Positions 1-64,000 of a stretch of DNA of 64,000 nt are shown in pieces. The stretch is from NCBI GenBank assembly GCA_022564295.1, contig JADFLR010000011.1, positions 1 to 64,000 on the forward strand, read 5' to 3'. The translations under genes were made by a program, and so were the position numbers. Positions within the stretch are counted from its first letter, which is position 1. Every line of letters begins with the position of its first letter. The notes below the pieces were generated by a model, which saw only the letters and a list, made by a program, of their open reading frames with translations, searched no databases and was not told where the DNA came from. The DNA comes from Bacteroidota bacterium (GTDB lineage: Bacteria > Bacteroidota > Ignavibacteria > Ignavibacteriales > Ignavibacteriaceae).

Positions 1-1247
1 GTTGGCGGCATATGCACACCTGTTTCTTTTATCAATCCATCAAATATAAATTTAGTTGCAATTGCCGGCGGAAGCCCAACTGCTTTTGCCATTGCTGAGT
101 CACCATCCGGCTCACCATCGGCAACCATAGTTGCGGTTCTGTGTTCCTGATGTCCATCCGGAAATTCGGCAAGAATATCTACATGGATAATTGTCATATC
201 GGTTTCACCGGGAGCGTAAACAAGCTTCTTCAAAAGCAGCTCGATAAATACATCTAACTTTGAACCGTTTTCAAGTTTGATTGGGGTCTCTTCAAACAAG
301 CCAAGCCATTTCAATCTCATCATTATGTCCGAAAGCTGGTCAACACCGAGATAGTTTCCGAATTCATCTTCAAGTTTTTCTGACGGTTTGATATTAATCA
401 GAAATGCTGTAAAATCTCTGAATGTTTTATCCTTCCAATCAAATTGGTCTTTATCATTCAGAAGGTCAAGTTTCCAGAAGTTTCGCATATTGTTGCAATA
501 GCCAGAAAATCTAAGCAATCCTCTGTAAAAGGTTACATCTTCCGGCAAGCCATAAGGTTTAACGTACCTTGTAACATCTTTGTTTGCATAGGCTTCAAAA
601 GTTCCAAGTCCTTCTATATCAACCATTTTGAAATTTTCGAAAAGTTTATCACCATCAACCTGGACAGGTTTTCCTTTATCCAACCACTTAGCAGGAACCT
701 GTGCTGCAAGAAAAACCCCTTTTGGTTCCCAGGAAAATTTATAGCCCATTGGATTATTATTGAATTTAAATGAGGGTAATCCTGAACCATAAGAATGAAG
801 ATCAATAACTTTTCCGCCATCAGCTTTAATATCATCAAGCAGCATCTGGGTAGCAAAGTGATCCATACCCGGATCTTCTCCAAGTTCGTTTAATATTAAA
901 ATCCCTCTTTCCTTTGCTTCGGCATCAAGTTCTTTGATGGGTGGAATTTCGTAAGAAGTAGAAACCATACTCTTCTGATGTTTCAAACATAGTTTTGCAA
1001 CCATCACATGGTATGCTTTTGGTATCATATTAATAACAATATCATGCTTAGCTATCAGACCGTCTAGTTTATTTTCTTCATTGCTTGCCCACGACACTGC
1101 TGATGCCAGAGGTCTTCCGGCAATTATTTTTTCGGCTTTTGAAACTGTTCTAGCAGCCATAGTAATATTATAGCCGCATTTTTCAGTTAAGTAATCAACT
1201 ATGGGTTTTGTAACATGCCCCGCGCCGAGTATTAATACTTTCTTTAT
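1..1247 (-). CDS. Saccharopine dehydrogenase (Lys9-like), 3' end cut by window edge
   Basis: About 415 codons are visible before the window edge; the C-terminus is missing. The N-terminus reads KKVLILGAGHVTKP, a Rossmann dinucleotide-binding fold. Further on are NELGEDPGMDHF and, near the edge, a D-G-H-Q-E-H-R-T stretch followed by GVHMPP. These features are typical of saccharopine dehydrogenase/reductase, which interconverts saccharopine, glutamate and aminoadipate semialdehyde in lysine metabolism. There is no ATG, GTG or TTG in frame between the preceding in-frame stop and the Rossmann motif. The best start is ATA at 1247-1245, where Met is expected, five bases after a perfect AGGAG (1257-1253). 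It is divergent from the 5'-nucleotidase gene across a 260-base AT-rich gap. Family assignment is strong; exact direction of the reaction is not. Confidence 0.85.
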   Translation of the reverse strand, partial: MKKVLILGAGHVTKPIVDYLTEKCGYNITMAARTVSKAEKIIAGRPLASAVSWASNEENKLDGLIAKHDIVINMIPKAYHVMVAKLCLKHQKSMVSTSYEIPPIKELDAEAKERGILILNELGEDPGMDHFATQMLLDDIKADGGKVIDLHSYGSGLPSFKFNNNPMGYKFSWEPKGVFLAAQVPAKWLDKGKPVQVDGDKLFENFKMVDIEGLGTFEAYANKDVTRYVKPYGLPEDVTFYRGLLRFSGYCNNMRNFWKLDLLNDKDQFDWKDKTFRDFTAFLINIKPSEKLEDEFGNYLGVDQLSDIMMRLKWLGLFEETPIKLENGSKLDVFIELLLKKLVYAPGETDMTIIHVDILAEFPDGHQEHRTATMVADGEPDGDSAMAKAVGLPPAIATKFIFDGLIKETGVHMPP

Positions 1248-1507
1248 TTTATCTCCTGCTGAAAAGAATTTAATATTTAAATCTTAAAAAATTGTATATA
1301 ATATAATAATTTGTAACAATCAAAGTTGGCGGGATTGAAAGGATAATCTTTTTTGATTCATACTAATAATTGATATTGCGTACTCGTTATTCTGATCCCG
1401 ATTTATTGGGAGAAAAATCTAATAACAAATAAAATATTAGATTTATACTTATTAATTTATTCTTTACTTTTGCAGCCAACATAAGAAATTAAAAATGGAT
1501 CTCTCAA

Positions 1508-3286
1508 ATGAAACTGTATCTTAAAAATAACCTGCTGTTTAGTTTTTTAATCTGCTTCACATTTGCTTTCGTATTAAATGCGCAAACCGTTAAAATCAAA
1601 TTTATCGAAACAAGTGATGTACATGGAGCTATTCTTCCGTATGATTTTGTAAACGATACAACAACAAATTCATCTTTAGCACAGGTGCACTCTTATGTAA
1701 TTATGGAAAGAAATTTAAGTGGGCAACATGTAATCTTGCTCGATAACGGCGATATTTTACAAGGCGATCCATTGGTTTATTATTTCAATTACGAAGACAC
1801 TGCAGCCACACATATTTATGCACAGGCAATGAATTTTATGAGTTATGATGTTGCAACAATCGGGAATCATGATATTGAAACTGGACATTGTGTCTACGAT
1901 AAGTTCAGAACAGAAATAAATTTCCCGTGGCTTGCAGCCAATGCTGTTAACACTCAAACCGGAAAGCCATATTTTGAACCGTACACAATTATAGAAAAGG
2001 AAGGTGTGAAAATTGCCGTTCTTGGTTTGATTACTCCAGGAATACCACATTGGCTGCCCGAAAACATCTGGGAAGGAATTGAGTTTGAAGATATGATTGA
2101 ATCGGCAAAAAAATGGGTGCCGATTATACAGCAAAAAGAAAATCCTGATCTTTTGATTGGGCTTTTCCATTCCGGCGTTGATTATACTTACAATGGTGAG
2201 ACAAATGAAACATACCGAAATGAAAATGCAAGTCAGTTGGTTGCAGAACAGGTTCCCGGTTTTGATATTGTGTTTGTTGGGCACGATCATTCCGGGTGGA
2301 ATTTTAAGACGGTTAATGCAAACAACGATTCTGTTTTAATCCTTGGTCCATTATCTCGTGCGAGAACAGTAGCAGTTGCAACAGTAACAATGAGTTTGGA
2401 TTCCACATTGAATAAATGGACGAAGGAAAATATTACTGGAGACATTGTTGAAATTGCAATGTACCGCCCTGATAATCACTTTATGAGCAAGTTTATGATG
2501 AGCCTAAGTATTACAGGAAATTATGTTGCAAAACCACTTGGAGAGATAACCAAATCAATTTCATCAAAGGCATCCATTTTCGGACCCTCTGAGTTTATTG
2601 ATCTTATCCATACTTTCCAGCTTGAAACTACGAACGCTGATATATCTTTCGTTTCTCCATTGTCTTTCAACTCAGAAATAGACAGCGGCTGGATTTATGT
2701 TCGAGACATGTTCAAACTTTACAGGTATGAAAACTTTCTTTATACAATGGAACTTACAGGACAGGAAATAAAAGATTATTTGGAATTCTCTTTTGCCGGA
2801 TGGTTTGATCTAATGGAAAGCGATGATGATCATCTTCTTAACTTTAAAATGGACAAGGAAGGAAGCCTAATTTATTCCCAACGAAGTAGTTCGCCGATGC
2901 TGGTTCAAAGGTATTATAATTTTTCTTCCGCTGCGGGTATAAAATACACGGTTGATGTAACAAAACCTGCCGGGGAAAAAGTTAATATAAAATCACTATC
3001 CAACGGTTCACCTTTCGTATTAACTGAGAAGTATAAGGTGGCAATAAACTCTTACCGCGGTAACGGTGGGGGTGGGCATTTAACAACTGGTGCAGGAATT
3101 CCTGAGGAAGAACTTTCCACTAGGGTTATTACTTCTACCGATAAAGACCTTCGTTTTTATATGATGAAATGGATTGAAAAGAAAAAGAAGATAACTCCAA
3201 TAATAATTGGTAACTGGAAAGTTATACCCGAAATATTTTGGGAAATAGGTAAAGAAAGGGATTATAAAATTCTTTACAAGAAATAA
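1508..3286 (+). CDS. Secreted 5'-nucleotidase / 2',3'-cyclic phosphodiesterase family
   Basis: The 592-residue protein has an N-terminal signal peptide (about residues 1-25, ending NAQ). A calcineurin-like metallophosphatase domain follows, with metal ligands visible at DVHG (37-40), DNGD (79-82), GNHD (119-122), HSG (221-223) and GHDH (258-261). The C-terminal half is a 5'-nucleotidase substrate domain, ending in the family's NSYRGNGGGG stretch. Such enzymes hydrolyse extracytoplasmic nucleotides to nucleosides and phosphate. UshA and CpdB are the best-known relatives; which substrate is preferred cannot be told. The ATG is preceded by an AT-rich leader. It is a single gene, followed by an imperfect hairpin at 3291-3330. 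Confidence 0.88.
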   Translation: MKLYLKNNLLFSFLICFTFAFVLNAQTVKIKFIETSDVHGAILPYDFVNDTTTNSSLAQVHSYVIMERNLSGQHVILLDNGDILQGDPLVYYFNYEDTAATHIYAQAMNFMSYDVATIGNHDIETGHCVYDKFRTEINFPWLAANAVNTQTGKPYFEPYTIIEKEGVKIAVLGLITPGIPHWLPENIWEGIEFEDMIESAKKWVPIIQQKENPDLLIGLFHSGVDYTYNGETNETYRNENASQLVAEQVPGFDIVFVGHDHSGWNFKTVNANNDSVLILGPLSRARTVAVATVTMSLDSTLNKWTKENITGDIVEIAMYRPDNHFMSKFMMSLSITGNYVAKPLGEITKSISSKASIFGPSEFIDLIHTFQLETTNADISFVSPLSFNSEIDSGWIYVRDMFKLYRYENFLYTMELTGQEIKDYLEFSFAGWFDLMESDDDHLLNFKMDKEGSLIYSQRSSSPMLVQRYYNFSSAAGIKYTVDVTKPAGEKVNIKSLSNGSPFVLTEKYKVAINSYRGNGGGGHLTTGAGIPEEELSTRVITSTDKDLRFYMMKWIEKKKKITPIIIGNWKVIPEIFWEIGKERDYKILYKK

Positions 3287-3290
3287 AAAA

Positions 3291-3330
3291 AGCACGCAGA
3301 TAAAACTGAGCGGGAATTATCTGCGCGCTT
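3291..3330. terminator. Imperfect hairpin after nucleotidase gene
   Basis: The arms AGCACGCAGATAA and TTATCTGCGCGCT can pair with one central mismatch around a loop of roughly 13 bases, 5 bases after the nucleotidase stop codon. On the plus strand no T-run follows, so an intrinsic terminator is not certain; on the minus strand a T-run does follow. Confidence 0.4.
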
Positions 3331-3529
3331 GTGGAGAAGAGCTAAGTAATTGGATTACCTAATCAACCAATCATTTACTCACGGTATGCAATATATATTG
3401 ATTAGTGCGTTTATAAAATCTAATAGTGATAAACGGAATTTTTTAGCTTAGAACGGTAATGAGGCTTATTCGTTACGATAGCTATAGTTAAATTTGATTT
3501 ATAAATTTTCACAAAAACAGAATAACAAA

Positions 3530-4822
3530 GTGAATACAGAAAAAAGCAAAAAGCTCTTTGAAGAAGCAAAAAAATATATTCCCGGGGGAGTGAATTCTCC
3601 CGTGCGTGCATTCAATTCCGTAGGTGGCGATCCGTTATTTATAACAAACGGCAAAGGTTCTAAGTTTTATGATGCCGATGAAAATGAATATATAGATTAC
3701 ATAGGAAGCTGGGGACCACATCTGTTCGGACATAATCCAACATTTATCAAAAAAGCACTGCTTGATGCAGTTGAAAATGGAACAAGTTTCGGTACACCAA
3801 CCGAGCTCGAAATAAAAATGGCAGAGTTAATTATTGAACTCGTTCCATCTGTTAAAATGGTTAGGATGGTAAACAGTGGTACTGAAGCAACAATGAGTGC
3901 AATCCGTGCTGCACGTGGTTACTCGGGCAAAGAAAAATTTATAAAGTTTGAAGGTTGTTATCACGGTCATGCGGATTACTTCTTAATAAAAGCAGGTTCC
4001 GGTGCACTTACACTTGGTGTGCCCACAAGTCCTGGCGTAACAACTGGTAATGCAGCCGATACCTTAGTTGCTGATTACAACAATATTGAATCAGTAAAAA
4101 AACTTTTGAAATCAAATAAAGGTGAGATAGCTGCAGTAATTATTGAACCGATTGCGGGAAACATGGGTGTTGTGTCTTCGAACAAAAATTTTTTAATTGA
4201 ATTGCGTTCTCTTTGTAATGAAGAAAACATATTTTTGATATTTGATGAAGTGATGACCGGCTTCCGTGTTGCTGTTGGGGGAGCACAGGAAGTTTTAGCA
4301 GTTAAACCAGACATTTCAACGTTCGGTAAAATTATTGGCGGCGGTTTGCCGGTTGGAGCGTTTGGCGGAAAGGAAGATATAATGAATATGATTGCCCCGG
4401 TAGGGCCAGTATATCAAGCAGGAACATTAAGCGGAAACCCTCTTGCTATGGCTGCCGGTGTTGCTGCATTAAGCCATATTAAAAAGCACCCGGAATTATA
4501 CGATGAATTAGAGAATAAATCATCTTACCTAGAAAACGGATTTAAAGAAAATCTTAAATCGATCGGAAAGAATTATGCGATAAACCGGGTTGGTTCTATG
4601 ATGTGTATGTTCTTCACTGAAGAACCGGTTGAAGATTTTAACAGTGCAGTTAAATCCGACACCGAACTATACGGAAAGTATTATCATCAAATGCTGCAAA
4701 GAGGAATATACCTTGCTCCTGCACAGTTTGAGGCGCTGTTTGTTTCAACTGCTCATACTACAGATGATTTAGATAAGACTATTAAAGCACATGCAGAATC
4801 GTTGGAAACAGTTTTACGATAG
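3530..4822 (+). CDS. hemL: Glutamate-1-semialdehyde 2,1-aminomutase
   Basis: This PLP enzyme moves the amino group of glutamate-1-semialdehyde to make 5-aminolevulinate, the C5 route to heme. The N-terminus (KKYIPGGVNSPVRAF) and the Schiff-base lysine in TFGKIIGGGLPVGAFGG (about residue 267) are diagnostic. With the GTG at 3530 the protein is 430 residues, the usual family length. A TTG at 3494 would add 12 unconserved residues. No strong ribosome-binding site is visible for either. It is monocistronic here, convergent with the cyclase-family gene. Other heme genes are not in the window. Confidence 0.95.
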   Translation: MNTEKSKKLFEEAKKYIPGGVNSPVRAFNSVGGDPLFITNGKGSKFYDADENEYIDYIGSWGPHLFGHNPTFIKKALLDAVENGTSFGTPTELEIKMAELIIELVPSVKMVRMVNSGTEATMSAIRAARGYSGKEKFIKFEGCYHGHADYFLIKAGSGALTLGVPTSPGVTTGNAADTLVADYNNIESVKKLLKSNKGEIAAVIIEPIAGNMGVVSSNKNFLIELRSLCNEENIFLIFDEVMTGFRVAVGGAQEVLAVKPDISTFGKIIGGGLPVGAFGGKEDIMNMIAPVGPVYQAGTLSGNPLAMAAGVAALSHIKKHPELYDELENKSSYLENGFKENLKSIGKNYAINRVGSMMCMFFTEEPVEDFNSAVKSDTELYGKYYHQMLQRGIYLAPAQFEALFVSTAHTTDDLDKTIKAHAESLETVLR

Positions 4823-4836
4823 AATATTTGCCGTCA

Positions 4837-5622
4837 TTATTCTTGCAATAGTGCGATTATCCTTAAGGGTCCACCACTGCCTCCTTTTATTTTCATAGGC
4901 AACGCAATAACAGTAAAATTTTTTGCGGGTAGCATTTCTAAGTTTGCTACATTTTCAAAAATTGGGATATTGTTCTCAGTAAGAATTACATGAGTTTTAA
5001 AGTGTTGAGATTGACCGTAATCAATACTGGGGCTTTCAATGCCAACAGCATTTATTTGTCTTTCTGTAATAAGCCAGCCGGCGGCCTCGGGATGTAGCCC
5101 TGGAAAGTGAAGTTTTGCTACAGCATCCTCTCCTTTTTCATCTGTGCCCATATATTTAGTTCTGTTGGGCCAATATTTTCCAAAGCCGGTTTTCAAAAGA
5201 ACAATTGCATTTTCAGGAATATTGCCATTTTCTCTCTCCCATTTGGTAAAGTCATCAACCACAATAAGATAATCTCTATCGTTCAAACACTTTTCAGATA
5301 AGTCAATCATAACTGCTTTACCAATTAAATTCTCAAGAGGAATCTCATCGGAACTTATTCCGTTTTCGTAAAAATGAATAGGAGCGTCTAGGTGTGTTCC
5401 GCCATGTTCTGCACAGCAAAAGCTGTTTGCTGAATAGTAAAATCCATTATCAGTTAATCCTTTCGAAATTACCTTTAGTTTAAATCCCTCTGCTGTTGGC
5501 CAATAGATCGTAGATTCATCAAAGGCATAAGTGAGATCAACTATCCTCATACTATCAATTTGTGGATTGATAGTTGAAGTAATAAAAATTATCAGGAGAA
5601 CAATAAATGTTTTCAGTCTCAT
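4837..5622 (-). CDS. Secreted cyclase-family metal hydrolase (kynurenine-formamidase-like)
   Basis: This is a 261-residue protein with a signal peptide (about 1-20). It carries the metal-binding signature of the cyclase family, EHGGTHLDAPIHF, in which the two His and the Asp bind metal. The family includes kynurenine formamidase, isatin hydrolase and polyketide cyclases, which hydrolyse amides or lactams. A later SPSIDYG stretch matches the family core. Export is unusual for kynurenine formamidase, so the substrate is left open. The 3' end lies 14 bases from that of hemL, convergent. Confidence 0.8.
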   Translation of the reverse strand: MRLKTFIVLLIIFITSTINPQIDSMRIVDLTYAFDESTIYWPTAEGFKLKVISKGLTDNGFYYSANSFCCAEHGGTHLDAPIHFYENGISSDEIPLENLIGKAVMIDLSEKCLNDRDYLIVVDDFTKWERENGNIPENAIVLLKTGFGKYWPNRTKYMGTDEKGEDAVAKLHFPGLHPEAAGWLITERQINAVGIESPSIDYGQSQHFKTHVILTENNIPIFENVANLEMLPAKNFTVIALPMKIKGGSGGPLRIIALLQE

Positions 5623-5765
5623 TATGTCAACCGCCTTTCCGTATTATAAAAGATATTCACCAAACCCATATATTATGTCTTCAGCAATAAAATTAAAAGG
5701 GGGAAAAATATAATCTTGTCCCTTTCAGCATTTATAATAATCTATACGATAAAGTTGTTAAGAGT

Positions 5766-8210
5766 TTATTCCTCAACATCATTTTCTTCCATAACAACCT
5801 TTGCAATATCTGCAATGGAATCTCTTTCTTTAAGATTGATTACCTTAACACCTTGAGTATTCCTGCCTATCACACGAAGGTTTTTAACGGCTTGCCTTAT
5901 TACCATTCCTTTTGTTGTAATTATAACAAGCTCATCTTTATCAACAACACCCATTAGTGCTATCATTTTACCAACCTTTGGCGTGGTTTTAACTGTGATC
6001 ACACCTTTACCGCCTCGCCGGGTTATTCTATAATCTTTAATGTTGGAACGCTTACCGTAACCATGTTCTGTAACAACAAGTATGCTTGCTCCCTGATGTT
6101 TAATAACGAGCATCCCAACAACAAAATCTTCTTTACTAAGCCGAACGCCTCTTACTCCAGTGGCTGTTCTTCCCATGTTGCGCACATCTTTTTCATGAAA
6201 TCTTATTGCAAAACCGTTTCTTGTTCCGAGAACGATGTCGTTATTTCCATCGGTCATCATAACTTCAATTAACCTATCACCCTTTACAAGTTTGATGGCG
6301 TTAATTCCACCCTTTCTTACGTTTCCGTAAGAAGAGAGAACTGTTTTCTTTATCGTGCCTTTTTCAGTTGCCATTATAAGGTACTTGTCATCCGAGAATT
6401 CTTTAACGGTAACAAAAGCTGTTACATTTTCTTCTTTATCCTTCTGCAATAGATTGATAATAGACCTTCCGCGCGTGGCTCTTCCTCCCTCGGGTAGTGC
6501 ATGTACTTTAAGCCAATAAACTTTTCCTTTATCAGTAAAAAACAAAATATATTGATGTGTTGAGGCAATGAACATATGTTCTATAAAGTCATCATCTTTT
6601 GTACCGGCACCGGTAACCCCTCTCCCACCCCTGCCCTGTCTGCGGTAACCACTAACTGGAAATCTTTTTATAAACCCGTTGTGGGAAATTGTTACAACAA
6701 CATCTTCTTCTGCAATTATATCTTCTAAAGAAAAATCTTCGGTGCTGTAAACAATCTCGGTTCTTCTTTCATCGCCGTATCTTTTTTTAATCTCAAGCAG
6801 TTCTTCTTTAATTATAGAATCTCTTCTATCTTCGTTTGAAAGGATACCTTTTAAATTCTCAATAAGTTTTATTGTCTCTTTATAATCATCTTCTATTTTC
6901 TTTCTTTCAAGTCCTGTGAGACGCTGCAAACGCATCTCAAGAATAGCTTTTGCCTGCACTTCACTTAACTTGAAGTTCTTCATCAAGTTATTTCTTGCGG
7001 TCTCAACGTCTTTAGATTTCTTTATTGTCTGGATCACTGCATCAATATTATCAAGCGCAATTATATAACCTTCTAGTATGTGTGCTCTTCTTTCAGCGGC
7101 ATCCAACTCATATTTGGTTCTTTTAATCAGCACATCCATTCTGTGATCAATAAAGTGCTGCATCATTTCTCTAAGCTGCAATACTTTTGGAATACCGTTT
7201 ACAAGTGCAAGCATAATAACACCGAATGTTGTCTGCATTTGTGTATGCTTGAACAATTGATTTAATACAACCAACGGTTGTGCATCACGTTTAAGCTCAA
7301 CTACCACACGCATTCCGTCACGGTCAGATTCATCACGAAGATTAGAGATTTCTGTTATCTTGCCGGTCCTTACAAGGTCGGCGATTTTTTCAATAAGGTT
7401 TGCTTTATTAACCTGGTACGGAAGCTCGGTAATAATAATATTTTCTCTATTGTTCTTTAACGTTTCGATGTTTGCCCTTGCACGTAAAACAATTCTTCCC
7501 CTGCCAGTAGTGTATGCAGATTTAACGCCTTCAAAACCATATATTATTCCGGCTGTTGGAAAATCCGGTGCAATTACATACTTCATTAACTTTTCATTGG
7601 TCAGGTCAGGATTTCTGATCAAAGCAATTATACCATCAATAATTTCATTTAAATTGTGAGGTGGGATGTTGGTTGCCATACCAACCGCAATACCGCTTGA
7701 CCCGTTTACCAAAAGGTTTGGAAGATATGACGGAAGCACAGTTGGTTCCTGAAGAGAGTCATCAAAGTTGGGGGTAAAATCAACCGTGTTTTTATCAAGG
7801 TCGCGAAGCAACTCTTCAGAAATTCTACGCAATCGAACTTCTGTGTAACGCATTGCTGCGGCTGAATCTCCATCAACAGAACCGAAGTTGCCCTGCCCGT
7901 CGACAAGCGGATAACGTAAAGAGAAACTCTGCACCATCCTTACCATACTATCGTAAACAGCCGAATCACCATGCGGGTGAAACTTACCAAGCACCTCACC
8001 AACTATTCTGGCTGATTTTTTATATGGTTTGTTATGCCCCATACCTAATTCGTGCATTCCATATAAAACTCTTCGATGCACCGGTTTTAAACCGTCTCTC
8101 ACATCAGGTAAAGCACGAGAAACAATAACAGACATTGAGTAATCGATGTACGAGGATTTCATTTCCTCTTCAAGTGTAACCGGTAATATTTTATCAAAAA
8201 TTGTTGGCAT
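5766..8210 (-). CDS. gyrA: DNA gyrase subunit A
   Basis: The 814-residue breakage-reunion subunit of gyrase (A2B2) introduces negative supercoils. The N-terminal winged-helix core contains [10 protein letters not shown], so the quinolone-resistance positions carry the sensitive-type Ser and Asp. The catalytic Tyr sits in AAMRYTEVR. The C-terminal beta-pinwheel begins with a GyrA-box, QGRGGRG, which supports gyrase rather than topoisomerase IV. It is the last gene of the dnaN-recF-DUF721-gyrB-gyrA operon and starts 42 bases after gyrB with an AAAGGA upstream. The acidic C-terminal tail is short. Confidence 0.97.
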
Positions 8211-8252
8211 TATAAAACTTTATTCCTTTAACGTAATTCTAAAACTGTGTAA

Positions 8253-10235
<1,983 letters not shown>

Positions 10236-10242
10236 TTAATTT

Positions 10243-10530
10243 TCAGTTAGTAAATTTTATTCCTTTTATTCTTTCTTCATTGTAAAACTTATTTATCTTT
10301 TCAACTATTTCCCGTTCTTTAAATTTTAATTCACTTCGCCAAACAGAGTTTGAAACTTTTAATTTCAAAAACATTTTATCAACTTTTTGGGGCACAGCAA
10401 TTTTTTTCAATCCGGGAAATATTTTATCGAAATCAATAACTACATCAGACGATTTAACAAGCCGCCGAACGTTTATCAATTGTGGTTCGGTACTGAAAAC
10501 ATCTTTTAAACTTCTGAATCCATCAGGCAT
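10243..10530 (-). CDS. DUF721 / DciA-like small protein
   Basis: This 95-residue basic protein begins MPDGFRSLKDVF and contains KVSNSVWRSELKFKEREI, the conserved core of the DUF721 family. That position next to recF and gyrB is usual in Bacteroidota-type genomes. DUF721 includes DciA, the helicase operator that loads DnaB in many bacteria lacking DnaC; that role here is inferred from family and context. Its ATG overlaps the recF stop by eight bases, indicating translational coupling. Confidence 0.8.
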   Translation of the reverse strand: MPDGFRSLKDVFSTEPQLINVRRLVKSSDVVIDFDKIFPGLKKIAVPQKVDKMFLKLKVSNSVWRSELKFKEREIVEKINKFYNEERIKGIKFTN

Positions 10531-11635
10531 AAACTACTTTACCGCCGTTAAGTTTTATAAGATAATCATCTCTATCTTTTTTAAGGAAAGAAAAGTTTCC
10601 GAAATCAGTAAGTGTAACAAATGCTTGTCCTACTTCCTTTAAATAATCGCTAATCTTATGAGCGCGGGCGGCATCAAGTTCACCAAAGACATCATCAAGT
10701 AAAAATAAGGGTGTTTTAGATGTGATATCTTTTAAGTAGAAAAATTCTGCAAACCTTAGAACTGCCTGAAATGTTTTATGTTGTCCCTGAGATCCATAAG
10801 TTTTAAGATTTACATCATTTATTGTAAATATAAAATCATCTTTGTGCGGACCAACAAGATTAGCCGCTCTTCTGAATTCGTCTTCTTTCTTTTCCTTCAA
10901 CAATTTGGTGAAGTGTTCCTTCACCTTTAAGTTTTTAAATCCATTTAAATAAAAATAACCGATGCTTGGCTGTTCTTTTTTATTCATTATTCTATAATAC
11001 GATTCACTAACATACAAACTGAATTCATCAATAAATTTTATTCTTCGCTCAATTAGTTCTGTTCCGGTTTCAATAAGTTTTTCTGTCCATGCATCAAACT
11101 CGTTCATCATTTCGGTACTTCTGTATTCCCTCATTTTGCCAAGCAGCGAAGAGCGTTGCTTTAATGTACGGTTATAATCAAGTAAATTTTCTAAGTATAT
11201 ATTACTCGCCTGTGAAATTACAGAATCAACAAACTTTCTTCTCTGCCCGGGAAGACCTTGTGTTACAGCATGGTCAGCAGGTGTAAGCATAACAACAGGA
11301 AACCTGCCAATAACATCAGATGATTTACGTAGTTGTTTTTCATTTAGTAAATAAAACTTTTTCATTTCAATCTTATCATATATCACCCTAACTTCATCTT
11401 CTGTTAGACCAATAAACTCCCCCCTTATTTCAAATTTTTCTTTACCAAATCTAACTACTTCACTATCTGTTTTAGCGTCAAGGCTCTTTGTAGTACACAA
11501 ATAATAAATAGATTCGAGGATAGAGGTTTTACCTTGTCCGTTGCCGCCAACTATGTAGTTCAAGTTCCCGGCGAATTTAAGTTCAACATTTTCGTGTATC
11601 CTAAAGTTCTTCAGCTTTATCGAAGCCAGAATCAT
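10523..11635 (-). CDS. recF: DNA replication and repair protein RecF
   Basis: RecF is an SMC-like ABC ATPase that helps load RecA onto gapped DNA with RecO and RecR. The 370 residues show Walker A (GGNGQGKTSIL, near residue 30), the signature region GSQGQHKTFQAVLRFAEF and Walker B with D-loop (FLLDDVFGELDAAR). It begins two bases after dnaN and overlaps the next gene by eight bases, the classic dnaN-recF coupling. Confidence 0.96.
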   Translation of the reverse strand: MILASIKLKNFRIHENVELKFAGNLNYIVGGNGQGKTSILESIYYLCTTKSLDAKTDSEVVRFGKEKFEIRGEFIGLTEDEVRVIYDKIEMKKFYLLNEKQLRKSSDVIGRFPVVMLTPADHAVTQGLPGQRRKFVDSVISQASNIYLENLLDYNRTLKQRSSLLGKMREYRSTEMMNEFDAWTEKLIETGTELIERRIKFIDEFSLYVSESYYRIMNKKEQPSIGYFYLNGFKNLKVKEHFTKLLKEKKEDEFRRAANLVGPHKDDFIFTINDVNLKTYGSQGQHKTFQAVLRFAEFFYLKDITSKTPLFLLDDVFGELDAARAHKISDYLKEVGQAFVTLTDFGNFSFLKKDRDDYLIKLNGGKVVYA

Positions 11636-11637
11636 TT

Positions 11638-12747
11638 TTAGTTATTTAACCGAACAGGCATAAGTAACAACATAAGTTCTTCGGTTTCCTTCACCGTTTC
11701 GGGTTCAATAATACAAGCTTTGGTAGGAGAATGAAGTTTAAAAACAACACTTTCATCGTCAACATGATTTAAAATGTCATTAACGTAAGCTGTGTTAAAC
11801 CCAATATCCATTGCTTCGGCATCATATTTACATTCTATATTTTCAACAGCATCAGAACCATGATCAATATCTTCAGCAGAAACTTCCAGGTTATTGTTGC
11901 TGATTGAGAATTTAACCTGCTTTGAACTAGATGAAGAAAACAACATCATTCTCTTTATAGTCGAATTAAGAACGTCCCTGTTAACAAAAAGTTTATTTTC
12001 ATTTTCAAGAGGTATTACGCTGCTGTATGCGGGATACTTTTCGGCAATCAATCTTGATACAAATTCAATATCACCTAAATGGAAAGAAACATTTGATTTA
12101 CTAAGATAAATTTTAACATCAGCATCATCTAATAATTTCGAAAGTACCGATATTGCACGTTCGGGGATTATGTACTGTTCTTCGGTTGCTGATTTTATAT
12201 TCTTGTTAATGTATTTAACTAACCTATGTCCGTCCGTAGCCACAAACCTTAATCCATCGGGGGTAAACTCAAATAATGTTCCTGTCATAGCAGGTCTCAT
12301 ATCTTCTTTACTCATAGCAAAAGAAGTTTGATCGATTGCTTTTTTCAAATCCAAACCATTTATAACAATTTCTTTATCCTTCGATACAGCAGGAATTTCA
12401 GGAAAATCTTCGTAAGAAGAATATCCGATATTATAAACACCTGTATCGGTAGTTATTTTGAGTTTCGATCCGCCATCGGCATTAAACGTAATTTGTGTTT
12501 CACCAAGCGATCTGATAATATCGTAAAGAAGGCGCGCTGGTATAACCATTTTCAGGTTCTCATCCGATGCAATATTAATAGATGACCTAAGTGCAATCTC
12601 TAAATCAGTTGCACTTACATACATAGCACCGTCTTTAATATCGAACAGAAAATTTTCTAAAATTGGCATCGGTGTACGGGTAGGAACCGCGGGGATAATC
12701 TTGCTAAGAAGCTTTTCAAGTACCTTACTGTTTACTTTAAATTCCAT
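11638..12747 (-). CDS. dnaN: DNA polymerase III sliding clamp (beta subunit)
   Basis: This 369-residue beta clamp is a head-to-tail dimer ring that tethers polymerase III to DNA. The N-terminus MEFKVNSKVLEKLLSKI, the VPTRTPMPILENF stretch and the C-terminal LLMPVRLNN are family signatures; the last binds client peptides. The ATG at 12747 is preferred over an upstream start at 12783 because GGAGAG lies just before it and the 12 extra residues are not clamp-like. It heads the replication operon but lies 31 kb from dnaA, unlike the common dnaA-dnaN pair. Confidence 0.96.
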   Translation of the reverse strand: MEFKVNSKVLEKLLSKIIPAVPTRTPMPILENFLFDIKDGAMYVSATDLEIALRSSINIASDENLKMVIPARLLYDIIRSLGETQITFNADGGSKLKITTDTGVYNIGYSSYEDFPEIPAVSKDKEIVINGLDLKKAIDQTSFAMSKEDMRPAMTGTLFEFTPDGLRFVATDGHRLVKYINKNIKSATEEQYIIPERAISVLSKLLDDADVKIYLSKSNVSFHLGDIEFVSRLIAEKYPAYSSVIPLENENKLFVNRDVLNSTIKRMMLFSSSSSKQVKFSISNNNLEVSAEDIDHGSDAVENIECKYDAEAMDIGFNTAYVNDILNHVDDESVVFKLHSPTKACIIEPETVKETEELMLLLMPVRLNN

Positions 12748-12910
12748 AAAAATTCTCTCCAAAATTAACACAGCAAAATACAAAAATGAGAGTCCAATCT
12801 CAATGCAAAAGAGGATAAATAATGATAGGAAATGAACTGTTTTTACTTAAAATTTATACTATTAAAAAATAGTTGGTAAAAACTATAAAATTAATATACA
12901 ATCCGTAAAA

Positions 12911-13318
12911 TTACGGACCTATTGGGTCTATGTCTCCTCCGCCAGATAAGTCATCTGAAGTGGTTTTTGTAGCGCTGATTGTATAAACACCATCAATAAA
13001 AGTGCTGGCATAAACAATCAATACTCTGGTTCCGGCTGCTAATTCTAAATCACCTGAAACATCACCTTCTGCAGATGAAGAAATTGTTCCGGGTGGTAAC
13101 TCGTATGTAGTTGCATACGAATATTTTCCTTTTGGTATTTCCGTTATATCAACAGATTTACCGGCACCTACAGCAATTAAGGAAGCTCTGAAATTTATAA
13201 AAACCTTATTTGATGCAAAATTCTCGAATGTGATTTTTGTGCCAACAGTATCAGAACATCCCGACAAAAACGACATTGATATCGTCAAAAAGGTAATTAC
13301 GGTTAATATTTTATTCAT
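12911..13318 (-). CDS. Small predicted lipoprotein
   Basis: This 135-residue protein has a lipoprotein signal peptide: a hydrophobic stretch, then lipobox FLSGC with Cys near residue 21. The mature part is rich in Ser, Thr and Gly and contains no recognised domain. The tail SGGGDIDPIGP is low complexity. It lies upstream of dnaN in the same direction, separated by 163 bases, and is probably a separate transcript. Function unknown. Confidence 0.65.
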   Translation of the reverse strand: MNKILTVITFLTISMSFLSGCSDTVGTKITFENFASNKVFINFRASLIAVGAGKSVDITEIPKGKYSYATTYELPPGTISSSAEGDVSGDLELAAGTRVLIVYASTFIDGVYTISATKTTSDDLSGGGDIDPIGP

Positions 13319-13821
13319 TTTTTCCTCAATATTTTAATTTCTAAACCAAAAACAATAATTTAGTTCAAAATTTAGGCCAAAGGAAATATATAAAAATTTT
13401 ACCAATCTGGTATAATCCTTTATGTTAAAAGCATTTACTAACATGACTATTATTAATATATTAATATATATTTACTTATTAATTGTAATAATTACAATGT
13501 CAATATGTTGAAAACAATGCATCGACATATTTGATAATAACTTATCAGTATTAATATCAATTTTAACATGTTTATAAGTTATCATTAGTTCACTGTTATT
13601 AACAAAGGTCGGGATAACTTTAAGTTGCTAACAATTAGTCATTAACATATTAACTAGTTATTAACAATAAAAAACCCCTGAATATCTTATAATATGCAGG
13701 GACATTTTATTAAATTATTTTAAAAATTCCCCAGAGTATTTAAATATATGTTCAGTAATTTTTAAGATGAATGTTCAACGATAACTTAATACGGCTTGCA
13801 GAGCGTTATTAAATTACCGGA
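13319..13821. other. AT-rich spacer, no gene; repeated TTATTAACA motif
   Basis: No coding region is visible in these 503 bases. The motif GTTATTAACAA occurs twice (about 13595-13605 and 13657-13667) amid several related ATTAAC runs. None matches the DnaA box TTATCCACA. A hairpin lies at 13676-13701. Confidence 0.5.
13669..13701 (-). terminator. Intrinsic terminator, minus strand
   Basis: The arms CCCTGAATAT (13676-13685) and ATATGCAGGG (13692-13701) pair at nine of ten positions around a CTTATA loop. Read on the minus strand the stem is followed by six T (13674-13669). It would end transcription of the orphan gene at 13822-14286. Confidence 0.7.
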
Positions 13822-14286
13822 TTAATTGTGAATCCAGCGCTCTTCCTGTTTTTCCTGAGTAACTACTCTTGGTTTTACCTGCTCTAGTATTAACTCAATA
13901 TCAGTGAATTTAAATAATGTAAAATCAGCATATGCCTCATCAACATTAATTATAGTTATCATCCCGCTATTTGTCCAGCTGAAGGGAGCGTTCTTAACCT
14001 GGATATGATCCATCTCGACTACCAGTTTTCTTTCACCTGCCGGAAGGTAGTCAATAATCTTCTCAAATGGATTAAAGATAGCACATCGGCCAGGTTTAAT
14101 AATCGCCCTGATATTTTTAAATGGAACGGGCGATCTGTTTTCAGCATATACCCATATATGGGCGTGATCACCTTCATAAAATGTATAGTTCGGTCGGTTG
14201 GGATCAGTCTCATTAAGTACATGGTTGGTGAACTCAAGTCCATTTAGCTTGAGTTCAGTTGCCATTTTTGAAATAACATCAAACAT
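13822..14286 (-). CDS. Hypothetical protein, unknown family
   Basis: This 154-residue protein has no signal peptide or membrane segment. It alternates polar and hydrophobic residues in a pattern suggesting a beta-sandwich (for example HIWVYAENRSPVPFKNIRAII, with an N-R-S-P-x-P-F-K turn). I do not recognise it. The ATG at 14286 is supported by AAGGAG seven bases upstream. The gene stands alone and is bracketed by an 11-bp inverted repeat (GGCTTGCAGAG at 13793-13803, its complement at 14312-14322). Confidence 0.6.
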   Translation of the reverse strand: MFDVISKMATELKLNGLEFTNHVLNETDPNRPNYTFYEGDHAHIWVYAENRSPVPFKNIRAIIKPGRCAIFNPFEKIIDYLPAGERKLVVEMDHIQVKNAPFSWTNSGMITIINVDEAYADFTLFKFTDIELILEQVKPRVVTQEKQEERWIHN

Positions 14287-14890
14287 AGATTATCTCCTTT
14301 TAATTATTAAACTCTGCAAGCCAATAAATAAATAAGAAAAAATCCCCAATGAGTTAATCATCTCTCCGACGGAGATACCTTCAGGATCTAAATCTTCTAA
14401 ATGCCATTAGGCTATTAGAATTTTAGAGCAAATATTTCCGCTTCGATAAAATGGCGAAGAGATAATACAAAGATGAGAAAAAATTTTCATAAACGCAAGT
14501 ATAATCAGCTATTACAGAAAATATTTAAAGTAGTTTCACCAAGTGATTTTATAAGTAGTTATTATATCTTAATTTTATCAAGACTTAGGAAAATAACTGC
14601 TCTGATCGTAAATCACCTCGATAGAAATATTAATTAATATCAACATATGCCTATTGCATTAATTTCAATTTTTTGTAATACCTGATAATGATAAATGGAT
14701 TAAGAGAAACTGAGATAATTTTTCAGTACGATTAATTAAAAATGTGTAAATTTATCTGCCGATAGTTGTGTCTTAGTTACAGGAAAACTAAGTTGACAAC
14801 AATGATTAGAAAAATAATTTTGAGTCTTTATTATGTGGATAGTAAATACTCAAGCTGAAAAAATATTTAATATTTAAACTAGAAGCAAAA
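14287..14890. other. Non-coding region between orphan gene and Moco leader
   Basis: This AT-rich region of about 600 bases shows no supportable reading frame on either strand. Only a short hairpin TCTCCGACGGAGA near 14360 stands out. It probably contains the divergent promoters of the orphan gene and the Moco operon, which I cannot place. Confidence 0.4.
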
Positions 14891-14976
14891 TAACTCCGAG
14901 CCAAGAAGCCTAAGTTTTTTATGTGGTTTGAGACCGATAGGGTGTTGCCGGAAACAGCAGAACCTCCCGTATTTGA
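14891..14976 (+). ncRNA. Candidate molybdenum-cofactor (Moco) riboswitch
   Basis: The leader of moaA shows a run of structured, GC-richer segments unlike the surrounding AT-rich spacer. They include ACTCCGAGCC near 14893, a small GGTTTGAGACC hairpin near 14925-14935, a GCCGGAAACAGC loop (14947-14958) and AACCTCCC (14961-14968). These lie just before the Shine-Dalgarno. Placement directly upstream of a Moco operon and the CCGAGCC and CCTCCC blocks recall the Moco RNA motif. I recognise this by resemblance only, and the full fold is not verified. Confidence 0.45.
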
Positions 14977-14988
14977 AAAGGAGTAAAA

Positions 14989-16011
14989 GTGAAATTTGTA
15001 ACGAATAAACTGCAAACATCAGCAAGTCCCGATACCCGTCTTGTAGATCCATTGGGCAGAGTAATGAATTATCTGCGTTTAGCTGTCACCGACCGTTGTA
15101 ACTTGCGCTGTCAATATTGTATGCCTGCTGAAGGGATTCCTTTAAACAGTCGTGATCATATTCTCCAATTTGAAGAGATGGAACAACTTATTCAGATATT
15201 TCAGAACCTCGGTGTAAATAAGTTGCGGATTACCGGTGGGGAACCATTTGTACGAAAAGGACTACTGGAATTTTTAAAAAGAGTGAATAACTTTGAGGGG
15301 ATAAATTCAATTAATATTACAACCAATGCAGTTTTTATTGGAGATATTATCTCCGATTTGGAACAATTAAAAATTGGCAGTTTAAATATTAGCTTGGATT
15401 CTTTACAAAAAGATAGATTTTTTAAGATTACCCGCAGGGATGAATTTGAGATTGTAATGGAGAATATTGATAAGGCTATAAAATCTACGATACCTGTAAA
15501 ACTAAATATGGTTGTTTTAGCCGGGATAAATGATGATGAGATCCTTTCATTTACACACCTTGCAAAAGACAATCGCATCGAGGTACGCTTTATTGAGCAA
15601 ATGCCTTTTAGTGGGGGACCGGCTTCAGAAAGCATAATAAGTGCCGATCAAATTCTTAATATTTTACGACAGCAATACCCGTTACTTTATGAACAAAATT
15701 TACCAAATTCCACCGCACGTATTTTTTATAATCCTGGTTATAAAGGCACCATAGGAATTATCGCCGGTTATTCACGTACCTTTTGCTCATCCTGCACAAG
15801 GTTAAGGATAACGCCGGAGGGCATGCTAAAAACCTGTTTGTATGACCGTGGAGCAGTTAATTTAAAAGAGATGCTGCGCTCAGGTAAAACAGATCTGCAA
15901 ATAAAAGATGCAATCATTATGGCAGTGCAAAACCGGGCAAAAGATGGTTTTGAATCACAAGAGAGATCCAGCCAGGATTACAACGTATCAATGGCTCAGA
16001 TCGGGGGTTAA
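14989..16011 (+). CDS. moaA: GTP 3',8-cyclase MoaA
   Basis: This radical SAM enzyme starts molybdenum cofactor synthesis by converting GTP to 3',8-cyclo-GTP, with MoaC acting next. The protein has 340 residues. The N-terminal SAM cluster site is CNLRCQYCMP; the C-terminal second cluster is FCSSC followed by KTCLY, both with three cysteines. The C-terminus ends in Gly-Gly, needed in MoaA. Start is GTG at 14989, five bases after AAGGAG. It is the first gene of the Moco operon; moaC is not in the window. Confidence 0.96.
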   Translation: MKFVTNKLQTSASPDTRLVDPLGRVMNYLRLAVTDRCNLRCQYCMPAEGIPLNSRDHILQFEEMEQLIQIFQNLGVNKLRITGGEPFVRKGLLEFLKRVNNFEGINSINITTNAVFIGDIISDLEQLKIGSLNISLDSLQKDRFFKITRRDEFEIVMENIDKAIKSTIPVKLNMVVLAGINDDEILSFTHLAKDNRIEVRFIEQMPFSGGPASESIISADQILNILRQQYPLLYEQNLPNSTARIFYNPGYKGTIGIIAGYSRTFCSSCTRLRITPEGMLKTCLYDRGAVNLKEMLRSGKTDLQIKDAIIMAVQNRAKDGFESQERSSQDYNVSMAQIGG

Positions 16012-16013
16012 AA

Positions 16014-17180
16014 ACGAATAAGCTTAAAAACAGATTTGGCTTATCAGAATGGTCGGGAGCAGTTGGCGATTTAGGGACCTTGCTTCCTTTGGCCTTTGCA
16101 CTTGTTGTTTTTAACGGCTTTGGTATATCACGACTGTTTCTTCTGTGGGGTGTGATGTACATTTTAACCGGATGGTTATATAAAGTACCTGTTTCGGTAC
16201 AGCCGCTTAAAGCGATGGCAGTTATTGCTATAAGTTCGGGCATTTCTATCGAGATGCTTACCGGCACATCTTTTTTTTACGGAATTTTACTAATCGTTTT
16301 ATCATTAACAGGTGCAATACGTTGGCTGCAAAAATGGTTCTCTCCAGCGTTGGTTAAGGGGATACAGTTAGGTATTGGATTAATTCTGGCGCAAAAAGCA
16401 ATCGAGATGGTGATAGAAAAAGGGTTTTTACTTTTTGGTGAACCTGGCTCTATGCAGATGAATTTTTTAGTTCTATTACTGCTGCTTCCTTTTCTTTGGG
16501 TGTTTCAGTTCCGAAAAAAAATACCAATTGCACTTATACTGATTCTTGTCAGCATAGTTATTATTAAACTCTGGGGCGGTACAGAACCTGTAATCCCAAA
16601 AGAAACATTGTTGGATTTTACAGTTCCCAAATTTAGTATTTTACTGGATGCATTCTTTTTGCTGATCATTCCACAACTACCATTAACTTTAGGGAACGCA
16701 ATGTTTGCTGCTTCGGATGCAAGTCATTCATTTTGGGGTAAACAGGCAGAAAGAGTTAACCCAACACGATTTGGTTTATCAATTGGTATCGGTAATTCGG
16801 CTATAGGTTTATTAGGTGGCTTTCCTATGTGTCACGGTGCAGGCGGAATTGCAGCACATAATCAATTCGGAGGAAAAACAGGCGGAACTACAATAATAAT
16901 AGGCGTTGCTTTGATTGTGTTTGCACTAATTTCGCCACTTTCGGCTATATTGTTTTTGATACCCGTTCCCTTGCTTGCAGCAATGCTGCTTTTTGATAGC
17001 TGGCGGATGATAGCTCTTATAAAAAAATTGGACCTTAGTTTTGGAATTGTTGTTGCTATTCTGGTTGGTTTAATTTCCTTCTTTACCAGGAATTTATCTA
17101 TAGCTTTAATAAGCGGGCTTGTTGTTGAACAATCATATGTCTACATTATACGACGCAAAAATTTGCAGGTGGAAAATTAA
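16014..17180 (+). CDS. MOT1-type molybdate/sulfate transporter
   Basis: This polytopic membrane protein has about 10 hydrophobic segments. It carries two signatures of the MOT1 family: GAVGDLGTLLPL at the N-terminus and GGFPMCHGAGG (about residues 265-275). The family transports molybdate with high affinity. The first signature lies upstream of the first canonical codon (TTG 16080), so the gene must begin earlier. The open frame back to the stop at 15951 has no ATG, GTG or TTG. ACG at 16014 sits where Met would, after a GGGGG stretch, three bases past the moaA stop. Length from there is 388 residues. Neighbours support molybdate as substrate. Confidence 0.82.
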   Translation, partial: TNKLKNRFGLSEWSGAVGDLGTLLPLAFALVVFNGFGISRLFLLWGVMYILTGWLYKVPVSVQPLKAMAVIAISSGISIEMLTGTSFFYGILLIVLSLTGAIRWLQKWFSPALVKGIQLGIGLILAQKAIEMVIEKGFLLFGEPGSMQMNFLVLLLLLPFLWVFQFRKKIPIALILILVSIVIIKLWGGTEPVIPKETLLDFTVPKFSILLDAFFLLIIPQLPLTLGNAMFAASDASHSFWGKQAERVNPTRFGLSIGIGNSAIGLLGGFPMCHGAGGIAAHNQFGGKTGGTTIIIGVALIVFALISPLSAILFLIPVPLLAAMLLFDSWRMIALIKKLDLSFGIVVAILVGLISFFTRNLSIALISGLVVEQSYVYIIRRKNLQVEN

Positions 17181-17216
17181 TTCTATAATATATTTATATA
17201 AACATTTAAGAAAACA

Positions 17217-17450
17217 ATGAAATTAAAAATATTATTCTTCGGCATTCTAAGTGAAGCGGCAGGGAAACAAGAAATGATACTTAATGATATTAGCGACTCA
17301 GAAACTTTACAAAATCATTTAACATCTCTCATCCCCGGTTTAAAGGATTATACGTTTAGAATGGCAATAAACCAGGAATTTATAGATGGAAATCGTACCT
17401 TAAAAGATGGCGATGTTGTAGCAATGATGCCGCCGTTTGCCGGCGGGTAA
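17217..17450 (+). CDS. moaD: Molybdopterin synthase small (sulfur carrier) subunit MoaD
   Basis: This 77-residue ubiquitin-like sulfur carrier ends in FAGG. The terminal glycine is adenylated by MoeB and thiocarboxylated, then donates sulfur to form the molybdopterin dithiolene with MoaE. The beginning MKLKILFFGILSEAAG and the VAMMPPFAGG end fit the family. It follows the transporter by 36 bases and precedes moeB by about 96. Confidence 0.94.
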   Translation: MKLKILFFGILSEAAGKQEMILNDISDSETLQNHLTSLIPGLKDYTFRMAINQEFIDGNRTLKDGDVVAMMPPFAGG

Positions 17451-17546
17451 TATTTACAATTTAATACTATGCTAAAATTATAATAGCAAGGTTTTCTTCA
17501 AAAATATTGTGCTTGAATTTGCTTACGCTATAATAGAAATCGAATA

Positions 17547-18677
17547 ATGTTATCTAATGAAGAAAATATTTACTATAGCCGCCATTTACTCTTACAGGAA
17601 ATTGGTGAGCAGGGTCAGTTAAAATTAAAAGACGCAAGCGTGCTGATAGTCGGCGCCGGTGGATTGGGCTGTCCTGTCCTGTCATACTTAACAGGTGCTG
17701 GAGTTGGACATATTGGTATTCTTGATGCTGACCTTGTAGAAAAAACAAACCTTCACAGACAGTTTCTTTTTGGCATATCAAAAATCGGTCAACCAAAAAC
17801 AGAAGCGGTTATTAACCATTTACAGGATTTAAATCCACATATTTCCTTTACAGAACATTTTTTACGATTAAGGCCTAAAAACGCAATTGATATAATTAAA
17901 AACTATGAAATCGTTATTGATGCAACAGATAATTTCCCCACTCGATATCTCATTAATGATGCGTGTGTTATTCTGGATAAACCTTTTGTGTCTGGGTCGA
18001 TTGATAGGTTCCAGGGACAAATAAGTGTTTTTAATTATGTAGATTATGCAGGTACAAAAGGACCAACCTATCGATGTCTCTTCCCAGTGCCACCATCCCC
18101 GGAAACAGCACCGGATTGCTCTCAAAATGGTGTGCTTGGCGTTCTACCGGGCATAATTGGCAACCTGCAAGCAAGTGAAGTTATTAAAATGATTACTGGA
18201 GCAGGCAGCGTACTTAACGGAAAAGTACTCGTGGTAGATACATTAAGATCATCATTTTATTCCTTTGCACTAAAACGAAATGAGAATGCTGTGGAACAAG
18301 CAATGAAATTAAAGGGAAATATAATCAATTTTGATTATGATGATTTTTGTCAATCAACATTATCTTATAATATAAAACAAATAAGCTCACAGGAATTAAG
18401 TAAGAAACTCATATCACAAGATACTATTCAGTTAATAGATATAAGGGAAAACGGCCGACTTGATTATATTGAGGGGAGTATTAACATTCCCAGGTCGGGC
18501 TTAGATAAAAATATTAGTCATATTAAAAGAGATATACCCGTAGTAATTTATTGTGATCTTGGAACTAATAGTTTAATAACCACAAAATTTTTAACTGACT
18601 TAGGATTTGATAATGTATATAACCTTACAGGTGGAATTGAAGCATGGAAGAATTTAAATGAAAAAAAAAGTGAATGA
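17547..18677 (+). CDS. moeB: MoaD-activating adenylyltransferase MoeB fused to rhodanese domain
   Basis: Residues 1-245 form a ThiF/MoeB/E1-like adenylation domain with GAGGLGCPVLSYL (nucleotide loop), NLHRQFLF and DATDNFPTRYL. Residues about 280-375 are a rhodanese domain (IDIRENGRLDYIEGS, active-site Cys in CDLGTNS) that would supply persulfide sulfur. The two-domain layout resembles MoeZ and MOCS3-type proteins. The zinc site usual in the family is degenerate: the first C of the usual C-x-x-C is Thr (PTYRCLF) and no second C-x-x-C pair is visible before the rhodanese domain. It may also serve other sulfur carriers such as ThiS. Confidence 0.9.
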   Translation: MLSNEENIYYSRHLLLQEIGEQGQLKLKDASVLIVGAGGLGCPVLSYLTGAGVGHIGILDADLVEKTNLHRQFLFGISKIGQPKTEAVINHLQDLNPHISFTEHFLRLRPKNAIDIIKNYEIVIDATDNFPTRYLINDACVILDKPFVSGSIDRFQGQISVFNYVDYAGTKGPTYRCLFPVPPSPETAPDCSQNGVLGVLPGIIGNLQASEVIKMITGAGSVLNGKVLVVDTLRSSFYSFALKRNENAVEQAMKLKGNIINFDYDDFCQSTLSYNIKQISSQELSKKLISQDTIQLIDIRENGRLDYIEGSINIPRSGLDKNISHIKRDIPVVIYCDLGTNSLITTKFLTDLGFDNVYNLTGGIEAWKNLNEKKSE

Positions 18678-19107
18678 TATGCCGGGAAAAAGTTATTTTA
18701 TACAGGGCTCTATAAAACCACAATTTATTGCCGAACAAATTACAAAGCATAATACAAAGTACAATATCGGTGCACATTCAATTTTTCTCGGCCAGGTTCG
18801 TGCCGATGAAATAGATAACAAAAAGGTAGCAGAAATAGAGTATTTTACATATGAAGATATGGCGAACAAAGAGATCGCCAAAGTTCGTGAAAGCGCATTT
18901 GCAAAATGGCCTCTATCTTGTCTGCATATCTATCATAGCAACGGTCCTGTAAAAACGGGTGAGATATCGTTATTTGTATTTGTGTCAGCCGGTCATCGGA
19001 CAGAATGCTTGGAAGCCGTTCACCAAATTGTTGAAGATATAAAACATAAGGTTCCCATCTGGAAAAAAGAGATTATGGAAGATGGTTCTGCGTACTGGGT
19101 TAAATAG
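18658..19107 (+). CDS. moaE: Molybdopterin synthase catalytic subunit MoaE
   Basis: The large subunit of molybdopterin synthase binds precursor Z and receives sulfur from MoaD. Visible signatures are SIFLGQVRADE, YEDMA, HSNGPVKTGE, SAGHRTECLEAVHQIVEDIK and VPIWKKEIMEDGSAYWV, which contain the catalytic lysines. As drawn (149 residues) the start overlaps moeB by 20 bases; an ATG at 18679, right after the moeB stop, is also possible and gives 142 residues. It is the last gene of the operon. Confidence 0.94.
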   Translation: MKKKVNDMPGKSYFIQGSIKPQFIAEQITKHNTKYNIGAHSIFLGQVRADEIDNKKVAEIEYFTYEDMANKEIAKVRESAFAKWPLSCLHIYHSNGPVKTGEISLFVFVSAGHRTECLEAVHQIVEDIKHKVPIWKKEIMEDGSAYWVK

Positions 19108-19150
19108 TGATAATTTCTGGCAAGAAGAATCTAGAATAAAACAAAGGGGA

Positions 19151-19172
19151 AGTGACTCCATTAAGGATCACT
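19151..19172. terminator. Hairpin between convergent moaE and RND genes
   Basis: AGTGACTCC (19151-19159) and GGATCACT (19165-19172) pair with one bulge around ATTAA. Flanking sequences (AGAATCTAGAATAAAAC and GTTTTATTTTACTATTCT) can extend the stem. It is probably a bidirectional terminator for the two convergent transcripts. Confidence 0.5.
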
Positions 19173-19200
19173 ACAATTTAATCAGGTTCGTTTTATTTTA

Positions 19201-22200
19201 CTATTCTTCCCAATTCCCTCTTTGATAAGCCGGTTCAAGCTCTAGCCGGGTTCTCTTTTTGTTTTTCATCTTATCCAACATAACCCTCAGATCGTTAATC
19301 GCAAAAAGTGCAGAGGGCAAGGCCAATAATGTTAATATTGTACCGAAGATGAGTCCGAACGCAACAGAAACAGCCATGGGTACGAGGAACTGACCTTGCT
19401 CACTTCTTAAAAATATTATTGGTGCTAACCCTGCAGCAGTTGTAATTGTGGTAAGCACTATCGGTCTGAACCTTGCCATCCCTGCCTCGAGCAATGCATC
19501 CGGAACTTTCATACCGGATTTTAAAAGATTATTATACTTATCTACAAGTACGACTGAATCATTAATAATGATTCCAGCTAAAGCAACAAGACCAAGAAAC
19601 GAGAGTATTGAGACAGGGATACCTATAATATAATGACCAATTACTGCGCCGATAACACCGAGTGGGATTAAACTCATAATCATTAATGTCTGCATATAAG
19701 ATTTTAAGAGGAACATAAGTATAGTGAACATTACCACCAAAGCAATCCCCATTGAAAACACCATTGAGTTTACCATTTTACCTACTTCTTCCGACTGTCC
19801 TCCATAGTTCCTTGAAACACCATCTACTTGTGAAAGAACGGATGGAATAATAGATGCTTCAAGTTCCTGTAAAACAACCGATTGATCATTTTTTGTAAAA
19901 TCCATATCTGCTCTAACCGTTATTGATCTTTCGCCATCCTCATGTCTAATTCTTCTTAACCCTCTTTCTATCCTATAAGTAGCTACTTCCTTAAAAGGAA
20001 CATATTCACCTAGTGGTGTGCGTACCTTTAAGTTTTCAATTTGACTTATTGAAGCTCGTTCATCTTTTGTAAATCTTACCCATACCTTTACCTCATCCCT
20101 ACCTTTTTGAAGACGCATAACTTCCTGTCCGTAAAAGCCTTGCCTTAATTGTGTTGTGATATCTCTTAATGTGAATCCTAATGCTTTTCCTGTTGGTCTC
20201 AGTTCAACAATAAATTCATTATTACCAAGTGGTGTGTCATCTCTTATATCTTTAATACCATCAATTTTCTTTAATTCTTCTTTTAAAAGATCTTTTGCCT
20301 TTAGCAACTGACCGTAATCAGAACTTGAAAATCTTACCGATATGGGAGTGCCGCCAAAATTCCATCCACCCACACTAACATTTTCAGCCTCAGGCACTGT
20401 TCCAATATAATCTCCAAGTGCCTGTGAGAATTCACCGATCGAGTAATCTCTATCTGCAGATGAGGGTAAAACAAAAAAGATATTAAGAGTTCCGCCGTTC
20501 ATCCAGGATGTAAAATTTTCGATTGGGTTTGTTTTTCCTTCATTCTCCCATTCTTTTGCAAAGAGAATCGCTTTATCAATTAACCGGTATCTTATCCCAT
20601 TCGTTACCTCAGCAGAAGTACCTGCTGTCATTTCAACCTGAATTCTGGCATACGGTGGTTCGATATTGGGAAAGAATTGTGCCCGAACATGAGAGCCCTG
20701 AAATAATCCCGCAATAATTAAAACTACCGCAAAAATACTAGCTACCACAGTCCACCTGTTTTTTAGACTAAATGAAATAGCAGGCTTATAAATTTTTTCT
20801 AAAACAAAATTAGTTGCTTTATCCAGATTTATTCTTACTCTTCCAAAAATACTCTCATTTGAATTTGTTTGTAGCAGTGCTTTTGAATGTGCAATATGTG
20901 CGGGAAGAATTATAAACGCTTCTACTAATGAAAACACTAATGATACGATAACTACCGCAGCAATTTGCCAAACATGCTTACCTAACATACCATAAAAGAA
21001 AAAGTAAGGAGTAAACGCAACCATAGTAGTAATAACAGAAATGACAACTGGTTTCATTACCTCTTTTGTACCGTCAATCGCGGCTCGGAGTGGCGTTTTA
21101 CCATATTTCTGCCATTGTGTGTAAATGCTTTCTCCTATTATTATTCCATCGTCAACGAGTATTCCTATAACTAATATTATCCCAAACAAACTCATTTCAT
21201 TTATCGTTATACCAAGCGCCCATAGAACGAAAAACATTCCAAGTAATGAAATAGGGATACCTAATGCTACCCAGAAAGAAAGTCGCGTATTTAGAAATAT
21301 ACCAAGCAGAACCAGCACTAGCACTAATCCTATTAATCCATTCTGCGTCATCAGATTTATTCGTTCTTCCAACTCATCCGTTTCTTTAATAAAAGTTTTA
21401 AACTCAACTAGTCCTGCGTACTTCTGTTCGTACTCTCTTGCTAAATTTTCCGCAATTTCCACTATCTCAACAACATCTTCATTATTGTTGTACATAACAT
21501 TAAATCCAACTGATCTTCTTCCGTTATATTCGGAATAAAATCTGTTCTCTGGCCATTGTTCCTGAACCGAGCAAATATCTTTAAGAAGGATTTTTCTTCC
21601 TTCAATTGAAGATATCACCTCTATTTGTTCAAGATCAACCGCCTCATATTTTTTATTATACGTTCTAATAAGGATTTCTTCCTGATCGGTTAATACTGAG
21701 CCGGAAGATAAGTTTAAATTAGAGTTGCGAATTGCCTGTGAAATATCATTTATTGTTAACTTATATCGTATCAAGTTATCAGGTGAAACCTCAATTGAAA
21801 ACTCTCTTGCCGGAAGACCCCACCACATTATGTTAGATATTTTTCCTGTCTTTAAAAGATCATCCCTGAATTCTTCCACCACTTTTTTAAGCGTATATAG
21901 ATCCGCCGGCCCGTAGATGCTGAACATTATACCACGGTTCCACATTGATTGTTGAGAAACAACCGGTTTTTCTGCTCCAACCGGATAAGAATTAATAGAA
22001 TTAACAGAGTTCTTAATCTCCTGAATTGCTTTGTTCATGTCATAGCCATCGGATATCTCAACTTTTACACTCCCCCAATTATCAGCGGAGGTGGAAGTGA
22101 TTTTTTCTATTCCTTCCATCCCTCGTAAGCTCTCTTCAATCTTTACCACTATTCCTTCTTCAACTTCAATTGCAGAAGCACCTGGATATGGCACTTCAAT

Positions 22201-22344
22201 GTTTACGTCCTCAATTTCGAACTTAGGATTAATTCTTTTATTCAGGTTAGATAGAGCAAAAATTCCGGCGATACTAATAACTATCATCAACCAATTTGTG
22301 ATTACCGAATGCTTAATAAAATATTCAATAAACCTTGATGCCAT
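19201..22344 (-). CDS. RND-family efflux transporter, inner-membrane subunit
   Basis: This 1047-residue AcrB-like pump has the duplicated layout of one N-terminal helix, a large periplasmic loop, then six helices, twice. The paired acidic residues of the proton relay appear in helix 4 (ILVDDGIIIGE). Motifs such as VPYPGASAIEVEEGIV are typical of the HAE1/hydrophobe-amphiphile group. It would export drugs, detergents or lipids using the proton gradient. It follows the membrane fusion protein gene by 32 bases; no outer-membrane TolC-like gene is adjacent, so the channel must come from elsewhere. Substrate unknown. Confidence 0.93.
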   Translation of the reverse strand: MASRFIEYFIKHSVITNWLMIVISIAGIFALSNLNKRINPKFEIEDVNIEVPYPGASAIEVEEGIVVKIEESLRGMEGIEKITSTSADNWGSVKVEISDGYDMNKAIQEIKNSVNSINSYPVGAEKPVVSQQSMWNRGIMFSIYGPADLYTLKKVVEEFRDDLLKTGKISNIMWWGLPAREFSIEVSPDNLIRYKLTINDISQAIRNSNLNLSSGSVLTDQEEILIRTYNKKYEAVDLEQIEVISSIEGRKILLKDICSVQEQWPENRFYSEYNGRRSVGFNVMYNNNEDVVEIVEIAENLAREYEQKYAGLVEFKTFIKETDELEERINLMTQNGLIGLVLVLVLLGIFLNTRLSFWVALGIPISLLGMFFVLWALGITINEMSLFGIILVIGILVDDGIIIGESIYTQWQKYGKTPLRAAIDGTKEVMKPVVISVITTMVAFTPYFFFYGMLGKHVWQIAAVVIVSLVFSLVEAFIILPAHIAHSKALLQTNSNESIFGRVRINLDKATNFVLEKIYKPAISFSLKNRWTVVASIFAVVLIIAGLFQGSHVRAQFFPNIEPPYARIQVEMTAGTSAEVTNGIRYRLIDKAILFAKEWENEGKTNPIENFTSWMNGGTLNIFFVLPSSADRDYSIGEFSQALGDYIGTVPEAENVSVGGWNFGGTPISVRFSSSDYGQLLKAKDLLKEELKKIDGIKDIRDDTPLGNNEFIVELRPTGKALGFTLRDITTQLRQGFYGQEVMRLQKGRDEVKVWVRFTKDERASISQIENLKVRTPLGEYVPFKEVATYRIERGLRRIRHEDGERSITVRADMDFTKNDQSVVLQELEASIIPSVLSQVDGVSRNYGGQSEEVGKMVNSMVFSMGIALVVMFTILMFLLKSYMQTLMIMSLIPLGVIGAVIGHYIIGIPVSILSFLGLVALAGIIINDSVVLVDKYNNLLKSGMKVPDALLEAGMARFRPIVLTTITTAAGLAPIIFLRSEQGQFLVPMAVSVAFGLIFGTILTLLALPSALFAINDLRVMLDKMKNKKRTRLELEPAYQRGNWEE

Positions 22345-22376
22345 TTTAATTTCCTATTTAAAAAACCAGTTAATAA

Positions 22377-23621
22377 TTATTCTGAGTTTGCAAGCTTGCT
22401 TTGTTCTTCTATGTCCTGGAGCTCATCGATTAATTTTAATGATTCGTTGAATGATCGTATTCCCATTCCGATTAGCGGCTTTTGGAGTATAGTTGTTACA
22501 AGCTTCATATTCTCGGAAATCGTATGTTTGATAATGGCAACATCTCCCTGGATAGTTATAACATCAACTTTTTGCCTTGCCAATTTTCCATCTTCCATTG
22601 TAAGCACATATTGTTGGTTATCAATAAGATATCTCGGAATCTGGGCAACATCATAAAACTTTTTACCATTAATTTTTAGTGAAACATAATTGCCTGGTAG
22701 AAAGTACGGATTAAGGCTTTTGTTACTAAATGTAACATATACATTTAATGTTTGAGAGTTTCTGTTAAGGTTCGTTTCCTTTCTGTAAATCTTCCCATAT
22801 AAAATGTCCTCTTCATTTTTGTCCGAATAAATTTTTACAGCCGGTACTTTGGAAAAATTAATAAGATTAACCTCATCAACTAAAAGCGGAACAACAATCT
22901 CGACATTTTTCGCATCGCTTAAATAAAATAACTGTTGTCCTTTTGCAACGAAACTTCCTTCAATAATTCCTTGGGATTTTAAATAACCGCTGAATGAGGC
23001 AACTATTTTATACTTTGAAAGAAGTATTTCCTGATTCTTAACAGCATAATATTTACTGAATATTTCTCTTCCGCTAAGTTTTATCTTTTCCTGTGAATTT
23101 GAAATTTCGGGCAGCGCCGGTGTTGGTTTATGAATATCTAAATTGATGAAATAATTATACCATTTTTCATATGATTCAACATCCTCAATTTTAATATCGG
23201 GAAGAACTATTGCTATTGCATTCATAAAACCCGAACGCAATGTAAAGAGTGTGTTTTCAACTTCGCGAGAATCAACCTCTAGTATTGTTTCGCCTTCGCC
23301 AACAAATGTACCATCCTTTAAATCGTTTTTTGCAAACAGCACTACACCTGTTGCTTCCGATACAAAGTTTAGTGTGCGTTGAGATTGAATTACACCATTG
23401 CCCTCAATCTCTAATACTAAATCCATAAAGTTAACCGATTCAGTTTTAACAAGTCGAACCTCCGGCGGAACCTCCCTGTGTTTGCTGTGTTTCTCAGTTG
23501 AACCAAGACTGGACATTACTACAAACCCAATAAGGATAACCCCTACCGTTGATGCAATTTTTATCCATGATGATTTTTTTAAATTTCTCATATCACTACC
23601 CATAGTGTTTTTTATTTTCAT
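22377..23621 (-). CDS. RND efflux periplasmic adaptor (membrane fusion protein)
   Basis: This 414-residue adaptor has an N-terminal anchor or uncleaved signal helix (about 18-40). A biotinyl-lipoyl-like segment follows (FVSEATGVVLFAKNDLKDGT), then a short hairpin and a beta-barrel domain (GKIYRKETNLNRNSQTLNVYV). It links the inner-membrane pump to the outer-membrane channel. The coiled-coil hairpin appears short. It is the first gene of a two-gene operon with the RND pump. Confidence 0.88.
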   Translation of the reverse strand: MKIKNTMGSDMRNLKKSSWIKIASTVGVILIGFVVMSSLGSTEKHSKHREVPPEVRLVKTESVNFMDLVLEIEGNGVIQSQRTLNFVSEATGVVLFAKNDLKDGTFVGEGETILEVDSREVENTLFTLRSGFMNAIAIVLPDIKIEDVESYEKWYNYFINLDIHKPTPALPEISNSQEKIKLSGREIFSKYYAVKNQEILLSKYKIVASFSGYLKSQGIIEGSFVAKGQQLFYLSDAKNVEIVVPLLVDEVNLINFSKVPAVKIYSDKNEEDILYGKIYRKETNLNRNSQTLNVYVTFSNKSLNPYFLPGNYVSLKINGKKFYDVAQIPRYLIDNQQYVLTMEDGKLARQKVDVITIQGDVAIIKHTISENMKLVTTILQKPLIGMGIRSFNESLKLIDELQDIEEQSKLANSE

Positions 23622-23809
23622 AATTAAGACGGTTTCTTTACAGAAAACGTTACAATAACATTTTTTTGCTTTTTTGAGGGCAAAATATATGAATTAAATC
23701 AATAAAAAGGCATAAAAAAGTGTTGGATGGAATATAAAGATTATGAATTGATTAATTAAGTGAATTAGTTATCACTAAATATTTGAACCAATCAACATAA
23801 TATCAATTT

Positions 23810-24394
23810 TTATATTAGATTTATAATATGCTTGTATCTAAAACAATTTGTAGTATGGTCATTTACCATTCCTGTTGCCTGCATATGGGCATAAATTATT
23901 GTTGTACCAACAAACTTAAATCCTCGTTTCTTAAGGTCTTTACTTATTAAGTCGGAAAGTTTTGTAGAGACAGGAAGGTCGCTCAAATTTTTATGATTGT
24001 TTATTATCGGTTTGTCGTTAACAAAGTCCCAGATATATTTATTAAAAGTTCCGAACTGTTTTCTTACTTCAATAAATGCCTTTGCATTGGTAACTGTAGA
24101 TTCTATCTTTAATTTATTTCTAATTATCCCGGCATCTTTCATCAGGGAATTTATCTTGCGTTTGTTGTAGCACGCGACCTTGTTAAAATCAAAGTTATCA
24201 AATGCCTTACGGAAGTTCTCTCTTTTTTTTAGAACGGTAATCCAGCTTAATCCTGCCTGGAATCCTTCCAGCAATAGAAACTCAAAAAGCTTTCTATCAT
24301 TATGAACAGGCACTCCCCATTCTTTATCATGATATTTTACAATTAAAGGATCATCGGTCGGCCATTGGCAAGTAGTCCTTATTTTCTTATCCAA
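23810..24394 (-). CDS. tag: DNA-3-methyladenine glycosylase I
   Basis: This 194-residue base-excision glycosylase removes 3-methyladenine. It shows the Tag signatures CQWPTDDPLIVKYHDKEWG, GFQAGLSWITVLKKRE, FDFNKVA and, toward the end, KRGFKFVGTTIIYAHMQATGMVNDH. Cys near residue 9 and the His pair near the C-terminus are the zinc ligands of the family. It is a single gene with no operon partner. Confidence 0.95.
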   Translation of the reverse strand: MDKKIRTTCQWPTDDPLIVKYHDKEWGVPVHNDRKLFEFLLLEGFQAGLSWITVLKKRENFRKAFDNFDFNKVACYNKRKINSLMKDAGIIRNKLKIESTVTNAKAFIEVRKQFGTFNKYIWDFVNDKPIINNHKNLSDLPVSTKLSDLISKDLKKRGFKFVGTTIIYAHMQATGMVNDHTTNCFRYKHIINLI

Positions 24395-24947
24395 ACGATT
24401 CTTTCTACAATAAATGATTTTAGCTACACAAAGAATTTAAAGCAAATTCAATTTGACAAAATTAACACATTAAAATTCACGTATTTATTAATAGAAAACA
24501 ATGTAATGCTTTTCTATCTGTGAGATTACTGTATAGATTATCTGACCTATTATAGTTTAAATAATTACGTAACGAATCGAAACAAATAACGAAGAGCTTC
24601 TCAAATTGAAACAGAATGTTTGATAATATTCTTTTGATTGATTAACTTCTTTTTATATAATAACTTAATTACGTTCTTTATTTAAAGATTTGTCTTCTGG
24701 AACTAATCTTTGGTCTGCTTTATGCTTGAAAACATGTTCCAGCTATTTCTCGACAAATTTTTAAAAACTGAATTTGAAAAATAATGTGTGTTGTAATTTA
24801 TTGAATGTTCAATAAACTTTATAACTTATTATGTTAAAATGTTTTAGCTTGAAAGTTTGTTTGTTTATAAAAACATCTTAAAAGCTCAATTTATAAAGCT
24901 GGGAAATTAATATTAGCAAATCCAATTAAGTAAAGACAGATAACAAT
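24395..24947. other. Non-coding AT-rich region
   Basis: There are 553 bases between divergent genes with no supportable reading frame, RNA gene or repeat. The region should contain the promoters of tag and of the GldL-like operon, which I cannot locate. Confidence 0.4.
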
Positions 24948-26015
24948 ATGCCATCAAGACATTACAGAAAACACAAAAAATCAAAATCCGGATTAGGATA
25001 TTGGTTAAAATACAGATTCGCTACAGAGTTTGATCAAAACATACAAGCATTGGTTTATTTTGGAGCTGCCTTCCTGATTATTATAGTTGGTTTAAGAGGG
25101 CTTGGAGATCTTAGCGATGTTTCGTTCATTCCGCAATTTTTACTTGATCCTAATGGAAAAATAGATGCTAATCTTGTAATGCTCGGATTAACAGTTGAGT
25201 TCCTGATGCTGTGTTTGTTAGCCGCAGTATCATATTTTGCGCCTGCCGAAAAAAGGGCGGACTTGCAATCAAGCCTTGATAGTCTTTCTTTATCGGTTGA
25301 GAAACTATCAGAAACCATTCCATCAGAATTAGTACAAAAACTAATAACCAGCGCACAGGAAACAGCAGCAGCATCCGAAAAACTATTATCTGAAGAAATT
25401 GAAATACTTAATAACTTCAGATCAAAACTTGATGAAAGAATAAGACAAATGGACCAGGATATTATCCTTGTAAGACAAAATATTGCACAGGGTATCATTG
25501 ATTCTTCAGCCCAGATGGAAGCAATAGTTAAAAAGGAACAGGAAACGCTTGGATCATATAATAAACTTATTGAAGGGCTTATAACAGGAACAAAGGAAAC
25601 ACTTAAGAATATTTCTCAAAACATATCTAACGAAGTTAAACGAACATTTGCTACCTCTGCTGCAGTTATGACACGGCAGGAGAAAATGATAGTTAAATTT
25701 TATGGTATAAACTCAAAACTTCTATCCGAAGCACAGGAAAATTTTAAAAAGTTTATTCTGAACTATTCTGAAATGGTTGAAAAGGAATCCCAGAGATTAG
25801 AATGGTTAAGTGCAAAGCAAATTCGACCGGAAGAGTTTATACTTAATATGAACAAAACAAACGAACTTCTAATTACTCATCTTGAAAATATAGATAAGTC
25901 ATTGAGGATAATATCAAATGGGCAGGGCTCATCGTATGATGGACTTGGTAGAAAAAAATCCTTCTGGGGATGGATGGGAACAAAAAGGCGCAGACAACTG
26001 GATGAAATACATTGA
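24948..26015 (+). CDS. GldL-like two-helix membrane protein with coiled coil
   Basis: The 355-residue protein has a basic N-terminus (about 1-22) and two closely spaced transmembrane helices (about 33-52 and 75-97). A long helical cytoplasmic tail (about 100-330) follows, with heptad-like repeats. The second helix and following turn, GLTVEFLMLCLLAAVSYFAPAEKR, resemble the GldL/PorL motor protein of gliding and type IX secretion (GL-x-x-E, hydrophobic run, F-x-P-x-E). GldL forms a pentamer around GldM and uses the proton gradient. The C-terminus is basic. It is the first gene of a four-gene run; the next starts nine bases later. The assignment is by pattern and layout only. Confidence 0.55.
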   Translation: MPSRHYRKHKKSKSGLGYWLKYRFATEFDQNIQALVYFGAAFLIIIVGLRGLGDLSDVSFIPQFLLDPNGKIDANLVMLGLTVEFLMLCLLAAVSYFAPAEKRADLQSSLDSLSLSVEKLSETIPSELVQKLITSAQETAAASEKLLSEEIEILNNFRSKLDERIRQMDQDIILVRQNIAQGIIDSSAQMEAIVKKEQETLGSYNKLIEGLITGTKETLKNISQNISNEVKRTFATSAAVMTRQEKMIVKFYGINSKLLSEAQENFKKFILNYSEMVEKESQRLEWLSAKQIRPEEFILNMNKTNELLITHLENIDKSLRIISNGQGSSYDGLGRKKSFWGWMGTKRRRQLDEIH

Positions 26016-26023
26016 ACTGACAA

Positions 26024-26584
26024 ATGAATAGAACTAGAGTACCATTTTATTTTGTTCTTTATCTGGTTGTACTGATACAACTACTTGCAGTAATTATTGA
26101 GCGGGACAGTACCGAGTTAGAACTACAAGCACGCTTGAATGAATACGCTACAATTCAGGATAGTATTATTTCATTATACAGCCGACCAATATTATTAGAT
26201 GTTCAGGAAGAAACCGATTGGTTGATTTCAAGCAAGGATAGTGTGCATGTACTAATTTCGATCTCTAACTTACATACTCTCGAAGAAAAGTCAGGAGTAC
26301 AGTATTATATTAACCCTGATGACGAGGGAGATTACTATAATGTTTTTCTTGATAAAAAAACAGGCAACGGAAACTTTTACTTCAAAACGAATAAAAACGG
26401 CGTTTATAATTTTGATGTTTACTGCAAATTAAGAAGACAATTGCCTCGATATTTACCAGATATAATTATTGATGGCATATTTGCTAAAGTAGGGACTGAT
26501 TATAAAGCAACTAGTGACACTGTAAGCTTTAGGATCAAAGCAAAACACCAACAACAATCCTTTGATAAACCGGGTAGAGGTTAA
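26024..26584 (+). CDS. Single-span periplasmic protein, possible truncated GldM-like partner
   Basis: This 186-residue protein has one N-terminal transmembrane helix (about 7-25, YFVLYLVVLIQLLAVI) and a periplasmic part. An acidic helical segment follows the membrane (ERDSTELELQARLNEY), then beta-rich sequence. One helix followed by a helical linker and beta domains, directly after a GldL-like gene, recalls GldM, but GldM is about 500 residues. The rest could be supplied by the next gene. No sequence motif proves this. Start is nine bases after the preceding stop. Confidence 0.45.
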   Translation: MNRTRVPFYFVLYLVVLIQLLAVIIERDSTELELQARLNEYATIQDSIISLYSRPILLDVQEETDWLISSKDSVHVLISISNLHTLEEKSGVQYYINPDDEGDYYNVFLDKKTGNGNFYFKTNKNGVYNFDVYCKLRRQLPRYLPDIIIDGIFAKVGTDYKATSDTVSFRIKAKHQQQSFDKPGRG

Positions 26585-26625
26585 TGTTTAAGGTGCAATT
26601 ATAAATTTTTGTTCGAGAATTAATT

Positions 26626-27825
26626 ATGAAAAAAATATTACTAACCATTACAATAATGATTTTTAGCAGTACCGTTGTATTTTCCCAGGCAAGCAGGGTA
26701 ACATTTGGGCTGGGCAAACCAATTGAGGTGTTGGACACTATAAACGTTTTTGTTGGCGAGCATTTCGAGATAAAAGATAAACTATCTGATTGGTCACATA
26801 ATTTTGGAGATCTTACCTATACTCTAGGTGTTTATCTTGATAAAATAGATGGCGGTAACGGGAGGATAACATTCGAAAGAAACATCGGCGGGCTTGAATA
26901 TTACAGAGGTCGGTTAACCTATTCCAATTTACAGGGAATCAAATTAAAATCTAATGTTGAAAAGGGAGTGAATCCCGGAGACTATGAAGTTCAGCTTTCT
27001 TTAGATATTAACTCCGCGGGAGTTTATTATTTTGTAGGATTAATTAAAGGGAAAAGTGAGCGAGGCAGCCATTTTGAATATGCCGGTTACTGGATTGTAA
27101 ACTGTTCACCAAGAGCTCAAAGAGAATTAACACACGATATTAATCTAAAAGATTTTTACTACTACGGAGAATCTGTTTATTTGGATTTCAGTTTATCCGG
27201 AGAGGGAATGGATAAAATTTCAAATTATTACTTTAGAATTTTTGAAAGTGAAAAAGAGATCTACTCCGGATTGGGTTCATATATTAACCTTGGTGTAATA
27301 ACAAAAAACACCGCAATGGTTAACAGATCATTTCGCGTTGAAGGGTATTATGGCGGACGTATAATACAATTCTTCAACCCATCTCTTCCTGGTGCCGATT
27401 CTACCATTTGGAATTTTAAACTTCTTCCGCCCAAAAGTTTTGAGTTCTTAACAAATTGGTTAAGTGAGGAAGAGTTTAACAGTCTTTCAAAAAATGATGT
27501 TATTGATGCTATAGATATGCACGTGGTTGAAAACAGAAAACTTAAATTCATGTATTATTCTCCAATAGAAAATGGTGCAATGGTAACACAACCAGAACTT
27601 AGAAACCTAACAGTTACCGCTTCGCCACCAGAGTTTTTGGTGGGATCTTCGAACAAATATCGTGCATACGACGATGGTATATGGAAAGTAATAGAACTGA
27701 ATGTTAATTCGAGATTTTTAAGCAGTATCTCGGATAATGCAACTATAAAGATAACACTGCATATTAGATTTACTACCCAGTTCGGCGACCAGAAGGACCT
27801 TACTTATATAGGGTATGTTTTTTAA
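26626..27825 (+). CDS. Secreted beta-rich protein of the GldL-like operon
   Basis: This 399-residue protein has a clear signal peptide (about 1-20, ending VVFSQA). The mature chain consists of tandem beta-sandwich-like segments with many aromatic residues. I recognise no family. It lies between the short membrane protein and an outer-membrane barrel gene, with gaps of 41 and 18 bases, so it probably acts in the periplasm with both. One possibility is that it carries the periplasmic domains missing from the previous, short GldM-like protein. Confidence 0.55.
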   Translation: MKKILLTITIMIFSSTVVFSQASRVTFGLGKPIEVLDTINVFVGEHFEIKDKLSDWSHNFGDLTYTLGVYLDKIDGGNGRITFERNIGGLEYYRGRLTYSNLQGIKLKSNVEKGVNPGDYEVQLSLDINSAGVYYFVGLIKGKSERGSHFEYAGYWIVNCSPRAQRELTHDINLKDFYYYGESVYLDFSLSGEGMDKISNYYFRIFESEKEIYSGLGSYINLGVITKNTAMVNRSFRVEGYYGGRIIQFFNPSLPGADSTIWNFKLLPPKSFEFLTNWLSEEEFNSLSKNDVIDAIDMHVVENRKLKFMYYSPIENGAMVTQPELRNLTVTASPPEFLVGSSNKYRAYDDGIWKVIELNVNSRFLSSISDNATIKITLHIRFTTQFGDQKDLTYIGYVF

Positions 27826-27843
27826 AAATGAATTGGAACAATT

Positions 27844-28752
27844 ATGAAAGTTAAATTTCACTTATTTGTATTTACCACTCTGATAATGGGTTTTATTTTA
27901 ACTCTTAATTCTGGTTTGTATGCACAAGAGATAAGAAAACCAAAAAAAATAACAACAGAAGAGACTTCAGGTTTCAAACTCAAATACGGCTCAGGGTTAA
28001 CGACAAGATATTTGTGGAGAGGGTTAGATCTTGCAAGGTCTCCTGCATTGCTTCCTTATGGTCAGGCAACATTTTCTAATTTTGAAATTTCTCTTTACGG
28101 TATATTCGGTCTTTTTGAAAATGCATCTAAACATCCGGATTTTGTAAAGCCACAATTCCCTGGAGAAATCAATCCTTTTTTCTTACAACGAATAGCTTTT
28201 AATCAAATAATAACAAATTTCTTTTACCGAATTAAATCCGAATTTGGAGATATCAGAATTGGGTTTACTGAATACTATTTTCCGGATGGACTAGTGAAAA
28301 AGGTAAAGGTAGATTCGAATGGTGTAGAAACTATATCGTACCCACCATCAACCTGGCTTAATTGGGATGATAATGGTGAAGGGGCACACACAATTGAAAT
28401 TAATGTAAGGTTCGAAGGAAATAAAAAGTTTCCTCTGTGGTTTCTTGTTGCATTTAATGTTTACAACGATCCTGACAACTCATTATACCTAGAAACAGGC
28501 TATACATTTAATGTATTGTTAAATAAATTTACATTGTATCTTGGCTCTGCTATCGGAGCATCGTCCTGGTATCAGTTTAATTTTAAGAATGGAGCGTTTA
28601 GAGGTGACTTTATGACATCCTTCGGTTTAACGTTTAGCAGAGAAATTTATTTGAGCGACTGGTTGCTTATTGATTTTGCGTTAACTGATATTATAAATTT
28701 TTATCAGGAAAGAAACACGATATTATTTACAACAATTCTTAAAATTGAATAA
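27844..28752 (+). CDS. Predicted outer-membrane beta-barrel protein
   Basis: The 302 residues start with a signal peptide (about 1-27, ending YAQ). Alternating amphipathic strands follow, ending in an aromatic-rich C-terminal strand (NTILFTTILKIE). The segment GSGLTTRYLWRGLDLARSPALLPY resembles the opening strand of barrel proteins with an S/T-R-Y-x-W/F-R-G motif. It is the last gene of the operon, followed by a strong hairpin shared with the RRM gene. The role is probably an outer-membrane component of the same machine. Confidence 0.6.
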   Translation: MKVKFHLFVFTTLIMGFILTLNSGLYAQEIRKPKKITTEETSGFKLKYGSGLTTRYLWRGLDLARSPALLPYGQATFSNFEISLYGIFGLFENASKHPDFVKPQFPGEINPFFLQRIAFNQIITNFFYRIKSEFGDIRIGFTEYYFPDGLVKKVKVDSNGVETISYPPSTWLNWDDNGEGAHTIEINVRFEGNKKFPLWFLVAFNVYNDPDNSLYLETGYTFNVLLNKFTLYLGSAIGASSWYQFNFKNGAFRGDFMTSFGLTFSREIYLSDWLLIDFALTDIINFYQERNTILFTTILKIE

Positions 28753-28836
28753 ATAAATAGTCTCATTCAATTGTTCGGCTCGTATAATGTTGACAAGTCA
28801 TTTCTACTGCTAATAATTATAACAGTTTAAAATAAA

Positions 28837-28860
28837 AAAGTCCGGCAACTGCCGGACTTT
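28837..28860. terminator. Bidirectional intrinsic terminator
   Basis: AAAGTCCGGC and GCCGGACTTT (about 28837-28860) pair perfectly around an AACT loop. On the minus strand the stem is followed by a T-run (complement of AAAAAA), ending the RRM gene. The plus strand copy ends the barrel operon. Confidence 0.85.
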
Positions 28861-28883
28861 CAGAATTCAAATTAAATATCTTT

Positions 28884-29135
28884 TCAGTTACGTGGTTTAG
28901 CTTCATTAACTACGATATTTCTTCCTTCCATTTCTGAGTCATTCAGTGCTTCAATAGCACTTTTTGCCTCTTCAGGACTCTCCATTTCTACAAAACCGAA
29001 ACCTCTGGACCTTCCAGATTCGCGATCGCATATAACTTTTGCCGACACAACTGTACCGTGTCCTTCAAAAGTTTTTTTCAATGCTTCGTCGTCAACCGAC
29101 CATGGAAGAGAACCCACAAATAACTTAGTACTCAC
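28884..29135 (-). CDS. RRM-type RNA-binding protein (paralog 1)
   Basis: This 83-residue single RNA recognition motif has RNP2 (KLFVGSLPW, residues 4-12) and RNP1 (SRGFGFVEM), with the aromatic residues that stack on RNA bases. Such small glycine-poor RRM proteins are common in cyanobacteria and Bacteroidota and often respond to cold. It starts with GTG (29135), behind AGAGG. The 5' leader resembles that of the paralog at 62641-62892. There are four RRM genes in the window. Confidence 0.92.
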   Translation of the reverse strand: MSTKLFVGSLPWSVDDEALKKTFEGHGTVVSAKVICDRESGRSRGFGFVEMESPEEAKSAIEALNDSEMEGRNIVVNEAKPRN

Positions 29136-29216
29136 TTAAGAACCTCTAAAAATAAATATAAAAAATCCGGTTTAAACCAGTAAAATAAATTACAAAGAAA
29201 TCGAGCAAGAAACTAA

Positions 29217-32200
29217 TTAATTATATGCCTGATAGGGCGTACGGGAATACTCAGAATCATAGTTTAAGATTGGCTGTAACCATTTTTCTACTTCATCAAA
29301 ACTCATATCTTTTCGATGATGATAATCTGTAACCTGGTCTTTGCCAATCTTGCCAACATTAATATATTTTGCTTCCGGATGTGAAAAATATAATCCGCAG
29401 ACTGAAGCCGCAGGATACATTGCAAGGCTCTCGGTTAGCTTAATACCTGCGTTCGTTTCAACATTCAGGCAATCGAATATTAACAGCTTTTCAGTGTGAT
29501 CTGGCTGTGCAGGATAACCTGGTGCCGGTCGAATTCCCGTATATTTTTCTTTTAATAGCTCCTGTTTAGTCAACTCTTCATCCGGACAGTATCCCCAATA
29601 ATCTTTCCGAATCATTTCATGCAAGTATTCGGCAAATGCTTCAACAAGTCTGTCTGCAATTGCTTTTGCAAGGATGCTGTTATAATCATCATGTTCTTTG
29701 TCAAATTTGGAAATTAGGTCCTCAATTCCTATTCCTGCCGTAATAGCAAACATCCCTATATAATCAATAATGTTCTCTTCTTCCGGCACAACAAAATCCG
29801 CGAGGGATAAGTTAGGCTTCCCATCAGCTTTTTTTATTTGCTGCCGAAGCATATGTAAAGTTGTTAACAATGTTTTTCTTGATTCGTCCTTATAAATCTT
29901 AATATCATCACCGTTAGAACTTGCAGGAAACAAACCGAACACTGCGTTAGCTGTTAATGAATTGTTTTTGATGATTGCGTCTATCAGATCGTTTGCATCA
30001 TCAAAAAGACTATTTGCCTCTTTGCCGTACTTTTCACTTTGAAGAATTGCAGGATATTTTCCTTTCATCTCCCAGGCTAAAAAAAACGGCGTCCAGTCAA
30101 TATAATTTTTTAGTTTTACCAGTGAAAAATTATTAAGAATGGTAATTCCCATCTTGTTCGGTTTAGTAATATTACTACTTGTCCAGTCAATTTTTAATCT
30201 GTTCTTCCTCGCATCATCTATACTTATATATTTTTTTTCTGATCTTCTCTTTAAATAATTCTCTCTAAGATGTTCATATTCCTCTTTTACTCCGGCTGCA
30301 TATTTTTGTTTTTCATCAGAATCATCACTAAGTAAACGACTAACAACCGGCACACTTCTCGATGCATCAAGAACATGAATTGTATTTCCAGAATAATTTG
30401 GTGCGATTTTCACAGCCGTATGAATCCTTGAAGTTGTTGCTCCGCCAATCAGCAGAGGTTTATGGATTCCTCTTCGCTCCATTTCTTTTGCAACGTGAAC
30501 CATTTCATCAAGCGATGGTGTGATCAAGCCGCTTAACCCGATAATATCCACATCTTCATCAATCGCTGTTTGCAATATTTTATCAGCACTTACCATCACA
30601 CCGAGATCAACCACATTATAATTATTACAGCCAAGGACTACACCAACAATGTTTTTTCCAATATCATGTACATCTCCTTTTACAGTTGCCAATAATACCT
30701 TTCCCTGAGCACGGGCAACAGCAGACAACTTTTTTTGTTGATCTATATATGGCGTTAGATAGGCAACAGCCTTTTTCATAACACGTGCACTTTTTACAAC
30801 CTGCGGTAAAAACATTTTGCCCGAACCAAAAAGGTCGCCGACTACATTCATTCCATCCATTAGAGGACCCTCAATTACGTTAATAGGCTCGGGAAGTTTT
30901 TGCCGCGCCTCTTCTGTATCTTCTTCTATGTAATCAGTAATGCCTTTTACAAGGGCATGTTTCAATCGTTCTTCAACAGGTGCGTTTCTCCACTCGTCTT
31001 TTTTTCCTTCATCCTTTTCTTTTCCTTTTACGGTCTCGGCAAAATTTAATAATCTATCTGTTGCATCCGGATTACGATTGAAAATAACATCTTCAACCAG
31101 CACTAAAAGATCTTTTGGGATTTCTTCATAAACTTCCAACTGTCCAGCGTTAACTATTCCCATATCCATTCCGGCTCTTATCGCATGATAAAGAAAAGCG
31201 GAATGCATTGCTTCACGGATTACGTTGTTTCCGCGAAATGAAAAGGAAAGATTACTAACACCGCCGCTTACTTGTGCAAATGAAAGATTTTCTTTTATCC
31301 ATCGTGTTGCATCCATGTAATTTACGGCATAATTGTTATGTTCATCAATACCTGTTGCAATTGGCAGAATGTTAGGATCAAAAATTATATCCTGAGGCGG
31401 GAAGCCAATTTCAGCGACTAAAATTTTATAAGCTCTTCTACATATCTCAATCTTTCTCTCAAAAGTATCTGCCTGCCCTTTTTCATCAAATGCCATAACT
31501 ATAACGGCTGCACCAAACTTAAGAATTTCTTTAGCATATTCCCTGAAGGTATCCTCACCTTCTTTAAGGCTTATTGAGTTTACAATGCCTTTGCCTTGCA
31601 AACATTTTAGTCCGGCTTTTAAAACCGACCATTTAGAAGAGTCAATCATTAGAGGAACTTTGGTAATATCCGGCTCAACCGCTACCAGATTAAGGAATTT
31701 TGTCATCGCATCTTCAGATTCAATCATTCCCTCATCCATATTTACATCAATTACCTGTGCACCGTTTTCTACCTGTTGGCGGGCAACAGAAAGCGCTTCC
31801 TCATAATTTTCTTCCTTTATTAATCGTGCAAATTTTTTGGATCCCGCAACGTTTGTTCTTTCTCCAATGTTAACAAAGTTTATTTCAGGATGAAGAACAA
31901 GTGGTTCTAATCCGCTTAATCTTAAATAAAATTTTTGTTCGGTAGGAACTCTGGGTTTATAATTCTTTACATTTTCAGCAATTGCACGAATGTGATTAGG
32001 TGTAGTACCGCAGCAGCCGCCAACAATATTAGCAAATCCGCTGTTCAAAAAATCATCAAGTATTGCAGACATTGTTTCTGGAGATTCATCGTATTCGCCC
32101 ATTTCGTTTGGCAGCCCAGCGTTTGGATAAACAGATAAAAATTTATCAGTTATGTTCGAAAGATCTTCAACAAATGGTCGCATTTGTTTAGCACCAAGAG

Positions 32201-32936
32201 AACAATTTAATCCAATACTTAAAAGATTTTTTACATGCGAGATAGATATCCAAAACGCTTCTGTTGTTTGTCCGGATAAAGTTCTTCCGCTTTGGTCCAC
32301 GATTGTACCGGAAATCATTACAGGTATATTTAATCCTTTTTCAGTGCATACTTTATCAACAGCATAAATTGCAGCTTTAGCATTCAATGTATCAAATATT
32401 GTTTCGATAAGGAGAATATCAGCTCCCCCATCTATAAGTCCCTTCGCTTGCACATAATATGCATCTACCATTTGATCAAAAGTAACAGCACGAAAACCTG
32501 GATCAGTTACTTTTGGTGACAGTGAAAGTGTTTTATTTGTGGGTCCAAGAGCACCGGCAACAAATCGTGGTTTGCCCGGTTCATTTTTTGCAAACTCTAA
32601 AGCAACTTCTTTAGCAATCTCAGCGGACGCTTTACTTATTTCATAAGCAAAATTTTCTGTTTGGTAATCCGCCTGTGAAATAGATGTTCCGTTAAACGTA
32701 TTTGTTTCAACAATATCGGCACCGGCATTAAAATATGCACGATGAATTTCCTTTATTATTTCCGGCTGTGTTAATGAAAGAAGATCGTTGTTCCCTTTTA
32801 GATCATGTGGATGATCTTTAAATCTTTTCCCGCGAAAATCTTCTTCGCTTAAGTTGTAACTCTGTATCATTGTGCCCATAGCACCATCTAATACAAGGAT
32901 TCTCTCGGTTAATATTTTAGTAAGTTTTTCTAACAT
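29217..32936 (-). CDS. metH: Cobalamin-dependent methionine synthase
   Basis: This 1239-residue multidomain enzyme moves a methyl group from methyltetrahydrofolate to homocysteine through B12. In order: homocysteine-binding barrel ([10 protein letters not shown] at the start, zinc site [11 protein letters not shown] near 320); pterin-binding barrel ([20 protein letters not shown]); B12 cap and Rossmann domain with the lower ligand His in [22 protein letters not shown]; and the activation domain ([15 protein letters not shown]). It is full length. No cobalamin riboswitch is evident in the 155-base divergent gap to hldD. Confidence 0.97.
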
Positions 32937-33091
32937 ATCCGTATAAAATTTTCCAGTAATTAATCATTATTATTAATAAATAATTAAGAGATTAATTATT
33001 TATCAATTCATTAGCTGTTTTGAAAAGGCAGCTAAATATAGCTAAATTGCTTTGCATTATAAACCAATTTAATGAGACATAAAACATTATT

Positions 33092-34063
33092 ATGATAGTT
33101 GTAACAGGCGGTGCCGGCTTTATCGGCAGTGCAATAGTTTGGGAATTAAACAGGCGCGGCACAAAAGAAATACTGATTGTTGATGAACTTGGAACGGATG
33201 ATAAATGGAAAAATCTTGTTGGGCTGCAATTTGAAGATTTTGTTAATAAACACAAATTTATTGACAGAATTGATAATGGGGCTTTAATTAATACGGATGC
33301 CATTATACACATGGGTGCCAATTCATCAACTACGGAAAAAGATGCCGACCACCTTTTTAACAATAATTATCTTTACACAAAAATACTTGCGGAGTTTTGT
33401 TTAAAAAATAATATTAGATTTATTTACGCATCATCCGCAGCCACATACGGTGATGGATCGCTTGGGTTTAATGATGACGAAAGCAAATGTGAGACACTCC
33501 GACCACTTAATATGTACGGCTACTCAAAAAGTATGTTAGATATCTGGGCTGTAAACAATGATGTATTTAAAAAAATTGTAGCTTTGAAATACTTTAACGT
33601 TTTTGGTCCTAACGAATATCATAAGGGTGATATGCGAAGTGTTGTTCATAAGGCATTTGAGCAAGTAAGAGATACGGGGAAAGTAAAATTATTTAAATCG
33701 AGGAACCCGAAGTATAAAGACGGCGAGCAAATGCGCGATTTTATTTATGTAAAAGATGCTGTTAATATGACTCTGTACTTTTTAGACAATAAAAATATAA
33801 ACGGATTGTTCAATATTGGTTCTGGTCAAGCAAGAACATGGAATGATCTTGTAACCGCATTATTCAAAGCGATGGAGAAACCGGTTAACATTGACTATAT
33901 TGATTTGCCCGATTATCTTGCAAATAAATACCAGTATTTTACTGAAGCAAATCTATCAAAGTTAAAAAGTGCGGGCTATAAAAAAGAAATCGCCTCTCTG
34001 GAAAATGGCATTAATGATTACGTTAAAAGTTATCTATTAAGAAAAATATATCTAGGTATGTAA
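33092..34063 (+). CDS. hldD: ADP-L-glycero-D-manno-heptose 6-epimerase
   Basis: This 323-residue extended short-chain dehydrogenase starts with the NAD(P)-binding GGAGFIGS motif. It has the catalytic Tyr-x-x-x-Lys in MYGYSKSMLD, and the SSAATYGDG and NVFGPNEYHKG segments of HldD/RfaD. It makes the heptose precursor of lipopolysaccharide inner core, so the organism probably makes a heptose-containing outer membrane. It is divergent from metH; other heptose genes are not in the window. Confidence 0.92.
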   Translation: MIVVTGGAGFIGSAIVWELNRRGTKEILIVDELGTDDKWKNLVGLQFEDFVNKHKFIDRIDNGALINTDAIIHMGANSSTTEKDADHLFNNNYLYTKILAEFCLKNNIRFIYASSAATYGDGSLGFNDDESKCETLRPLNMYGYSKSMLDIWAVNNDVFKKIVALKYFNVFGPNEYHKGDMRSVVHKAFEQVRDTGKVKLFKSRNPKYKDGEQMRDFIYVKDAVNMTLYFLDNKNINGLFNIGSGQARTWNDLVTALFKAMEKPVNIDYIDLPDYLANKYQYFTEANLSKLKSAGYKKEIASLENGINDYVKSYLLRKIYLGM

Positions 34064-34070
34064 ATAATTA

Positions 34071-34355
34071 TTAATTATAAGGTATTTCGTCATCATCATC
34101 TAACAGGTCATCTTCCGGATCGATTAAAGGTATGTCGTTTTCAATGAGATCTTGTTCAGTTGGTTCTTTATCAAATGGATTTTCATCATCCTCATCCTCT
34201 TCATCTTCGATGAAATCATCATCGTCTGCATCATTATCTCCTTCATCATCTTTCTTCTTCGAAGTACAAACAGCGAATTTAAAATCATCGCTCTTTATCA
34301 ATTCAAAACTGTTAAGTTCTTCCATTAATATCTCGTTTTCTTCAAATCGTGGCAT
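34071..34355 (-). CDS. Very acidic small protein of unknown function
   Basis: The 94 residues begin MPRFEENEILMEELNSF. After a short conserved-looking N-terminal part (to about residue 32) the chain becomes a long Asp/Glu tract (residues about 33-94). ATG at 34355 is chosen because GAGGAG lies nine bases upstream; a longer frame to 34388 would put that site inside the gene. No domain is recognised. Repetitive GAT/GAA codons make the opposite strand look like a poly-Ser frame, which is a shadow. Confidence 0.6.
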   Translation of the reverse strand: MPRFEENEILMEELNSFELIKSDDFKFAVCTSKKKDDEGDNDADDDDFIEDEEDEDDENPFDKEPTEQDLIENDIPLIDPEDDLLDDDDEIPYN

Positions 34356-34538
34356 GTATACTTTCTCCTCATTTAATATTTTTAGCACGTTTCAAAAGTT
34401 TATATTTTATTTCTTTATTTACAAATGTATAAATTTATTCTTTTATTTTCGTCTTATAAATATTCTAAGCATCCAATCTAAAAGTAAAATTGATTTAATA
34501 CTTTGTCAATACAATTATCAAAATTATGAAAGTTTAAT

Positions 34539-35003
34539 ATGAAGCTGGCAACTCTTTGTTATGTAATAGATAAAAACAGAAACTCAACGCTGATGATACA
34601 TCGCGTAAAAAAAAAGAACGATTATCACTATGGAAAATGGAATGGATTAGGAGGAAAATTTGAGCTGGGTGAATGTCCTGAAGAGTGTGCAATAAGGGAA
34701 ATAGAAGAAGAAAGCGGCTTAATAATAAAAAACATTAAAATGAAGGGATTTATAACTTTTCCAATGTTTGATGGTAAGGAAGATTGGTATGTTTTTCTTT
34801 TTACGGCAGACGAGTTCGAAGGGGAATTGATAGAGTCAAATGAAGGGAACCTTGACTGGATACCTAACGATAAACTGACCGAAATTAATCTTTGGGAAGG
34901 TGATAAATATTTCATTCCATGGCTTTTTAAAGAAAAGTTTTTCAGTGCTAAATTTATTTATGAGAACGGGGCTTACATAAGTCATGAAGTTTATTTTTAT
35001 TAA
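34539..35003 (+). CDS. Nudix hydrolase (MutT / 8-oxo-dGTP diphosphatase type)
   Basis: This 154-residue protein carries a complete Nudix box, G-x5-E-x7-REIEEESGL, in the segment beginning GGKFELGE (residues about 40-62). The preceding GKWNGLGGK is typical of MTH1/MutT-like enzymes that clear oxidised nucleotides. It lies 60 bases before a uracil-glycosylase-like gene, so the two may form a small DNA-hygiene operon. The exact substrate is uncertain. Confidence 0.88.
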   Translation: MKLATLCYVIDKNRNSTLMIHRVKKKNDYHYGKWNGLGGKFELGECPEECAIREIEEESGLIIKNIKMKGFITFPMFDGKEDWYVFLFTADEFEGELIESNEGNLDWIPNDKLTEINLWEGDKYFIPWLFKEKFFSAKFIYENGAYISHEVYFY

Positions 35004-35063
35004 GTAGCTACTAATATTCTCAAATATTTTTGCCCGGTTCTAAATGCTTAAGTATAATTAAGA

Positions 35064-35747
35064 ATGAAACAAAAAAAACCCGCAAATACATTTGCAGAAA
35101 AAGCATCGAAATATTTTTCTTGCTTAAGGCTTCCGAAAAAATTGCCGAATGAAATTAGTATTTTAAATCCTTATTATAAAAAAGGAGTTAATAATGCTGT
35201 TCAACGGTTCTTTAAAAAATATTTTGATGATAATGAGAATCGTGTTTTCGTTTTCGGGATTAACCCCGGAAGGTTTGGCGGAGGATTGACCGGAATAGCT
35301 TTTACAGATCCTGTGGTTTTACGGGAAGAATGTGGAATTGAAAATAAGCTTGGAGATAAAAAGGAACTATCGAGCAAGTTTATTTACAAGATGATACAGG
35401 AATACGGAGGAGTTAAAAAGTTTTATTCGAATATATTTATTACGGCATTGTATCCCCTTGCGATTATTAAAGATGGAAAGAATTATAATTATTACGATGA
35501 GCTAACTCTTTATAAGATTTTAACACCACATATTGTCTCTGCAATAAGCAATCAAATGAAATTTGGCGCCTTAAGAAAATATGCTGTTTGTCTCGGCAAA
35601 AAAAATGCAGAGTATTTTTATCAGATAAATAACGAACACAATTTTTTTGATGAAATCAGAGCCCTGGATCATCCCAGGTATATAATGCAATACAAATTAA
35701 AACATGCCGATGCATATATAAGAAACTATCTAAAATCTCTCAAATAA
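35064..35747 (+). CDS. SMUG-like uracil-DNA glycosylase family protein
   Basis: The 227-residue protein has the UDG-fold motif 1 as FGINPGRFGGGLTGIAFTDP, very like the GMNPGPFGMAQTGVPFG of SMUG1. The matching C-terminal motif 2 is LDHPRYIMQY, where SMUG has HPS. Between them is NIFITALYPLAII. The group (DUF4918, SMUG2-like) is common in Bacteroidota and probably removes uracil or oxidised pyrimidines from DNA. It follows the Nudix gene in the same direction. Confidence 0.8.
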   Translation: MKQKKPANTFAEKASKYFSCLRLPKKLPNEISILNPYYKKGVNNAVQRFFKKYFDDNENRVFVFGINPGRFGGGLTGIAFTDPVVLREECGIENKLGDKKELSSKFIYKMIQEYGGVKKFYSNIFITALYPLAIIKDGKNYNYYDELTLYKILTPHIVSAISNQMKFGALRKYAVCLGKKNAEYFYQINNEHNFFDEIRALDHPRYIMQYKLKHADAYIRNYLKSLK

Positions 35748-35856
35748 AGTATCCGTTATGATTATCTGAATTTACATCTGATGTTTTATAAGGGCACTCC
35801 CATTATCGCTCAACTTTAGCGGATAGGTTCCCGAATAACTTATGTTTTTTTGATAA

Positions 35857-36654
35857 TTAGGGTTTTGAATATTCTGCTAAAAAACTTCTCATCTTTTCAT
35901 TTACGATATCGGCAGCTTCTAAAGGAGCCATATGTCCAGCTCTTGCTATTACATGGAACTCTGAATTATTAATCTGATCTGCCATTGATTTCATTATACG
36001 CGGAGGAGTTAGTTTATCTTCTTCACCGCAAAGAACTAAAGTAGGAATTGAAATATTAGGGAGTAAAGCTGTTGTATCTGTTCTGCCAGCCATTGCAAGC
36101 AAACATCCTTTCACTCCAATTGGACTATTATTTTTCGACCGGATTAAAACTTCTTCATACTCAGGGTTGTTTTTAATCATAAAGTTTTCGGAAAAACAAT
36201 TTAGAACAAACTGCTCTACGAAATTTTCAACACCATTTTCATTTATCGATTTTATTCCTTCCGCTCTTTTTATTTTTCCTGCGTTGTCATCTGCAAGTGC
36301 TTTTGTGTCGCATAAAATCAAAGCTCGGAATCTTTCTTCCATTTTTTCCATTGCTCTTAGTGAAATATATCCGCCCATTGATAATCCGCAAAGCACAGGA
36401 AGGTTTAATTTTAATTCATCAATTATGGTTTCAAGATCATCGACAAACGATTCCATAGTAAACTGTCCGTCGCCTGCAGGGGATTCGCCAAGACCTCGTA
36501 TATCGTAAGTTATACAATAATAATCTTCGCTTAACTCTTCTATTTGTGCATCCCACATTCCATGATCAAAAGGGAATCCATGTACAAAAATAATTGGTTT
36601 ACTATTAGTGTTTCCCGATGTAAAAACAGAAAGGTTATTTATTTTAGTTTTCAT
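35857..36654 (-). CDS. Alpha/beta hydrolase
   Basis: This 265-residue alpha/beta-hydrolase shows the oxyanion HGFPFDHGMWD, nucleophile elbow GLSMGG (Ser), a late Asp in CGEEDKLTPP and catalytic His in RAGHMAPLE. It has no signal peptide, so it is cytoplasmic. It resembles 3-oxoadipate enol-lactonase and bacterial carboxylesterases, but the substrate cannot be told. It is a single gene, divergent from glgA. Confidence 0.88.
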   Translation of the reverse strand: MKTKINNLSVFTSGNTNSKPIIFVHGFPFDHGMWDAQIEELSEDYYCITYDIRGLGESPAGDGQFTMESFVDDLETIIDELKLNLPVLCGLSMGGYISLRAMEKMEERFRALILCDTKALADDNAGKIKRAEGIKSINENGVENFVEQFVLNCFSENFMIKNNPEYEEVLIRSKNNSPIGVKGCLLAMAGRTDTTALLPNISIPTLVLCGEEDKLTPPRIMKSMADQINNSEFHVIARAGHMAPLEAADIVNEKMRSFLAEYSKP

Positions 36655-36749
36655 AATTATTCCCGTATAATTTTTTGTAAATCCAATAAATAATTCAGTA
36701 TAATTTAATAGTATTATTATTCAATTTATTCATTACAGGATTTTATTTT

Positions 36750-38216
36750 ATGAAAATTGCTTTTGCAGCTGCCGAAGCAGTTCCTTACGCTAAAACAGGT
36801 GGTCTTGCTGATGTAGCCGGTTCCCTGCCAAAAGAATTAGAAAAGCTTGGCTGCGAAGTAAAAGTATTTATTCCCAAATATTTTTTAATTGATGAAGAAA
36901 AGCATAAGCTTCACTATAATTGGGATATAGGCGAAATGCCCATCCGGATTAACGGTATTACACGTTCTGTCCATGTTCTTCAAAGTATACTACCCGGCTC
37001 TAATGTAGAAGTAAATTTTATTGATTGTCCGCATTATTTTCATCGCCATCGTATTTACACAAACGATGTGGATGAAGATGAAAGGTTCATTCTTTTTTCT
37101 AAGGGTGTTATTGAAACATTACAGAGAATGAAATGGGCGCCCGATATAATACATTGCAACGATTGGCAAACGGGTTTGCTGCCGCTTTTTGTAAAAGATA
37201 ATTATAATTGGGATAGACTGTTCGATGAAACAGCAACTTTGTTTACAATTCACAATATTGGTTACCAGGGAAGATTTTCAACTTCAGTTTTATTTAATGC
37301 GGAAATACGCGAAGAATTATTTTATCCGAATGGTCCTGTTGAACACAACGGTACGGTTTCATTCATGAAAACAGGAATTGTTTTTGCAGATATTCTTAAT
37401 ACCGTTAGTAATAAATATTCACACGAAATTCTGAAACCCGATTTGGGTGCAGGATTGGATGGAATACTGATGGAAAGAAAAGAAGACTTGTACGGGATAT
37501 TAAACGGTGTGGACTACAGCATTTGGAATCCGAAAACAGACGAGTACATTCCTTATCATTATTCTTCGGAAGATTTAAGCGGTAAAATTAAAAACAAACG
37601 TATTTTATTAGAGCACTTTAATATGCCGTTTGAAGTAACTGTTCCGCTAATTGGTATTGTATCGCGAATGGTTGCACAGAAAGGATTTGATATATTTAGC
37701 GAAGCAATTAACAATCTTATGAATTTGAATGCCCAGTGGCTTATATTGGGCAGCGGGGAAGATCAGTATGAACAATTATTCAGAGAAATTGCTCATAAAC
37801 TTCCGCAGAAAGTTGGAACTTACATCGGTTACAACAACGAGCTTTCTCATCTTATAGAAGCCGGTGCAGATATGTTTCTTATGCCTTCGCGTTACGAACC
37901 ATGCGGGTTAAATCAAATTTACAGCTTAAAGTATGGTACGGTTCCGATTGTGAAGAAAACTGGTGGATTGGCGGATACAGTACATGATTGGGATGAACTG
38001 ATAAGCTTTGGATTAGAAACCGGAACCGGTTTTTCCTTTAACCATCATACAGGTTATGCTTTGTTAACAAGTGTTCAGCGGGCACTAAATAATTTTAAAA
38101 ATAAAACTGTTTGGAAAAAAATTCAATTGAACGGAATGGTAAAAGATTATTCATGGAAACATTCAGCCGAACAATATATTGAGTTATACCGGCTTGCTAA
38201 AAAGAAGCGGGGCTGA
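36750..38216 (+). CDS. glgA: Glycogen synthase (ADP-glucose type)
   Basis: The 488-residue GT5 glycosyltransferase elongates alpha-1,4-glucan from ADP-glucose. The N-terminal KTGGLADVAGSLPKEL (K-x-G-G-L) binds ADP-glucose. HCNDWQTGLLP, TIHNIGYQG and the C-terminal SRYEPCGLNQIYSLKYGT with TGGLADTV complete the family pattern. The length is normal. Its last 20 bases overlap the convergent patatin-like gene. Other glycogen genes are not in the window. Confidence 0.95.
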   Translation: MKIAFAAAEAVPYAKTGGLADVAGSLPKELEKLGCEVKVFIPKYFLIDEEKHKLHYNWDIGEMPIRINGITRSVHVLQSILPGSNVEVNFIDCPHYFHRHRIYTNDVDEDERFILFSKGVIETLQRMKWAPDIIHCNDWQTGLLPLFVKDNYNWDRLFDETATLFTIHNIGYQGRFSTSVLFNAEIREELFYPNGPVEHNGTVSFMKTGIVFADILNTVSNKYSHEILKPDLGAGLDGILMERKEDLYGILNGVDYSIWNPKTDEYIPYHYSSEDLSGKIKNKRILLEHFNMPFEVTVPLIGIVSRMVAQKGFDIFSEAINNLMNLNAQWLILGSGEDQYEQLFREIAHKLPQKVGTYIGYNNELSHLIEAGADMFLMPSRYEPCGLNQIYSLKYGTVPIVKKTGGLADTVHDWDELISFGLETGTGFSFNHHTGYALLTSVQRALNNFKNKTVWKKIQLNGMVKDYSWKHSAEQYIELYRLAKKKRG

Positions 38217-40923
38217 TATTCACATTGTACCCGATAGAAAAATAGAAGAAAATTTCACCCCATACAACCGGGTTTTCCGGTAACTTTTTGTTTAATAGAA
38301 AACTTCTTCCTATTGCAAATTCAGTGGGACCTATCGGCGTATCAAAAGAAAGAATTCCACCAATACCATGCCGCAAATCTTTAAATCTTATCTGCGATTG
38401 TTCCAGCCAGGTATTTCCAAGATCATATCTTAATTTGATATAGGTATCAAAGAAAACTTTGAAAGGTAATTTTAATCTATACATAAGCGATGTGAGAAAA
38501 ATTTGCCTTCCGCGGAATTCATTTTCTCTCATTCCTAAAAACGAATCCATTCCACCCAGAAAAAATTGTTCGCTAAGAGGTGTGGTGTTATCGCTAAAAC
38601 CAATTTTTATTCTTGGTATAAGGGTGCTTCGTTTGCCTAAATTAAAAAAGTATCGAAAGTCCATTCCGATTGAAATGAAACTCTGGTTACCACCAAGAAA
38701 ACTTTGAGCCGTTTCATAAAAACCGGTAAAGTATAATCCACTCAAGGGATAAGGATACTTGTTCATGTTATCAATTGTGGTATTTAATCCAATACTAACT
38801 AATTTTGTTTTAAACTGTTCAACAGCATCTCCTTCAATATTTTCGATTTCATCAAACTGATATTTTCCTGTAAAGATAAGATTTCCAAATTTCTCTATCT
38901 GTGTTCCCAACGAAAGAGATATTCCATAAAAAGTTTGATTATATACTCCCGTTTTAACCCGGGAGAAAGTTTTTGTCGAGGATTGCGGAACATCCTCATA
39001 AACATTGATATCGCTAAATTTATAATAAACGCTTGCATTATAGGTTAAGTACGTATTTAAAATCCTATGATTTTTTATTTCGAAAATATATGCACCGTTA
39101 CTTGCACCACCGTAAAGGAAAAGCCCGGCTTCAGTTCCGGAACCAAAAATATTTTCGTCTCTTATATCAAGACTAAACTGTGCATTATAGGTTTCGTCTG
39201 CGAGAAAACCAAATCGCAGTACTCCTGATGGTTTTTCATCCACGTGGATTATAAGAGTATTTTTTCCGTCTTCTTCAACGATAAGCATTGCAATATCTTT
39301 AAAGAAACCCGAATTGCTTAAGTTCTCCAAACTTTCTTCTACTTTATCATAAATAAAATATTCACCTCTTTTTATTTGAAGCTCCCTTGTAATTAAAGTT
39401 TCCCTGGTAAAGTTACCCTTAACTATTATGTTTGATATCAATCCTTCATTAAAAAACAACATCAGGGTTCCTGTGAGCTCATCGAAATCTAATCTTTCAA
39501 AATCTGCCAATAAATATCCCTTTAGACGATAATGCCTTAATATTTTTGATATTGTTTTTGCAATTACTCTGTTATTAAATGGTTTATTAATTAATATGGA
39601 AAGAATTGATTCGACAACTTGTTTATCAATTTGCTTAATACCAATTGCTTCGATTGTTTTTATAACAGGGTTTAGCCGATAATTAAACTTTAGGATTATT
39701 GAATCTGGAAACCCTGCAACTTCCATACTTATCGATTTGTATTTGCCTGTTTCATAAAGATGTGCCATATCTTTTTTTATTTCTGCACTGGAAACAGAAT
39801 CATAAGAAACATACTTATTAAGCAAAGAAAATAATTCTTTTTCCTTTTCATTATTGAAGACGATATTTTTAATAAAAAACTCATCGTGTTTTAATCTACT
39901 GTTAAAAAAGGAATCGGCGGCAGTTTTAATGTTGTTTATAACCGGCAGGGTGCTCTTATAACCAAGCAAAATAAGAGAATCAATATTAACAAATTCAGTT
40001 GAAGATTTATCATATAAAACCGGTGTAATAACAAAATCTGCAAGAGACAGCTGAATTGCATTTAGTTTTTTCATCGGGATACTTACAACCTGATCTGCAA
40101 TGTACCATGGTAAATCAATTTTCTCTTTCGGATGCAGCGGACTTGTAGTGTTCACGGCTATAATTAAATCGGCACCATTTTCTTTTGTTATATCCACAGG
40201 AATGTTTGATAATAACCCGCCGTCAACAAGCAGTTTATCATCCCATTTTACTGGTTCAAGGAAAAAAGTAACGCTGGAGCTTGCACGCATTGCCCTGCTT
40301 AATTGTCCGTTCTCTAATACAACAATATCGCCGGTTATCAAATCGGTACAAACTGCTCTGTATTTAATCCACAAATCATCAAAGCTTTTGCCCGGATGAA
40401 CGGGCGCCTGGTTAGTGAGCAGGTAAAGATAATTTGTTAATTTTTGTCCTTCGCTAAATGATGTGGGTAATACGGGATTCAGTCCGTCTAATCGTAAAGC
40501 AAATAAAGCCCTGTCCTCGGTTATCTTCTGGCTTATAAAAAGTTCACGCCGGCTTTTCTTTTGATTTAAAGAAAGCATATTGCCCCAGTTTGTATTTAAA
40601 GCAATCGAATCAAGCTCATCTATCGTAAAACCGGCTGCATAAAGACCACCGACAATGCTGCCCATACTTGTACCGACTATTACATTTGTTTCAATACCTG
40701 CTTCATCCAAAGCTTTAAGAACCCCAAATTGTGAAAGTGCCCTAGCACCGCCACCGCTTAATGCTAATCCGATTACCGGTTTATCTTTCGGAAAATATTC
40801 AACCAATCCGAATGGAAGATTTCTGGTGTTTAATTCAAGAGTTATGGTTTTTTTTTCCTGTGAATAGGAAACAGAAATGAAAAACAGTAAAGGAAGGAGG
40901 ATTATTTTAAGCAATAATTTCAT
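38197..40923 (-). CDS. Patatin-like phospholipase fused to Omp85-type barrel
   Basis: The 908-residue protein has a signal peptide (about 1-21), then a patatin domain with the oxyanion GGGARAL (57-63), nucleophile GTSMGS (Ser86) and catalytic Asp in DGGLL (about 230). POTRA-like beta-alpha repeats follow (about 330-560), and a C-terminal surface-antigen barrel (about 570-908) carries a GLRENEFRGRQ-like element. This order matches PlpD-type type Vd autotransporters and patatin/BamA hybrid proteins of Bacteroidota. It could be a lipase displayed at or tethered inside the outer membrane. Confidence 0.9.
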   Translation of the reverse strand: MKLLLKIILLPLLFFISVSYSQEKKTITLELNTRNLPFGLVEYFPKDKPVIGLALSGGGARALSQFGVLKALDEAGIETNVIVGTSMGSIVGGLYAAGFTIDELDSIALNTNWGNMLSLNQKKSRRELFISQKITEDRALFALRLDGLNPVLPTSFSEGQKLTNYLYLLTNQAPVHPGKSFDDLWIKYRAVCTDLITGDIVVLENGQLSRAMRASSSVTFFLEPVKWDDKLLVDGGLLSNIPVDITKENGADLIIAVNTTSPLHPKEKIDLPWYIADQVVSIPMKKLNAIQLSLADFVITPVLYDKSSTEFVNIDSLILLGYKSTLPVINNIKTAADSFFNSRLKHDEFFIKNIVFNNEKEKELFSLLNKYVSYDSVSSAEIKKDMAHLYETGKYKSISMEVAGFPDSIILKFNYRLNPVIKTIEAIGIKQIDKQVVESILSILINKPFNNRVIAKTISKILRHYRLKGYLLADFERLDFDELTGTLMLFFNEGLISNIIVKGNFTRETLITRELQIKRGEYFIYDKVEESLENLSNSGFFKDIAMLIVEEDGKNTLIIHVDEKPSGVLRFGFLADETYNAQFSLDIRDENIFGSGTEAGLFLYGGASNGAYIFEIKNHRILNTYLTYNASVYYKFSDINVYEDVPQSSTKTFSRVKTGVYNQTFYGISLSLGTQIEKFGNLIFTGKYQFDEIENIEGDAVEQFKTKLVSIGLNTTIDNMNKYPYPLSGLYFTGFYETAQSFLGGNQSFISIGMDFRYFFNLGKRSTLIPRIKIGFSDNTTPLSEQFFLGGMDSFLGMRENEFRGRQIFLTSLMYRLKLPFKVFFDTYIKLRYDLGNTWLEQSQIRFKDLRHGIGGILSFDTPIGPTEFAIGRSFLLNKKLPENPVVWGEIFFYFSIGYNVNISPASF

Positions 40924-41001
40924 TCTGACCAGCTAATAAAAAAGCATTAAGATTAAATAATTATTTTATCTCAATGCTTTTAAGTTAAGTAAATTAAAAC
41001 T

Positions 41002-42864
41002 TTATCGTTTTCTTTTCGCCTGTGCTTTTTTCTGCTGTTCCGCAGCATCCATTAGTTTTGACATAAAACCCTGTTTCTTTTTAGGATTTTTAACAGGAAC
41101 CAATTCCATTCCGCTGTGCTGATGGTTAATGTACTGCTGCTGTGCAATTGAAAGCAGATTGAACAGAAAATAATAAAGGTTTAATCCCGAAGGAAACGTC
41201 ATGAACAATATAGTTAAGAAAACCGGCATAATATAAACCAATGCCTGCTGCTTCGGATCTTTCATCGTCATCTTCTGTTGTATAAAAGTAGTAACGCCCA
41301 TCAATATTGCCAGCCCGCTTATTTCCTGAATACCGACCATTGGCAATTTGAAACCGAGATCGTAAATAATATCGGGTTGTGATAAATCTTTAATCCACCA
41401 AATAAAAGGCTGCTGCCGTAACTCTAGTGCTGTTTGGAACATTCCCCATAAAGCTACGAAGATGGGCATCTGCAAAAGCATGGGAAGACATCCGCCCGCA
41501 GGGTTTATTCCGTAGGTTTGATACAGCTTCATTGTTTCTTTGCTTATCTTCTGCTGATCGTCTTTATGCTTCTCTTTTATTTCAGCAATCTTGGGCTGAA
41601 GAAGCGACATCTTCTTCATCGATTGATAGCTTTTCTTTGTAAGAGGGTAAACCACGATCTTAATGATTATTGAAAATACAACGATTACAAAACCGTAGTT
41701 AGGTATAAAAAGATGAAGGAAGTTAAACAGCGGAAGTAATACGTATTCAGCGATTGGTCTGACAATAAATTTTAATCCGAAGAAGCCGCCAAAGTCTACA
41801 AGTGCTTCTAAATTATTGCCCAATTCTTTTAAGGTGTTATAATCAACGGGTCCTATATATAACTTGAACGATTGTTTTTCATAATCGGTGTTTTTAAATG
41901 GAAGACTCAGCCGTATGTTATAAAATTCTGCTACACCCTGATTCGGTCTTGCCTCGCTATATCCTTCTAGATAAGCACCATTAACAGACGATGGCTCTTT
42001 AGGAATTATTATAGCAGCGAAGTATTTGTTTCTTGCGGCAATCCAATCAACCCTGCCGTTAAAATCTTCTCTAATGGTTTCATTATTGTCCGATGGCGCA
42101 TCAATAATAACCTGTTCATCACCATAATACACACTTGAGTTGGAATAAATCGCCTCATCAAAAGTATTCTTTTCAACAAACCTTAATCCGTTATTCCAAA
42201 CTAGGTCATATTCGTTGTTGCTTATAATGTCATTCATTCCAACGAGTTCAATGTCGGTCTCTATTTCGTAGTTACTTCCTCTGAGGGTATATGTTTTTAC
42301 AATTTCTTTACCGTCTTCAATTATCAGGTGGAATTTTATAGTTAAGGAATCTCCGTTGGTAATTGTGTGTTTCCCTGCAGATAGGTCTGACTCAAAAAAG
42401 AAATCTGCCGTATTGATAGCCTTACCGTCGGTTGATACAAAAGAAAGGTCGTAAGTATTTCCACGGGAATAATTAATTAATTGTACCCTTGTTTTATATA
42501 GATCATCATCGCCGTTATCGTTACTTGAATACCAATTTTTATACTTTTTTAGAAACACCTTATGTATGTTTCCACCCTTATTTGAAAACTCTATTATAAA
42601 AACATCGTTTTCAATAGTGGTGATTTCCTCTATCTCATCACCAGCGCTAAAATATTTTCCACCCGGTAGAATAACATCTTTGGTTTTTATTTCTTCTGTT
42701 AACGGTATAACCGGTTCCGATAATTTAACTGTATCAATTATTACAACGGTAGTGGAATCGGTTTGTTTTGGCTTTACATCCGTGGGATCGGGTGCTGTAA
42801 GATACAACCATGCTACAAGAACAATTCCAATTAATACAAATGCTAAAGTTGTTTGCTTATCCAT
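41002..42864 (-). CDS. yidC: Membrane protein insertase YidC
   Basis: The 620-residue protein has an N-terminal helix (about 5-23), a large periplasmic beta domain and a C-terminal insertase core of five helices (FGFKFIVRPIAEYVLLPLF-like start, KKMSLLQPKIAEIKEKHKDD loop, PAGGCLPMLLQMPIFVALW). The basic tail is typical. It inserts membrane proteins with or without SecYEG. It lies 68 bases after rnpA; the usual yidD between them is absent. Confidence 0.96.
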   Translation of the reverse strand: MDKQTTLAFVLIGIVLVAWLYLTAPDPTDVKPKQTDSTTVVIIDTVKLSEPVIPLTEEIKTKDVILPGGKYFSAGDEIEEITTIENDVFIIEFSNKGGNIHKVFLKKYKNWYSSNDNGDDDLYKTRVQLINYSRGNTYDLSFVSTDGKAINTADFFFESDLSAGKHTITNGDSLTIKFHLIIEDGKEIVKTYTLRGSNYEIETDIELVGMNDIISNNEYDLVWNNGLRFVEKNTFDEAIYSNSSVYYGDEQVIIDAPSDNNETIREDFNGRVDWIAARNKYFAAIIIPKEPSSVNGAYLEGYSEARPNQGVAEFYNIRLSLPFKNTDYEKQSFKLYIGPVDYNTLKELGNNLEALVDFGGFFGLKFIVRPIAEYVLLPLFNFLHLFIPNYGFVIVVFSIIIKIVVYPLTKKSYQSMKKMSLLQPKIAEIKEKHKDDQQKISKETMKLYQTYGINPAGGCLPMLLQMPIFVALWGMFQTALELRQQPFIWWIKDLSQPDIIYDLGFKLPMVGIQEISGLAILMGVTTFIQQKMTMKDPKQQALVYIMPVFLTILFMTFPSGLNLYYFLFNLLSIAQQQYINHQHSGMELVPVKNPKKKQGFMSKLMDAAEQQKKAQAKRKR

Positions 42865-42932
42865 TATTAATTCCTTTTAAGATCAGCTTGGAAAGATTGC
42901 AGGTTAGAAAAACGAGGCTGAAAAATTTCCAT

Positions 42933-43517
<585 letters not shown>

Positions 43518-43619
43518 TTACAAATTTAACAGCATATTTCCATTAATTCAAGCAAATTAGCAACTCATAATGACTAAAGAGAAAATAAAAAAATATATTT
43601 CATTTTTACCTGTAATTAA

Positions 43620-43927
43620 TTTGCAACATAACTAAATACTTTCTATTTTTTAGTTAAGGTAGGGCACCCAAATTAATGTGGATAAGTTGTTGATAACCCG
43701 GCTTTGTGAAAACGTTTCACATTATTTTTTTGATGATAATTTGTGATTTTAAAAAATATTTTGTGTGTGATTTTAAGTAATCTCTCTAAGTTGCTTGTAT
43801 TTAAGTGCTTAGCATGCCCAGGCTTATGTTGATAAGTTGTGCATAACCCCATGTTAAACTAACAAAACATATTTAATTTCTTTATAAATGCATATTTATT
43901 AAAGCTTTAATCTGTGGATAACTAATT
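43620..43927. other. Predicted chromosomal origin oriC with DnaA boxes
   Basis: The AT-rich gap between rpmH and dnaA contains perfect or near DnaA boxes, all on the minus strand: TTATCCACA at 43677-43685 and 43913-43921, TTATCAACA at 43688-43696 and 43827-43835, and TTATGCACA at 43838-43846. Two pairs share the same arrangement: box, GT, box, then CCC, phased 11 bases apart. AT-rich tracts near 43720-43800 are candidates for unwinding. The rpmH-oriC-dnaA order is a classic origin layout. Confidence 0.88.
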
Positions 43928-45334
43928 ATGATTTCAGAATTTTCAGAAAACACTACGGCGATTGATTACTCCGCAGTTTGGAAAAAATGCCTTGGCAAAA
44001 TAAAGGAAAATGTCACCCAAATGACTTATAACACATGGTTTCTTCCAATAAAGCCGGTTCAACTATCGAATAAAATTCTGAAGGTCGAACTGCCCAGCAG
44101 ATTTTTCTGGGAATGGATAGACGAACATTATAATTTACTGATAAACAAAACCATTACAGAAATAATTGGACCCGAGGCAAAACTAACTTATATAATTGAT
44201 GAAGAAACCGAAGATGATGAAAATTTGCTCGGCGTTGCTGTGAAGACATCTTACCGCGAACACACTATAAAAGAAAAACCGAAAGTAAATCATAATTTTG
44301 AATCTTTCTTAAACACTCGCTACACATTTGATAATTTTATTACCGGAGAAAGCAACCAGCTTGCAAGAGCTGCCGCAGGTGCTATAAGCGATAATCCTGG
44401 AGGAACATCTTTCAATCCGTTTTTTGTATACGGCGGAGTAGGGCTTGGTAAGACACATCTTATTCAGGCAATTGGTAATGAAATTGTAAACCGGTTTCCC
44501 GAAAAGAGAGTAATTTATTTATCCACCGATATCTTTACTGTTGAATTTGTTGAATCTATCCAGGCAAACAAGGTTAACGAGTTTTCTAGTTTTTACCGGA
44601 GTATGGATGTGCTTATAATTGATGATATTCAGTTTCTGATTGGTAAGGAAAAAACGCAGGATTTATTTTTTCACATTTTTAACATGCTGCATCAATCAAA
44701 AAAGCAGATAATCCTTACGAGTGATAAGCCGCCTAAAAATCTTAAAGGATTGGATGAAAGATTGATATCTCGTTTTCAGTGGGGGCTTTCAGCCGATATT
44801 CAACCGCCTGAATTAGAAACACGAATTGCCATTTTAAGAAAGAAATCCGAAACTTTCGGAATGACGGTTTCTTCAGAGATACTTGATTACATTGCATCGA
44901 ATATTACTTCGAACATTAGAGAACTTGAAGGATGCCTTATTAAACTTCTTGCAAATGCCTCATTAAATTCCAAGGAAATAACTTTTGATTTAGCGAAAAA
45001 AACGGTTAAGGAAATCGGGACCAACAGGAAAATAAATAATATCAATATCGAATCAATCACAAAAACAGTATGTACACACCTGAATATTGCTGAGAATAAA
45101 ATTCGTGATAAAACACGGAAAAAAGAAATTGTTCGGGCAAGACAGCTTGCAATGTTTTTATCAAAAGAGATGACCAATGCTTCGCTTAAAACCATCGGGC
45201 TGCATTTTGGCGGAAGAGATCATTCAACCGTTGTACATGCATGTGCATCTGTAGAAGAAGCAAAAACAAAGGACAGGATTTTTAGTGAGTTGATTGAGGA
45301 TCTTAAAAATCAAATTGAACTGAACTCAACTTAG
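43928..45334 (+). CDS. dnaA: Chromosomal replication initiator DnaA
   Basis: The 468-residue AAA+ initiator has four domains: I (about 1-80, interaction with other DnaA and helicase), a linker, III with Walker A GGVGLGKTH and Walker B LIIDDIQFL, and IV, the DNA-binding helix-turn-helix ending in GGRDHSTVVHA. It binds the boxes in the gap upstream; the last box ends six bases before its ATG, which suggests autoregulation. dnaN is not next to it. Confidence 0.97.
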   Translation: MISEFSENTTAIDYSAVWKKCLGKIKENVTQMTYNTWFLPIKPVQLSNKILKVELPSRFFWEWIDEHYNLLINKTITEIIGPEAKLTYIIDEETEDDENLLGVAVKTSYREHTIKEKPKVNHNFESFLNTRYTFDNFITGESNQLARAAAGAISDNPGGTSFNPFFVYGGVGLGKTHLIQAIGNEIVNRFPEKRVIYLSTDIFTVEFVESIQANKVNEFSSFYRSMDVLIIDDIQFLIGKEKTQDLFFHIFNMLHQSKKQIILTSDKPPKNLKGLDERLISRFQWGLSADIQPPELETRIAILRKKSETFGMTVSSEILDYIASNITSNIRELEGCLIKLLANASLNSKEITFDLAKKTVKEIGTNRKINNINIESITKTVCTHLNIAENKIRDKTRKKEIVRARQLAMFLSKEMTNASLKTIGLHFGGRDHSTVVHACASVEEAKTKDRIFSELIEDLKNQIELNST

Positions 45335-45394
45335 AAAATAAAATTATTAAAACGCATTGTTGGGATTATCTGAGAAGAACCCCCGCAAAGGTCG

Positions 45395-45410
45395 TCCCGA
45401 TAAATCGGGA
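45395..45410. repeat. Short palindrome downstream of dnaA
   Basis: TCCCGAT and ATCGGGA pair around AA. The same TCCCGAT...ATCGGGA core appears at about 51851-51866 and, in looser form, near 1396-1412 and 63194-63212. It belongs to a family of dispersed intergenic palindromes. Confidence 0.65.
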
Positions 45411-45426
45411 TGCCTAAATGACGCTG

Positions 45427-46782
45427 TCATTTAAGCATCAACATTTTTTTTGTTTCTCTGAAACTCCCCGCACTTAGTGTGTAAAAATATACTCCGCTGC
45501 TCAGGGGCAGAATACTATTCTGTCCCACAGAAAATTCTACCTCATAAGTTCCAGCAGGTTTTTCCTCATTTACAAGCACAGCAACTTCGTTACCCAAAAC
45601 ATCATAAACTATTAATGTTATAAACCTTTCGCTCTTTTCCTCTCCCTGGTAAGGGGAGGGAATTAAGGGTGAGCCTGCCTTACCGGAAGGCAGGACTGGG
45701 ATTGTAAATTTTATTTTAGTTGACGGGTTAAACGGATTCGGAAAATTTTGGTGCAGCATAAATTTTTGGGGAAGGTTAATGTTGTCTTCTGCTTTTGTGG
45801 TATTCTGTTTATACTTTAGTATTAATCCGTTTTCGCCAACAGCATAACCTGTAAATGGGTCGGTAAAAGTCAGATCAAAAATCACAGCACTATCCGGCGT
45901 TGGCTTTTCAACCCATGTCTCACCTTTATCTGAAGTAAAAAGAAATTTTGGACCGGATGCAGACCACCCCTCTGTATTTGTTCTGAAATCAATTGCAAAT
46001 GAAAGACCGAATAGAGGCAGCTCTTCAAAACTCCAGTTCTTACCGGAATCGGTTGTTTTAATATTTCCGATTCCAAAAAATCCTTCGGGATCACCCGAAA
46101 GAGTTATCGCATTAAGTGAATCGAAAACAAATATATCAAATATCTGGTCGGGACTTACGCCCACAGAAGACCAGCTTAAACCAAAATCGGCTGTGCGCCA
46201 GATAACTCCGGCAAAATCTATAAACCCGCCGCAAGCGTAACCAAACTGCCGATTGTAAAAATTAAAATTCAATACTGGAAGATTAGAAACAAATCCCGAA
46301 TCGATGCCGGCATCAACCCATGTAAATCCGCCATCGGTCGTTCCCGCAATTTTCGATCCCCCGATCCAGCCGTTAAGAGAATCGAAATAGAAAATTGTGT
46401 TCATAAAAACATTATCTTCCGGATAATTCTCTGCAGCCCATTCATTTCCGCCGTTTGTAGTTGTAATTATCGTTGTACCGAAAGGCATCGTGGTTCTTAA
46501 AGTTAATGCCCAGCCAAGGTTTTCATCTAAAAAGAATAGAGCAACAATAAAGGTGCTTACAGTGCTGTTTTGTTCTTCCCAGCTTAACCCGCCGTTTGCT
46601 GTATGAAAAATTATTCCATCTTTACCGGCACACCAGCCGGTTGTGCTGTCAACAAAAAAAACATGTCGTAATAATTTATCTGTGGGTGAATCCAGCCTTT
46701 TCCAATTTTCCTGTGCATAGCCGGATGAATAAAACAGTATGAAGCACGGCAGCAAAAATTTTATATTTATAATCTTTATCAT
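45427..46782 (-). CDS. Secreted YCF48/BNR-like repeat protein with T9SS sorting domain
   Basis: The 451-residue protein has a signal peptide (about 1-24, ending GYAQ). Repeated blades follow, such as GWCAGKDGIIFHTANGG and GYAVGENGLILKY, typical of YCF48/photosystem-assembly-like beta-propellers. The C-terminal 100 residues form a type IX secretion sorting domain (NFPNPFNPSTKIKF, YDVLGNEVAVLVNEEKPAG, KKMLMLK). Inside this domain a palindrome-bearing insert is translated (PSGKAGSPLIPSPYQGEEKSE). ATG at 46782 is preferred over a TTG at 46812. It is surface or extracellular; its function is unknown. Confidence 0.85.
   Translation of the reverse strand: MIKIINIKFLLPCFILFYSSGYAQENWKRLDSPTDKLLRHVFFVDSTTGWCAGKDGIIFHTANGGLSWEEQNSTVSTFIVALFFLDENLGWALTLRTTMPFGTTIITTTNGGNEWAAENYPEDNVFMNTIFYFDSLNGWIGGSKIAGTTDGGFTWVDAGIDSGFVSNLPVLNFNFYNRQFGYACGGFIDFAGVIWRTADFGLSWSSVGVSPDQIFDIFVFDSLNAITLSGDPEGFFGIGNIKTTDSGKNWSFEELPLFGLSFAIDFRTNTEGWSASGPKFLFTSDKGETWVEKPTPDSAVIFDLTFTDPFTGYAVGENGLILKYKQNTTKAEDNINLPQKFMLHQNFPNPFNPSTKIKFTIPVLPSGKAGSPLIPSPYQGEEKSERFITLIVYDVLGNEVAVLVNEEKPAGTYEVEFSVGQNSILPLSSGVYFYTLSAGSFRETKKMLMLK
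45632..45712. repeat. REP-like palindromic insert within coding sequence
   Basis: This contains CCTGCCTTACCGGAAGGCAGG (45674-45694) after a CCTCTCCCTGG...GGGGAGGG inverted pair (about 45640-45660). A related CCTGCCTGCTGGTAGGCAGG lies at about 57137-57156. It sits in frame in the T9SS sorting domain. Confidence 0.65.
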
Positions 46783-46857
46783 TAAAGGAATTATTTTTTG
46801 AACAACATACAAGTATTAAGAGAAAAATAAAAAGAAGCAATGGTTTTAAAAATCATT

Positions 46858-46929
46858 TCATATGTTTATAATTTTATATTAAGGTCATATGAAACTCATC
46901 CAGATACATCGTAACTCGTTTCACATGTT
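46858..46929. repeat. Dispersed 72-base repeat, copy A
   Basis: It aligns without gaps to 51809-51880: both begin TCATATGTTTATAATTTTA and continue with CATATGAAACTC at the same spacing, ending in a TTCAxATGT stretch. Copy B has an extra TCCCGATTAATCGGGA palindrome where this copy is diverged. Confidence 0.7.
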
Positions 46930-47106
46930 GTTAAACAGGATTAAAATTCTAAAAAAAATTTTTACCAAAATGAAAAGTAACCGAAAGCCAGGGCAACGCT
47001 TTGTCGTAAGGAAAAACGTAGTGACTTTTTACTTACAAAAGCAGCGGTAAATTCACTTCGATTTAATAATTAGCCCATAAACCTTCCCGCCACCACTTAA
47101 AACAGA

Positions 47107-47193
47107 AAATGAAAATTGTAATTTATCCTGGATAAATACACGGAGCTCTTCAACCTACGAAGAATAAAACATTGTGTGAATGCCTTTAATCAT
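47107..47193 (-). pseudogene. Truncated copy of the VOC-family gene 5' end
   Basis: The sequence (homologous block 47107-47253, aligned without net gaps to 49237-49383) carries the first 28 or so codons of the VOC gene, starting MIKGIHTMFYSS. Codon 13, CAG in the intact gene, is TAG here (47157-47155). The copy stops abruptly, so the rest of the gene is absent. It is a duplicated fragment that cannot make the protein. Confidence 0.85.
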
Positions 47194-47520
47194 TGGTTAA
47201 TCATCCTGAATTTTTTTGAAAGGGAAATAGCAAATTCATACCCAATAGAAAACAAGCGAATTGTTTGTTTTTAAATACCTTATGCAGACTACTGATACTG
47301 CTGTGATGAGAATTCTGTAAATTCATGGTGCTATTAGCAGTTAAGAATTAAAGTCCAAAGTTAATTAAGGATTGCACAGAAAACACAAATTTATAAGAAA
47401 TAGAAGATAGTTGAAAATGCTATACGTATCATTCACTTGTTTGACAAATAGCAATAATATATCTATCTAGAAAAAATTCCGCTTAAAACTTAACGATAAT
47501 GAATAAGTTGAGGAGGTTCC

Positions 47521-48837
47521 ATGAAACAAAGGTATTTAAACAGCAAGATTGTCTTTATTCTTAGTACACTTTTTTTCCTTGATGCAGAAGTTCTTTTACC
47601 GCAAATAGACTGGATAGAATATTCTTCAAATCCTATAATACAGCCAACTACGGGGTGGGAATCCGGAGTTGTTCTTACGCCCGCTGTAATTAAACATGGC
47701 GACACACTAAAAATGTGGTACACAGGGACAACATCACTTTTCAATCCTTCAAGTATAGGATACGCCTGGTCCTTGGATGAAATTACCTGGACAAGATACG
47801 GTGGCAATCCTGTAATGAGTGGTCGCAGTGGTGAATGGGATGATCAGGGAATAGCGATGCCCGTAATGATATCAGATGGCGATACTTTAAGGATGTGGTA
47901 TGGAGGAGGCGGATTGAGTCCTGACGAATGGGATCTTGGTTATGCTGTATCAGTTAACGGAATTAATTGGACCCGCTTCCCCAATCCGGTTTTACAAAGA
48001 GGGGTTGCAGGAGAATGGAATGCTGATGTCCTTACAACGGGAGGGGTAATTAAAGAAAAGGGGATCTATAAAATGTGGTTCACCGGAGGAACCGGTTCCG
48101 TTAGCCCGGCAAACCAGAATACAAAAACCAGCATTGGTTATGCAACATCAACAGATGGATTGGATTGGACAATTTATGATGATCCAACTACAACAACAGC
48201 GCCATATGAATTTAGTGATCCGGTAATAGAACATGGAGAGAGTGGTGAATGGGATTCCAATGAAACGCTTTCATCAAGTGTTATTAAAACTATCAATGGT
48301 TATCAACTATGGTATTCAGGATGGATAGCAGGATCCTCACAAAATATAGGATATGCTACATCATTAAATGGAATTGAATGGGTAAAGCATACGAACAATC
48401 CTGTTTTCAATGCCCCAGAGACATGGACAAATCTTCTAGTATTTCCAAGTGTTCTGCTTGATAACAACGAATATAGAATGTGGTTTCAGGGATGGCAGGG
48501 CGGTACGGCATCCATAGGTTATGCAACATCTTCGGTTACTAATGTAAATGAAGAATCTTATGGATATATGATTAAAGATTTTATCTTGTATCAGAATTAC
48601 CCAAATCCATTTAATCCACAAACTGTGATTAGCTATAAAATTCGCGCGCGCAGTAATGTAGTAATCAAAATTAATGATGTGTTGGGAAAAGAAATTTCAA
48701 CGCTTGTTAATGAAGAAAAAAATGCCGGAACATATGAAGTAACTTTTAATGGCGATGAGCTTCCGAGTGGTATTTATTACTATAAAATTATTATTGGAAA
48801 CTTTTCCGACACTAAGAAGATGATTTTGTTGAAATAA
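47521..48837 (+). CDS. Secreted glycosidase-like five-bladed propeller with T9SS sorting domain
   Basis: The 438-residue protein has a signal peptide (about 1-28). Repeats of the pattern G-D-T-L-(K/R)-M-W-Y and GYA-x-S-x(D/N)G-x-x-W-T follow, like the blades of GH43/GH32-type glycosidases or of sialidase-like proteins. The C-terminal sorting domain is canonical (YQNYPNPFNPQTVISY, NDVLGKEISTLVNEEKNAG, KKMILLK). Catalytic residues cannot be assigned, so it may bind rather than cleave sugars. GAGGAGG precedes the ATG. Confidence 0.8.
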   Translation: MKQRYLNSKIVFILSTLFFLDAEVLLPQIDWIEYSSNPIIQPTTGWESGVVLTPAVIKHGDTLKMWYTGTTSLFNPSSIGYAWSLDEITWTRYGGNPVMSGRSGEWDDQGIAMPVMISDGDTLRMWYGGGGLSPDEWDLGYAVSVNGINWTRFPNPVLQRGVAGEWNADVLTTGGVIKEKGIYKMWFTGGTGSVSPANQNTKTSIGYATSTDGLDWTIYDDPTTTTAPYEFSDPVIEHGESGEWDSNETLSSSVIKTINGYQLWYSGWIAGSSQNIGYATSLNGIEWVKHTNNPVFNAPETWTNLLVFPSVLLDNNEYRMWFQGWQGGTASIGYATSSVTNVNEESYGYMIKDFILYQNYPNPFNPQTVISYKIRARSNVVIKINDVLGKEISTLVNEEKNAGTYEVTFNGDELPSGIYYYKIIIGNFSDTKKMILLK

Positions 48838-48954
48838 TCTTGAGAGAAGCAGTTACCATCACACTAACTAAAATTACTGCCTCTGAAATCATAGCGTTAA
48901 TTTCCAGGTTTACCGGTGGGTATTATATATTAATCTAATATACCTAATACAGTT

Positions 48955-49323
48955 TCAACTTTTAGATGAGTTTTTTTCATACAGCGGCTCATATAATTGG
49001 ACCTTAACTTCGCCGGGCATTATAAAATGTGTTATGTTACCATATCCTTCATCTGTAATATCATCTATAAACTCAACACCACGCGCTTTCAATTCGGAAA
49101 CCGTTTTGTTAATATCATCACAGTAGAAAGAAATATTATGGGTACCTGAGAGTTTCGTCTCTTCATCTTCTGCAGGATGACAACCCATATCGGCTTCCGG
49201 AAGATCAAAGATCAGCCAGCCATCGCCTAAATCCGTAAATGAAAATTGTAATTTATCCCGGATAAATGCACGTAGCTCTTCAACCTGCGAAGAATAAAAC
49301 ATTGTGTGAACGCCTTTAATCAT
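48955..49323 (-). CDS. VOC superfamily (glyoxalase/bleomycin-resistance-like) protein
   Basis: The 122-residue protein has the vicinal-oxygen-chelate pattern of two beta-alpha-beta-beta-beta modules: MIKGVHTMFYSSQVEELRAFIRDKL, then SGTHNISFYCDDINKTVSELKARGVEF and a C-terminal GEVKVQLYEP strand. Metal ligands would be His and Glu in these strands. Members range from glyoxalases to antibiotic-binding proteins; the substrate is unknown. A degraded copy of its 5' end lies 2.1 kb away. Confidence 0.85.
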   Translation of the reverse strand: MIKGVHTMFYSSQVEELRAFIRDKLQFSFTDLGDGWLIFDLPEADMGCHPAEDEETKLSGTHNISFYCDDINKTVSELKARGVEFIDDITDEGYGNITHFIMPGEVKVQLYEPLYEKNSSKS

Positions 49324-49541
49324 TAATTAAACCTCCTGAATTTTGTTGAAAGGAAAATAGTAAATTCATAACTAATAGAAAACGATGAGTAAGAAATAAT
49401 CTGATGAATATCTTTCTTCCGGTTGATAGATAATTTTGGCAGGTAATTATGAAAAAAAACTTTTGAATTATTCTAAATTCACTTATCTTATCACACAGCA
49501 TTTTTGCTGTTGTGTATTTTTAATTATTTTTGAGGTACTTT

Positions 49542-49793
49542 GTGAGTAAAAAGCTTTTCGTGGGATCTCTCCCATGGGCAATGAACGATGAAGCTTTGAA
49601 AGAGGCTTTCGCTTCTCACGGAAACGTGATATCTGCCAACATTGTTACAGATCGCCAAACCGGACGATCAAGGGGTTTCGGGTTTGTTGAATTCGAAAAC
49701 GATTCCGAAGCTGCTGCAGCAATTGAAGCATTAAACGGTTCCGAGATTGACGGACGGAATATCGTTGTAAACGAAGCGAAGCCAAAGAATTAA
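49542..49793 (+). CDS. RRM-type RNA-binding protein (paralog 2)
   Basis: This 83-residue RRM protein starts at GTG 49542, behind TGAGG; a TTG at 49530 would add four residues absent from the paralogs. RNP2 is KLFVGSLPW and RNP1 is SRGFGFVEF. The C-terminus, NIVVNEAKPKN, is shared with the other copies. It is followed by a strong terminator. It is the only one of the four RRM genes on the plus strand. Confidence 0.92.
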   Translation: MSKKLFVGSLPWAMNDEALKEAFASHGNVISANIVTDRQTGRSRGFGFVEFENDSEAAAAIEALNGSEIDGRNIVVNEAKPKN

Positions 49794-49823
49794 ATTTTTC
49801 TTGGTTCAGTTGCAACTACAGTT

Positions 49824-49849
49824 AAAGCGCCCGACGGGGCGCTTTTTTT
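49824..49849 (+). terminator. Intrinsic terminator of RRM paralog 2
   Basis: AAAGCGCCC (49824-49832) and GGGCGCTTT (49837-49845) pair perfectly around GACG and are followed by a T-run. Confidence 0.92.
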
Positions 49850-50353
49850 ATTAAGCCGCAAAGTATTACACCAGACACAAAATCATTACTCCCACTGTAA
49901 TTAAATCTTTCCCGCCATCGTCCAGAAGATATCCTGCGGTGTTTGGCTTGCTTGTCATCTTGATTATAGTTCATGATCTAAGTCAAGAAAACCTGCCTGC
50001 CGAAAGATGGTGGATTTTGCTTCATACAAGAGGTTCCAAGATTATCTACAGATTAAATTTGTTCCAGCCATAAGTCGATGTCATCGACATATTCCCAGAG
50101 CGTGTTTTAAATTAGAACTTTTTCGACGAGTTACTTGCATGTGGCAATATATACGATTATTTTTTACTAAAATAAAAGATTTATGATGTTTAATAGAGAA
50201 ATATCATATAACGGGCTTCCACGGAAAAAATCTCGAAAATCAGAAAATTCTGAAGGAGATAATTTACACTTCGCCGGAAGGTGAAGAAATAATAAAAGAT
50301 AAACTAAGTAATCAACAAAATTTTCAAACCATTCATTAAAAGAGAGGTCTGAA
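49850..50353. other. Non-coding region
   Basis: About 500 bases show no supportable gene. A short palindrome, GTCGATGTCATCGAC, lies near 50073-50087. A minus-strand frame overlapping the next gene (50167-50415) has no domain and is treated as a shadow. Confidence 0.45.
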
Positions 50354-51415
50354 ATGAAGAAAAAACTATTGTTTCTTTTGTTAACTGCAATTGCTTTCTT
50401 ATCCTTTGTTAACACAAGTTTTGCTCAAGCAGGTGGTGTGTGCTATGCTACTCTTGGTACGAACGATCCTGCCGGGGGAAGTCTCATTATGATTGATATC
50501 GCTACCGGTGTCGGTACTATTGTTGGCCCAAGTGGGTTACCTGCCATACCGTCTTTAGCGATTAATTCTGCAGGCCAATTGTTTGCTACCAACATCGCAG
50601 ATCCTGCAAACCTTTACAGTATAGATCCAGCTACCGGCATGGCGACGCTGATTGGAAGTACGGGATTATTCTTCCCGGACGCCCTGGCTTTTGATGCCAA
50701 TGACAGGCTTTATACCATGGATAGTAACAATGACCTGTAAATCCTGGATCAAGCTACCGGGGCAGCTACTTTAGTAGTCAGTGTGACTGCCACCATCAGA
50801 GGGATGGAATTCGATCAAACCACTGGAATACTATGGGGAGGTGAAGGTGGTGCTCCCGGTACCAATGATGGAATCTACACCATTGACCTGACAACTGGTA
50901 CTGCCACACTTGTTGGCAACACAGGGCTAGGTAGCAATACCCCGGCCCTTTGCTTCGATCAAGCCGGAAATCTCTATGGCACTATGGGAGGTGGGAATAA
51001 TCCAAACAATCTCATTTCCATTAACAAGACAACAGGTGTTGGAACTATCATTGGTCTAATTGGCTTTGTAGCCGTTGCCGGCATGTCGTCTTTACCCCCA
51101 CCTGTAAGTGTTGATGATTCACAAGCGGGCATACTTACAATATATCAGCTTGCACAGAACTATCCAAATCCTTTTAACCCAACTACAAGGATAACATTTA
51201 TTCTACCTGTTGATTCAAAGGTTAGTTTAAAAATATTTGATGTTTTGGGACAAGAGGTTGCTAATCTTATTACAGCAAACTTAAATGCTGGTATTCACGA
51301 GGTGGATTTTGATGCCTCTGGCTTTAAGAGCGGTGTTTACTTCTATAAAATTGAAGCTAACGCTATTGATGGATCAGCTTTCACAGATGTGAAAAAGATG
51401 TTGCTGCTCAAATAA
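50354..51415 (+). pseudogene. T9SS-exported repeat protein interrupted by an in-frame stop
   Basis: One reading frame runs from the signal peptide (MKKKLLFLLLTAIAFLSF..., ending SFAQ) to a complete T9SS sorting domain (YQLAQNYPNPFNPTTRITF, DVLGQEVANLI, KKMLLLK). It is broken by TAA at 50738-50740. The frame continues at once as ILDQATG, and similar units elsewhere (LYSIDPATG, IYTIDLTTG) have Tyr at that place, so TAT/TAC to TAA is the likely change. Repeats of I-D-x-x-T-G-x-x-T-x-(I/V)-G suggest a propeller-like fold. It may be a true pseudogene, a sequencing error or a readthrough case. AGAGAGG precedes the ATG. Confidence 0.8.
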
Positions 51416-51487
51416 GAAGCAATACGTTCATCTTACCGTCCTCGTATGACGAGGGTTGAAGCTCATGAAGGACTTCAGCGGAATATA

Positions 51488-51515
51488 GCCCCGCCACAAT
51501 GGATTGTGGCGGGGC
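51488..51515 (+). terminator. Strong hairpin terminator
   Basis: GCCCCGCCACAAT and ATTGTGGCGGGGC form a perfect 13-base inverted repeat (51488-51500, 51503-51515) followed by TTATT, 72 bases after the broken T9SS gene. Confidence 0.85.
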
Positions 51516-51808
51516 TTATTCATGTTTGCGCGCTTTGAAACTACCCGTATATCCATCATTCCAATTGAATAAGTAATGCTCAGAAATTATTTTGCACAAG
51601 GCTGAACAGGGAGATAGCTGACCGGCAGAGTTTTTAATCATTCCGATACGCGAACAGAAGGTGAGCTTCCGGTTAAGGAACAAGTATGGGAATAATCGCT
51701 CCCTACTCACCTAAGCATTGGGTGGGATTTTATTTGAAATGAGATTACTCTTCTATAAATCATCACGATCGGTATTTTCTTGCCATTGCGAGTTAAACAC
51801 AGTAGTAT

Positions 51809-51880
51809 TCATATGTTTATAATTTTAGATTTTTGCCATATGAAACTCGTCCCGATTAATCGGGATTCGGTTCAAATGTA
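51809..51880. repeat. Dispersed 72-base repeat, copy B
   Basis: Gap-free match to 46858-46929. It includes the palindrome TCCCGATTAATCGGGA. Its right end TTCAAATGT resembles the start of the 39-base direct repeats at 54608 and 57171. Confidence 0.7.
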
Positions 51881-51900
51881 AAGCCATAAAGGGTTAAATT

Positions 51901-52944
51901 ATTAAAGCCGTAATATTCGAGGAGTTTGGAGCTCCCCCAAAAATTGCAAATGTTCCCGATCCCGTTCCAACGGATGATGGTGCTGTTATAAAAGTGATGG
52001 CAAGTGGAATTTGCCGAAGCGATTGGCATGGCTGGATGGGGAGAGACCCGGATATAACCCAGCTTCCGCATGTTCCGGGTCACGAACTTGCCGGTGTAAT
52101 TGAAGACGTTGGAAAAGATGTAGCCGGATGGAAACCGGGGGAAAGAATAACAGTCCCTTTTGTTTGCGCCTGCGGTACGTGTCCCGAATGTGAAATAGGA
52201 AACCATCATATATGTGATAATCAATCCCAGCCCGGGTTTACTCACTGGGGATCTTTCGCCGAGTATGTATTAATCAGCTATGCGGATACAAACCTTATCC
52301 GGTTGCCGGAAGAGATAGATTTTGTAACTGCTGCCAGTCTGGGCTGTCGTTTCAGCACTTCGTTTAGAGCATGTTCAGTGCAGGGTGAAGCAGCACCCGG
52401 CAAGTGGGTTGCCGTTCACGGCTGCGGCGGTATTGGCTTGTCCGCCGTTATGATCTCACACTCACTTGGCGCTAATGTGATTGCAATTGATATAGATGAT
52501 AGAAAGTTAAACCTCGCAAAATCCTTGGGTGCAAATATTATTGTAAACGCTAAAGATAACAACGATGTCCCCGGAGTTGTTCTTGACGCAACAGGCAGGG
52601 GCGCTCACATTTCTATCGATGCACTCGGAAGTGTAAAGACATGTACCGATTCAATTCTTTGTTTGCGTAAACGCGGTCGTCATATCCAGATCGGACTAAT
52701 GGTAGGGGATGATTATTTACCACGGCTGCCGATGGACAGGGTAATTGCAAAGGAGCTTGAGATAATCGGAAGCCATGGAATGCAGGCAAATAAATACGAT
52801 GTTATGCTTAATATGATCAGTTCAGGAAAATTAAATCCCGGCTTACTTGTTGGTAAAAGAATTCCGCTGGATGAAGCCCCGAAGGAGTTGGGGCTGATGA
52901 ATAATTATAGTGCGGTTGGTATTACGGTTATTGACCGGTTTTAG
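51901..52944 (+). CDS. Zinc-dependent alcohol dehydrogenase family
   Basis: The 347-residue medium-chain dehydrogenase has catalytic zinc Cys and His in [11 protein letters not shown] and GHE (VPGHELAG). The structural zinc cysteines are in [17 protein letters not shown], and the Rossmann motif is [11 protein letters not shown]. It oxidises an alcohol with NAD(P); the substrate is unknown. The conserved N-terminus ([11 protein letters not shown]) lies upstream of the first canonical codon (GTG 51994). In frame, ATT at 51901 stands at the usual Met of M-K-A-V, with AAAGGG about seven bases before. An ATT start would be exceptional. Confidence 0.88.
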
Positions 52945-52963
52945 TTTAATATCGGTGGCGTGG

Positions 52964-53308
52964 TTACTTCTTACGCTTGCGTGATGCCTTTGCTATTTTG
53001 TTATACCCCAATGCGAGACCAATCCAATAATTTAGGTCTTTTTTGGTTTTTGTACCGTCGGGACTTATAAAGACAAATCCTTTCATTGGTTTGCCTGTAA
53101 AACTCATCTCCCGGCACCCTCTCTTTTCAAGTGCCATTTCATAAGCAGCGGGATCAATGCGAGCCATCAGATCATCCTTAAGAATACCAACGCACATTTT
53201 GTTATTTACCATGAAGGTGAGCCCGCCCATCATCATCTTTTCATCCACACCGGGATGATCAGCCAATATTGTTCTAACTCTGTCAGCTAAATTTTCACTA
53301 TATGCCAT
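52964..53308 (-). CDS. TfoX N-terminal-domain protein
   Basis: The 114-residue protein matches the TfoX/Sxy N-terminal domain: MMMGGLTFMVNNKMCVGILKDDLMARI, RGCREMSFTGKPMKGFVFI and a basic C-terminus. In gamma-proteobacteria TfoX activates competence, but stand-alone N-terminal proteins elsewhere are uncharacterised. Its 3' end is convergent with the alcohol dehydrogenase, 19 bases away. Confidence 0.88.
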   Translation of the reverse strand: MAYSENLADRVRTILADHPGVDEKMMMGGLTFMVNNKMCVGILKDDLMARIDPAAYEMALEKRGCREMSFTGKPMKGFVFISPDGTKTKKDLNYWIGLALGYNKIAKASRKRKK

Positions 53309-53521
53309 AAATTAAAGTTAGGAACAATTTACATAAATTGTTAGTGTAGAATTTTAATCCTTATTCCGGTCAAGACAAGGAAGCTATTATTTTTGTCGTT
53401 TGCAGCAAGTCACAATTGTCGTCGTTGTATCCATTTTTGCACTATACAATAGTAAAGACGTTATTATTTTAGGGTACGCAATTTGCAGACGATCATAAAT
53501 TCTTAATTGAAAGAGGAAAAT

Positions 53522-54193
53522 ATGTTGCTAAATAAATTTATTCATTTGAGTATTATTACCGCTTCTTTTTTAATGCTTTCTATAATAACCGGCTGTGACA
53601 CAGCCGAAACAACCAACGGAACTGTCACCATAAGTTTTTCTCCATCCGTTATAATCCAGAAAATATCCGATGATACAATTCAGCTTGATACTGTAAAAAT
53701 TCTCTTAAGGGATATTAAACTCAAAAACCAATCCGGTAATGATGAGATGAACATTAAAACAGGATCATTTGTAGTTTACCTGAATCTTGACGCTATGACA
53801 ACCGACTTTGCAATTGGAAATGTGCCGCCGGGAAGTTATGACAGAGTGCGTTTCAGCATCCATAAACTGGAGGATTCCGAAACTCCCCCCGATCCTGAGT
53901 TCAGGGAAGATTCCCTGAGATATTCCGTAATAGTAAAAGGCACTTATAACTCCGTACCGTTTATATACAAATCGAAAAAATCGGCGCATCAGGATTTAAA
54001 ACTTGAAACACCGATACTGGTTGAGGAAAACACAGAGGCTAACCTAACAATAACTGTAGATCCACCGGACTGGTTCTATAAAAACGATAGCATTCTGGAT
54101 CCGAACGATCCTGCAAATGAAAATGACATAGACAATAACATTAAAGATTCATTCAAAAAAAGTTTCAGGGATGATGACCGGGACGGGAAGTAA
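53522..54193 (+). CDS. Predicted lipoprotein, DUF4382-like
   Basis: The 223-residue protein has a lipoprotein signal (lipobox ITGC) and a mature domain resembling DUF4382 (VKILLRDIKLKN, IGNVPPGSYDRVRFSI, where a strand turns at P-P-G-x-Y). The C-terminus is rich in Asp, Asn and Lys. It is anchored to a membrane, probably the outer. ATG at 53522 follows AGAGGA; a TTG at 53507 lies before that site. Function unknown. Confidence 0.75.
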   Translation: MLLNKFIHLSIITASFLMLSIITGCDTAETTNGTVTISFSPSVIIQKISDDTIQLDTVKILLRDIKLKNQSGNDEMNIKTGSFVVYLNLDAMTTDFAIGNVPPGSYDRVRFSIHKLEDSETPPDPEFREDSLRYSVIVKGTYNSVPFIYKSKKSAHQDLKLETPILVEENTEANLTITVDPPDWFYKNDSILDPNDPANENDIDNNIKDSFKKSFRDDDRDGK

Positions 54194-54235
54194 AATATTT
54201 TTTCTCGCCTCCCGCATTTATTATGAAATCTGATA

Positions 54236-54595
54236 TTATCTTGCAAAGCCCAGGGCAGGCGACATATACGCCGGGGCAAAAGCTGCTAATGCCTCTTTAA
54301 CATCAGCTGCCGGGTTACCATATACAGTAAACCCTATCGGATCTAAACACCCCATAAATCTTTCAGCAAAATTTTCACCAAACCCTTTTAGGTGTTTCAT
54401 TACCGCAGGTGAATCTTTATATCGCTCATATATGTGGCAGGTCTTTTCATCATCACTAAGAAACCACTCGTAATTAAAAGTGCCCGGTTCGTTTTGATTT
54501 ACAAAATCAACCATCTCACCCATTAATTTTTTAAAATTATCAAACTGTCCTTCTTTTACGTTTAGTGCCAATAACCAGGATATATTGGTGCTCAT
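54236..54595 (-). CDS. Antibiotic biosynthesis monooxygenase (ABM)-like protein
   Basis: The 119-residue alpha+beta ferredoxin-like protein contains QFDNFKKLMGEMVDFVNQNEPGTFNYEWFLSDDE in segments, with a later CHIYERYKDSPAVMKHL, typical of ABM-domain proteins. Members are monooxygenases or signalling enzymes; no function is assigned. The ATG at 54595 gives MSTNISW. The 39-base repeat copy lies just upstream. Confidence 0.78.
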   Translation of the reverse strand: MSTNISWLLALNVKEGQFDNFKKLMGEMVDFVNQNEPGTFNYEWFLSDDEKTCHIYERYKDSPAVMKHLKGFGENFAERFMGCLDPIGFTVYGNPAADVKEALAAFAPAYMSPALGFAR

Positions 54596-54936
54596 TAGTA
54601 TTATGCCTTTCAAATGTTAGAAGTTATTAATTTAGTTTTAAGATAGAAAAATTGGCGGGAAGCTCAAAATTTTACCTGTCCGCTCGCGACGGAGTAGAGA
54701 ATTGTTTTTGAACCGCAGAGAACCGGCATTATCGGACAAAGAAGGAAAATCATCCCCATGGTGGAGGATAATCAGCCAAACGATGATTGGTTATCATCCG
54801 GTGAAATATTATGTTTGTGATGATACGAAGAAATACCCGGCAAAATAATCCAATGCAAAAGATCGAAAAAATTAAAAAAACATTTATGCGCTTTTTTAAT
54901 GATTAGAAATTCACTTATTTAAAAAAGGTAAATCTT
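54596..54936. other. Intergenic region with direct repeat
   Basis: This contains the left 39-base direct repeat (54608-54646). No gene is seen in the remainder. Confidence 0.5.
54608..54646. repeat. 39-base direct repeat, left copy
   Basis: This matches 57171-57209 with one difference (G versus A at position 28). Both begin TTTCAAATGTTAGAAG and end TTTTAAGATAG. The pair brackets the oligopeptidase gene. Confidence 0.85.
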
Positions 54937-57081
54937 ATGAACCGGATAATAGTAATCGCTACATTATGTTGTGCAATACTCTCTTGTTCGAAAGCGCCTC
55001 CCGCGCAGCCGCCTGTTGCAAAAAAGATCAAAAAAGAATTAACTATTCATGATGATACCCGCATTGATAATTACTATTGGATGCGGCTCAGCGATGAGCA
55101 AAAGAATTCAGAAAATCCGGATGCACAAACTCAGGATGTTTTGGATTATTTGAATGCTGAAAATACCTATACTAAATCAGTATTGAATCATACAGAAACT
55201 TTTCAGGAAAAACTTTATACTGAAATTATTGGTCGCATTAAACAAATTGATGAATCTGTCCCTTACAAAAAAAATGGTTATTTCTACTATACACGATATG
55301 AAGAAGATAAAGAATATCCGATTTATTGCCGTAAAATAGAGTCGATGGAAAACACTGAGGAGGTAATGCTTAATGTGAATGAGATGGCAGAAGGGCATGA
55401 CTATTATAGCATTCGCAGTCTACGGGTAAGTAAAAACAATCAGCTGCTCGCTTTTGGTGTCGATACACTCAGTCGCCGCATTTATACGATAAAAATTAAA
55501 AATCTAAAGACCGGCGAAATATTAACAGATCAAATTGAAGGAACAACCGGATCAGCCGCCTGGGCCAATGACAACGAAACATTATTTTATACTATTCGTG
55601 ATCCCGAGACATTACGGGCTTATAAGATTAATAGACATACGCTGGGACAAACAACTGATCAGGATAAAACAATGTTTGTTGAAGAGGATGATCAATTCTC
55701 ATCAGGTGTATATAAAACAAAATCAGATGAATTTATTATTATCGCTTCAAGAATGACAGAATCAAACGAATATCAAATTTTAAAAGCAAACAACGCCAAC
55801 GGTAATTTTAAAGTCTTTTCGAAACGTAAAATGAAGCATGAGTATTCGATTGATCACTATAAAGAGACATTCTATATCGTTACCAATCGTGATAAAGCGA
55901 AGAATTTTAAATTGATGTCTACATCAGAAAACAAAACGGATGAACGCTATTGGCAAAATGTAATCGAACATCGTGACGATGTTTATTTAAATGGAATTGA
56001 AATATTCAAAAATTATCTGGTTATCCAGGAACGTAAGAACGGGCTATTGCAGCTGAGAGTGACCACCTGGGACAAAAAAACGGACTATTATTTAAATTTT
56101 GGTGAAGCAGCATATGCAGCTTATTTGTCTACAAATGTCGATTTCAACTTACAAATTCTGCGTTATTACTATACATCTTTAACCACCCCCGGCTCTACGT
56201 ATGATTTCGATATGCAAAGCAAAGAAAAGACACTATTAAAACAACAGGAAGTGGTGGGCGGCTATAATGCTGATGAGTATCAAACCGAACGATTATATGC
56301 AACTGCCAAAGATGGAACATCGATTCCCATTTCTTTGGTTTATAAAAAGTCATTAAAAAAAGAAACAGGTAATCCATTGCTGCTATATGCTTATGGATCA
56401 TACGGCAGCCCAATTGACGCCCGTTTTTCATCCACCCGTTTAAGCCTGCTTGATCGCGGTTTTGTTTTTGCGATTGCCCATGTGAGAGGCGGGCAGGAAA
56501 TGGGGCGTGACTGGTATGAAAATGGTCGGCTCATGCATAAGAAAAACACATTCACAGATTTTATTAATTGTGCTGAATTCCTTATCAAAGAAAAATTTAC
56601 AGATTCATCGCACCTGTTTGCCTATGGTGGAAGTGCAGGTGGTTTGTTAATGGGAGCGATAGCGAATATGAATGGCATGTTGTTTAGAGGCATTGTCGCA
56701 GCTGTTCCTTTTGTTGATGTTGTAACAACTATGCTGGATGAAACCATTCCATTAACCACTTCTGAATTTCGTGAGTGGGGTAATCCAAAAGAAAAAGACG
56801 CCTACGATTATATGAAATCATATTCACCTTATGATCAGGTTGAAGCTAAGGACTATCCGGCTATGTTAGTCACAACCGGTTTATTTGATTCGCAGGTTCA
56901 ATATTGGGAACCAGCCAAATGGGTAGCAAAGCTGCGGGAATTAAAAACAGATAATAATTCTTTGATCATGGATTGTGATATGGAAACCGGTCATGGTGGT
57001 GCCTCAGGTCGTTTTAAACGTTACAGACGAACCGCTCTTACCTATGCATTTATATTAGACCAGATTGGAGTACATGAATAA
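54937..57081 (+). CDS. Prolyl oligopeptidase family (oligopeptidase B-like, S9A)
   Basis: The 714-residue protein starts with a lipoprotein-like signal (CAILSCSKAPP). An N-terminal seven-bladed propeller follows (about 60-440), then an alpha/beta-hydrolase domain with nucleophile Ser in YGGSAGGLL, Asp in TTGLFDSQV and His in METGHGG. Similarity in IKQIDESVPYKKNGYFYYTRYE fits oligopeptidase B, which cleaves after basic residues in short peptides. The predicted lipid anchor suggests periplasmic or outer-membrane location. It lies between 39-base direct repeats. Confidence 0.9.
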   Translation: MNRIIVIATLCCAILSCSKAPPAQPPVAKKIKKELTIHDDTRIDNYYWMRLSDEQKNSENPDAQTQDVLDYLNAENTYTKSVLNHTETFQEKLYTEIIGRIKQIDESVPYKKNGYFYYTRYEEDKEYPIYCRKIESMENTEEVMLNVNEMAEGHDYYSIRSLRVSKNNQLLAFGVDTLSRRIYTIKIKNLKTGEILTDQIEGTTGSAAWANDNETLFYTIRDPETLRAYKINRHTLGQTTDQDKTMFVEEDDQFSSGVYKTKSDEFIIIASRMTESNEYQILKANNANGNFKVFSKRKMKHEYSIDHYKETFYIVTNRDKAKNFKLMSTSENKTDERYWQNVIEHRDDVYLNGIEIFKNYLVIQERKNGLLQLRVTTWDKKTDYYLNFGEAAYAAYLSTNVDFNLQILRYYYTSLTTPGSTYDFDMQSKEKTLLKQQEVVGGYNADEYQTERLYATAKDGTSIPISLVYKKSLKKETGNPLLLYAYGSYGSPIDARFSSTRLSLLDRGFVFAIAHVRGGQEMGRDWYENGRLMHKKNTFTDFINCAEFLIKEKFTDSSHLFAYGGSAGGLLMGAIANMNGMLFRGIVAAVPFVDVVTTMLDETIPLTTSEFREWGNPKEKDAYDYMKSYSPYDQVEAKDYPAMLVTTGLFDSQVQYWEPAKWVAKLRELKTDNNSLIMDCDMETGHGGASGRFKRYRRTALTYAFILDQIGVHE

Positions 57082-57170
57082 CCCGAATCTACTAAGTTAT
57101 TCTAAGCAGATTATTTATATAACAGACTTTTTAAGACCTGCCTGCTGGTAGGCAGGTTTATCGGGACTCG

Positions 57171-57209
57171 TTTCAAATGTTAGAAGTTATTAATTTAATT
57201 TTAAGATAG
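57171..57209. repeat. 39-base direct repeat, right copy
   Basis: Second copy of the repeat at 54608-54646. It begins after a CCTGCCTGCTGGTAGGCAGG palindrome and ends inside the HNH gene: its TTAAG contains the HNH stop codon complement at 57201-57203. Confidence 0.85.
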
Positions 57210-57935
57210 GAATATGGGAGAGAAAGATAAAATTTTATCTGACTTTTTAAGGTTGTGCTTCATACAAAGTATTCGAACATTCTCAGCTGTTAGACTTGTT
57301 CCACCTTTTGAGTAAGGCAGGTCGTGATCATAGTGAAGATTTTCTTTTGAAGCGCAAAGCACACATTGACCTTTATCTCTTTTCCACACCTCAATTTTAA
57401 CTACAGTAGGAATTATTCTTGAGTGTGGTAAAATAATTTCTTTCCGTTTAGATATAAATTCAACAGGCAAAAGATAAAACTTAAAAACATTTCTTTTACC
57501 TGTGTTAACAATTTTTGCATCTACAAGATTGAAGAATCCTTTATAACACCAAATACCCGATTTTATTTTTTCATAAACCTTTATTTTATGCGGGTGTTCA
57601 ATCATTCCCATTTTATATGACTGGGCTGCGGTATAGAATTTTCCGTTTTCTGTTGGAGAACCTTTTGGTGTAGCAATTGGCTGATCAACTTCCTTTGTGT
57701 CTTTTGCTAAATTGCTTGGAACATCGTGCCCCTCATAAATAAGTGTTCCAGTTTTTTCATCAAACTCATCTGCGTAAGGGGCATTTTTACGAACAGACAT
57801 TAAGAAGATTGAATATTCTGGTTTGATTTGAAAGTTCATTCCCTTTTGAACATTTGCATTCTCATCAGCAACAAGTTCTGCGTAAGAAATTATATCATCA
57901 ACTTTGAATGTAGGTTTTGGGAAGAAGGATTTCAT
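57201..57935 (-). CDS. SRA-like and HNH endonuclease protein
   Basis: The 244-residue protein has two parts. Residues about 40-160 resemble a YDG/SRA domain: YEGHD (67-71), DQPIATPKG (84-92), then KIKVYEKI and WCYKGFFNLVDAKI (129-142), with GKRNVFKFYLLPV, like the turns that flip modified bases. Residues about 180-235 are an HNH nuclease with zinc cysteines C-x-x-C (191, 194), DHDLPYSKGG (203-212), N219 and C224-x-x-H-N. SRA-HNH proteins of the McrA/ScoMcrA type cut modified DNA. It follows the NurA-like gene by 11 bases and ends in the direct repeat. HNH is firm; the SRA-like part is by resemblance only. Confidence 0.75.
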   Translation of the reverse strand: MKSFFPKPTFKVDDIISYAELVADENANVQKGMNFQIKPEYSIFLMSVRKNAPYADEFDEKTGTLIYEGHDVPSNLAKDTKEVDQPIATPKGSPTENGKFYTAAQSYKMGMIEHPHKIKVYEKIKSGIWCYKGFFNLVDAKIVNTGKRNVFKFYLLPVEFISKRKEIILPHSRIIPTVVKIEVWKRDKGQCVLCASKENLHYDHDLPYSKGGTSLTAENVRILCMKHNLKKSDKILSFSPIFLS

Positions 57936-57946
57936 TGTTAAAAGTA

Positions 57947-59287
57947 TTAATCAGACACTGATTTAGAAAATAAATCAAGAACTTTTGCCGATGGATAAGT
58001 CGATAATGAAGCAATTCCATTAACAAGCTCAATTGGCACCAACGCACCCTCAAAACGATTACTTAAAAGTTTTGGTAAAGTAGCGACCATATCACTGAAT
58101 CCAATAAGTTTTTCTATTGTTGGATTTTCAACGCCCTCTCCTCTTAGCCCCGTAGGGATGTTTAGTATGAATTTATTATAGTCATTTATCTTTATAAATA
58201 TTTTCGCACCGTAGTTTGTGTCTAAGCCATAAATCCCACCAGAGTTAGAATGCTGTATTTCATTTCTTATATAAGTATTATTTGGATAAAAAAAGGAATT
58301 ATCTGGAGCACTTTCACCAATAAGTTGTAGATGTTCAAAGAAGACCCCAGATTTTTCTTGCCCAAACATATGGATATTAAAATCTTTTTCTTTAGCATAA
58401 CTGAAAAATCTACGAATGGGTGCTGAAAGTTTTGCTAATGTAGCTCGTAGAGAAAGAGGCCCATCTTTTATGAGCAAGGTATTTTTTAATACTTCTCTCC
58501 TATTCTCCCAGAAATATCTAACGGGAGTAAAAATCAATAATGTTTCAGCGACAGACATATAATCAAAAGCAACTTGATTAGGGGCGAAATCTTCTGCCAT
58601 ATTTTGATGTAAGCCAAACATATCTGTAATGAAAATTTCATTACTACAATTTGGACAATTACCACTCTCTTGATTAAATGGTAAAGTCGCGTGACTTTTA
58701 CCAGAACGATCCATATCACAGTGAGGGCAGCCAAATTTTTCAATTTCTTTTTTAGGTTCATCATTCCATTTTTCAAAAGCAATCCATTTGAGGGTTTCCA
58801 TCATCGCACCATCTAGAGAATTATTAAAACCAATATCTTTAACTGATTCAAACAAAATTTCCCGGACAGCATGGTAAATTGTTTTATCTGGAATTACAAC
58901 ATGACGCAAAGGAAAACTAGTAGCGTGAAAGAGAGCCGATTCCTTCATAATATCACGAATGGTAAATGGATGTGGATTTTCTTTATCCAATTTGCCAAGT
59001 GCATGTTGATCCATTTTTAGAAGAGCTGCTTTAATAAAAGAAATTGCTTTAAACGGCGGTTTATTATCTTCGATAGTTTGTATAGAACCATCTGCTGAAA
59101 AAATTATATTTAATGGATTGCCATCTTTTGGTAATACTTGCCAAGTTATTCCGTCTGGTATTTGAACAATATCTGGATTATTAAAGCTTTCACAGAGTTT
59201 TTTAACAAGCGGACTTTGAATAACCTCAAGATGACCAATCTTTGAGGCTCTTTCCGCAGGTAGACGATTTCCTCTTTGATATGGCAT
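57947..59287 (-). CDS. NurA-like nuclease with zinc-knuckle insert
   Basis: The 446-residue protein has NurA-type acidic motifs: SADGSIQ (65-71) near the N-terminus and LLIKDGPLSL (271-280) followed by a K-S pair (312-313). NurA is a nuclease that partners HerA in end resection. Two C-x-x-C pairs (187/190 and 211/214) suggest a zinc ribbon absent from archaeal NurA. Its ATG overlaps the preceding HerA-like stop by one base (TAATG), showing tight coupling. It ends 11 bases before the HNH gene. Assignment rests on the motifs and partner. Confidence 0.65.
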   Translation of the reverse strand: MPYQRGNRLPAERASKIGHLEVIQSPLVKKLCESFNNPDIVQIPDGITWQVLPKDGNPLNIIFSADGSIQTIEDNKPPFKAISFIKAALLKMDQHALGKLDKENPHPFTIRDIMKESALFHATSFPLRHVVIPDKTIYHAVREILFESVKDIGFNNSLDGAMMETLKWIAFEKWNDEPKKEIEKFGCPHCDMDRSGKSHATLPFNQESGNCPNCSNEIFITDMFGLHQNMAEDFAPNQVAFDYMSVAETLLIFTPVRYFWENRREVLKNTLLIKDGPLSLRATLAKLSAPIRRFFSYAKEKDFNIHMFGQEKSGVFFEHLQLIGESAPDNSFFYPNNTYIRNEIQHSNSGGIYGLDTNYGAKIFIKINDYNKFILNIPTGLRGEGVENPTIEKLIGFSDMVATLPKLLSNRFEGALVPIELVNGIASLSTYPSAKVLDLFSKSVSD

Positions 59288-61290
59288 TATTGATTATCTT
59301 CTTTCGATGGAGAAAATCTACTTGCTTGCATAGATATTACAAATCGATGAGATCGAGTTAGCATTCGTATATAGCCAATAGTTTTAGCTTGAAGAATATC
59401 ATTCTTAAGTGTTTCATAGGCAACATTAATTTTAGCGAGTTTATTTACATCATCATATGAAGCTAAATGAGCGATGAAGAAATTTTCTGTTTGTGCAAGA
59501 AGATCAGCATTTACTGTCGTAGGTGATTGTGTAGAATATACCATTCCAAGGTGATACTTAGCCCCTTCCTTTGCAAAGCGGCGATAAATTCTTGTCTCAT
59601 CGCTATTATCATTGTAACCGAAAAGGTTATGAGCTTCTTCAAAATATAATTGAATAAAATGATTACCTAAAGTATTACTTGTGAATTTCATCGTTTGATT
59701 TCTGAAGACAGCCTCAGATAACATCTTTGAGAAATATTGTAATACTTCTTCATTTGCATTTCCCAAATCCAGAATGACAGTTTGCCCCTCATCTAAAAAT
59801 GAAATTATTTCATTAACAAAATTTGACGCATTTGCATCATGGTAAATCCTAAAAGGTTGAATAAGAGATGTACCACTTCCCTGTCTGGGTATCAAAAAGT
59901 TTAAAATCGCCATATCGTCAGCATCAAACGGATTATTATCTCCACTTACATTCTGATTGCCTGAATGAGCTCTTAAAAAATTAACTGCTGTTTCTAATTC
60001 GGATAATAGTGATGAAAGTGAATTGGGGTGTTCAGGTGGATTATTATTGTAAATAGCTTCACGAAAATTTACCGAGAAATGGGGAGAAAAACCTCTTGGA
60101 CCATGTTGTGCATTTCTCAATAAACCTCTCAGTTGTGTTTCATTTGCTGCATATCCAGCTTTTACTAACACAGCCCAATAAAAAAGAATTTTTCTTATGG
60201 CTCTATTTTTTGGACTTCCAAAAGGTAAATCATAAGTATCTTGTACATTAAGTAATTCCGTACTAACAAATGTATTTATATAACCAGATGCAAAGCCGGC
60301 ATCATGTAGAAGACTTCCTAATATTCTAATTGAATCAGCCGGAGATTCATAAAAATTTAATTTTAATGGTCTTGATTCTGTATCGGGTTTCTTCACTAAT
60401 GCATAAACTTCACAACGATCAGGAAAAGCACTCCTAATTGAAAGATTATCATCTTGAGGATTATCATTCGCATATTCACCATTGATATCGAAAATAAGTT
60501 GTCCGACATTTTTTGATTCATCAGTTGTTTCAATAAGACTTTGAACTATAAGCTTAACAACATTACTTTTTCCGAGTCTTGTTTTACCGAACATAGCTGT
60601 ACGCGTACCCATGAAATCTTTTGTAGATAAATACACATCTACGTTAGGCAAGGATTTATTAGGTAATGGTAACCGGCATTCAGTCAATCTTAACATGCCA
60701 ATTTTAAATCTGCTTTCCTCAGGAACCATTGAATTAGTAACGAGATGAAGGAGGTTATCATCAGGAGAGAAAATTTTATACTTGTGAGCACTTAAAAAAT
60801 TATTTAAATCTCCGGAAAACTCTATCATATTTACTTTCTCTGGATTAGGATAAAACATCCCAAGTACTGCTGTTTTCAATGCCCCCCATTGAAGTTCGCT
60901 TTGTGTAAAAACATCTAATTCTGGCATTGATTTTTTTTGAAGTTCGAAATAGGTTTGTTGAACTTCAGAGGTAAGTGGTGTTGGTGCACTATCCAGAACC
61001 CTTAACAATGTGAAGTGCAATGGTATAGAAGTACCATCTGTATCAAATGAGGAAGGAAGCATTATTAAGAGAGAATTTCTTGGGATACCACCAACGGCGA
61101 GCTTAAAGGGATCTGATGTAATAATCTTAATTTCACCATATCCGATTTCTAAAACATAACCTACAAATCTGCTCTTATCATATTGTTTTGCTGTCTCGAA
61201 AGCGACCTCTTGATCTAAAAATTCTTTTAAGATTCTAAGAGGATGGTGTTGATCAGCAGCGCTATCTAAAAAACTATTAATTCTAGTCAT
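59287..61290 (-). CDS. HerA-like hexameric ATPase/translocase
   Basis: The 667-residue protein has a HAS-barrel-like N-terminus (VGYVLEIGYGEIKII, 43-57) and a RecA-like core. Visible motifs are Walker A GKTRLGKS (235-242), DINGEY (268-273), Walker B YFEEAHNLF (about 568) and the sensor stretch VYSTQSPTTV, all typical of HerA/FtsK-like ATPases. It would form a hexamer that pumps DNA and powers the NurA-like nuclease. It lies nine bases after the methyltransferase gene and overlaps the next gene by one base. Confidence 0.88.
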   Translation of the reverse strand: MTRINSFLDSAADQHHPLRILKEFLDQEVAFETAKQYDKSRFVGYVLEIGYGEIKIITSDPFKLAVGGIPRNSLLIMLPSSFDTDGTSIPLHFTLLRVLDSAPTPLTSEVQQTYFELQKKSMPELDVFTQSELQWGALKTAVLGMFYPNPEKVNMIEFSGDLNNFLSAHKYKIFSPDDNLLHLVTNSMVPEESRFKIGMLRLTECRLPLPNKSLPNVDVYLSTKDFMGTRTAMFGKTRLGKSNVVKLIVQSLIETTDESKNVGQLIFDINGEYANDNPQDDNLSIRSAFPDRCEVYALVKKPDTESRPLKLNFYESPADSIRILGSLLHDAGFASGYINTFVSTELLNVQDTYDLPFGSPKNRAIRKILFYWAVLVKAGYAANETQLRGLLRNAQHGPRGFSPHFSVNFREAIYNNNPPEHPNSLSSLLSELETAVNFLRAHSGNQNVSGDNNPFDADDMAILNFLIPRQGSGTSLIQPFRIYHDANASNFVNEIISFLDEGQTVILDLGNANEEVLQYFSKMLSEAVFRNQTMKFTSNTLGNHFIQLYFEEAHNLFGYNDNSDETRIYRRFAKEGAKYHLGMVYSTQSPTTVNADLLAQTENFFIAHLASYDDVNKLAKINVAYETLKNDILQAKTIGYIRMLTRSHRFVISMQASRFSPSKEDNQ

Positions 61291-61299
61291 TTCTCGCCC

Positions 61300-62100
61300 T
61301 TAAAAATTTTTTATAATTATTTCCTTCGATTTTCCAGTTGAAACTCCAATTTTATTAGATACTCCCCTTTTCATTTTTTTTATTGTAAAGTCCTTATAAA
61401 GATTTCTTATCTCCGGATGACATGAGTTTGTCATTACCCAGCAAACTTTTTTTTCCTTACTTAATCGTTTTATGCAATTTGCTAATCTAACTTGATCAGC
61501 GAATGTAAATTTTCCAAATGAATAATGTGCATGTTTCATTTCTTTCTCACCTGGTTTGTATGGTGGGTCAAGAAAAATAAAATCTCCATCATTAGCTTTC
61601 AAAAGTATTAATTCAAAATCATCACAATATATTATACTTTTTTTAAGATCAGTTGATAAATCCCCCAAATTTTTTTTATTTATCGCCCATCTTCTTTCTT
61701 CTCCTCCATACCCCACGTTAAATTTACCATTTGCATTATGCCTCCACATTCCTTTAAAGCATGTGCGATTTAAATACAGTATCCTCGCAGCTCGATAAGC
61801 AATACACGCGCTTTTATATTTAGAATCTCTAATATTGTAATATGCTTCTTTACCTGTTGGAAAAGAGTAAAAAAACCCCCATACTTTTAGTGGATCTCTC
61901 TTTATCCCTTTATAAAGATCGATCAGTTCCTTATTTATGTCAGAAAGAATAGCTCTTTGGGGGTGAAGAAATAAATAAATTGCCCCACTCCCGACAAATG
62001 GTTCAATATATCTACCCTCAATAGATTCTTTGGATGGAATATATTCAAGCAAAGAATTATAATATTTTCTTTTACTGCCAGGATATCTTAAAAAAAACAA
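61300..62100 (-). CDS. DNA adenine N6-methyltransferase (Dam/D12 class)
   Basis: The 266-residue methyltransferase has the alpha-class order: SAM-binding FxRYPGSK (about 3-10) and FVGSGAIY (35-42), SDINKEL (53-59), then catalytic LDPPY (177-181). The NRTCFKGMWRHNANGKFNVGYG segment is typical of D12 enzymes. It would methylate adenine in a short site, possibly GATC. Start is TTG at 62100; the AT-rich leader holds no clear ribosome-binding site. First gene of the four-gene operon; usual role is self-protection or epigenetic marking. Confidence 0.92.
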   Translation of the reverse strand: MFFLRYPGSKRKYYNSLLEYIPSKESIEGRYIEPFVGSGAIYLFLHPQRAILSDINKELIDLYKGIKRDPLKVWGFFYSFPTGKEAYYNIRDSKYKSACIAYRAARILYLNRTCFKGMWRHNANGKFNVGYGGEERRWAINKKNLGDLSTDLKKSIIYCDDFELILLKANDGDFIFLDPPYKPGEKEMKHAHYSFGKFTFADQVRLANCIKRLSKEKKVCWVMTNSCHPEIRNLYKDFTIKKMKRGVSNKIGVSTGKSKEIIIKNF

Positions 62101-62428
62101 TTTATACTTCTAATATTTTGAAGAATAACTAAATATTATGATCTAAAATTTCGTCTCTGTTTTTTATTATAACATTATTTTGATCTGAGTATATAGCCAA
62201 CTTAACCACCCCAGTTCATTTGCTCAATTAAAAAGTTAATCCAACAATTAACTGACATCGGTCAAAATATATTTAGAATTGTTCAAGCACTGCCTTACCC
62301 ATCGTATCGGCATCCCCGCCTGTAAATGAGAAAATTTAGGGAGGATATATAAACAACCCATAGTACCAGTTTAAAGTTAAGCAGTTAAAAGCAATAACCC
62401 AACAATTATTTTGTAAAAAGCTTGGTAA

Positions 62429-62474
62429 GAGACGAAAGATTAGAAGCCCACCTACATTTCCGCCTTCGCTTAAG
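62429..62474. repeat. Dispersed repeat, copy 1
   Basis: It begins GAGACGAAAG and ends TCGCTTAAG. It is diverged but alignable to 63097-63142, sharing GAGACGAAAG, CATTTCC and CTTCGCT at the same spacing. Confidence 0.5.
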
Positions 62475-62593
62475 TTTACTATACATAACTTTAGTGTAGT
62501 AGAGCCGCATCGGATAAATAATTTCGGCGGGCAGACTCCCCGTCAAGCCGGGGTTCGCAATGACGGGCGGAAACCGGGAAACTTTAAAATAGA

Positions 62594-62616
62594 AAAGGCG
62601 CCCTTAAGACGCCTTT
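62594..62616 (-). terminator. Terminator of RRM paralog 3
   Basis: AAAGGCG and CGCCTTT pair around a nine-base loop; the minus strand continues into a T-rich run. Confidence 0.7.
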
Positions 62617-62640
62617 CAGAAATCAGAACAGAATATCTAC

Positions 62641-62892
62641 TTAGTCGCGAGATTTAGCTTCATTAACTACAATATTTCTTCCATTTAATTCCGAATCATT
62701 TAATGCTTTCATAGCATTACTTGCATCTGAAGAACTCTCCATCTCAACAAATCCAAAACCTCTGGATCTACTCGTGTCGCGGTCCATAATAACTTTTGCA
62801 GAAACTACAAAACCATGTTTTTCAAATGTTTGCTTTAACTCTTCGTCGTTAACCGACCAGGGGAGAGAACCCACAAATAACTTAGTGCTCAC
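62641..62892 (-). CDS. RRM-type RNA-binding protein (paralog 3)
   Basis: This 83-residue RRM protein starts at GTG, behind AGAGG. RNP2 is KLFVGSLPW and RNP1 is SRGFGFVEM. It is very close to paralog 1 (28884-29135), and its leader carries the same layout: CCGGA, a T/A-rich tract, then TTAGAGGTTC before the start. This suggests a conserved control element. Confidence 0.92.
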   Translation of the reverse strand: MSTKLFVGSLPWSVNDEELKQTFEKHGFVVSAKVIMDRDTSRSRGFGFVEMESSSDASNAMKALNDSELNGRNIVVNEAKSRD

Positions 62893-63226
62893 AAGGAACC
62901 TCTAATAAATAATATATAAAATTCCGGTCTATTTCCGGAGGGTGCGAAGATAATCAAATTACGTGCCATTAACCAATTAATTCTCTAACCTGTACTTTTT
63001 AGTCAAAATTAGCAGTTACTTTTTGCGGGATGGAATTCGTGAGACCCTTTGCTTCGACAAGCTCAGCACAGGCTGACCCAGGGTGACGGAAGAAGTGAGA
63101 CGAAAGAATTGGGTCTCGCCTGCATTTCCATCTTCGCTAAAGCTACTGTGGATAAATCACTACGAAGGGCAGGAATGAGAAGTTAGAAACGAGATCCCGA
63201 AATAAATTCGGGATGACTGTTGTTGA
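62893..63226. other. Non-coding repeat-rich region
   Basis: This contains a GACAAGCTCAGCACAGGCTGACCC-like short dispersed sequence near 63057-63080, copy 2 of the GAGACGAAAG repeat, and a TCCCGAAATAAATTCGGGA palindrome (about 63194-63212). No gene. Confidence 0.5.
63097..63142. repeat. Dispersed repeat, copy 2
   Basis: Diverged copy of the element at 62429-62474, same orientation and spacing. Confidence 0.5.
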
Positions 63227-63466
63227 TCAAACGTTAACACCTTTCCACTCGTCTCTTTTAAAAAGGAAGTAAACTGCAATTGTAAAAATTGTTTCGGATA
63301 TTATAATTGCCCAGTAAATACCAACTGCTTCAATGGAGAGCTCTATTGCAAGTAAGTATGCAAGTGGTATCTGCAGCATCCAGAACATAAAGAAGTTAAT
63401 TGGTATTGCAAGAAGCAAAATTGCACGATTGATGTTTCCGCTTAAAATATTTGATTCCCTGCCGGC
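63227..63466 (-). pseudogene. MATE-family efflux gene remnant with internal deletion
   Basis: The frame reads from RESNILSGNINRAILLLAIP, which looks like the start of a MATE transporter, straight into NFFMFWMLQIPLAYLLA and further hydrophobic sequence of its C-terminal end (last residues KRDEWKGVNV). The roughly 370 residues between are missing. No ATG is present at the left part. It looks like a gene reduced by an internal deletion. Confidence 0.65.
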
Positions 63467-63641
63467 GAGTGCAAGCCGAAAGAGATTTCAAACGGAGTAG
63501 AGTTTTTTAATTAGTGTGCTCACTTAATATCTATAAATAAAAATTTATTATCGATCATTCCAATGGAAGCAAGACAAAAGATAAGAAACGTAGAGGGGAA
63601 GAAGTAAAAAGCAAAGCGAAAATCAATTTTAGTGGTTATAC

Positions 63642-63668
63642 AAAAAAAAGGCGTCTCTAAGACGCCTT
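63642..63668 (-). terminator. Terminator of RRM paralog 4
   Basis: AAGGCGTCT (63648-63656) and AGACGCCTT (63660-63668) pair around CTA. On the minus strand a run of T (complement of 63642-63647) follows. Confidence 0.88.
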
Positions 63669-63689
63669 ATATGAATTCAAATATAAATA

Positions 63690-64000
<311 letters not shown>

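Follow-up and report, generated by a model that had tools for sequence, protein, structure and literature searches.

Does the run of four open reading frames between positions 24948 and 28752 of the 64,000-nucleotide stretch analyzed here (the window) encode an ion-driven machine of the cell envelope, and is that machine the gliding and type IX secretion system (T9SS) motor that an earlier note on this DNA had proposed? The four frames that the note described are present, all on the + strand: P1 (24948–26015, 355 aa), P2 (26024–26584, 186 aa), P3 (26626–27825, 399 aa) and P4 (27844–28752, 302 aa). They are real genes in a tight operon, with intergenic gaps of 8, 41 and 18 bases. P1 and P2 are adjacent in all 20 loci that we fetched from other genomes (P2 being weak in L044, E 0.0013) and P3 follows P2 in 19 of the 20, with locus L027 reaching its contig end after P2, so that the arrangement is more than a matter of chance. 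Among 37 loci from named genomes, P2 was found in 36, P3 in 34 and two further genes that we call c0 and c1 in 32 and 31, respectively, with gaps between cassette genes mostly below 60 bases.

Read from its sequence, P1 has the layout of GldL, comprising two membrane helices (residues ∼33–54 and ∼77–98), a Glu in the second of these and then a long tail, charged and coiled. Invariant positions are Tyr37, Arg50 (where helix 1 ends) and Glu84 in helix 2; Glu84, the glutamate picked out by the earlier note, is present in 21 of 21 rows of alignment A1. The Arg and Glu are kept in 37 of 37 named-genome loci and stand at GldL-like positions. In GldL, the helix-2 residue Glu49 is described as strictly conserved and essential to function (PMC8986121). 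Among the 20 fetched loci the long tail is particular to the window's genus, where P1 measures 347–356 aa as compared with 160–228 aa in most others; P1 of L044 reaches 440 aa by an N-terminal extension. P1 is the only match in its own genome at E ≤ 0.001. A second match (G000:C41, E 0.0067) was rejected as a coil match to a seemingly MlaD/MCE-like protein of 302 aa. Nothing was found when viral contigs were scanned with P1, and PDB sequence searches returned only coil or chance matches with alignments A1 and A2 and none with A3.

The AF2 model of P2 (mean pLDDT 84.7) consists of one helix at residues 6–53 followed by a beta-sandwich at 57–175, which together with the sequence we read as a membrane helix running into a periplasmic helix and a single Ig-like domain (∼55–177). 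An ERD motif lies at 26–28. A glutamate is found within the membrane helix in P2 of 36 of 36 named-genome relatives, and the window's own P2 has Gln19 (codon CAA) at this position; therefore Glu19 may be dispensable, this copy may be impaired or the base may be wrong. Two genomes (G107 and G282) have instead a single protein of 428–470 aa whose head resembles P2, and the stretches fetched from them contain no P3; these one-piece relatives have Asn or Gly where P2 relatives have the membrane Glu. We count both the Gln19 of the window and these substitutions against a motor reading.

P3 begins with a signal-peptide-like segment and continues with about three beta-sandwich domains in a model (mean pLDDT 75.1) that is confident from residue ∼165 onward and poor before it. 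In Foldseek and VIA-align searches both P2 (best Z 9.3, rmsd 2.8, 91 aligned) and P3 (best Z 7.8, rmsd 16.3, 240 aligned) matched general Ig-like, cadherin and macroglobulin domains; GldM and PorM are absent among the matches listed, which is no proof of unrelatedness. We infer that P3 is a periplasmic coupling protein. P4 likewise has a signal-peptide-like start and is, on our reading of its sequence, a putative outer-membrane barrel; it has no Pfam or NCBIfam match over cut-off, and among the loci fetched its relatives occur only in two congeners.

The P1-P2-P3 cassette is conserved in 21 of 59 Ignavibacteriales genomes, across which a core profile search gave 22 loci at E ≤ 1.3e-25 with the next match at 1.3e-3. 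Outside the window's genus the cassette continues with c0 and c1, which are probably outer-membrane proteins; in the window's genus P4 follows instead. The 17 of 59 genomes that carry c1 are exactly the cassette genomes outside that genus. In this search c1 is absent from the window's own genome, and at the profile level P4 resembles neither c0 nor c1; both observations we also count against a motor reading. The first 67 columns of P3 and c1 align at 62.6% in hhalign, signal peptide included. The partners of the one-piece type are similar to c0 (hhalign 88%, E 3e-6), while an initially suspected relationship between them and c1 was dropped at 1.9%, and a GldN-like identity of c0 and c1 was rejected as only the signal-peptide region aligned (6.8% and 3.4%).

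The family models for the gliding motor do not recognize these genes. TIGR03513 (GldL) gave a single match in the window's genome, at another gene (E 5.2), and was not listed in an NCBIfam scan of P1 up to E 10; TIGR03517 and a 12-row GldM alignment gave 0 matches in that genome. A search of it for a second, conventional gld set, such as the earlier note had envisaged, found no gldL, gldM or gldN. Full-length hhalign comparison of P1 with GldL was useless, as the reversed control scored higher (26.9% vs 17.8%), and because coils dominated it we compared only the membrane cores. Local alignment of these gave probabilities of 1.6–8.4% with scores of 15.4–20.6, as against 4.5% and 17.8 for an unrelated RND hairpin in a small control of 20 hairpin windows taken from 6 families, GldL among them; that the scores hardly exceed this hairpin is a further point that we count against a motor reading. 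Reversed cores stayed below 1% and 100 shuffles were lower, and cores of the P1 family scored at best 17.3 with automatic windows and 19.1 when cut by hand. The first 11 class-level relatives reached 26–48% with scores of 23.0–26.5 (25.6 in the control comparison, where they were well separated), 34 class relatives reached 5–25% (23.2 in the control comparison) and the 26 long ones alone 2–6% (18.8). We regard the profile similarity of P1 to GldL as suggestive. What stands of the proposed gliding or T9SS motor is thus the GldL/GldM-like architecture and a motor-like pattern of membrane carboxylates; family membership does not, TIGR03513 and TIGR03517 both missing the genes.

The suggestion that GldM is here divided between two genes fared similarly. 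A shaft-like part does appear to be distributed over two genes, a single Ig-like domain lying in P2 and some three beta domains in P3. GldM itself comprises four periplasmic domains, the first of them a helical bundle (D1, residues 32–232; PMC5790014), a layout that P2, with 186 aa modeled as one helix and one beta domain, does not share. Since neither P2 nor P3 has profile similarity to GldM, nor P3 to the one-piece proteins, we treat a GldM split in two as an analogy of layout.

The genomic context nevertheless raises the possibility that the system is a genuine GldLM that has diverged, namely the T9SS motor that the Ignavibacteriales seem to lack, with its GldM shaft split into P2 and P3; we consider this unlikely. 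SprA occurs in 58 of 59 genomes of the order (in the window's genome as G000:C31, E 3.7e-288), yet GldN (PF19841) is over cut-off in 0 of 59, the window's own included, GldL in none of the 27 order genomes included in the phylum sample, and GldM is convincing in only one of 59 (G015, E 2.7e-20), an 81% complete, 590-contig genome whose match we take to be contamination. For Melioribacter and Ignavibacterium, PMC11705866 reports that PorV, SprA and Plug occur with no further T9SS proteins, so that the gap is already in print for these two genera. T9SS cargo is indeed present in the window, as the earlier note had it, with PF18962 over cut-off at 47521–48837 and 50783–51415, and in 16 of 26 cases the longer homologues from the class have a C25 peptidase gene immediately downstream, a neighbor that none of the 8 shorter rows has (two of these rows represent a single gene). 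The order's own large C25 gene (∼1780–1930 aa) has no P1-like neighbor in the seven loci viewed (L254–L260). Against a true GldLM, c0 and c1 are unlike GldN, the sequence of P2 is unlike GldM, and the membrane Glu of its relatives contrasts with an acid at the equivalent position in 0 of 47 GldM sequences. Moreover, 37 of the 58 SprA genomes lack the cassette (by single query or core profile, the full profile having covered only part of them); being accessory in the order (21 of 59 vs 58 of 59 for SprA), it is therefore not the general T9SS motor. Because long homologues precede the C25 gene and the order is nearly without recognizable GldL, GldM or GldN, the wider family is a candidate for the missing motor.

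We think it somewhat more probable than not that P1 and P2 make up an accessory, ion-driven 5:2 motor in the inner membrane, which P3 connects to proteins of the outer membrane. In favor of this we count the order and co-occurrence of the genes, the conserved residues of P1 and P2, the helix-1 spacing that P1 shares with GldL, the predicted beta domains of P2 and P3, the C25 adjacency of the longer homologues and the likeness of c0 to one-piece partners. The P1 hairpins would be arranged as a ring with a P2 dimer at its center; protons would be relayed by P1 Glu84, joined in most relatives by P2 Glu19, presumably driving rotation. Through the Ig-like domain of P2 this motion would reach periplasmic P3, and from there the outer membrane, where its targets would be c0 and c1 for most cassette-bearing Ignavibacteriales and P4 for the window's genus; the likely output is an energized process at that membrane, be it transport, secretion or the movement of surface proteins. 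With a carboxylate in its single helix in most relatives, the inner subunit is reminiscent of ExbD, TolR and MotB. This, the barrel-like partner genes of the operon, often in tandem pairs, and a P1-GldL similarity within reach of an unrelated hairpin would all suit a Ton/Tol-like energizer whose task is uptake or export through outer-membrane barrels of its own, which it opens or drives, its GldL likeness being convergent. We find such an energizer improbable, given that Pfam rows up to E 10 include no ExbB/MotA (PF01618), ExbD/TolR or OmpA-like family (HMMER filters drop most weak matches) and that no TonB or peptidoglycan-binding match was found. Beta-sandwich periplasmic chains and coils also build tethers, and the window's P2 lacks the membrane Glu; a static scaffold joining the two membranes, with no motor function, would leave the Glu and Arg kept in the P1 hairpin of 37 of 37 loci hard to explain, and we give it little credence. 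Returning to the motor reading, if P1-P2 is a motor it would widen the known range of ion-driven envelope machines, offer an example of a shaft divided between genes and perhaps bridge GldL-type and ExbD/MotB-type proton sites. It is conceivable, though doubtful, that such motors form a new family across the class, with split or one-piece shafts, a GldL-like ring carboxylate and an ExbD/MotB-like axle carboxylate, driving their own outer-membrane barrels, and that, in the absence of GldLM, type IX secretion is powered by the longer relatives encoded next to C25 peptidases. For an order with a SprA translocon and hardly any recognizable motor, the family provides concrete genes to test.

Among known systems, Zorya ZorA-ZorB resembles P1-P2 in pairing motor-type subunits and in having a long coiled tail in the cytoplasm; unlike in Zorya, three ZorA models match only the tail of P1 (residues 102–293, best E 3.1e-4) and not its membrane part, and P2 has no ZorB row. 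ExbB-ExbD, TolQ-TolR and MotA-MotB share with P1-P2 the pairing of a multi-helix with a single-helix subunit and, with most P2 relatives, the single-helix carboxylate; P1 differs from the multi-helix subunits of these motors in having two helices and no PF01618 row. Compared with GldL, P1 has a longer interhelix loop; compared with GldM, P2 is without the helical D1 bundle and its relatives carry a membrane Glu; and unlike in GldLM, additional beta domains are carried by a secreted protein of their own, GldN is absent and barrel-like proteins stand in the operon. What P1-P2 has in common with GldL-GldM is a two-helix subunit with a helix-2 Glu and a cytoplasmic tail, the GAA-x8-K/R spacing in helix 1, and an adjacent gene for a one-helix partner whose beta domains face the periplasm. 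Because the family models miss the system and the profile similarity to GldL is only suggestive, we read it not as a member of GldLM but as a machine that may well work as GldLM does.

The four reading frames that the earlier note described as a GldL-like operon lie in one direction at 24948-26015 (P1, 355 aa), 26024-26584 (P2, 186 aa), 26626-27825 (P3, 399 aa) and 27844-28752 (P4, 302 aa), with gaps of 8, 41 and 18 bases. Upstream on the other strand are an RND pump-like protein, an HlyD-type protein and a methyladenine glycosylase-like protein (the first and last read from sequence); downstream are a small RNA-binding-like protein and then metH. None of P1 to P4 matched Pfam or NCBIfam over cut-off. 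Elsewhere in the window, a molybdenum-cofactor riboswitch (RF01055, 14882-14999, 52.6 bits) sits where a moaA-like gene (14989-16011) begins, and 38197-40923 encodes an Omp85 barrel with POTRA fused to a patatin phospholipase.

The only match to P1 at E <= 0.001 in its own genome (4.07 Mb, 59 contigs) is P1 itself. With P1 as a single query, 21 of the order's 59 genomes gave a match, its own included (some of the 59 are incomplete). A 22-row core profile recovered the same 21 genomes with 22 loci, all at E <= 1.3e-25, the next match being no better than 1.3e-3. This distribution is patchy, since P1 occurs in 16 of 37 genomes in the window's family versus 5 of 22 in the two other families. Scanning named genomes with one pattern gave 37 loci in records labelled Ignavibacteria, Ignavibacteriales, Melioribacteraceae and similar, including two labelled 'Bacteroidetes bacterium' and two 'Chlorobiota bacterium'. 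Literature searches turned up no description of the P1-P2-P3 cassette.

We clustered 24 neighbourhoods with the window and scanned the 37 named loci, which revealed a usual order of c5-P1-P2-P3-c0-c1, often followed by a second c0-c1. The membrane protein c5 is present at 21 of the 37 loci, and the single c5 protein tested matches DUF2254 (PF10011, E 3.3e-12). The one c0 protein (~505 aa) and two c1 proteins (~463 aa) tested have no Pfam match; from their sequences we read both as probable outer-membrane barrels preceded by a periplasmic part. P2, P3, c0 and c1 were found at 36, 34, 32 and 31 of the 37 loci, respectively, with L165, L175 and L193 cut by contig ends. The earlier note looked to synteny in Ignavibacteria for a check, and the P1-P2-P3 order does recur there, whereas among these loci P4 is the next gene only in the window's genus (the window, L163 and L164; the contig of L165 ends earlier), with c0-c1 usually in its place elsewhere. 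Of the 59 order genomes 17 have c1, and these are precisely the genomes that carry the cassette, less the four that belong to the window's genus. With c1 outside that genus and P4 within it, the machine seems to keep its inner part constant while its outer part can be exchanged.

Of 296 phylum genomes, 39 were matched by a profile of P1 (A1); in other families of the class, many genomes had between two and five matches. By profile comparison the cores of these class relatives are beyond doubt homologous to P1 (hhalign 99.7%). They nevertheless fall into different types. A short type comes with a one-piece partner that has a P2-like head (248 aa + 470 aa, 210 aa + 428 aa). A gene of 271 aa is followed by one of 488 aa that begins in a P2-like way by eye only, the P2 profile (A2) giving no match, and a gene of 466 aa is followed by one for a 744 aa protein to which A2 gives a match. 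A type of 325 aa adjoins an AAA protein: at L086:8671-14453 this GldL-like protein overlaps the beginning of a 1603 aa partner that carries AAA_16 and BNR repeats, placing a motor-type protein beside an ATPase; the larger protein also has a Por_Secre_tail match below cut-off.

The A1 profile also found 28 long forms in the class outside the order (open frames of at least 430 aa), 26 of which, at 437-558 aa, were examined with wide flanks. A C25 peptidase gene (1740-1942 aa) directly follows 16 of these 26 on the same strand at a gap of -40 to 286 bases (L081, L082, L083, L087, L265, L267, L272 and L274-L282), and follows none of the shorter class relatives (0 of 8 rows, two rows being one gene). 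Those 16 long GldL-like proteins are extended at the N terminus by a stretch whose sequence suggests a membrane and a periplasmic portion. Because the genomes are related, the 16 adjacencies are not independent events. The C25 protein has a FlgD-like end, and C25 peptidases with such an end are of the PorU/gingipain type; their position beside the long forms links type IX secretion with the wider family. PorU proper, however, is probably another C25 gene with open frames of 1310-1470 aa, whose neighbour in the window's genome and in G111 reads as PorV.

SprA, the type IX translocon, is present in 58 of the 59 order genomes (57 over cut-off). The conventional motor set that the earlier note wished to see sought did not emerge: GldN was over cut-off in 0 of 59 genomes, the window's own included, GldM was convincing in one, a probable contaminant, and GldL was over cut-off in none of the 27 order genomes falling in the phylum sample. 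Ignavibacteriales thus carry the type IX translocon, but next to nothing recognisable as its motor. This agrees with a passage in PMC11705866 according to which PorV, SprA and Plug are the only T9SS proteins of Melioribacter and Ignavibacterium. In a 2016 survey (PMC4793230), 60 of 97 Bacteroidetes genomes had a T9SS, and the system was absent from every other clade. Since 37 order genomes have SprA and lack the cassette, the cassette is not the motor of those genomes, which either run on something unseen or need no motor. For the same reason an accessory machine is the most likely role of the cassette, which may share ancestry with a T9SS motor.

Of the 296 phylum genomes, 70 have a GldL that scores over cut-off with TIGR03513; all of these rows come from the window's phylum and none from its class. 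In hhalign comparisons with the GldL core, the P1 core reached 1.6-8.4% (local) and the class-level cores 26-48% (first 11), 5-25% (34), 2-6% (26 long) and 14-47% (6 short), compared with < 1% for reversed cores and 4.5% (score 17.8) for an RND hairpin. Column shuffles equalled or exceeded the observed score in 0 of 100 cases for the two sets tested. This profile similarity between P1 and GldL is suggestive. P2 and P3 have no profile similarity to GldM, and the GldM divided between two genes that the earlier note proposed is thus a likeness in layout. Two very diverged GldL-GldM-GldN sets (L133, L134) have a short GldM (380-399 aa) in which the helical D1 bundle is absent by eye.

P2 is predicted to comprise a helix (6-53) and a single Ig-like domain (VIA best Z 9.3). 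The last two beta-sandwich domains of P3 are modelled confidently, and in our reading P3 has about three. From the observed residues, gene order and predicted domains we infer the remaining steps: protons (or sodium) would pass between P1 and P2, the P2 dimer would move, and P3 would carry this motion to the outer-membrane proteins. On present evidence P1-P2 works like GldLM but is not assigned to it, because the profile similarity of P1 to GldL is no more than suggestive and P2 and P3 show none to GldM.

Helix 1 of P1 terminates in Arg (GAA-x8-R) and helix 2 contains a Glu, both kept in 37 of 37 named loci; GldL has GAA-x8-K with a helix-2 Glu (E49) described in a passage of PMC8986121 as strictly conserved and essential. 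A Glu lies in the membrane helix seven residues ahead of the ERD motif in 36 of 36 named P2 relatives and in all 20 A2 rows besides the window's. At this site the window's P2 has Gln (codon 19, CAA, 26078-26080) and three fetched congeners carry Glu, so that the Gln is a real loss, a tolerated change or an assembly error. GldM differs from the P2 relatives in that 0 of 47 sequences, a count excluding L133 and L134, have an acidic residue within 14 residues after the RQxMI motif. As a carboxylate on the putative axle, the P2 Glu is reminiscent of ExbD and MotB.
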